From IMG/VR virus record IMGVR_UViG_3300030107_006201, positions 1-29,820 of that record: a stretch of 29,820 nt of DNA; one strand, written 5' to 3'. Positions 1 to 29,820 of this stretch are shown piece after piece. The position numbers were made by a program, and so were the translations under genes. Numbering within the stretch: position 1 is the stretch's first letter; each line of letters starts with the position of its first letter. The notes below the pieces were generated by a model. The model did no database searches and was not told the DNA's origin. It saw only the letters and a list, made by a program, of their open reading frames with translations. Origin of the DNA: a virus.

Positions 1-255
1 ATCAAAGAATTTATAAAGCCTATTTAAAACACTTCCACCAGTAATATTTCCAGTAGCATCTTTTTCTAAAGAACCTACTAGCCTCATATTCCTTGTGTAT
101 TCACTTCCTCTTTGTTTTACAGTAACATCAAGATATATATCAGCCCAATCATAATGCTCACTTTTATCTTCAATGTTTTCTAATTGCAGTTCACATATTC
201 CTAAGAATTTAGAACCACCACTATTTTCTTTTACTTCTGGTTTGAATATCGCCAT
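1..255 (-). CDS. Partial early protein of unknown function, possibly ssDNA-binding
   Basis: An open frame of 85 codons starts at the ATG complementary to 253-255 and runs off the left edge, so the C-terminus is missing. Its start overlaps the stop of the upstream ATPase gene as TAATG, so the two are translationally coupled. The visible part starts MAIFKPEVKE and has alternating hydrophobic and polar residues (for example YDWADIYLDVTVK around residues 36-47) consistent with a beta-rich fold. I do not recognise the family. Sak4-type ATPases in phages commonly sit beside single-strand DNA-binding proteins, so an SSB-like role is a guess from context only. Confidence 0.65.
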   Translation of the reverse strand, partial: MAIFKPEVKENSGGSKFLGICELQLENIEDKSEHYDWADIYLDVTVKQRGSEYTRNMRLVGSLEKDATGNITGGSVLNRLYKFFD

Positions 256-923
256 TACTTTTTCTCCTTGTATATTAGTTTCCAATTAAAATCAATCTCC
301 TTACCTTTAAGGTGATCGCATCTGCTACCTGCTTCTAAAGCTTCATTTGAATTAAATGTAACTTTAAGCTTATCTTTATCATCTCTAAAAACATATCCTA
401 TAGCATCACAATCAGCCATTATCATGTTTTTAAGTTTACCTGTTAAATCTAAGCTTTCAGGTTGTACTACGGCTTTGCTTTCTACGACTGCTTGAGCCCA
501 TTTCCTATGTCCTATAATGATAACATATGGAAATATCTCACGTAGGTATTTGATTGTATTTAGCACTTTCTCTCTTGCCATAGCAAAGCCTTTTCCAAAT
601 GCTAAATCTTGTATTGCTGATACATTTTCTTGCTTACAAACTGCTTTTTCAGCCCAGTCTGCTACCTTGTCTATTGTATCTATTGCTACATAATCAAATT
701 CATGTCCATCTGCAGCTTCTTCCAGTATTTTTAATAGATCTTGTCTATTATTAGCAGTTTCTATATAACCCTCTACCATATTTGCTCCTTGTTCAGTGTC
801 TATGATTAAGCAATTATCTAACTTACTTAACATAGTAGTTTTACCTACTTTTGGAGCACCATATAAGAGCATGGTTTTTGGATTATTAGAGACTACTTTC
901 CTCTTCACTTTTTTAAGTGCCAT
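255..923 (-). CDS. Sak4-like / AAA_24 phage ATPase (recombination)
   Basis: This 222-aa protein has a Walker A loop GAPKVGKTT at residues 22-30, a hydrophobic strand ending in acidic residues LIIDTE at 39-44, and a Walker B-like strand FDYVAIDTID at 77-86. This is the pattern of the RecA-like phage nucleotide-binding proteins (Pfam AAA_24), which include Sak4, a minimal RecA core linked to single-strand annealing and recombination during phage replication. The length fits the family. The start is supported by AAGGAG a few bases upstream of ATG. It lies downstream of the E1-like gene, separated by about 100 bases that contain a long hairpin. The family call is firm; the exact role (annealase or helicase loader) is inferred. 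Confidence 0.8.
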   Translation of the reverse strand: MALKKVKRKVVSNNPKTMLLYGAPKVGKTTMLSKLDNCLIIDTEQGANMVEGYIETANNRQDLLKILEEAADGHEFDYVAIDTIDKVADWAEKAVCKQENVSAIQDLAFGKGFAMAREKVLNTIKYLREIFPYVIIIGHRKWAQAVVESKAVVQPESLDLTGKLKNMIMADCDAIGYVFRDDKDKLKVTFNSNEALEAGSRCDHLKGKEIDFNWKLIYKEKK

Positions 924-956
924 AACTTCTCCTTGTTTTTATTTGTTGACGAAAGG

Positions 957-1006
957 GCCTGAGGAATAGCATTGGCTAAAGTAATTGGGATATCTATCCC
1001 CCAGGC
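957..1006 (-). promoter_or_regulatory. Intergenic 13-bp RNA hairpin upstream of the ATPase gene
   Basis: Arms 957-969 and 994-1006 pair over 13 positions with a 24-nt loop. On the minus-strand transcript all positions pair, two of them as G-U. On the plus strand those two are C-A mismatches, so the structure belongs to the early mRNA. No U-tract follows, so it is not a standard terminator. It lies between the E1-like stop (1025) and the ATPase start (923). It may be a leader, a processing site or a stability element. Confidence 0.5.
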
Positions 1007-1024
1007 TTGTTAAATTACAATGTA

Positions 1025-1693
1025 TTAATATTTAAAGCAAGTGTTTTTTTCTAATGTCATAGTAGGAAAGTTAAATGACATCTCAGTTTCATAAGGCTGA
1101 TTCTTTAAAACCTTACGAACTGTATTTGCTATAAAACTTCCTGCCATATTAGAGCAATAACTTGTTGCTTTTCTATTGCATGGTTCTTCACTACCTTCAT
1201 CATCTGAATACCATGATTTCTCATACTTTTTTAAAGTTGGCTTCAAGAAAGTATATTGCTGGTAGTGTTCTGCACCCATTCTGCCATCTATTAATAAAAA
1301 TGGTTTAGAATGTTTGTATTTACTTAAGGCTTTAACTGCTTGCATTCTTACTTCCATGCTGTCAAAACCTAATATTATTATGTCATTATTATCTAAATAT
1401 ATATAGTTATCAAACATATTATTTAGAGTTGTAACTTCACAATTTGTTGTAATATCTAATATATGACACTTTAAACATTCGACTTTAGGATGCCCTAAGT
1501 CGTGTCCAGTATATTGAGATACTCCTAAATTAGCAGTTTCTACTTTATCCATATCATATAATGCAAATTCCTCTGCACCCATTCTTGCTAATTGCAATGC
1601 TGCGGAACTTCCTATTGCTCCGCAGCCAAGTATATGATACCTGAATTTATCTAAGTTATCTACTAATCCTGATGATCTTGTATTAATAGCCAT
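1025..1693 (-). CDS. ThiF/E1-like ubiquitin-activating enzyme
   Basis: This 222-aa protein has the E1/ThiF/MoeB Rossmann signature: ILGCGAIGSS at residues 21-30 (GxGxxG), YDMDKVE at 46-52 (ribose-binding Asp), NL at 55-56, Q60, and K70 after GHP. This matches the usual D-x-D-x-VE-x-x-NL...Q...G...K order. The Arg normally found in NLxRQ is absent (NLGVSQ). LLIDGRMG at 133-140 and PCNRKATSYC at 171-180 follow, so C172 is the best candidate for the thiol that accepts the Ubl. Such enzymes adenylate the C-terminal Gly of a ubiquitin-like protein. The start lies 11 bases inside the end of the JAB gene with GGGGGAG just upstream, giving tight coupling. The adjacent Ubl, E2-like and JAB genes favour Ubl activation over cofactor synthesis. 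Confidence 0.88.
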   Translation of the reverse strand: MAINTRSSGLVDNLDKFRYHILGCGAIGSSAALQLARMGAEEFALYDMDKVETANLGVSQYTGHDLGHPKVECLKCHILDITTNCEVTTLNNMFDNYIYLDNNDIIILGFDSMEVRMQAVKALSKYKHSKPFLLIDGRMGAEHYQQYTFLKPTLKKYEKSWYSDDEGSEEPCNRKATSYCSNMAGSFIANTVRKVLKNQPYETEMSFNFPTMTLEKNTCFKY

Positions 1694-2603
1694 ATCTCCC
1701 CCATCCTTGGTTATAGTTATGTGTATCTTCTATAGATTCTTTGTATGTTATATCTGTCCATTCGATTGCATCTCCTGCTAAGGACGACATCACTTGTTCA
1801 AGAATCTCATGCATTTGACCTTTAAATAGAATAGGCTTGAAAGGAAGTTTGTTTTCGGAGCATGTTTTAGAAAGCTTTTTAATCTTCTTTTTATACTCTT
1901 TTACTTTAATAGATCCATCTGAAATGCCATCAAATATCTTTTCTATTTCATCTATTAACTGTCCATATGCTGTCTCTATGTTTAAAGCAACTTCATTTTT
2001 TGCAAACAATCTTCCTTGAATTTGCCCCCATCCATTTCTACGATATCCTGTATAAGTATTTACATGACTAACTCTATCAGCACATAATTCCTCATACTTT
2101 TTCTTCATAGATTCTGTAATAGATATCTTAGGCTGTTTTCTCTCTATCGTAAGGTCTATATCATAATGCTCTTTTATTGGTAATCCACTTGCTTTCCATA
2201 AACTTACTCTGAATACATATTCTTCTCTTAAGTTTATTACCAATGCTAGTGAAAAACTTTCATTTTCCCAAGCATTTATCTCGTTTTCATCTGTTCCACT
2301 CCAGAATGCTCCCATGGTATGATGAGAATGCCACCAAACATATTTCATTCTTTTGTCTTTATATTTCATGGCATATTTCATCTTATATTCAGTTACAGCT
2401 TCACCATCTAGCTCTGTATTAGTTCCTGAATTTTCTTGCTTTAATATTTCTACATCACCTATCTTATATCTCCCATCTTTTTGAGGTATTGCAGTCATTA
2501 AGCCAGATATTTCATTTTTATCTTCATCATAGGCTAGTTTAGCCCATGCTTGTAGTTTATACCAGTCTTTTTCTGTTATGTAAAACATCTCTTTAAGTTC
2601 CAT
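1683..2603 (-). CDS. JAB/JAMM metalloprotease (deubiquitinase-like)
   Basis: This 306-aa protein has an intact JAMM zinc site: E31 (NEISGL), then WHSHHTMGAFWSGTD at 91-105, which gives H92-x-H94-x7-S102-x2-D105. This family cleaves isopeptide or peptide bonds after Gly-Gly of ubiquitin-like proteins. The JAB fold takes up roughly residues 1-150. The C-terminal half (about 160-306) is charged and partly helical, I do not recognise it, and it could bind substrate or partner. The start follows AAAGGAG, and those bases encode the last codons of the E2-like gene (stop complementary to 2605-2607), so translation is coupled. Because the Ubl already ends in Gly-Gly, removal of Ubl from targets is a likelier job than precursor maturation; this is inference. 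Confidence 0.88.
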   Translation of the reverse strand: MELKEMFYITEKDWYKLQAWAKLAYDEDKNEISGLMTAIPQKDGRYKIGDVEILKQENSGTNTELDGEAVTEYKMKYAMKYKDKRMKYVWWHSHHTMGAFWSGTDENEINAWENESFSLALVINLREEYVFRVSLWKASGLPIKEHYDIDLTIERKQPKISITESMKKKYEELCADRVSHVNTYTGYRRNGWGQIQGRLFAKNEVALNIETAYGQLIDEIEKIFDGISDGSIKVKEYKKKIKKLSKTCSENKLPFKPILFKGQMHEILEQVMSSLAGDAIEWTDITYKESIEDTHNYNQGWGRYGY

Positions 2604-2604
2604 A

Positions 2605-4083
2605 TTATCTCCTTTCAGGGTTTGTTGCCCATGCTTTCATTTGTTGTTTGATTTTATTTTCTTCTGTTATTTTTACTTCTTCATCAGATAATGGCGGCCA
2701 ATAATCATGATCCATTAAAAGATACTGATAGTCAATCCCACCTCTAATATCATCAGAATGATATCTTAGTTTAATATCGTGTAATATATAAAAGAGTAAT
2801 TTGTCTAAATTAGATCTACTTTTTACACCTAAACCAAAATAATCTAGATATGTATCTATTAATGGATAATTATAACTACCATTTGTAGCATTTGTTAATT
2901 CAGCCATATATCCTAAAACGCTTTCATCCATATAAGTTTGTTCTTCATCATAAGAATCATATCTTTCTACTAATTTATATGAATAACAGCTATCTCTAAA
3001 GTCGCAATTGGCTTGATTACATGCATTTTTATATTTATCTACATTTTCTACATCATCATATACATTAAAAACGCCACTTAGTCTACTTGAACAATCATCT
3101 GCTATAGAACTTATTACATTTTTATACTCATTACTATAAGACTCAGGAAATCCTATATGAAACATTTTGATATTATTATAAGGATTACTATGTTGAGTAT
3201 GGTAATATTGAGACCATGATAATAAATGATGTTGTAAGTTAGCAAAATTAATAGATTTAATACTGCTAGTTACATCATCTCTATAATTATCTAAGCATAC
3301 TGTGCCATATCCACCTGAACTTCTATATGGATGATAAGATATATAAGGATGCCTTATAGGTAAATTTGACAATAATTTTCCTTGATAAGTAACATCAGTT
3401 CTCATTCCATTTAATACATGTCTAAGACTTGTTTTTGCTATAATTCTTATTGAATCATTCTTATTTAAGTCTATTTTTTGTATTAATTGGGCATTTACTC
3501 TTCCATCGTATACCATCATTTCAATATCTTTTATTATAATTTCAAATAATAATTCAGTTCTTCTTATTGAATTACTATTAAGATCTATAAAACTATTGAT
3601 TGTTACTCTTTCATTTGAAATATCAGATGCTATTTCGCTTTGTTCTTGTACTTTATTAACAAATACATTCGCTATCTCTTTGAACTCGTCAACATTTACA
3701 TCTCTTACAACTCCTTGTTGCTTTAAACTATATTTCATCTGCTCAAGTTCATCTGTTATTGATAATATATGATTTAAATAATATGTATGTTCTTTTGTTC
3801 TTCTAATGAAATTATTAATACCTTTTGACTTTTTGTGCATTTCTAGTTTTCTTTCTACTAAATTTCTTACAATATCGTAAGTGCCAGGTTTCCAATTCCA
3901 TTTATTAGTTACATCTATCTCAGGTAATCCGAAATATGACAAATCATCATTTATTCTGTCTAATTTCTCAAAGAATGTGTCCTGAGGTCCTGTTGCTATA
4001 GAATTTGCTAGATCTTGGTTCATATTTTGTAAGATGCTTAATTCTTCAACATTTAATTCTTGATTCCCAATTATGAATTCCAT
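2605..4083 (-). CDS. E2-like protein (candidate Ubl-conjugating enzyme)
   Basis: I place the start at the ATG complementary to 4081-4083, which follows AAAGGAG, rather than 22 codons upstream; this gives 492 aa. Residues 243-265 hold an E2-like core: IRHPYIS (H245, P246, I248), a glycine stretch, then GTVCLD with C263 as the candidate catalytic cysteine. About 25 residues on, LLSWSQYYHTQHSNPYN (288-303) resembles the E2 segment ending in N-P. This is the HPxI...GxxCL order of E2 and of divergent prokaryotic E2-like proteins such as PRTRC protein B. The N-terminal 200 residues look helical. A second cysteine group, C355-x4-C360-x5-C366, could bind metal. The protein is far larger than a bare E2 domain (about 150 aa). 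Context between Ubl and JAB genes supports the call, but the fold needs a structure check. Confidence 0.68.
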   Translation of the reverse strand: MEFIIGNQELNVEELSILQNMNQDLANSIATGPQDTFFEKLDRINDDLSYFGLPEIDVTNKWNWKPGTYDIVRNLVERKLEMHKKSKGINNFIRRTKEHTYYLNHILSITDELEQMKYSLKQQGVVRDVNVDEFKEIANVFVNKVQEQSEIASDISNERVTINSFIDLNSNSIRRTELLFEIIIKDIEMMVYDGRVNAQLIQKIDLNKNDSIRIIAKTSLRHVLNGMRTDVTYQGKLLSNLPIRHPYISYHPYRSSGGYGTVCLDNYRDDVTSSIKSINFANLQHHLLSWSQYYHTQHSNPYNNIKMFHIGFPESYSNEYKNVISSIADDCSSRLSGVFNVYDDVENVDKYKNACNQANCDFRDSCYSYKLVERYDSYDEEQTYMDESVLGYMAELTNATNGSYNYPLIDTYLDYFGLGVKSRSNLDKLLFYILHDIKLRYHSDDIRGGIDYQYLLMDHDYWPPLSDEEVKITEENKIKQQMKAWATNPERR

Positions 4084-4101
4084 AATTTCTCCTTTCGTTG
4101 T

Positions 4102-4171
4102 ATTAAATGAGAGCCATAGCTTACCACTCCCTTGTGCGAACAGTCTCATGGGCTCCTGACTCTCATTTAAT
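4102..4171 (-). promoter_or_regulatory. Perfect 12-bp stem between the Ubl and E2-like genes
   Basis: ATTAAATGAGAG at 4102-4113 and CTCTCATTTAAT at 4160-4171 are exact inverted complements enclosing 46 bases. It lies between the Ubl stop (4190) and the E2-like ribosome binding site (near 4091). In the minus-strand RNA an alternative inner pairing, GAGCC(C)AT with ATGGCTC, competes for the CTC of the 3' arm, so two conformations are possible. No U-tract follows. It may set the ratio of Ubl to E2, for example by processing or attenuation. The structure is seen; the function is inferred. Confidence 0.6.
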
Positions 4172-4189
4172 GTTATTGTTTATCTATTA

Positions 4190-4414
4190 TTATCCGCCTA
4201 CTTTATTATTACTTGAGTATGCAACATAATCTCCGTCAGACAATTCAAAATCATTTTGTCTAACAGTTCCTCCCACATTTACATTAGCATCATTAGGTAT
4301 ATCTAATTCATTTCTTAGATCTCCTACTGTTCCTGATGTTGTTTCTCGGGATTGGAACTCTCCGTTATTTAATAGATTTATTACTTTGTTACTACTTTCG
4401 CTATTATTAGCCAT
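4190..4414 (-). CDS. Ubiquitin-like protein with C-terminal Gly-Gly
   Basis: The start is the ATG following AAAGGAG, giving a 74-aa protein (MANNSES...) rather than a longer upstream reading. The C-terminal residues are K71-V72-G73-G74 followed by TAA, so the protein already ends in the mature Gly-Gly tail. Residues 28-67 read like a MoaD/ThiS/PRTRC-C type beta-grasp: SGTVGDLRNELDIP (helix after strand 2), ANVNVGG, then FELSDGDYVAY, which is the L-x-DGD-x-V signature of the family. In E1 systems this tail is adenylated and passed to cysteine or lysine acceptors. It is the first gene of the cassette and has E2-like, JAB and E1-like neighbours. A sulfur-carrier role is possible but fits the E2 and JAB neighbours less well. 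Confidence 0.85.
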   Translation of the reverse strand: MANNSESSNKVINLLNNGEFQSRETTSGTVGDLRNELDIPNDANVNVGGTVRQNDFELSDGDYVAYSSNNKVGG

Positions 4415-4425
4415 GTTTATCTCCT

Positions 4426-4689
4426 TTATTTTTCTAGGTTTGTTAAGTATTCTTTTCCGTTCCATTCAAAAACATGACCTTCGCCATGCTTTAAGTATTG
4501 TAATTCAAACATTTCATTAAATGACAATGTATCATCTATGACTTCATTTATCATTTCTTCTTGAATTTGTTGAATTTCTATTTCTTTATTATTATTTGCT
4601 GCGTCTATCGTCATCCATATTGCGAGTATTACTAAGGCTGAGATCACTATCTCCTTCTTGCCTACTTTCATTCTCTTCATCAGACTCAT
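4426..4689 (-). CDS. Small membrane protein, unknown function
   Basis: The start MSLMKRMK follows AAAGGAG and gives 87 aa. A single hydrophobic stretch, EIVISALVILAIWMTIDA (about residues 13-30), follows a basic N-terminus, which predicts one membrane helix with the N-terminus inside. The rest is acidic and charged, ending near GHVFEWNGKEYLTNLEK. The gene ends 11 bases before the Ubl start, so it probably shares its mRNA with the cassette. It overlaps the next upstream gene by 98 bases in another frame. I do not recognise the family. It could be a membrane anchor or target for the Ubl system, but nothing shows that. Confidence 0.6.
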   Translation of the reverse strand: MSLMKRMKVGKKEIVISALVILAIWMTIDAANNNKEIEIQQIQEEMINEVIDDTLSFNEMFELQYLKHGEGHVFEWNGKEYLTNLEK

Positions 4690-4813
4690 GTTTATCTCCT
4701 TTTGTTTTCTGATCATTTTCATAAATTAACTCCATTTTACTCTCAAGATACTCTAACCAACTATCATCAGACCATCTATCTTTTTCTGCTGCTATTTCAC
4801 TCATCTTACCCAC
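4592..4813 (-). CDS. Small acidic protein, overlaps the membrane protein gene
   Basis: A 73-codon frame starts at a GTG complementary to 4811-4813, nine bases after AGGAGG; an ATG three codons in (MSEIAAEKD) is the alternative. The first 35 residues (SEIAAEKDRWSDDSWLEYLES) look like an ordinary helical phage protein. The tail is a low-complexity acidic and serine-rich run that lies on top of the next gene's start and membrane helix. Either both frames are used, or the real protein was once shorter. No function can be given. The good ribosome binding site and its place in the gene chain support it as real. Confidence 0.5.
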   Translation of the reverse strand: MGKMSEIAAEKDRWSDDSWLEYLESKMELIYENDQKTKGDKHESDEENESRQEGDSDLSLSNTRNMDDDRRSK

Positions 4814-4817
4814 ATTG

Positions 4818-4967
4818 TTATTCCTCCTCTTTTGTTAATTCAAATGTTGTGTTATCTCTACATTGCATACATAAACCTGCAGGTTCTATGCCTTCTTCTA
4901 TATGCAAATCATATAATGGAGGAGCACTACAACATATACTCCACCATTCTTCTTCATACTCTATCAT
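4818..4967 (-). CDS. Small zinc-finger-like protein
   Basis: This 49-aa protein starts at the ATG complementary to 4965-4967, preceded by AGGAGG. It has four cysteines in two pairs: C12-C13 in WWSICCSAPP and C33-x2-C36 in GLCMQCRD, consistent with one zinc site. Short proteins with a CC-x-APP...C-x2-C plan are common in phage early regions and have no assigned function. Its last codons carry the ribosome binding site of the next gene. Role unknown; the reading frame and gene chain make it credible. Confidence 0.7.
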   Translation of the reverse strand: MIEYEEEWWSICCSAPPLYDLHIEEGIEPAGLCMQCRDNTTFELTKEEE

Positions 4968-4990
4968 ATTTCCTCCTGTTATATAAATCT

Positions 4991-5057
4991 AAGCCGAGAT
5001 AAAACAGCAATAAAATCACCTTATAGGTTAGAAAGGATACTGCGAAACTCTCGGCTT
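4991..5057 (-). promoter_or_regulatory. Structured leader RNA: 9-bp stem closing a 49-nt loop
   Basis: AAGCCGAGA at 4991-4999 and TCTCGGCTT at 5049-5057 are exact inverted complements. The enclosed bases contain a second small hairpin, ACCT-ATA-AGGT. The element sits between the stop of the 45-aa gene (5072) and the start of the zinc-finger gene (4967), in what would be the leader of the latter. The design (long outer stem, about 46-49 enclosed bases) resembles the element before the E2-like gene, though the loop sequences differ. It matches no riboswitch class that I recognise. Confidence 0.5.
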
Positions 5058-5071
5058 GGGCTAATCATATA

Positions 5072-5209
5072 TTATTTGGTATTGTAGTAAATACTATAAA
5101 GTTGTCTTTTAGACATCTTTGCAAATTTGCTTTTAGGTGCATTAAACCTTTCGCTAGCCCATTTCACTAGTTGATGTTTAAAATGATAAGGACAATAGTT
5201 ACTTACCAC
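5072..5209 (-). CDS. 45-aa protein with SKFAKMSKRQLYSIYY motif
   Basis: The frame starts at a GTG (complementary to 5207-5209) seven bases after AGAGG and overlaps the end of the 95-aa gene upstream, so it is probably translationally coupled. The C-terminal half, KWASERFNAP followed by SKFAKMSKRQLYSIYY, resembles a short motif repeated in many phage small proteins ('KMSKKQLYAIYY'), whose function is unknown. It is basic and probably helical. It is too short for a firm annotation, but the motif makes a chance frame unlikely. Confidence 0.62.
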   Translation of the reverse strand: MVSNYCPYHFKHQLVKWASERFNAPKSKFAKMSKRQLYSIYYNTK

Positions 5210-5486
5210 AATCAACCTCTATTTTTGCTTGTTTATTAGTAAACATGATCTCTGTCATCATTTGTTCATTTAAACCTTCAATGAGTTTAAGAAAATCCAT
5301 CTCTTTATCTAATTGAAGAATTGTTTTGCTACTATCTTTTAGTATAAAATGTATTTTAAAATCATCTACACCATTGCTATATGATTCATATGCTTGAACA
5401 TCAGCCCATTTAACGAAAAATGAGTAAGGCATAAAACTATTTTCACTATATACTAATAATCCTACTACTGTTATAAAATATCCCAT
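5199..5486 (-). CDS. Hypothetical protein, 95 aa
   Basis: The start MGYFITVVGL follows AAAGGAG with good spacing. The N-terminus (ITVVGLLVYSENSFMPYSFF) is hydrophobic but interrupted and looks more like beta strands than a membrane helix. The middle, DDFKIHFILKDSSKTILQLD, and the acidic or amphipathic remainder suggest a small alpha-beta fold. I do not recognise it. It follows a structured RNA segment (5520-5647) and is coupled to the 45-aa gene downstream. Confidence 0.65.
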   Translation of the reverse strand: MGYFITVVGLLVYSENSFMPYSFFVKWADVQAYESYSNGVDDFKIHFILKDSSKTILQLDKEMDFLKLIEGLNEQMMTEIMFTNKQAKIEVDCGK

Positions 5487-5519
5487 GTTATTCTCCTTTA
5501 TGTTAAAAAATCTTATTAA

Positions 5520-5647
5520 TAGAGGTGATGCCTTGCAGGTTCGTCCTACAAGACATCGTCATTGTTACATAATACTCAGTATTAAGTCAGTTCCTCTAAT
5601 TGAACAGAGAATGTATAAACTCTGCTCATTTGATGTCTCTAAGACAT
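5520..5647 (-). ncRNA. Candidate multi-hairpin structured RNA
   Basis: About 190 bases here lack a convincing gene but hold a nest of pairings. In minus-strand order: a 6-bp hairpin at 5633-5647; a 9-bp stem at 5601-5609/5620-5628 with one G-U pair; a hairpin at 5570-5584 with 6 bp; and a 13-bp stem at 5527-5557 with a 5-nt loop and two G-U pairs. The outer pair 5520-5525/5593-5598 encloses the last two as a three-way junction. All the wobble positions are mismatches on the plus strand. It may be a stable small RNA or a long leader for the 95-aa gene. Confidence 0.5.
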
Positions 5648-5679
5648 ACCATCACCATTTACATCATACATTTTTAATT

Positions 5680-5805
5680 TTAAAGCACTCTTTTATAATA
5701 TATCTTTGCATCTCTGCTATCATTAAAATAATGCTTTAAAGCCTTCTTTTCTTCTTCATCTTTTATAATTACTATAGCCTTTGTAATTAACTCTCTTAGT
5801 TTCAT
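5680..5805 (-). CDS. Small charged protein, 41 aa
   Basis: I place the start at MKLRELITKA, which follows AGGGGA with normal spacing; the longer frame upstream has no ribosome binding site. The protein is short, charged and probably helical (ELITKAIVIIKDEEEKKALK). It may be a fragment or a small regulator. No family recognised. Confidence 0.5.
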   Translation of the reverse strand: MKLRELITKAIVIIKDEEEKKALKHYFNDSRDAKIYYKRVL

Positions 5806-5888
5806 ATGTTCCCCTATATTTACATTAAAAAAAACTATTAAACATCTGCTGTTATGTATTACTTTATAAAAAAACTCTATCATTGAAA

Positions 5889-5924
5889 GGAAATGCTACA
5901 ACTAATGAATAGTCATAGCATTCC
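5889..5924 (-). promoter_or_regulatory. Long hairpin downstream of the 121-aa gene
   Basis: Arms 5889-5904 and 5910-5924 form 15 base pairs with one bulged base (5891) and a 5-nt loop. Two positions (5899 and 5900) pair only as G-U on the minus strand. It lies 37 bases after the stop of the 121-aa gene. A run of seven T on the minus strand follows about 14 bases later, too far for a classical intrinsic terminator. It may be a terminator variant, a processing site or a 3' stabiliser. Confidence 0.5.
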
Positions 5925-5960
5925 CAATCAAATGTATGGTTCTAAAGTAAAGCCATATTA

Positions 5961-6326
5961 TTACATATTCAATAAATCGCTAGCAGTAGATCTAGATTTA
6001 GAGCGATTTATAAGTATGCCACGAGGAGCATCCTTTACTTTAGAAACATCTATTTTGAACTCTGTCAGTAACATAGCAGTATCATCCAAAAAGAAATCAG
6101 CCTCTGAGCAAGTCCAACCGGATGGTAGTAGAGGCTGAATCATAGCAAGAGTGATACTGCTATTAGTATTAGTTAGATAAGAGTTCAAAATAATACATTT
6201 GATATTATCAACTCCACCTTTCATACCTAATTCTGAATCATGGTATGTAGTTATCACATGTTGATTCAGATCTTCTATAGCAAAGCCAAGAGTTGATAAT
6301 AATCCATTAATTAATTTACTAAACAT
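5961..6326 (-). CDS. Hypothetical protein, 121 aa, first gene of the minus-strand arm
   Basis: The start MFSKLINGLL follows AAGGAG at seven bases. It is the gene nearest the divergent control region and so may be expressed first. The sequence looks like a compact globular protein (for example SSITLAMIQPLLPSGWTC around residues 56-73, then a helical C-terminal half) with no motif that I recognise. The start codon and ribosome binding site sit inside an inverted repeat (6325-6360), hinting at control. An overlapping plus-strand frame is considered a shadow. Confidence 0.62.
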   Translation of the reverse strand: MFSKLINGLLSTLGFAIEDLNQHVITTYHDSELGMKGGVDNIKCIILNSYLTNTNSSITLAMIQPLLPSGWTCSEADFFLDDTAMLLTEFKIDVSKVKDAPRGILINRSKSRSTASDLLNM

Positions 6327-6360
6327 TGTACATCTCCTTATTTAATTTATAATGTACAAT
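6325..6360 (-). promoter_or_regulatory. Inverted repeat around the ribosome binding site and start codon
   Basis: ATTGTACA at 6325-6332 and TGTACAAT at 6353-6360 are exact inverted complements separated by 20 bases. On the minus strand the ribosome binding site AAGGAG lies in the loop and the first two bases of the start codon lie in the 3' arm. It could be a translational control hairpin, or a DNA operator for a dimeric repressor. Confidence 0.5.
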
Positions 6361-6373
6361 TGATAAGGGAAGC

Positions 6374-6482
6374 GACATCGCAGGGCGATGTCAAGAAGGT
6401 GGGACAACGCGATTTTCAACGGATTTATAACACGGCAACCGGAAAATCGTGGGGGACCCCATAGGTGTATATCTAGTACACC
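6374..6482 (+). other. GC-rich hairpin cluster in the divergent control region
   Basis: Three strong hairpins stand in a row, in a block clearly richer in G+C than its surroundings. GACATCGC-AGG-GCGATGTC is at 6374-6392. A 10-bp stem at 6408-6417/6442-6451 has one G-U pair on the plus strand. GGTGTA-7 nt-TACACC is at 6464-6482. A run of G followed by C (6451-6460) lies between the second and third. No frame or tRNA fits. It may be an untranslated RNA, a replication origin or a packaging signal; which one cannot be decided here. Confidence 0.45.
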
Positions 6483-6568
6483 CAATCTCAACCTAATTTT
6501 TTAAAAATGGGTTATTTCTCCTCGATAGTAAAAAAAAGGCTTGGAAAATATTTTTTTTTGTGTATTTT

Positions 6569-6669
6569 TAGCTATATATAGCTATATATAGAAGCTATTA
6601 ATAGCACTATATGCTACTTAAACAAGTATTTTCTTGCTTAGATAGGCTATATATAGCTATATTATAGCT
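6569..6669. repeat. AT-rich palindromic repeats before the late genes
   Basis: A 17-base direct repeat, GCTATATATAGCTATAT, occurs at 6571-6587 and 6646-6662. Each copy is itself built from overlapping palindromes of the AGCTATATATAGCT type. GCTATTAATAGC (6594-6605) is another palindrome between them. The rest of 6483-6568 is AT-rich with runs of A and T and no gene. Such clustered palindromes could be operator or iteron sites at a divergent promoter or origin. Confidence 0.6.
6634..6663 (+). promoter_or_regulatory. Candidate late-arm promoter
   Basis: TTGCTT (6634-6639) and TATATT (6658-6663) are separated by 18 bases, a plausible sigma-70-type pair. The expected start of transcription would fall on or next to the ATG at 6670, which has no ribosome binding site, so a leaderless mRNA is possible. 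The surrounding AT-rich repeats make chance matches easy, so this is a weak call. Confidence 0.3.
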
Positions 6670-7023
6670 ATGACAGAGCCTAAAATACCTTATAGAGAGC
6701 AGAATACCCCTGAACAGCCTAGAGTTAGTTTAGAGCCTAATCAGGGAGGGATACCACCTAGATGGGGTCGTATGCTATTTGATGCAGTAAGGAATAGACA
6801 TAAGATAAAGGATGTTTTAAAAGGCTATAAAGATGATCCTAATGAGCTATATGAAGGTGTAGGAGGTTTATTAGGACAATATTTGTTAGATAAGCATACC
6901 CCTCAAAATCTAGACATAAACTTAAAGCATAAGATGATGAATTATCAATTTAATAATAGATTTGGGATGGGTTATAACAGAGATGATGGTACAGATTATT
7001 TAAATTTTAACTGGAGATTTTAG
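6670..7023 (+). CDS. Hypothetical protein, first gene of the late arm
   Basis: This 117-aa frame begins the plus-strand module. It has a proline-rich start (MTEPKIPYREQNTPEQPR), a middle with helices, and an aromatic, asparagine-rich end (YNRDDGTDYLNFNWRF). There is no Shine-Dalgarno sequence before the ATG; AT-rich palindromes run right up to it. The next gene follows after 3 bases. I do not recognise a family. Its place upstream of virion genes suggests a structural or virion-associated protein. An internal start is possible but not obvious. Confidence 0.6.
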   Translation: MTEPKIPYREQNTPEQPRVSLEPNQGGIPPRWGRMLFDAVRNRHKIKDVLKGYKDDPNELYEGVGGLLGQYLLDKHTPQNLDINLKHKMMNYQFNNRFGMGYNRDDGTDYLNFNWRF

Positions 7024-7026
7024 TAT

Positions 7027-9012
7027 ATGGCAAAGAAGCCCTTGACAGACCCTAATTATGAAACATGGAGACAGAATTTAAGTTTTGAAGATAGAATGAA
7101 TCTAGCTAAGAATTATACGCCAGACCTAACTTTTCCAGAATTAAACCCTACTTTAAAGAGTTCTGCTCAAATAAACGCTCCTGACTTGCCTTTTTTAAAA
7201 GATAGTCCTTACACAACAGATATAGGCTCATTTGACCCTTATTCAACGTGGAGAGACTCATCAGAACCAGTAAACGTATCTCAAGAGCCTACTGATAATC
7301 GTACTAATGCAGAAAAAGGGTTAAATATTTTTGGAGGAACTTTTACACCTTTCCAGGATATAGGTAATTTTTTAGAAAAAGGTATTGATTATAACCCTAA
7401 TAAGCCTGGAAGACAGGATGAAGAGGATTTATGGCTAGATGATGTAGATGATACTTATGCTCATGAGAATAAAATGGATCTTATTAGTAGATATGGGACA
7501 GATGATATGGATATAATAAGGGAAATAATTGCTACAAAGCATTATGGGGACACTATAGGGGAAAATCAAATGATTGACCCAAAAACAGGAAGTTTGATAG
7601 ACTTGCCTGAACCACCACCTAGACCATCTGTACCTGTAGAATCAGAGGATGAGTTTTACGATGAGGATATTGTTATTGAACCTGATGCTCCATTACCCGA
7701 ATTTGAAGATTGGGTAGCTTATGATCAAGATAAAGTAGATGATATGAAGAAATATGGTCAATGGGACGATAATTTAAATTTTACTGAAAACATACGAAAC
7801 TATGAGGAATGGGAGAGTGGATACCATCCATTTGACCAAAACTGGAGAAGAGCTACAGGTAAGAGAATATGGGATCAAGACCAAGCTGATGCATGGGCAT
7901 ATGAAGATATATTAGCAGGAGCTCAAGACCAAATAACTCAAAGTCGAGACGATAGACAAGAAATAGTTAATCAAAATATTCAAATACGTCAAGATAATGA
8001 AAATTTAATTAATAATGCTAAAAATGACTTAACTGATCAAATAACCGAATTAGAAGATTGGTTAGAGAATAACCAGTATTCAGGGCAAGTTGATCAAGAT
8101 GGAAATGTTATAGCTGAAGTAAAGAAAGTTGAGTTAAACAACTTAAAAAACCAATTAGAGAATTTTGATCCTAATCAAGTTCCAGGGCTTAAAACAGAGC
8201 AAGATGTTCCAGAATCATTATCAATGATTGATATAGAAGGTACTAAAGAATACGAAGCAGAGCAAGATAGGTTAAAGGCTATAGAAGATGAAAAAATTGC
8301 ACAACAAAACATAGGTGAAGGATTAGGGTATCATCCAGATGATCCAAGATGGCAGGCTCAACATGATAAGTTTATGCACATGGGAACCCCTGAAAGTGGT
8401 AAAAGTTCAGATGTTACTGAAGAAATGTATAATGCTAAACCTTGGCGTAATGAATCTCAAGAGCAAGTACATGATTCTCTTTTTGAAGACTACCAAGGTC
8501 AGGATTTCTTTGAAGATAAAAATGGTGATGGTCATATTGACCCAGGAGAAGTTGATGTTTCCAAGATGACTGAGAAAGAAAAGAAGAAATATGAGAAATG
8601 GGCTGCAAAAGATTTAAAAAGAAAAGAAAGAAGGTTTAAAAACTATAGGACAAAGTTTGGCGGTAAAGACGATAGTGGTGTTTATAGAGATAAGGATTGG
8701 TGGAAAAACGAATATAAGCAAAGAAAAAAAGATGCATTCCAAGACTGGAAGGATAATAGAGCTAAACCATTTAATAGAGACTGGAGAATAGCTAATAATA
8801 AATGGACTATTATGCCTAAAAAGAGGGAGCATTTTGATTCAGATGAAGAATACAACGAATATAAAAAGCAAAGAGCTAATAAAATGGATACATGGGCAGA
8901 AATATTTAAGGGTGCCCCAGGAGAATTTGGAGGATTAGCTCAATTGTTCTTTGCAGCTGCTGGTGCAAATCCATGGGAATATAAAGATTATTTTGGAAAT
9001 AACGAAGAATAG
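7027..9012 (+). CDS. Large acidic protein with EF-hand-like loop, virion-associated?
   Basis: This 661-aa protein is hydrophilic, rich in D, E, N, Q, W and Y, with no signal peptide or membrane segment. Residues 300-430 (DQITQSRDDRQEIVNQ onward) look like a coiled coil. Residues 497-508, DKNGDGHIDPGE, match a calcium-binding EF-hand loop, with D497, N499, D501, D505 and E508 at the binding positions. The C-terminal region is basic and aromatic, then ends in a short hydrophobic stretch GGLAQLFFAAAGANP (635-649). There is no ribosome binding site; it starts 3 bases after the previous stop. Its position before lysozyme and terminase suggests an internal virion or ejection protein, but the family is not recognised. 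Confidence 0.65.
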   Translation: MAKKPLTDPNYETWRQNLSFEDRMNLAKNYTPDLTFPELNPTLKSSAQINAPDLPFLKDSPYTTDIGSFDPYSTWRDSSEPVNVSQEPTDNRTNAEKGLNIFGGTFTPFQDIGNFLEKGIDYNPNKPGRQDEEDLWLDDVDDTYAHENKMDLISRYGTDDMDIIREIIATKHYGDTIGENQMIDPKTGSLIDLPEPPPRPSVPVESEDEFYDEDIVIEPDAPLPEFEDWVAYDQDKVDDMKKYGQWDDNLNFTENIRNYEEWESGYHPFDQNWRRATGKRIWDQDQADAWAYEDILAGAQDQITQSRDDRQEIVNQNIQIRQDNENLINNAKNDLTDQITELEDWLENNQYSGQVDQDGNVIAEVKKVELNNLKNQLENFDPNQVPGLKTEQDVPESLSMIDIEGTKEYEAEQDRLKAIEDEKIAQQNIGEGLGYHPDDPRWQAQHDKFMHMGTPESGKSSDVTEEMYNAKPWRNESQEQVHDSLFEDYQGQDFFEDKNGDGHIDPGEVDVSKMTEKEKKKYEKWAAKDLKRKERRFKNYRTKFGGKDDSGVYRDKDWWKNEYKQRKKDAFQDWKDNRAKPFNRDWRIANNKWTIMPKKREHFDSDEEYNEYKKQRANKMDTWAEIFKGAPGEFGGLAQLFFAAAGANPWEYKDYFGNNEE

Positions 9013-9023
9013 GAGTATATAAG

Positions 9024-9647
9024 ATGGCATTAAAGCCTTATCAAGAAAGAACGGCAATGTTTGAAGGATTCAAACCTAACGCCTATCTAGATAGTATGGG
9101 ATATCCAACTATTGGATTTGGTGAAAAATTAGAGAATATAAAATACACAAAGGAACAAGGAGTTCCTGCACACCTTCAAAACTTAATAAGAACAAGAGAA
9201 GAAGCTGGTACGAATTTGCAAAGTCATTATGATCAAATAATGCCAGATGTTATAAATAGATTTGGAGAAAACTGGAAAGATATACCAACAGATATTCAAG
9301 GAGTAGTGCTAGATATGGGGTATAATGTAGGTCCTGATGCTTTATTTAATAAGTTCCCAGGATTTATAGATGATATAAGATCTGGTAATTATGAAGGGGC
9401 AGCTGCAAATTTAAAGTACAAAGACCCAGCCTTAGGAGATAATCCAAATAATTATAGTCTATGGTGGAATCAAATAGGCGGTGCTAATACAGAGTCTAAT
9501 ATTAATACAGGGGAATGGGGTCCAGACTCTAGAGCTGTAAACAGAGGCACTGCAAATTATGATGTTTTAATGAATTATAAAAGCCCAGATACAGAATTAG
9601 TTGACAATGTTACCACAGAACAAGGATCTCAGGCTTTTAATTATTAA
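9024..9647 (+). CDS. T4-type lysozyme (GH24 muramidase)
   Basis: This 207-aa protein carries the T4 lysozyme catalytic triad with the same spacing as T4: E14 in MFEGFKPNAYLD, D23, and T29 in YPTIGFG. The downstream helix QGVVLDMGYNVG (residues 93-104) is also characteristic. It hydrolyses the N-acetylmuramic acid-N-acetylglucosamine bond of peptidoglycan. No signal peptide is visible, so it would need a holin, or could be carried in the virion. The extra C-terminal 50 or so residues beyond the lysozyme domain are low-complexity. The start follows AGGAG. Placement next to likely virion genes leaves open a role in entry rather than lysis. Confidence 0.9.
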   Translation: MALKPYQERTAMFEGFKPNAYLDSMGYPTIGFGEKLENIKYTKEQGVPAHLQNLIRTREEAGTNLQSHYDQIMPDVINRFGENWKDIPTDIQGVVLDMGYNVGPDALFNKFPGFIDDIRSGNYEGAAANLKYKDPALGDNPNNYSLWWNQIGGANTESNINTGEWGPDSRAVNRGTANYDVLMNYKSPDTELVDNVTTEQGSQAFNY

Positions 9648-10433
9648 ATGGCAAAAAGTACTGGAATATTATTAGATGATGCAAATAGAATAGAAGGTCC
9701 TATAAATCAAGTAATACCTCCTGTTTCAAGCTCAACGCCTTTAAATAAGCCTGGTAAACCTTATAATACTGTATTTGGATTTGATCATCCTCAACATTCT
9801 GGTTTAGAATTAGCAGGTCCCGATCAAAGCGTTTTACATCATTCTGGATTAGGTAAATATTTGATGGATATAATACAAGCTGATCCTAATAGATATGAAG
9901 ATTTTTATGACGTTTATAGCGATTTTTATGATCACCAAGCACTTCCTGATAGTCATTATGATGATTTGAGTCAAGTTCAAACAATAATACCAAATGATGG
10001 AAATTTAAACTATATCCCCTTATCAGATGATTTAAAAAGAACAAATTTTGAAAATACTATTAATAATTTAGAAGATCATGTATTTGCAACTTATCCAGGT
10101 GGGTCACCAGGTAAAATGGATGTTTCTAAACCAGGAGGATTATATAGTGAATTTATTAGAAGGCCAGATACGCAGGATCATATTTATTCAGTAGGGCCAG
10201 ATACAAGTTTTATAGCTACACCAACTTGGCGTACCGACCCAGAAGCTCAAATTAGGCCTCCCGTTAGCACAATGTTACATGAATCTATTTTACATGGAAG
10301 CGGAGCAAGGCATGGGGATCATAAAGGAAGTCATCAACATGATTACGATATTTTTGAAAAGCGAATGATGGATTTACTTACTGAAGATGAAATAAACTCA
10401 TTAATGGATATGGCAACACATAGACAGAAATAA
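9648..10433 (+). CDS. Unknown protein with His-rich HExxxH segment
   Basis: This 261-aa frame starts directly after the lysozyme stop and has no ribosome binding site. The N-terminal 200 residues are proline- and aspartate-rich without a recognised domain. Residues 211-231 hold LHESILHGSGARHGDHKG and further histidines (H211, E212, H216, H222, H225, H229, H231), which looks like a metal site. The spacing is HExxxH, not the classical zincin HExxH, so a protease call is only a possibility. The last helix (FEKRMMDLLTEDEINSLM) is well formed. It may be a virion-associated metal-binding protein or peptidase. Confidence 0.6.
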   Translation: MAKSTGILLDDANRIEGPINQVIPPVSSSTPLNKPGKPYNTVFGFDHPQHSGLELAGPDQSVLHHSGLGKYLMDIIQADPNRYEDFYDVYSDFYDHQALPDSHYDDLSQVQTIIPNDGNLNYIPLSDDLKRTNFENTINNLEDHVFATYPGGSPGKMDVSKPGGLYSEFIRRPDTQDHIYSVGPDTSFIATPTWRTDPEAQIRPPVSTMLHESILHGSGARHGDHKGSHQHDYDIFEKRMMDLLTEDEINSLMDMATHRQK

Positions 10434-10440
10434 TTAATCA

Positions 10441-11190
10441 ATGTATACAATAAACATACATCATAAAGGAGATAAGGCTCCTACAGAATATGAAATTTAT
10501 ACAAAAAAAGAAGCAGATAAAAACAATTTATCCTACAAATACTGGCGGGAAGCGAATGAAGGGGAGTACGGGTTATCAGATGACGACTACGTGGCTAAAG
10601 CCATCTCCAGAGCCGTTTATAAGTCTGACAGCATTTATATTCGTTATCCTTACGGTTATACTTTCTTTAACCCTAAATATAATACTGTCAAGCTTAAAGC
10701 TAGTGGTAGGTTGGCTAATAACACCATTTCGGGAAAGACTCAATGGGAAGTCTTGTCTAATGGACAAAAAATGAAAAATTTAGCCATGGTATATGCACAA
10801 ACCATGGACTATAACAAAACAATAGAACGCGTTCTAGATAATCCTACAAATAATCAAAAGATTATGTGGAAGAGAAGAATGAAGAAGGAGAAATTCAAAG
10901 ATATGGTAAGAGACGAATTGCAAGCATTATTAAAAGAACATGGTATGACAGAAGAATATACTCTTCAATTATTGTCTGATACCATAGATACAGCTAAAGC
11001 TAAAGGTGATGTTACAAATTTAATGAGAGCTGTAGACAATCTTCAAGATATGCATGGAATGAAAGATAAAAATCAAATTAAAACAGTAGAACAAATAGAA
11101 GCTACTAGCAACGTAAGGTTAATAGATGAGTTGAGGGAAGAAGAAGAAAAGCTTATTGCTACTAAAACTACTACAAAAGAGGAGAAATAG
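10441..11190 (+). CDS. Terminase small subunit (TerS-like)
   Basis: The C-terminal half of this 249-aa protein fits small terminases. It has a helix-turn-helix-like stretch NLAMVYAQTMDYNKTIERVL (113-132), helical KRRMKKEKFKDMVRDEL, then LSDTIDTAKAKGDVTNLMRA (178-196) and a typical helical end. It sits one gene upstream of the large terminase. TerS binds the packaging site and feeds DNA to TerL. The first 100 residues are an extra N-terminal domain with SDDDYVAKAI and RYPYGYTFFNP segments. Its DNA (about 10540-10640) is clearly richer in G+C than the neighbours, perhaps a separate acquisition. No Shine-Dalgarno sequence is visible. Confidence 0.65.
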   Translation: MYTINIHHKGDKAPTEYEIYTKKEADKNNLSYKYWREANEGEYGLSDDDYVAKAISRAVYKSDSIYIRYPYGYTFFNPKYNTVKLKASGRLANNTISGKTQWEVLSNGQKMKNLAMVYAQTMDYNKTIERVLDNPTNNQKIMWKRRMKKEKFKDMVRDELQALLKEHGMTEEYTLQLLSDTIDTAKAKGDVTNLMRAVDNLQDMHGMKDKNQIKTVEQIEATSNVRLIDELREEEEKLIATKTTTKEEK

Positions 11191-11577
11191 ATGGAAAGAA
11201 TGAAAATGAAAAGAAAAATGGGTCCTATGCAAAGGGCAAAACGGACGCTAAGAAAAAAAGGTGTAAGTGGCGTTGCAAAATCTGCCATGAATGCATATAG
11301 AAAAACTGGTGTCGGTAGAGTTATGGGTGTATTGAATTCTGATGCAATGAATCCTGTTAGAACTGCTGGGAGAAAAATAGGTGAAGCTGCCACTCCTCAT
11401 GTTGTTGCTGGTGTAAAAGCAACTTTGGGAAAAGCGGCAAAAATGGGGAAAATGGGAAGAGATTTTTTTGGAGGCAAAAAAGGAACAAATTATAGACCTG
11501 GCAGAGAAGTACCAGCAATGTCTGAGCCAACAGATCCAGGATATGAAGCACCTTTAAACGAAGAAGAAGTTGCATAA
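11191..11577 (+). CDS. Small very basic protein
   Basis: This 128-aa protein begins MERMKMKRKMGPMQRAKRTL and is rich in K, R, M, G and A through residue 100, then ends in an acidic tail (PLNEEEVA). It starts after GGAG. It lies between the small and large terminase genes and overlaps the latter by 8 bases. Composition suggests nucleic-acid binding or an internal head protein. Several other tiny basic proteins are coded in this late arm. The family is unknown. Confidence 0.65.
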   Translation: MERMKMKRKMGPMQRAKRTLRKKGVSGVAKSAMNAYRKTGVGRVMGVLNSDAMNPVRTAGRKIGEAATPHVVAGVKATLGKAAKMGKMGRDFFGGKKGTNYRPGREVPAMSEPTDPGYEAPLNEEEVA

Positions 11578-13075
11578 AGATTACGAAGAGCGTTATGCTC
11601 AATTAGAGGCTTTAAAGAAATTACGGAACAACATGGCATTGTTTGGAAAGCATTGTTTCCCCACAGCCCTCCGTAAAAGTACACCTCCATTTCATAGGGA
11701 AGTGTATGCCCACCTATCTGATGATGAGAAAAGAAGGGTACTGATCGCTGCTCCGAGGGGAACCGCTAAGAGCACGGTTACTACCCTTATTTTCCCTTTA
11801 TGGAGAGCTGCTTTTAAAAAATCAAATGAAGATTTGTTTATAGTGATAGTGTCAGAATCACAGGCTCAATCAATTAATTTCTTATCAAGGATTAAATACC
11901 ATTTAACCCATTCAGATAAATTTAGAGAAATATTTGGTGATATGGGCCCAAATACAGCATCAAGATGGACTCATACCGATGTGGTACTTGCTAATGGAAC
12001 AAGGATAGTTGCTGTTGGTACAGGGCAAAGAGTTAGGGGTTTTATTGAAGGAGACACTCGTCCTAATTTAATTATAGTAGATGACTTTGAATCAGAGTTA
12101 AATGCTTATACACCAGAAGCAAGAGCTAAAAATAGAAAATGGTTAACAGAGGCTGTGATACCATCTTTATCGGATGAAGGTAAAATAGCTATGATAGGCA
12201 CAGTTATATCAGAAGATTGCTTTTTATGCTGGGCTAAAAAATCATCAGCATGGGCTGTTTTATGGTATTCTATATGGGATGATGATGAAAAAAGTATTTG
12301 GCCTGAAAGGTTCCCAAAAGAAAGAATACTTGGTATTAAAGAAGAATTTAAATCAGTTGGTAATATTAACGGATTTTTCCAAGAATATATGAATATTGCT
12401 CAATCTCCTGATGATGCTCCATTTCAACCAAAATGGATTAAATTACATCATTACGAATATAAAAGGATACAAGGGCAGAATTGTTTGATTAAGAATGAAG
12501 GTGAAGAAAATGAAGAAATTAAACCTGTTGAATTATATACTGGGGTTGATCCTGCAAGCTCTTTGTCTATTAGGGCTGATTATTTTGTTATCGCCACTAT
12601 TGCTATTGATAATGAAAATAATAAATATTTAATAGATGTATATAGAAACAGAATCTCTCCTGCTGAACAGCCAGGAATGATTATAAAGACATTTAAGAAA
12701 TTTAGGCCTAGAAGAGTAAAGGTAGAGACAGTGGGGTATCAAGAAGCTCTAAGAACGGCCGTAAGGGAATTAATGAGGGAAGAAGAGATATACATACCTG
12801 GATTAGAAGCTGGTGTCAAACCTAGAAACTCTAAATCAGAAAGGCTTTTATCTTTAGTACCCTTATTTGCAAAAGGAACATTTTATTTTAAGGATGAACA
12901 TACGCATGCTCAAGCAGAGTTTTTATCTTATCCGAAGGGGCAACATGACGATATTATGGATGCAATTTGGACAGCATTAGATGGTGCAAAGCCTTGTAGA
13001 TTAGCGGCTTTTGAAAAATTATCTGATGAAGAATGGAGAAATCCAAAGAAAACTCTTGATTGGTTAACCATGTAG
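11570..13075 (+). CDS. Terminase large subunit (TerL)
   Basis: This 501-aa packaging motor has an ATPase with Walker A APRGTAKST (61-69) and Walker B LIIVDDFE (167-174), and a nuclease domain with YTGVDPAS (D327), VKVETVG (E386) and QHDDIMDAIW (D460, D461, D464). It pumps DNA into the prohead and cuts it. The frame begins at a TTG that overlaps the previous gene's end. An ATG at codon 22 is an alternative, but the residues before it belong to the expected N-terminal helix, so I prefer the upstream start. The DNA at about 11640-11790 is richer in G+C than the surroundings. Family identity is very clear. Confidence 0.93.
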   Translation: MHKDYEERYAQLEALKKLRNNMALFGKHCFPTALRKSTPPFHREVYAHLSDDEKRRVLIAAPRGTAKSTVTTLIFPLWRAAFKKSNEDLFIVIVSESQAQSINFLSRIKYHLTHSDKFREIFGDMGPNTASRWTHTDVVLANGTRIVAVGTGQRVRGFIEGDTRPNLIIVDDFESELNAYTPEARAKNRKWLTEAVIPSLSDEGKIAMIGTVISEDCFLCWAKKSSAWAVLWYSIWDDDEKSIWPERFPKERILGIKEEFKSVGNINGFFQEYMNIAQSPDDAPFQPKWIKLHHYEYKRIQGQNCLIKNEGEENEEIKPVELYTGVDPASSLSIRADYFVIATIAIDNENNKYLIDVYRNRISPAEQPGMIIKTFKKFRPRRVKVETVGYQEALRTAVRELMREEEIYIPGLEAGVKPRNSKSERLLSLVPLFAKGTFYFKDEHTHAQAEFLSYPKGQHDDIMDAIWTALDGAKPCRLAAFEKLSDEEWRNPKKTLDWLTM

Positions 13076-13091
13076 TTCGTAAATTAAGCAG

Positions 13092-15305
13092 ATGGCATAT
13101 ACTCAAAAAGATGAAAAAGGCGACAAACAGGTCGTAAATGAAACATTAGAAATATTTGATAATTATTCTACTAAGAGGGATAATTGGGCAGCTCAAGCAA
13201 AGGAAGACAAAGAGTTTAGATTAGGTAAACAATGGTCTGCTGAACAAAGAGAAACTTTGCAATCAAGAGGACAGGCTCCTATTGTAATTAATAGAATACA
13301 TCCAGCTGTTGAATCAGCAAAAGCGATGTTAACTTCTAATAGACCTTCCTTTAGATGTGCTCCAAGGGAAGACTCTGATAATAAATTAGCTCAAGTTATG
13401 AGCGGAATGCTTGCCTACATGTATGATATATCTGATGGAAGGACTGTAATTAGGCAGGCAGTTGATGATTATTATGTTATGGGTATTGGCTATTTGCATA
13501 TATATCAAGATCCTACAAAGGATATGGGAAAAGGGGAGGTATGTTTCCATGATATAGATCCTTTAGATGTATATGTAGATCCTAACTCTAGGAATAGATA
13601 TTTTGATGATGCTGAAAACATTATCATATCTAAGCTTTTTACAAAAGACCAAGCAAAAGATTTATACCCAATGTATGAAAAAGCTATTGAAAACGCTCAA
13701 TCAGATAGTGGGAACAAGATTGATTTTAATGCACCGTTTACCGAACGCGAAGATGACGGTGAAGTTACATTCCCTGAAGATGTAGGTAGAGTTAATAACC
13801 AGGAATATGTAAGAGGTTATGAAAGATATTATAAAATAGTTGTTAATGAATTTAGAACATTTGAATCTTTTTCTGGAAAAGAAGAGCTTTTAAGTGAAGA
13901 AGAAATTGAAGAGTATTATAAAAGACCTGCTTTTAAATTGATGGGTCAGATATTAACTGATGAAGCACAGGCTACAAAGTTATATCAAGAGTTAATGCAA
14001 CAACAAGAACAAATGATTCTTCAAAAGAAGGCTGAATTACAGCAAGCAGGTTTAGGTGAAAGTGCACAGTTGAATTTACCAGAGCCTATACAAGTTGAAA
14101 GAACTTCTTATAGAGATTTGATACAGGAAGGTTTGATTCAAGTAGTTAAAATTAGAAGTAAAAAGGTTAAGCAGTGTGTTATAATAGGAGAAACTAAGCT
14201 TTATTCAAGAATACTTCCTATAGACAAATATCCTGTTGTACCTATAATGAATATACATACAAGAACTCCTTATCCAGTATCGGATGTAAGACTTGTAAGG
14301 GGTTTACAAGAATATATAAATAAAACACGCTCTTTGATAATTGCACATGCTACTACTAGTACAAATACAAAGATACTAGTACCAGAAGGTAGCGTTGATA
14401 TGAAAGATTTTGAACAAAGATGGGCACAGCCTGGAGTAGCTATTCCTTACGATCCAACAGATGGAGCTCCAGTACCTGTTCAACCTACACCTTTACCGAA
14501 TGAATTATATCAAAATGAAACTACTGCAAAAGCTGATATTGACCATGCATTAGGATTATATGAAATGATGATGGGTAATACGCAGGCTGCTCCAGATACA
14601 TATAAAGCTACAATATCATTAGATGAATTTGGTCAAAGAAAAATGAAATCTAAATTAGCAGATGTTGAAGCGGCTTTAGTTAGGGTTGGTCAATTAGCAA
14701 TACCTTTAATGCAACAGTTATATAAGACTGAAAAAGTATTTAGAGTATTACAACCTAATAACTCATTAAGCGAATATGTTGTTAATAAAAAGCTAGTTGA
14801 TGATAAAACAGGAGTTATTTCAATATTTAATGATATTACGGTAGGTAAATATGATGTAATAGTAGTATCAGGTTCTACATTACCTTCTAATAGATATGCA
14901 GAACTTGAATTCTATATGGATGCTTATCAAAAAGGATTAATAGATAGACAAGAAGTGCTTAAGAAAACAGAGATATTTGACATAGAGGGAGTTCTAGAAA
15001 GAACGGATACTATAGCTCAATTAGAAGGACAATTAGAACAAGCACAACAACAAATTAAGAAACTTAGTGGCGATCTTCAAACAAGAGACAGAGAAGCTGT
15101 TAACCTTAGGAAGAAAGCAGAAGTTGAGAAATTTAAAGCGGACATGGATATGGTTGGCAATAAAGCCAAGGTAGCAGGAACGCTTTATGAAAAAAGACTA
15201 GATGATAGTCTTTCCACTATTAAAAAAGGCGTCAGTGACGCAATGAAACCAAGCTCACCCTCTTCTAGTGGAAAAGAGGCAGCTAACAAAAGGAGAAAGA
15301 AATAA
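13092..15305 (+). CDS. P22-like portal protein
   Basis: This 737-aa protein follows TerL and has the N-terminal pattern of P22-type portals: helical DNWAAQAKEDKEFRLGKQW, APIVINRIHPAVESAKAML (residues 63-81), and VDDYYVMGIGYLHIY. The middle contains RSLIIAHATTSTNTKILVPEG, which also fits. The C-terminal 110 residues are a glutamine- and lysine-rich coiled coil (QLEGQLEQAQQQIKKLSGDL), where P22 has its barrel. The portal is the dodecameric ring through which DNA enters and leaves, and is the docking site for terminase and neck. Length is typical (P22: 725 aa). No ribosome binding site is evident; the gap after TerL is only 16 bases. Confidence 0.85.
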   Translation: MAYTQKDEKGDKQVVNETLEIFDNYSTKRDNWAAQAKEDKEFRLGKQWSAEQRETLQSRGQAPIVINRIHPAVESAKAMLTSNRPSFRCAPREDSDNKLAQVMSGMLAYMYDISDGRTVIRQAVDDYYVMGIGYLHIYQDPTKDMGKGEVCFHDIDPLDVYVDPNSRNRYFDDAENIIISKLFTKDQAKDLYPMYEKAIENAQSDSGNKIDFNAPFTEREDDGEVTFPEDVGRVNNQEYVRGYERYYKIVVNEFRTFESFSGKEELLSEEEIEEYYKRPAFKLMGQILTDEAQATKLYQELMQQQEQMILQKKAELQQAGLGESAQLNLPEPIQVERTSYRDLIQEGLIQVVKIRSKKVKQCVIIGETKLYSRILPIDKYPVVPIMNIHTRTPYPVSDVRLVRGLQEYINKTRSLIIAHATTSTNTKILVPEGSVDMKDFEQRWAQPGVAIPYDPTDGAPVPVQPTPLPNELYQNETTAKADIDHALGLYEMMMGNTQAAPDTYKATISLDEFGQRKMKSKLADVEAALVRVGQLAIPLMQQLYKTEKVFRVLQPNNSLSEYVVNKKLVDDKTGVISIFNDITVGKYDVIVVSGSTLPSNRYAELEFYMDAYQKGLIDRQEVLKKTEIFDIEGVLERTDTIAQLEGQLEQAQQQIKKLSGDLQTRDREAVNLRKKAEVEKFKADMDMVGNKAKVAGTLYEKRLDDSLSTIKKGVSDAMKPSSPSSSGKEAANKRRKK

Positions 15306-15307
15306 AC

Positions 15308-16246
15308 ATGGAACAAGAAAATATACAAACAGACACCCCTCAAGAAGGAGCTAACGAACAACAATATGCATCTTTAGAAGATGCGGTATTTGGTGGCGAA
15401 TTTGATGATGGCTCTAATGATATTTCCAATGTTTTTACTACAGGCGAAGAAGTAATGGAAAATACAGAGGCTGCTCCAGTTCAACAAGAACCAGCACAAC
15501 CCTCTAGCCCAACTCAAGATACTGATAATGATACTAAAAGGTATCAATATTGGCAATCTCAGGCAGATAAAATGAGAGCTGAAAATGAAAGATTACAAGC
15601 ATCAATGCAACAACAAGCTGCAATGCAACAATCTCAACCTCAGCATCAAGAACCTGCACAAGAAGAAGCGTTTCCTGATCCTCCAGCAAAGCCTGATAGA
15701 CCTAGAAGCTTTAGTAGGGAAGAAGCATATGCTGATCCTAATAGTGAAAGTGCTAGGTATTTAGATGAAGTAGAGTCATGGCGTGATGACATGGTTCAGT
15801 ATTCTTCATTAAAATCTGATTATGTTGCAGCAGTTCAGCAAGAAAAATATGAAGAGCAAGAAAGAGTTAGGCAGGATAATATAAAACGTGCTCAAGCTCA
15901 TCAACAACAAAATGCTCAGAAAAATGAACTTGCAGATTATGTTAAAGGTAATCATGGATTTAATGAACAAGAAGCTGTCGACTTTGTTAACACAATGTCT
16001 GATCCTACTTCTATCAATGTGGATAATCTTGTACAGTTATACAGACTTAAACAAGGGCAACCTGTAAATAATACAGCACCTGCTCAGCCTAGTCCTGAAT
16101 TTCAGCAAGTACAGAATGCTCAGCAAGTACCATCTCCAATGGGGGTATTACCTTCTGGACAATCTGCTTCTGATAATCGTAGTATAGAGGATAAGATGAT
16201 CGATAAAATGATAGGGGATTTCAATAGTAAAAACCCTTGGAAGTAA
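15308..16246 (+). CDS. Scaffold-like protein
   Basis: This 312-aa protein starts 2 bases after the portal stop, and the portal's last codons supply the AAGGAG ribosome binding site. It is acidic, rich in Q, A, E and P, with a coiled-coil stretch YWQSQADKMRAENERLQASM and QQ runs (about residues 80-110), and no sign of a stable globular domain. Position between portal and major capsid, together with low complexity and coiled coils, is typical of internal scaffolding proteins that template the prohead and leave. The call rests on position and composition, not on a sequence family. Confidence 0.68.
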   Translation: MEQENIQTDTPQEGANEQQYASLEDAVFGGEFDDGSNDISNVFTTGEEVMENTEAAPVQQEPAQPSSPTQDTDNDTKRYQYWQSQADKMRAENERLQASMQQQAAMQQSQPQHQEPAQEEAFPDPPAKPDRPRSFSREEAYADPNSESARYLDEVESWRDDMVQYSSLKSDYVAAVQQEKYEEQERVRQDNIKRAQAHQQQNAQKNELADYVKGNHGFNEQEAVDFVNTMSDPTSINVDNLVQLYRLKQGQPVNNTAPAQPSPEFQQVQNAQQVPSPMGVLPSGQSASDNRSIEDKMIDKMIGDFNSKNPWK

Positions 16247-16258
16247 CTTTAATTAACC

Positions 16259-16296
16259 GCCCTACTTGAAGGCTTATTAAGCAGTTGATAGAGGGC
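16259..16296 (+). promoter_or_regulatory. Hairpin before the major capsid gene
   Basis: GCCCT (16259-16263) and AGGGC (16292-16296) close a structure that contains the smaller hairpin GCTT-ATT-AAGC (16272-16282). It is 20 bases before the capsid start and 13 bases after the scaffold stop. It may protect or set expression of the abundant capsid mRNA. There is no U-tract. Confidence 0.35.
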
Positions 16297-16315
16297 ATTA
16301 TAAGGATGGTAAATA

Positions 16316-17719
16316 ATGGCAAACGCTAGTATTTTTAGTTCTAGCTTTGGCAACACTACTCAAGGTGTATCTATTGACGATACAAGACGTAAGTTTAACT
16401 TTGGGGAAAGAGTTGCAGAGTTAGCACCACAACAAAGTCCATTCTTCGTATATTTATCGAAGGTGGCGAAAAAAGCTACTAATGATCCTGTGTTTAAATT
16501 TCTTGAACAAAGACATCAGTGGCAAAGACGTAACTTTGAAATCAAAACTGGATTCACATTAGCTGAAGAAATGGTAGCTAGTGAAGTTCTAGGTGGAGGT
16601 GTTGATTTGATTGTTACATGCGGGTATGACGAGTACGGTAAAATAGTAAGTGCAAATGAATGTACTTTCTTATTACCTGGTCAAGTACTTGCAATTAAAG
16701 CAGATGATGGTACAGTTTACAATGTTAAAATATCACAATCTGCAGTAGTAAATAGTAGTGCTTCAACAGTACATGACGGAACTGATATTGCTCACTTAAC
16801 TTCAAGTTTACATACTGAAATTTCAGGTGAAATGTTAAGTGTGGTAGGAACAGCTATACCAAATGGTACAGTTTTTTCTGCTGGTAATAAAGGACAGGTA
16901 GTTGGTTCAGCATGGGCTGAGGGGACTGATTCTCCTCTTGGTTGGGAAGATAAATTATTCGACAGAGAAGGTTATACACAAATCTTCAAAACTGGAATGA
17001 ATATTTTCTCAGGAACTTCTTTAGCAACTGAATACAGAGGTATTGCTAATGAATTTCAAAGAATCTGGCAAGATAAGTTAATGGAACATAAAATGGACAT
17101 AGAACAAGCCATGTTATTTGGTAGAGGCACGAATGATGCTAGATCTTCTGCTGATGGTACAGGTCTTACAGGAGCTCCTTGTAGAGCTACTTGGGGGATT
17201 GCACCTTATACTGAAACTTATGGCAAAGTATATGGTATGTCTTATGCTTCATCAGGTTACGATGCTTTCTTAGATGCAATGGAAGACTTCTTTGCTCCTG
17301 AATCTGGTAATAGTGGTAACAAACTAGTATTAGCTTCAAGAAAAATTATTACTTACTTGAATAAATTAGGTAATGGAAGCTTCTTAAATAATTCTGTAGG
17401 TTCATCTCAATATCGATTAGATGTTAATACAGTACCTGGAGCTTTCGGGCATACAGTTACAGTTGTTAATACTATATTTGGTAACCTTCATTTTGTTCAA
17501 GAGCCTTTATTAAGAGGACCTTGGGAAGATTATGCAATAGCTATTGATATGAAAAATGTAGCATACAGACCACTTAGTGGAAATGGTGTTAGTCGAGACA
17601 CTTTCATTGAAACTAATATTCAAGATCCAGGTGTTGATGGTCGTCAAGATCAAATCATCACTGAGGCTGGCTTGGAAATTAGCGTTCCTGAAACCCACGC
17701 AATTCTTAAGTTTTCTTAA
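16316..17719 (+). CDS. Major capsid protein
   Basis: This 467-aa protein lies after portal and scaffold. It has ELAPQQSPFFVYLSKVAKKA near residues 34-53, then EQRHQWQRRNFEI, and a well-filled alpha-beta core; QAMLFGRGTNDARSS and LVLASRKIITYLNK (residues about 262-350) are as expected in the DUF5309/SU10-like HK97-fold capsid group. It ends VPETHAILKFS. AAGGATGG upstream serves as ribosome binding site. The family label is from memory of motifs, but capsid identity by position and size is strong. Confidence 0.82.
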   Translation: MANASIFSSSFGNTTQGVSIDDTRRKFNFGERVAELAPQQSPFFVYLSKVAKKATNDPVFKFLEQRHQWQRRNFEIKTGFTLAEEMVASEVLGGGVDLIVTCGYDEYGKIVSANECTFLLPGQVLAIKADDGTVYNVKISQSAVVNSSASTVHDGTDIAHLTSSLHTEISGEMLSVVGTAIPNGTVFSAGNKGQVVGSAWAEGTDSPLGWEDKLFDREGYTQIFKTGMNIFSGTSLATEYRGIANEFQRIWQDKLMEHKMDIEQAMLFGRGTNDARSSADGTGLTGAPCRATWGIAPYTETYGKVYGMSYASSGYDAFLDAMEDFFAPESGNSGNKLVLASRKIITYLNKLGNGSFLNNSVGSSQYRLDVNTVPGAFGHTVTVVNTIFGNLHFVQEPLLRGPWEDYAIAIDMKNVAYRPLSGNGVSRDTFIETNIQDPGVDGRQDQIITEAGLEISVPETHAILKFS

Positions 17720-17732
17720 GGGGAGGTACATT

Positions 17733-18197
17733 ATGGCGATACAATCTTTAACGACATGGACTGAAACTGTTTCTGGTGGCTATAAAACCTACGAAACAGA
17801 GGAATCTGCAGTTAATTCAAGTACTGGCGATTCTGTAGCTTCTCCTGCTATCTATGATGATCTTAATGGAAAAAAGGTTATGATAGGTTTTGAAACAACA
17901 GTTGCATATGCAGACGTAGCTGCTGTTTTAAGCGTAGAAGCTTCAATGGATGGTGGAACTACTTGGGGTGTTGTTGCGACAGCATCTTCAGACTTAGATC
18001 CTCATGACACTGCTGGTCAAAAGTTTTTTACTGCTGACCTTAGCGATGTTAAAGGTATGGGTCCTTTTAGAATACACATGAATGGTGGTACTGGTGTTAC
18101 TGCTGTCAACTTAGGTACTAGTGGGAAGCAAAAACTTTCTTATAGTACTGAAAAAGAAGGTGTTTCAATTAGTGGCGTAGGAGCTGATCCATCGTAG
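17733..18197 (+). CDS. Small beta-rich virion protein (decoration-like)
   Basis: I start the gene at ATG 17733, just after GGGGAGG; the open frame continues upstream but overlaps the capsid gene. The 154-aa product is rich in T, S, G and V, with beta-type alternation and EASMDGGTTWGVV (about residues 73-85). It directly follows the capsid gene, the usual place for a head decoration or stabilising protein. The next gene, with SIDG in a similar setting, looks like a distant relative. A strong hairpin follows the gene. Family not recognised. Confidence 0.68.
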   Translation: MAIQSLTTWTETVSGGYKTYETEESAVNSSTGDSVASPAIYDDLNGKKVMIGFETTVAYADVAAVLSVEASMDGGTTWGVVATASSDLDPHDTAGQKFFTADLSDVKGMGPFRIHMNGGTGVTAVNLGTSGKQKLSYSTEKEGVSISGVGADPS

Positions 18198-18218
18198 TAA
18201 GTGGTTAGTTTATTAATC

Positions 18219-18247
18219 GTAGATGGGGAGTTTCGGCTCCCCACTAC
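18219..18247 (+). terminator. Strong hairpin after the capsid/decoration pair
   Basis: GTAG-(A)-TGGGGAG and CTCCCCA-CTAC form 11 pairs with one bulge and a TTTCGG loop. This is the most stable intergenic hairpin in the late arm. The bases after it (acacaaatttaaaagg) lack a U-tract, so it is not a classical intrinsic terminator. Partial termination or 3' protection of the capsid message is likely. Confidence 0.5.
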
Positions 18248-18269
18248 ACAAATTTAAAAGGAGATATTT

Positions 18270-18746
18270 ATGGCTTCAGCTATAAGTGAATGGACAACAA
18301 TAGGAGTTAATAGTGGCAATCCTTCGGCTCAAGGCTTGAATGTCCCTATTGTTCCTGGAACCAATGGCCAAGTTAGACATGAATGTTTAATGTGGTTAGA
18401 TGGAACAGATGCAGTATATACAAAACCATTTGATTTCCCTATAACTGGGGATTTTACAATTATACTTAATGGAACATTAAATCAACTAGATGATGATGCG
18501 GGAAATATTGATGTAGATATAGAAGGTTCTATAGATGGTGTTAATTATATTAAATTAGATGACTTAATTGCAACTTGGGATGCAGGAGGGGGATCTGAAA
18601 CAGAAACAGTAGCAGTCGCGATATACGATTATGATGGTAAAGGTAGAATGCCTTATATGAGGTTATCACTTAATCCTAGTGCTGATGCTGATTGCGTAGC
18701 AGCTGATGAAAATATTAAAATTACAATCATCCTCCATAGTTTATAA
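18270..18746 (+). CDS. Beta-rich virion protein, 158 aa
   Basis: It starts after AAAAGGAG. The sequence is beta-type with FDFPITGDFTIILNG and EGSIDGVNYIKLDDL near residues 53-99, and ends KITIILHSL. The S-x-DG segment and overall plan recall the 154-aa protein before the hairpin, suggesting duplication of a surface domain. It overlaps the next gene by one base. Likely a minor head or tail surface protein; unknown otherwise. Confidence 0.62.
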   Translation: MASAISEWTTIGVNSGNPSAQGLNVPIVPGTNGQVRHECLMWLDGTDAVYTKPFDFPITGDFTIILNGTLNQLDDDAGNIDVDIEGSIDGVNYIKLDDLIATWDAGGGSETETVAVAIYDYDGKGRMPYMRLSLNPSADADCVAADENIKITIILHSL

Positions 18747-19711
18747 TGAGTGACGGAACAATAGCATCAAATACTGCAAGGGCAAATGAATGGTTACCTT
18801 ATAGCCATAAGCCTTTTTATTTAGGATCTACTGGGAATTCTGATGCTACTGATAGCAATCAATATATAACACAAACAACAGGAGATTCAAATATAGATAT
18901 TAAAGCAGAGTTTATAGATGAATTTAATTGCGGCTTTTATTACGAATTACATCATGTATCTTCAGGTGGTATATTTTATAAAAAATTTACAAATAGTGGT
19001 GTATTAGTTGACACTATATATGCAAGTCAAACATCAAGTAATGGTAGATATTGGACAGGCTTCGCTTCTGCACATACACCAGACATAGGTTTGATAGTAG
19101 ATCCTAATCCCTCTTTTGGCAACACATTTGATGATGGAGATGTATATAAGATTGAAACTCCAAGTTTAGAGACTATGAAAAAAAGAAGACTTTATCATGG
19201 AGGTTATACGTCGTATATAAGGATGCCATATACTGAGGGAGTTACTTTTAGAACATCTATTATTCCATCAAATTTAAAAGGTGTAAACATAACTGCTTTT
19301 GTAGGGGCTAAAACAAATGAGGGGATTCAATTGAGAACTATTGCATCTAGAGAAGACGCTGCTGGTAATAAGGCTGTAACTGTTGCTTTTGAATGGAATA
19401 TAAATCCTCAAGGGGCAGAGAGCACTACTGCAAGTAGCACAGGATATGTTATGCCAGCAGGAGAAACATGGATAGCATCACCTGGACTTGCTGTTGATAT
19501 TGACCCTACTTTTACAGGTTCTGCTCCATTTTTAGCACAAGTACCAGCATCTGATTTTGCTCCAGGTGTTCATGCGACACCTTCTAATTCATGGACAATT
19601 TCTGGTAAAGCAGGCCATGCAAGAATAAAAAGCGAATATATGACAGGAGCAGGTAGTCCTGCGATTTCTGCTCATAATCAATGGTGGCCAATAACAATAA
19701 TTTTAGGATAA
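18746..19711 (+). CDS. Structural protein of unknown function, 321 aa
   Basis: This frame starts at the overlapping TAATG and is beta-rich with many G, S, T, Y and F residues (for example VSSGGIFYKKFTNSGVLVD at about 71-89 and FVGAKTNEGIQLRTIASRED at about 184-203). No signal or membrane segment, no enzyme motif. Its place between head and neck genes makes a virion role likely. I do not recognise a family. Confidence 0.62.
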   Translation: MSDGTIASNTARANEWLPYSHKPFYLGSTGNSDATDSNQYITQTTGDSNIDIKAEFIDEFNCGFYYELHHVSSGGIFYKKFTNSGVLVDTIYASQTSSNGRYWTGFASAHTPDIGLIVDPNPSFGNTFDDGDVYKIETPSLETMKKRRLYHGGYTSYIRMPYTEGVTFRTSIIPSNLKGVNITAFVGAKTNEGIQLRTIASREDAAGNKAVTVAFEWNINPQGAESTTASSTGYVMPAGETWIASPGLAVDIDPTFTGSAPFLAQVPASDFAPGVHATPSNSWTISGKAGHARIKSEYMTGAGSPAISAHNQWWPITIILG

Positions 19712-19724
19712 CATAGGAGAAAAA

Positions 19725-19895
19725 ATGAAAACAAGAACAAATATTAATTTAGTAGGTGCTGGATCTGCAACTTCTGGAAAAGCCCCAGCTAAATCAAGAA
19801 GAAGAAAAAAAGGCATTATGTCTAAAATGGGCTCTAGAAGAGCAACAAAAGCTGGTGTAATGAAAGGCAGAACTAGGGCTAGGAGCACTAAATAA
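19725..19895 (+). CDS. Tiny basic protein (56 aa)
   Basis: The start follows AGGAG. The product MKTRTNINLVGAGSATSGKA continues with SRRRKKG and ends RTRARSTK; it is extremely rich in K and R and has no hydrophobic core, so it probably binds nucleic acid. It overlaps the next tiny gene as TAATG. Comparable small basic genes lie at 19895, 23064 and 11191. Function unknown; DNA neutralisation in the head is one idea. Confidence 0.62.
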   Translation: MKTRTNINLVGAGSATSGKAPAKSRRRKKGIMSKMGSRRATKAGVMKGRTRARSTK

Positions 19896-20005
19896 TGGCT
19901 AAAAAATTAGCCACTGTATTTTCTAATAGTATTGGCAATCCTTTTCATGGTAATAAAATTGATACTAGAAGAAAACTTAATTTAAAAAAGAAAAAAGGTA
20001 AGTAA
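19895..20005 (+). CDS. Tiny basic protein (36 aa)
   Basis: MAKKLATVFSNSIGNPFHGN then IDTRRKLNLKKKKGK. The start and stop overlap both neighbours as TAATG, so it is part of a translationally coupled chain with the neck gene. No own ribosome binding site is seen. Basic tail; function unknown. Confidence 0.5.
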   Translation: MAKKLATVFSNSIGNPFHGNKIDTRRKLNLKKKKGK

Positions 20006-20712
20006 TGGCAACACCAGGAGCAAATATACAAGATAGGATTATTGACTTAATAGGCTCTGATTTTGCTACAGTACCGAATCTAAGTTATAAGGATTTGGTA
20101 AATGCAGCATTTAATCAAGTAGTTGATATGGTATATGAAGATTTATTGTTAAAATATTCTAGAACTCCTGGTAGGCTTGAGGGTGATACAGAATGGCTTG
20201 TAGAAGATAGAAAAATATTAAAGGTTACAAGAGTAGACTCTAATAGTAATGGAGTAGAAAGAGATTGTGAATATGTTGATAAACAAGGATTTTCAGAATC
20301 TCAAGACTCTAATAGTATTTATCAAGCTACAGTTTTTAGCCCTGTATATCATCTTGATAGTAAAAATGATGGAGCCGCTACGCTTAAAATTTTTCCAGTT
20401 TGTAATGCAAGTGGACAAGAAGGAAGGATATGGTATTTTTCATATGCAAACGATAGTACTAATTTAATGTCAATTACAGCTAGTACATTAAATACTAGTT
20501 ATTATTTACCAGGATCTTTGATTCATGCAATAGTATTGAAATCATGTATTAATATATTGAATGCATATATAAGCAACTTTGTTCAAGATGATGAAGATAT
20601 GGAACTTCAACAAATGATTGAAAAACAATCTGCTAAACTAACTCAAGATTTTATGGCAGAAATAACTAGATATTCCGATCAAGAAAAGCAAGCTATAGGA
20701 GGAAGTGAATAA
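20005..20712 (+). CDS. Head-tail connector (neck) protein candidate
   Basis: This 235-aa protein has an N-terminal helical part (ANIQDRIIDLIGSDFATVPN, YKDLVNAAFNQVVDMVYEDL), a beta region (ILKVTRVDSNSNGVERDCEY), and a helical C-terminus (HAIVLKSCINILNAYISNFV, then an acidic tail). This plan, directly after capsid and before two short related neck-like genes, resembles the adaptor proteins beneath the portal. It is inferred from order and fold pattern, not from a named motif. Confidence 0.55.
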   Translation: MATPGANIQDRIIDLIGSDFATVPNLSYKDLVNAAFNQVVDMVYEDLLLKYSRTPGRLEGDTEWLVEDRKILKVTRVDSNSNGVERDCEYVDKQGFSESQDSNSIYQATVFSPVYHLDSKNDGAATLKIFPVCNASGQEGRIWYFSYANDSTNLMSITASTLNTSYYLPGSLIHAIVLKSCINILNAYISNFVQDDEDMELQQMIEKQSAKLTQDFMAEITRYSDQEKQAIGGSE

Positions 20713-20987
20713 TGACAGTTAAAGAAATGCTAGAGCTTGTAAAACAGCATCATCAACATTTAGGTGAAACAGAAATTATAAAATTGCTAAATAGAGCTAA
20801 AAATGATTTTTGTGCTAAAACTGAAATAGTTAAAGATAGTTATACTTCTTCTACAGTAGCAGATCAAAGGTACTATAATTTAGATTCAAAGATATTAAGA
20901 ATAAAAAGTGTTTGGTTAAATGATGTAGAAATACCAATGATGATTGGTAAACCTATAATAGATGATGATACAAGTGAGGGCGGATAA
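20712..20987 (+). CDS. Neck-like protein, N-terminal half
   Basis: This 91-aa product begins with helices (MTVKEMLELVKQHHQHLGET, EIIKLLNRAKNDF) and then a strand region VADQRYYNLDSKILRIKSVW. The pattern of a helical start followed by RYYxLD...IxxVxxND is common in phage head-completion adaptors. It ends in EGG by chance, with no beta-grasp features. It overlaps the next gene as TAATG, and the two may be halves of one adaptor. Confidence 0.55.
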   Translation: MTVKEMLELVKQHHQHLGETEIIKLLNRAKNDFCAKTEIVKDSYTSSTVADQRYYNLDSKILRIKSVWLNDVEIPMMIGKPIIDDDTSEGG

Positions 20988-21376
20988 TGGCAAATAAAAT
21001 TAAAAGAGCTTGGTATATAGATAAACTAGGAAGTATGGGAATAGTTGAAAAAGCTACAAATGCGGCTACAAAAGATGGTTATACTAGCGATTGGAAATCT
21101 ATTGGAGCTGCTAAGGATTTAAGAATTTATGCTATATCTCAAGATGTTGATTTATCTATAAATAATTTAACAGGAACGTGGTCGCAAATACCTTCTCAGT
21201 TTCATGAAGCGTTAGTGTATAAAGCTATAGCACATGGATATAGAGATCCAAGAAATATGAAAATTGATGCAGCTCAATATTTTGATGCTGAATACGAAAT
21301 GGTTGTAAAAGAAGCTAAAAAGTTTTCAAGAAGTAATTATCAATCAACAGGTAGGGTCGCCCCTCAAGAATTTTAG
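20987..21376 (+). CDS. Neck-like protein, C-terminal half
   Basis: This 129-aa product continues where the 91-aa protein stops: WYIDKLGSMGIVEKA, DLRIYAISQDVDL, FHEALVYKAIAHGYRDP, YEMVVKEAKKFSRS. The last two helices are typical C-terminal helices of adaptor proteins ('HeaLvyk.Ia.gY'). One start overlap with the preceding gene suggests either a natural two-subunit neck or a split of a single ancestral gene. Confidence 0.55.
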   Translation: MANKIKRAWYIDKLGSMGIVEKATNAATKDGYTSDWKSIGAAKDLRIYAISQDVDLSINNLTGTWSQIPSQFHEALVYKAIAHGYRDPRNMKIDAAQYFDAEYEMVVKEAKKFSRSNYQSTGRVAPQEF

Positions 21377-21385
21377 GAGTTTAAA

Positions 21386-22612
21386 ATGCCGACAACATGG
21401 ACAAAAGAAACAATAGATTTATCAATAGCATCATCATCTCTTACTGTTGATAGTGTTAAAATAGATGGAACAAATATAGGCCATACAGATGATACTGATT
21501 TGATGGCTTTAGCAAGTGGAGCATTAACTGTAAATGGGACTGTTACCGCAACGGGAAATATAACAGGTACACTAGCCACTGCTGCACAAACAAATATAAC
21601 ATCAGTAGGAACTCTTTCTTCTCTTACTACCTCTGGAGATGTAATTTGCGGAGGAGACTTAACGGTTAATGGTGGCGATATTACAGTAAATAACATGACA
21701 TCTTCAGGATTTATAAAATGCGTTGCGACTGAAGGTAATTCTGCAGCACTTGAATTATGGGCAGATGAAGGAGATGATAATGGTGATAAATGGCAAATGG
21801 AAGCTGCCGCAGATAATACTTTATATTTTTATAATGATGCAAGTGGATCATGGGTTTCTAAATTAAAGGTTCTATCTTCTGGTAATACTACAATTGCAGG
21901 AGATTTATTTGTTGAAGGGGGCGATTTAACTTTAGGTTCTGTTGTTTATTTAAGTGATTCAGGTGGAACAGGTACATTAAAAAATATAGATGCTTTAGAT
22001 GCGACTACTGAAGCTACTATTGAAGCTGCTATGGACACTTTAGCGAATGTATCTTCAATTGGAGGTGATGTTACAATTGGAGGCGACTTAACAATAACTG
22101 GAGGTGACATTGATTTATCTGGAGAGGCTTCTACTATAACTCTTATAGATAATACCGCCAGTGCTCTTATTATAGGCTCTCCAGGAAAAACAGATTTATT
22201 TACAATAAATACAAATGATAACCAAGAAACAGTTGCAATAGATGCAGATAGAACTTCTGCTATTAACTTAACAAGCGGTGGTTTAACTTTATCAGCAACA
22301 GGCTCTGGGATTACTGGGAGTCAAACTAATTCAAATTTAGGTGGTATATATTTTAAGCCACCTACATTTATAAATCAAAGTGGATCTAATACTATTGGTC
22401 AGCATAGTTATATAAAAATAGACGATGCAAATATTACTAATGTATCAGGAACTGCAACAATAACAGATGTTTGTTTATTAGATTTAGAAAATAATTTAGG
22501 GACATCTAATTCATGTACTACAAATAGTGATAAAACAGGAAATACGAAATCAGGAACAATAAAAGTTAATGTAAATGGTACTATATACCATATACAGTTG
22601 TATGCAAATTAA
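21386..22612 (+). CDS. Fibre-like structural protein with glycine-rich repeats
   Basis: This 408-aa protein has repeat-like beta segments: NGTVTATGNITGTLATAAQT, SGDVICGGDLTVNGGDITVN (residues 84-103), GGDVTIGGDLTITGGDIDLSG. Such GG-D-L-T-V-N-GG units build shallow beta-helical or triple-helix shafts in phage fibres. The C-terminal part (about 300-408) is less repetitive and may be the head. It sits after the neck genes and starts after AGGAG. Receptor binding is inferred. Confidence 0.65.
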   Translation: MPTTWTKETIDLSIASSSLTVDSVKIDGTNIGHTDDTDLMALASGALTVNGTVTATGNITGTLATAAQTNITSVGTLSSLTTSGDVICGGDLTVNGGDITVNNMTSSGFIKCVATEGNSAALELWADEGDDNGDKWQMEAAADNTLYFYNDASGSWVSKLKVLSSGNTTIAGDLFVEGGDLTLGSVVYLSDSGGTGTLKNIDALDATTEATIEAAMDTLANVSSIGGDVTIGGDLTITGGDIDLSGEASTITLIDNTASALIIGSPGKTDLFTINTNDNQETVAIDADRTSAINLTSGGLTLSATGSGITGSQTNSNLGGIYFKPPTFINQSGSNTIGQHSYIKIDDANITNVSGTATITDVCLLDLENNLGTSNSCTTNSDKTGNTKSGTIKVNVNGTIYHIQLYAN

Positions 22613-22746
22613 TGGAAGATATAAAAGAAAAAATAGAACACTTGAAAAAACAACGAGAAGCAGCAAAAGAGCTATTTCTTAAATGCCAAGGTGGTATAGA
22701 AATATTAACATCTATGCTAGAAGAAAAAAATGAAAAGAAAAAATAA
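22612..22746 (+). CDS. Tiny coiled-coil protein (44 aa)
   Basis: The frame starts at the TAATG overlap with the fibre gene and ends with a TAATG overlap with the next. It reads MEDIKEKIEHLKKQREAAKE, then a helix to the end, i.e. a single charged coiled coil. Many phages have such a protein between fibre and holin genes. Function unknown. Confidence 0.6.
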   Translation: MEDIKEKIEHLKKQREAAKELFLKCQGGIEILTSMLEEKNEKKK

Positions 22747-23054
22747 TGGATTGGTTAAGTGTATTAGAGCAGTATGGGGTTCCACTTGTAGTAGCAATTG
22801 CTATGTTTATGATGGTAAAACAACAAAACAAATATATACAAGATGAACTCTCTAAGGAAATAAGAGAAAGTTTTGGAAGGTTAGAAGGTATATTGGTTAA
22901 ACTAATAGACCAGCAAAAGAAAATGCAGCTTGAACAAAAAGGAATTGAAAATAGCTATAAAACCTTAGTTGAAGTTATAGCTAAACTAAGTGGCAATGGA
23001 CTAAGAGATAAGTTTTTAAGAATGCAAGAAAGAAATACAAATAAAAAATACTAA
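22746..23054 (+). CDS. Holin-like membrane protein with coiled coil
   Basis: This 102-aa protein has one N-terminal membrane helix, GVPLVVAIAMFMMV (about residues 11-24), then a long charged coiled coil (NKYIQDELSKEIRESFGRLE onward). This is the layout of BhlA/UviB-like holins and other small lysis or envelope proteins. It starts at a TAATG overlap. Holin activity is inferred; other short membrane genes at 24155-24628 are alternatives. Confidence 0.5.
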   Translation: MDWLSVLEQYGVPLVVAIAMFMMVKQQNKYIQDELSKEIRESFGRLEGILVKLIDQQKKMQLEQKGIENSYKTLVEVIAKLSGNGLRDKFLRMQERNTNKKY

Positions 23055-23063
23055 GGAGAAGTT

Positions 23064-23168
23064 ATGCCAAGAGGAAAAGGAACATATGGAAGTAAAGTAG
23101 GTAGACCTCCTAAAAAAGGCAAAAAAACGACAAAGAAAAAAAGAATAACTAAGAAAAAGAAATACTAA
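23064..23168 (+). CDS. Tiny basic protein with GRPP core (34 aa)
   Basis: After AAGGAG a 34-aa frame reads MPRGKGTYGSKVGRPPKKGK and ends in a lysine-rich tail. The GRPP core amid basic residues resembles an AT-hook. Short MPxGKGTYGSxxGRPPKK proteins recur in many phages. Probably nucleic-acid binding. Its stop is followed by the next gene's AAGGAG. Confidence 0.65.
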   Translation: MPRGKGTYGSKVGRPPKKGKKTTKKKRITKKKKY

Positions 23169-23176
23169 GGAGTAAG

Positions 23177-23716
23177 ATGGCAAATATAGCAAATCAATTT
23201 ACAGGGTTACCAATGGAGACTTTAATAGCAGCCCCATTATTAGCTGCTTCAGAAGGTCAAAAATCATTAGCGGCAACCACAGCTTCTTTTATACAAGAAG
23301 TTGGAATGGATAAAGATGGCAATACAAAATCTGTTAAATTTAAATATGATGATGGATCTGAAAGTGTTGCATTAGATGTTCCATTATTATCAATTATTAA
23401 TATACCTAGTCTATGTGTAGATGAAATAGGTATTACATTTGATATGGAAGTATCAACACAAACAGCAAGTAAATCATCAACAGATTCAAGTGCAACTGCA
23501 AGTGCATCTGTAGGATGGGGATGTTGGAGTGCAAAATTTGAAGGAAAGGTTTCTCATCACAGTGAGAATAGCAGAAAGTCAGACACATCTGCTAAATACT
23601 CAGTATCTGTGAAAGGAAAGCAGGAAAAACCTGAAGGACTTATGAAGGTATTAGATATGTTAAATAATTCTATAGGTAAAACTAAAGAGGCTCCTGCAAG
23701 TGGACAAACAAGTTAA
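23177..23716 (+). CDS. DUF2589 family protein
   Basis: This 179-aa protein starts after AAGGAG. Its N-terminus NQFTGLPMETLIAAPLLAAS (6-25), ATTASFIQEVGM (33-44), then VPLLSIINIPSLCVDEIGIT (68-87) and FDMEVSTQ match DUF2589 as I know it. The C-terminal part is serine-rich (SSTDSSATASASV) and a charged tail follows. DUF2589 proteins are mostly bacterial and of unknown role. The next gene is a shorter relative and overlaps this one by 17 bases, forming a pair. Confidence 0.72.
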   Translation: MANIANQFTGLPMETLIAAPLLAASEGQKSLAATTASFIQEVGMDKDGNTKSVKFKYDDGSESVALDVPLLSIINIPSLCVDEIGITFDMEVSTQTASKSSTDSSATASASVGWGCWSAKFEGKVSHHSENSRKSDTSAKYSVSVKGKQEKPEGLMKVLDMLNNSIGKTKEAPASGQTS

Positions 23717-24155
23717 AAAGGGAAGTTTTTTAGATCAGTTAACTAAAGGTCTCTATGATGCAGTAGTTCAAGCACAAGCATTAGCAGAGAATCAGCATAT
23801 AGAGGCCTTGAGTAAATATGTAAATGAAGATGGAACTCCTAAATGTATGAAAATGGTTATAGGTAAGGAAGAAGTTCAAGTTCCATTAGCAACATTAGCA
23901 CCGCAAAGTTCTATTAAAATAAAAGAACTTACTATGGATTTAAAAGTCAAATTAAATAATTTTGGCAAAAGAGAGTCTAAATGTGGTGGAGGAATATTCA
24001 GAAGTAAGGATGCAGGGGCTATTAGTGCAGATTTAGGAGCATCAATACTTCCAACAAAAAGCAATTATGCTAACTTGAAGATAACTTTTGAGGGAAGTGA
24101 TCCCCCAGAAGGTTTGGTAAGATTAAATAATAATTTAATAAAACAAATACCATAG
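23700..24155 (+). CDS. Second DUF2589-like protein
   Basis: A GTG start inside the end of the preceding gene follows AGAGG. The 151-aa product has the same plan as its neighbour: FLDQLTKGLYDAVVQAQALA, VPLATLAPQSSIKIKELTMDLKV (about residues 60-82, parallel to the first protein's VPLLSII...), and a beta-rich end. It is more divergent. Paired copies suggest a heteromeric assembly. Function unknown. Confidence 0.62.
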   Translation: MDKQVKKGSFLDQLTKGLYDAVVQAQALAENQHIEALSKYVNEDGTPKCMKMVIGKEEVQVPLATLAPQSSIKIKELTMDLKVKLNNFGKRESKCGGGIFRSKDAGAISADLGASILPTKSNYANLKITFEGSDPPEGLVRLNNNLIKQIP

Positions 24156-24385
24156 TGAAAAAGACTAGTAAAGAATTTGAAAAAGATATAACATTACACT
24201 TGATTAGAATAGGTGGAGATGTTGAGCATATTAAAGAAGATATAGGCGATATTAAAAAACACTTAGCAGTTATGAATGGACGAGTTAGGCAAACAGAAAA
24301 AGATATATCTTGGATGAGAGGTATTGGAGGGACATTTGTTTTTGTTGTTGGTGTGGTTTTAACTTGGCTAGGTATTGAAAAATGA
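24155..24385 (+). CDS. XhlA-like small membrane protein
   Basis: A GTG start overlaps the previous stop (TAGTG). The 76-aa product has an amphipathic coiled coil (EHIKEDIGDIKKHLAVMNGR) and a C-terminal membrane helix GGTFVFVVGVVLTWLGI (residues 58-74). This is the plan of haemolysin XhlA and related lysis accessory proteins. It overlaps the next gene as ATGA. Lysis or envelope role inferred. Confidence 0.58.
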   Translation: MKKTSKEFEKDITLHLIRIGGDVEHIKEDIGDIKKHLAVMNGRVRQTEKDISWMRGIGGTFVFVVGVVLTWLGIEK

Positions 24386-24474
24386 TAGAAATATTGCAAG
24401 AAATATTAGCATTTGTTGCAGGTTTTTTAACTACATTTTGTTTAGGTTATATATTAATAAAAAAGGAGAACTAA
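24382..24474 (+). CDS. Single-helix membrane peptide (30 aa)
   Basis: MIEILQEILAFVAGFLTTFC then LGYILIKKEN: nearly all one membrane helix with a basic end. It overlaps the preceding gene by ATGA, and its last codons contain the ribosome binding site AAAGGAG for the next gene. It could be a lysis peptide or membrane anchor. Confidence 0.5.
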   Translation: MIEILQEILAFVAGFLTTFCLGYILIKKEN

Positions 24475-24475
24475 C

Positions 24476-24628
24476 ATGAGTGCATGGTTAGCAGCAAACT
24501 GGGAATGGGTTTTACTAGGTTTCTATACATTAGAAAAAATAGTAAAATTAAGTCCTAGTAAAAAAGATGATATCATATTTGATAGCTTTTTGAAACCTAT
24601 ATTCAATGCTTTAACAGGCAAGAAATAG
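24476..24628 (+). CDS. Small membrane-associated protein (50 aa)
   Basis: After AAAGGAG the frame reads MSAWLAANWEWVLLGFYTLE, then KIVKLSPSKKDDIIFDSFLK and a short end. One hydrophobic N-terminal segment is present, followed by KLSPSKKDDIIFD, a motif seen in many phage small proteins of unknown role. The stop overlaps the next start (TAGTG). Possibly holin-like. Confidence 0.6.
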   Translation: MSAWLAANWEWVLLGFYTLEKIVKLSPSKKDDIIFDSFLKPIFNALTGKK

Positions 24629-24966
24629 TGTCTCATAAATGCGGAGTTATATTATCTAAGAATAGACTGGTAATGATTGATGATTTAATAGAAACCGAAG
24701 GTAAGTTGGTTGAAAATCTAGAAGTCGATACTAGTGTTGTTTTAAATAAAAGACCATCCAAATGCCCAAATTGCAAATCGGATAGGATATGCGGGATAGA
24801 AGTTATGGGAGGATATGATGGCGTTCTTCTTTGGGAATGTGATACATGTGATAAAATATTCTTAAGGTTTAAAGAAGAGAGGACTGAGAAATTATTACAG
24901 TCCGCGAAAGGCGTATGGACGAATCCCCTTGATTGGGGGATCGTCCCACCCTCTGAATTTAATTAG
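24628..24966 (+). CDS. Zinc-ribbon protein
   Basis: This 112-aa product has two C-x2-C knuckles: CPNCKSDRIC (46-55) and WECDTCDKIFLRF (69-81), forming a rubredoxin-like zinc ribbon. A further conserved-looking end, GVWTNPLDWGIVPP (94-107), is coded by DNA that folds into a 12-pair hairpin (24917-24946). The GTG start overlaps the preceding gene. Nucleic-acid or protein binding is possible; position among structural genes gives no clue. Confidence 0.68.
   Translation: MSHKCGVILSKNRLVMIDDLIETEGKLVENLEVDTSVVLNKRPSKCPNCKSDRICGIEVMGGYDGVLLWECDTCDKIFLRFKEERTEKLLQSAKGVWTNPLDWGIVPPSEFN
24917..24946 (+). promoter_or_regulatory. Very stable intragenic hairpin near the zinc-ribbon gene's end
   Basis: GGACGAATCCCC (24917-24928) pairs with GGGGGATCGTCC (24935-24946): ten Watson-Crick pairs, one G-U and one A-A mismatch, with a 6-base loop. 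The DNA is also richer in G+C than its surroundings. The wobble exists only in the plus-strand RNA. The phosphoesterase ribosome binding site follows about 20 bases later, so it may control that gene or cut the mRNA. Confidence 0.45.
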
Positions 24967-24980
24967 GAGTTTTTTGATAT

Positions 24981-25766
24981 ATGAAGAAAACTAAAAACGG
25001 AGTGCTTAAACGAGCTATAGTAACTCCAGATAAGCATGCACCAATCCACGATGTGCCTGCTATAAATGTAGTCAAACAGGCTATAGAGCTCGTAAAGCCC
25101 GAAATATACGTAGATTTGGGCGATTTAGGTGAGTTTGGTAGTGTATCCCACTGGCAGTGGAAACGCAAGAAAAAACCACCATTAGAGTATATTATGCCTA
25201 GAGTAGATGATGATATCAAAGGAGTTAATGCTTTATTAGATGAAATTGATGAATCATTAGATAAGGCAAATTGTAAAGAAAAACATATATGTGCAGGGAA
25301 TCATGATGAATGGTTAGATAGATTCGTAGACGAGCATCCTTATCTTAATGACTATCGTTTTGAACAAGCATGTAAGTTCAAGGAACGAGGATACAAGTTC
25401 CATAAAGCTGGAAAGTATCTTAAAATAGGAAAGCTCTATTTTTATCATGGGCACCATTTTGGCGGACAATTTCACGCTAAGAATCATCTAAGGCAGTTAG
25501 GTGCTAATATAATGTATGGTCATCATCATTCCCTGCAACAAGATAGTGTTACGCATATGGATGGACCAAAATCAGCATGGTCTTTAGGATGCTTAAAGGA
25601 CATGAGATCTGAAAAAAATGAATGGTTAGGAGGAAGAAAACATAAATGGGCACACGCATTTGCAATAATAGATTATTACAAGGCAGGGAGGTTCACTGTA
25701 GACATTGTTCAAATAATAGACGGTCGTGCGGCAGTATGGGGACAAATGTTAGACGGAAACAAATAA
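24981..25766 (+). CDS. Calcineurin-like metallophosphoesterase
   Basis: This 261-aa protein carries the dinuclear-metal motif set: D17-x-H19 in TPDKHAP, DLGD (45-48), AGNHDEW (105-111), YHGHHFG (155-161) and MYGHHH (178-183). These coordinate two metal ions that hydrolyse phosphoesters. Phage relatives cleave nucleotides, nucleic acids or phosphoproteins. The whole domain seems complete. Unusually for an enzyme, it lies between tail-type genes. It starts after TAGGAG. The substrate cannot be told. Confidence 0.85.
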   Translation: MKKTKNGVLKRAIVTPDKHAPIHDVPAINVVKQAIELVKPEIYVDLGDLGEFGSVSHWQWKRKKKPPLEYIMPRVDDDIKGVNALLDEIDESLDKANCKEKHICAGNHDEWLDRFVDEHPYLNDYRFEQACKFKERGYKFHKAGKYLKIGKLYFYHGHHFGGQFHAKNHLRQLGANIMYGHHHSLQQDSVTHMDGPKSAWSLGCLKDMRSEKNEWLGGRKHKWAHAFAIIDYYKAGRFTVDIVQIIDGRAAVWGQMLDGNK

Positions 25767-25767
25767 T

Positions 25768-25786
25768 AGGAACCATTGAAGTTCCT
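25768..25786 (+). promoter_or_regulatory. Small hairpin before the giant structural gene
   Basis: AGGAAC (25768-25773) and GTTCCT (25781-25786) form 6 pairs around a 7-base loop, 23 bases before the start of the giant gene, which lacks a clear Shine-Dalgarno sequence. It may influence initiation. Short enough to be chance. Confidence 0.3.
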
Positions 25787-25808
25787 CATAATTACTGGAC
25801 TATAACTT

Positions 25809-28800
25809 ATGCCTAAGCAAAAAAAAGAAATAAATATATTCAATAATGGGATTATACTTAATGCAGACGAGCAAGATATACCTATTAATGCTGCTGCATT
25901 TTCTTTAAATGTAGATCCTATAACAGAAAATGGTATACTTGCTGGTATTAATGCTAATAAGTTGACACATGTTATAGATGGCTTATCATCAAGAGTTTGT
26001 TTTCCACTTATATTTTCTCAGAATGGAGAAAGTTTAAATGGAGTAGATGCTCCTAAAATTAATACTGATATTTTTTGCATTGAAGATGTTGATACAATGA
26101 AAAATTCTGAATTGATTTCTTTTATAGGAACTAAAGGATATAGGGAGACTCTTCAAGTATCATCTATAGTTCCTCATATGGAAAGATTAATAGTAAACCA
26201 ATCTCATTTAGGCAATAGCACAACAACTACTTATGGTGTAATTGATTTTAATTCAGCATTAAGTACAACAGATACAGAATTCCCTACAAATGGATCAGGA
26301 AGCACTACTGACCCATCTGCCCTAGTATCATATATAGAGGTAGGAGATTATTTGCAATTTAATTCTACTACTACATTTAAAGATATTCGTAATTATGAAA
26401 TAGTTAAAGTTTTGTCAGTAGATGTTAGCAATAATACGATAACTTTGAAAAGAGGAGCTCTTGGCTCTATTCCTCAAAGCTATTCTGACTCACAAGCATA
26501 CAATGTTTTTATCAATAAAATTAGTTATAACAAAAAAGGGATTCAATCTAGAACAGGTTTAGGCTATCTTAATGCTTTTAGTTGGGGAGATATAGGAGGA
26601 AATCATTTAAAGGGAAATGATTATCTTCAACAAGCTCAAACAAATAGCAAGCATGCTGTAACAGGAGCCTCTGATCAGGTTGTATTTGATGCAGATAGCA
26701 AGTCTATGACTATATCTGGGACAAATAATTTGAATTATGCATTGCAAGTTGGAGATTATTTAACTATATATACAACTGCTCATGGCAATTCTAGTAATCA
26801 TGGCTCTACGTTTAAAGTTCACGGAATCGATTCTGCTAATAATACATATTACTTTACAACAGCACCTGTAAGTGAAACAGTTACAACAAGTACTACTTTT
26901 TATTTTGAGCCAGGCTTAATCAAGAATCCTTCATTTTTTCATAAAAGTGCTAGTTCTGGAGTAGGTGATGACCAAATATATAAAGTAAATGATTGGTATT
27001 TAACTGAAAGAGGTCCATCAAATATTTTAGCAAATGCTCCTAATGAAAGTGCTGATACTGGTGCAATTGTTCAAGCGTCTGGGAATATTTATACAGATAC
27101 GAATTTATTTGGTAGTGATTTATCAGCAACTTACTATCCATATTCTGCTAAAAAATTGACACTTGTAAGTAAATTTATGAAATTAGGTTTTGCTTCTACT
27201 ATATCTGACTTTGGAACAGCAGACACCCTCTTGACTACAACCGATCATGCTACTTCATCTTTAATGGAATTTGGATATGCATCAGGAGATATTCTTTACA
27301 TTGACAATGATAGCGATGGTTCTTCTCCTACCGAGTATTTAAAAGTTAAAAATGTATCATCTAAAGGATTATCTGTAACTAGAGGTATTTACGGCACATC
27401 TATAGCTAATCATTCTGGTACTAATTACGTATATAAATCAGTAGGTTATGAAATAAATCAAGATATAGATAAAGATAGTTTGAAACATGACACGGAATAT
27501 GAATTAACATTTTGGGCTAAAATTGATACTGCTACAGCAGCTACAACTACACTTACATGTGTACATGACACGCGTTCAAATTATGATGGTAAAACTTTTG
27601 ACCTAGTTTCTTCAGCAGGAACTATAAAAACATATATATATGATGACGATAATGAAGGAGCTACAGGAACTACCGATTCAAGTGGTTATATTAGAATACA
27701 ATTACATGGCCTTGCTGATGACAATGATGTAATAGCTGAACAAACTAGATTAGCTATTATAAATGCTAATGGACATAATGGAGAAATTACTGCATCAAGA
27801 ACAGATAATGCATTAGCATTAGCACAAGCATATTCAGGAGAAAGTGGTAACACAGAAGTTACTACTACAGCAGATGTAGCTCATTTCACTTGTCCAGCTT
27901 TTTCTGGAGGAACTTCTCCAGAGGGAACATTTGCTATTGAAGTTAATGGAGGTTATTTTAATGGAAGCGGAGATTGGGTTCCATATAGTCAAGAGACTGT
28001 AAATGTAGGATATGAACAGGATTATAATACTCCAGCAAGAACCTTTAGATATAATACATTTATTTCTTGTAGGGATACTAGAAGAATTGATTCTATGGAA
28101 AATAGAATAATTGATAATATAAAATGGAGACAGTTATCATATAGATTTAAAACTCCTAAAGGTGAATTAAAAACAGATATGAAGTTAATATTTGGTAATG
28201 TTGGCCCTAAAGATAGTCAAATATCTATTTGCAATATAAATTTATCAGAAGAAGCTATTATTTATAATGCAAATAAAGACGCTGGGTTTTTATCAAGTAC
28301 TGGTTTTATAGATAGTAACAAAATTAAAACATTAATAGGCTTTGACTCATCAAATTCTAGACTAAGGATTTTTGAAGATTTTTCTAGTGATAATATTAAT
28401 ACAAATGCTCAATTAGAAATTTCAAGTTCTACTACTGATTTAATAAATTCATCTAATAATTATGCTAGTTTTGTTAATAAAAACAAATCAGTCCATATAG
28501 GATATGGGGGCTCTTCCCCTGATACATCTCCACAATGGCTTGGATATATTAATCGCACTATTTTCAATGAAGAAAATAATGGTTTATATTTAGACAATGA
28601 TGTTGTAGGTTCGTATGACACAATTGGAACATCTAATATAGATAAAGTATGTTTAGCGGGAGAGTTTGAATGTGTTTCCGCGGAATGGCTTCAAAGTAAT
28701 GAAACTTTAACAGTTGATATGGGGTCAGGTAACGAGCATCATTTAAATGCTGGAGATAATATAATTATAAGAGAATATCTTGATACAGCAAATGCATGGG

Positions 28801-29820
28801 ATGGAAGCGGTGTTTGGTATGTTTCAGCATTAGATAATGCCGCTGGAGACGATTCAACAAGGTATTTTAGATGTACAAGAAACGAGACATTCGATCCTCT
28901 CCCTTCAGTAGTAAGTACTAATAAAATATTTGATCTTGATAAAAATGGGGTTAAAGATAGTTCTACTGGTAAAATATCATTTCGTCCTTATTATTATTAT
29001 GGCATTAAAAGAGGAGAACCATATATATATAGGATTTTTCCAGACACAAGGTTAAAAGCTAATACAGGAACTCTTTCTAATGATATAGATGCAGAATATA
29101 CAAAAGGACGTATGGAGAGATGTGGTATACTTGAATTTAATATAAATTCAATATGTTGCTCTTATGCAAAAAATACTAATTCAGGAGCTATTGGGGTTGA
29201 TGGAGGGCATATATATGCCTTAGCTGATTCTAATGATAGAATATATAGAATAAATGTAATGGCAAAATATAATGAATGGACCACAGTAGGTTTTGCTATT
29301 ACAGAAATTATTGATATGGAATATAGGTCTTTTAAATGGAGTAATCTAAGGACAGATGGTAATATTGGTGCAAGTGAATATGTATTTGATTCTTCATCTT
29401 TAGTTAGTTCTCCTATAATAGAAGCAAATGGAATCCCCTCTGATATAATTGAAACAAAGGGGCCTGCAAGTTCCTTTGATTGGGCTGATAGTGATGATAA
29501 TGATGCTGCAGATGTAACTCCAGATAATATGGATAATAGATTGTGGATTCAATTTCATCCAGGAGAAAATTCAACTTTTACAGATGGAGACAGGTTTTTA
29601 TTTTGCTCAAGATCGACTTATTTAACAGGGGCTAATACTGTTCAATTTGCAGATAGAACTCCCCCTACGGTTACAAGATATCCTAAATCACTTACTTTTA
29701 TGTTTAGCCAAGAGACCGACAGCGATGATGACACTACAACTTCTCTTTCAGGTTTTGATTGTGATACAGGTCGTATAGATTGGGATAATACTGAAGGGGT
29801 TGAACCTGAAATAAGAAATG
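25809..29820 (+). CDS. Giant structural protein, partial
   Basis: An open frame from ATG 25809 runs without a stop to the right edge, so at least 1337 residues. The product begins MPKQKKEINIFNNGIILNAD and is a beta-rich, T/S/N/D/G-rich protein with no enzyme motif that I recognise. DLDKNGVKDSSTGK in the later part resembles a calcium-binding DxDxNG loop. Many marine-type phages have such large tail or baseplate proteins of unknown fold at the end of the late operon. No clear ribosome binding site is seen. Role in tail, tailspike or outer decoration is inferred from size, composition and position. Confidence 0.75.
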   Translation, partial: MPKQKKEINIFNNGIILNADEQDIPINAAAFSLNVDPITENGILAGINANKLTHVIDGLSSRVCFPLIFSQNGESLNGVDAPKINTDIFCIEDVDTMKNSELISFIGTKGYRETLQVSSIVPHMERLIVNQSHLGNSTTTTYGVIDFNSALSTTDTEFPTNGSGSTTDPSALVSYIEVGDYLQFNSTTTFKDIRNYEIVKVLSVDVSNNTITLKRGALGSIPQSYSDSQAYNVFINKISYNKKGIQSRTGLGYLNAFSWGDIGGNHLKGNDYLQQAQTNSKHAVTGASDQVVFDADSKSMTISGTNNLNYALQVGDYLTIYTTAHGNSSNHGSTFKVHGIDSANNTYYFTTAPVSETVTTSTTFYFEPGLIKNPSFFHKSASSGVGDDQIYKVNDWYLTERGPSNILANAPNESADTGAIVQASGNIYTDTNLFGSDLSATYYPYSAKKLTLVSKFMKLGFASTISDFGTADTLLTTTDHATSSLMEFGYASGDILYIDNDSDGSSPTEYLKVKNVSSKGLSVTRGIYGTSIANHSGTNYVYKSVGYEINQDIDKDSLKHDTEYELTFWAKIDTATAATTTLTCVHDTRSNYDGKTFDLVSSAGTIKTYIYDDDNEGATGTTDSSGYIRIQLHGLADDNDVIAEQTRLAIINANGHNGEITASRTDNALALAQAYSGESGNTEVTTTADVAHFTCPAFSGGTSPEGTFAIEVNGGYFNGSGDWVPYSQETVNVGYEQDYNTPARTFRYNTFISCRDTRRIDSMENRIIDNIKWRQLSYRFKTPKGELKTDMKLIFGNVGPKDSQISICNINLSEEAIIYNANKDAGFLSSTGFIDSNKIKTLIGFDSSNSRLRIFEDFSSDNINTNAQLEISSSTTDLINSSNNYASFVNKNKSVHIGYGGSSPDTSPQWLGYINRTIFNEENNGLYLDNDVVGSYDTIGTSNIDKVCLAGEFECVSAEWLQSNETLTVDMGSGNEHHLNAGDNIIIREYLDTANAWDGSGVWYVSALDNAAGDDSTRYFRCTRNETFDPLPSVVSTNKIFDLDKNGVKDSSTGKISFRPYYYYGIKRGEPYIYRIFPDTRLKANTGTLSNDIDAEYTKGRMERCGILEFNINSICCSYAKNTNSGAIGVDGGHIYALADSNDRIYRINVMAKYNEWTTVGFAITEIIDMEYRSFKWSNLRTDGNIGASEYVFDSSSLVSSPIIEANGIPSDIIETKGPASSFDWADSDDNDAADVTPDNMDNRLWIQFHPGENSTFTDGDRFLFCSRSTYLTGANTVQFADRTPPTVTRYPKSLTFMFSQETDSDDDTTTSLSGFDCDTGRIDWDNTEGVEPEIRN

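Follow-up and report, generated by a model that had tools for sequence, protein, structure and literature searches.

Known Ubiquitin-Like Systems and Their Relation to the Phage Cassette

Bil/Bub operons are bacterial defense loci with ubiquitin-like protein (Ubl), E2, JAB, and E1 parts. For the 6d/PRTRC type of Ubl cassette in prokaryotes we know of neither a demonstrated function nor a target, and to our knowledge no defense role has been assigned to those located on plasmids. These cassettes were predicted in 2006 by Iyer, Burroughs and Aravind (PMC1779556). In the PRTRC plasmids used for comparison (loci L126 and L128) the genes follow the order C (Ubl), F, B (E2), A (JAB), and ThiF on a single strand, and the neighboring genes concern replicon maintenance, namely ParB and, in one case, ssb together with a helicase.

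A related set of four genes was found on the minus strand of the IMG/VR virus record IMGVR_UViG_3300030107_006201, of which positions 1 to 29,820 were analyzed as one window. It encodes a Ubl (positions 4,190–4,414), an E2-like protein (2,605–4,083), a JAB/JAMM metalloprotease (1,683–2,603), and an E1/ThiF-like adenylating enzyme (1,025–1,693). The genes are tightly coupled, as the ribosome binding site of the JAB gene lies within the final codons of the E2-like gene and the E1 gene overlaps the JAB gene by 11 bases. All four reading frames, the overlap, and the ribosome site were recovered at the place and on the strand given in a preliminary description of this DNA. Its suggestion of a kinship with PRTRC-type operons was likewise supported, since the gene order matches that of the plasmids minus gene F and the PRTRC ThiF was homologous to the phage E1 (hhalign 5.8e-10). 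Furthermore, the PRTRC JAB shares the motif HSHx7S.TD. Clear differences were also visible. The phage cassette is devoid of PRTRC gene F, ParB, and protein E, and is followed by a Sak4 gene and small open reading frames instead. A profile of PRTRC F did not match the E2-like protein, which is 492 amino acids long compared to 240–275 for PRTRC protein B and could not be aligned with the latter (hhalign E 0.5). The phage E1 scored 27.4 bits against the NCBIfam model for PRTRC ThiF (TIGR03736, cut-off 144.75) and the phage JAB 15.2 against that for PRTRC protein A (TIGR03735, cut-off 101.8). A single clade of PRTRC and phage E1s was neither shown nor rejected (support 76/48).

Comparing the cassette with CBASS, the chemistry of E1, E2, and JAB is shared with Cap2/Cap3. 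However, Cap2 is an E2-E1 fusion without a Ubl of its own, while the phage E1 and E2 genes are separate, and neither a cGAS-like gene nor an effector accompanies them; no CD-NTase was recognized beside the cassette. The parts are also like those of Bil/Bub, without the defense setting. A literature search of incomplete coverage yielded no earlier report of a phage Ubl cassette, and the main texts of Yutin 2021 and Shkoporov 2018 mention neither ubiquitin nor ThiF.

Conservation and Selection in Related Phages

At least 76 distinct IMG/VR contigs carried the genes in identical order on a single strand. Absent cassette genes fell at contig ends, with the exception of two doubtful contigs: in L056 the E2-like frame comprises just 284 amino acids and a Ubl was not found, and in L100 the 229 bases preceding the E2-like gene were without a convincing Ubl. 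A corresponding cassette was present in crAss-like phages (phiCrAss001 gp79-76, DAC15) and in Flavobacterium phage FpV4, so that the common order of the four genes extends to these phages.

The residues expected to act in catalysis were invariant among the distinct sequences. The Gly-Gly of the Ubl was found in 48 of 48 and formed the exact end in 33 relatives, while 1–11 extra residues followed it in the other 15. In the E2-like protein Cys263 and Tyr247 were kept in 60/60 and Pro246 in 59/60 sequences; the JAMM residues of JAB were complete in all 60, as was Cys172 in all 57 E1s. The dN/dS values of the four genes ranged from 0.04 to 0.53 (Ubl 0.06–0.16), indicating purifying selection on all of them. 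Because Pfam matches, conserved order and strand, invariant catalytic residues, and purifying selection coincide, the gene set goes beyond chance, and the analysis supported the proposal that this phage carries all four parts, Ubl, E2, JAB, and E1. The JAB family of this version had no copy in the 84,980 bacterial and archaeal genomes searched. We consider it probable that the four genes constitute a phage-specific, PRTRC-like (type 6d) cassette for Ubl conjugation and deconjugation belonging to the DNA-replication module.

The Ubl and a Possible Sulfur-Carrier Role

The Ubl of 74 amino acids is a predicted ThiS-type beta-grasp protein that ends in KVGG, with Gly73-Gly74 encoded at 4,193–4,198. 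Pfam ThiS was matched at 0.016 by the window copy and by 5 of 24 relatives (best E=2.5e-4), and at this level of sequence comparison a beta-grasp fold, which the preliminary description had presupposed, appears likely. Profiles of the crAss-like Ubls and of the PRTRC Ubl (protein C) gave no significant alignment. A PDB sequence match to phosphoserine aminotransferase (6e-4) consisted of two short pieces and was taken as chance.

A ThiS-like Ubl could also serve as a sulfur carrier, which after charging by E1 would be thiocarboxylated and would donate sulfur to a nucleotide, a DNA or RNA base, or a small molecule, with the E2-like protein as acceptor enzyme rather than ligase. The E1, which among the NCBIfam models was closest to ThiF, fits this reading, as do the ribonucleotide reductase and dUTPase genes near the crAss-like cassettes and the pairs of JAB with ThiS/MoaD known from sulfur pathways (Iyer 2006, PMC1779556). 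However, genes for a rhodanese, a cysteine desulfurase, or a ThiG-like protein are missing from the cassette itself, and none was seen among the family-matched adjacent genes of the window and a 49-kb relative. Moreover, every contig that extends far enough encodes an E2-like protein with an invariant cysteine in a modeled UEV/UBC-like core. We therefore regard a sulfur-carrier function as unlikely.

The E2-Like Protein

Translation of the E2-like protein most likely starts at the ATG at 4,083, which lies behind “aaaggag”, rather than at the in-frame upstream ATG at 4,149. The window copy contains the motif HPYI...TVCLD, in which the catalytic-type Cys263 (codon 3,295–3,297) follows PY(I) at residues 246–248, and its N-terminal domain bears DVTNKWNWKPG (57–67). 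The classical E2 histidine is replaced by phenylalanine or tyrosine in many members. As no credible match was obtained in Pfam, NCBIfam, PADLOC, PHROGs, or PDB sequences, the identification as E2 rests on the motif, the fold model, and the gene position.

A model of the core (residues 124–330, positions 3,094–3,714 of the minus strand), built from 46 sequences, reached a pLDDT of 90.4 and a pTM of 0.86. The full-length model from 11 sequences (pLDDT 65) gave no fold match and was set aside in favor of the core. In the PDB fold search, UEV domains of TSG101/Vps23 took the two top places and another seven among the 50 best, albeit at weak values (E 0.17, probability 0.41), and such domains are variants of E2 without activity. 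The core model thus resembles UEV/UBC domains weakly and does not speak against the UBC/RWD fold expected in the preliminary description. A search of viral folds matched it to a protein of crAss-like phage cr128_1 (435 amino acids) at the equivalent gene position. The profile of the crAss-like E2-like proteins gave no significant alignment (E 0.085), and viral contigs scanned with a crAss-like E2 yielded no matches.

JAB, E1, and the Question of Counter-Defense

The JAB protein (306 amino acids) has an intact JAMM motif composed of E31 and H92-S-H94-x7-S102-G-T-D105, the HSHx7SGTD part being encoded at 2,289–2,330. It matched Pfam Prok-JAB at 7.7e-5, just short of the family cut-off, and Rpn11 in PDB at 0.0013. 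The E1 (222 amino acids) matched Pfam ThiF with E=1.3e-22 and carries GCGAIG, D47, K70, D111, and Cys172 (codon 1,178–1,180). The choice of Cys172 as putative acceptor was borne out by the alignment, as all 11 aligned E1s of the crAss/Flavobacterium phage type keep this cysteine and not Cys180.

The phage E1 further resembled Cap2-type E1-E2 proteins in their E1 portion (PADLOC 4.5e-14), and the crAss-like E1 showed weak similarity to BilD (2.5e-5). The former likeness would agree with a counter-defense role, in which the Ubl is put on host defense proteins or JAB strips the Ubl marks of host CBASS or Bil/Bub. A changing target would also be expected to leave its trace in the E2-like protein, which was the fastest evolving of the cassette, chiefly in its C-terminal part. 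Still, the phage possesses its own Ubl, E1, and E2 and not JAB alone, the cassette keeps its place beside replication genes throughout entire lineages and does not form a variable accessory locus, and in gene order the plasmid PRTRC cassettes come closest among bacterial systems. A counter-defense role hence appears doubtful to us.

Genomic Neighborhood and Predicted Pathway

Directly downstream of E1, outside the cassette proper, a minus-strand gene (255–923) encodes a Sak4-like AAA_24 ssDNA-annealing ATPase (Pfam AAA_24 2.1e-26, phrog_124 2.9e-33). It is conserved with the cassette, following E1 in the loci L004 and L006–L014. With Sak4 and DnaB-type helicase genes adjoining, the cassette is part of a replication module. 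Taking this together with the crAss-like and PRTRC settings, DNA replication or maintenance is at least as likely a field of action as counter-defense. The blunting of host defense and the remodeling of particles, both suggested in the preliminary description, found no specific support.

Particle remodeling would correspond to a participation of Ubl and JAB in head or tail assembly, a role proposed for the lambda tail proteins I and K. Lambdoid tail gene clusters indeed contain a Ubl-JAB pair (Iyer 2006, PMC1779556), and in lambda the Ubl and JAB/NlpC proteins are encoded amid tail genes. In contrast, the phage cassette lies on the strand opposite to the structural genes, with transcription leading away from them, and is grouped with the replication genes. 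It contains no tail gene, no NlpC/P60 domain was matched, and it includes E1 and E2, which are absent from the tail cluster. A function in virion maturation is accordingly very improbable.

For the preferred conjugation cassette, the following pathway is conceivable. JAB would trim the tail where residues follow the Gly-Gly of the Ubl. As suggested by the ThiF fold, the invariant residues, and where Cys172 is located, E1 would adenylate the C-terminal glycine and load the Ubl onto this cysteine. Motif, fold model, and gene order point to a subsequent transfer to Cys263 of the E2, which would join the Ubl to a lysine or another nucleophile on target proteins; recognition of the target likely falls to the rapidly evolving C-terminal part of the E2. 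Finally, JAB may take the Ubl off again, consistent with its JAMM motif and Rpn11-like domain. The cassette probably modifies replication-related proteins, and, judged by the genomic neighborhood alone, phage or host replication and recombination proteins are the most likely targets.

Cassettes of crAss-Like and Flavobacterium Phages

In crAss-like phages (Steigviridae) and Flavobacterium Fipvunavirus, gene order and replication-module setting were alike. The cassette adjoins primase and uracil-DNA glycosylase genes in the crAss-like phages and in FpV4, and nucleotide-metabolism genes are among the crAss-like neighbors. The E1s of these phages formed one clade with those of the present group (support 99/97; hhalign E=1.8e-33), and the crAss-like JAB was homologous as well (hhalign E=1.9e-10). 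At the level of profiles and trees, homology between the phage groups is established for E1 and JAB. The Ubl candidate of these phages differs in that it makes up the N-terminus of a larger protein and its KSGG/KSGA is internal, most crAss-like candidates having KSGA or RSGA rather than GG at the matching site. The E2-like motif of these phages, HSH...C.G.GPI, is unlike that of the present phage, and the C.G motif of the crAss-like E2 resembles PRTRC protein B.

Tentatively, several phage lineages, including the crAss-like phages that abound in the gut and a group that is uncultured and probably marine, might run a self-contained Ubl pathway on replication proteins in the course of infection, which would share its ancestry with the plasmid PRTRC cassettes and serve the replication of mobile replicons. 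The presence of the 6d-type layout in phages suggests that such cassettes belong with mobile-replicon replication or maintenance and not with defense alone. Phage genomes carry this layout as a constant component, among them those of the cultivable phiCrAss001, DAC15, and FpV4, and since these cassette-bearing phages can be grown, targets of 6d-type systems become directly testable via infection proteomics. Widespread phage genes called “thiamine biosynthesis protein” and “metalloprotease” obtain new labels, among them the cassette genes of the crAss-like phages and FpV4, currently annotated “ThiF” and “metalloprotease”. Shine-Dalgarno sites are scarcely used by the crAss-like and Flavobacterium phages (11/143), in contrast to the phage described here (15/26).

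Four adjacent genes for a putative ubiquitin-like relay

Terminase, portal and major head protein are encoded on the plus strand of the window, a 29,820-base phage contig. Reading of the open reading frames confirmed the four minus-strand genes of the preliminary description at their positions: a Ubl (4190-4414) with the C-terminus KVGG (Pfam ThiS, 0.016), an E2-like protein (best start 4083, preceded by a strong ribosome site) containing HPYISYHPYRSSGGYGTVCLD with Cys263, a JAB protease (1683-2603) with the full JAMM layout of E31, HSH, seven residues and S-x2-D (Pfam Prok-JAB, 7.7e-5), and an E1 (1025-1693) with GCGAIG, D47, K70, D111 and Cys172 (Pfam ThiF, 1.3e-22). The tight coupling proposed for the last three genes was also found, as the JAB start lies right after the E2 stop, and E1 and JAB overlap by 11 bases. 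A Sak4-like ATPase gene comes next after the cassette. Judged by protein families and residues at each step, the four parts fit a Ubl relay. JAB would trim the Ubl, E1 would adenylate it and then load it on Cys172, Cys263 of E2 would receive it and attach it to target proteins, and JAB would take it off these targets again.

Conservation of the cassette and its residues

Used as queries against IMG/VR, the E2-like protein, the E2-like alignment and the JAB alignment yielded 11 loci, 35 loci and 76 distinct contigs, respectively. The order Ubl-E2-JAB-E1 on a single strand was found throughout the 76 contigs. Using iterated profiles per locus, all four genes were scored in 49 of them; in the remainder the missing genes fall at contig ends, and a closer search found a Ubl fragment in four of the end-truncated contigs. 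Two contigs were counted as doubtful members. In L100 no convincing Ubl was found in the 229 bases upstream of E2. In L056 a search for Ubl found none, and the divergent E2-like frame (751-1605), upstream of intact JAB and E1, encodes only 284 amino acids of weak similarity; it may be a truncated, frameshifted or replaced E2. Each of fifteen longer records holds a single E1 copy. In two contigs E1 is broken into two reading frames (L013:4024-4727, L099:4164-4835), reflecting either a sequencing error or a real break.

The Ubl Gly-Gly was present in 48/48 distinct sequences, while E2 Cys263 and the JAMM residues were invariant (60/60 each). Cys172 and Cys180 of E1 were found in 57/57 window-group sequences, with Cys172 being the only one of the two common to all phage E1s, including those of crAss-like and Flavobacterium phages. 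A tail of 1-11 residues follows Gly-Gly in 15 of the 48 Ubls, thus some trimming is needed in those, for which JAB is the obvious candidate. One sub-clade (L092, L094-L099, L101-L105) carries a tail in every copy found (GGIK, GGSK, GGC, others), so that cleavage would be needed there. For close pairs, dN/dS was 0.06-0.16 for Ubl, 0.04-0.10 for E1, 0.15-0.22 for JAB and 0.22-0.53 for E2, the fastest evolving of the four, chiefly beyond residue 305. This fast evolution would suit defence proteins as possible targets of the Ubl.

Fold of the E2-like protein

Searches of Pfam, NCBIfam, PADLOC, PHROGs and PDB sequences assigned no family to the E2-like protein. A full-length model was dropped due to its poor quality. 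The core (residues 124-330, 46 sequences) was predicted with a pLDDT of 90.4 and a pTM of 0.86; this model shows a long helix at the start, a run of strands, the PYI motif, Cys263 and a pair of helices. A PDB fold search placed TSG101/Vps23 UEV domains in the top two positions and at seven others among the first 50. As these matches are weak (E 0.17, probability 0.41), a UBC fold of the modelled core is supported, not proven. In a viral fold library the core matched six close relatives and a protein of 420 aa (1.2e-4), the size also of the E2-like protein of Flavobacterium phage FpV4, as well as a protein, 435 aa long, from the crAss-like phage cr128_1 (E 0.059, probability 0.77). The latter is most likely the product of the gene preceding JAB in cr128_1, because this gene also encodes 435 aa.

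Outside the UBC-like core, DVTNKWNWKPG (residues 57-67, window 3883-3915) is the best conserved stretch among 60 relatives and perhaps binds E1 or Ubl. A second invariant cysteine, Cys360 (60/60), belongs to a C-x4-C-x5-C pattern that is largely retained C-terminal to the core (residues 331, 355, 360, 366; window 2986-3093), possibly a metal site.

Relatives in crAss-like and Flavobacterium phages

Tblastn with E1 yielded 75 phage records, chiefly of crAss-like and Flavobacterium phages; the crAss-like E2 yielded 74 of nearly the same make-up. JAB and an E2-like protein (HSH...C) precede "ThiF" in phiCrAss001 and DAC15, in a further six crAss-like genomes and in two gut phages similar to these. 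Most of these loci encode a Ubl-like N-terminal domain; at the cassette of cr106_1 no clear Ubl domain was found. FpV4 has a matching gene set, its Ubl showing KSGG followed by a long tail. The presence in cultured phages makes the cassette of high interest. The labels thiamine biosynthesis protein and metalloprotease, given to the products in phiCrAss001 (gp79-gp76) and in numerous crAss-like records, mask a likely Ubl cassette.

Profile comparison of the window group with its crAss-like and Flavobacterium counterparts showed E1 (1.8e-33) and JAB (1.9e-10) to be homologous; the values for E2 (0.085) and Ubl (0.007, 31 columns) were not significant. In the E1 tree, with a small bacterial sample, the window group and the crAss/Flavobacterium group formed one clade (99/97), separate from the ThiF, MoeB, Cap2 and PRTRC sequences sampled; the support was 95/93 in a first tree that included more long-branched rows. 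Shine-Dalgarno motifs were found for 15 of 26 longer window ORFs versus 11 of 143 in crAss-like and Flavobacterium loci. Therefore, the window phage probably has a host outside the Bacteroidota, and phages with different hosts probably share the cassette. The JAB version of the window group was absent from the 84,980 bacterial and archaeal genomes searched. In the openly searchable literature, no earlier account of a Ubl conjugation cassette in phages was found.

Comparison with PRTRC and possible targets

Plasmid PRTRC loci have the gene order ParB-E-C(Ubl)-F-B(E2)-A(JAB)-ThiF, corresponding to type 6d of Iyer et al. 2006 (PMC1779556). From the Ubl gene onwards the phage order equals this order minus F, and the phage E1 aligns with PRTRC ThiF (5.8e-10); however, phage E1 and JAB score far under the NCBIfam PRTRC cut-offs. 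The phage cassette is PRTRC-like, not a PRTRC member. PRTRC neighbours are ParB and, in one case, also ssb and a helicase; such a replication neighbourhood is seen on the Dyella plasmid (L131:3989-8242), where ssb and a DEAD/DEAH helicase come after the PRTRC cassette.

In crAss-like phages the cassette is flanked by primase and uracil-DNA glycosylase. In a 49-kb relative (L120) a DnaB-type helicase adjoins the cassette as well as Sak4. Because of these Sak4/DnaB-type, primase/uracil-DNA glycosylase and ParB/ssb/helicase neighbourhoods, replication-related proteins are favoured as Ubl targets. The replication module of L120 also holds, near the cassette, a spore photoproduct lyase-like gene (6004-6864; Pfam SPL, 1.3e-21).
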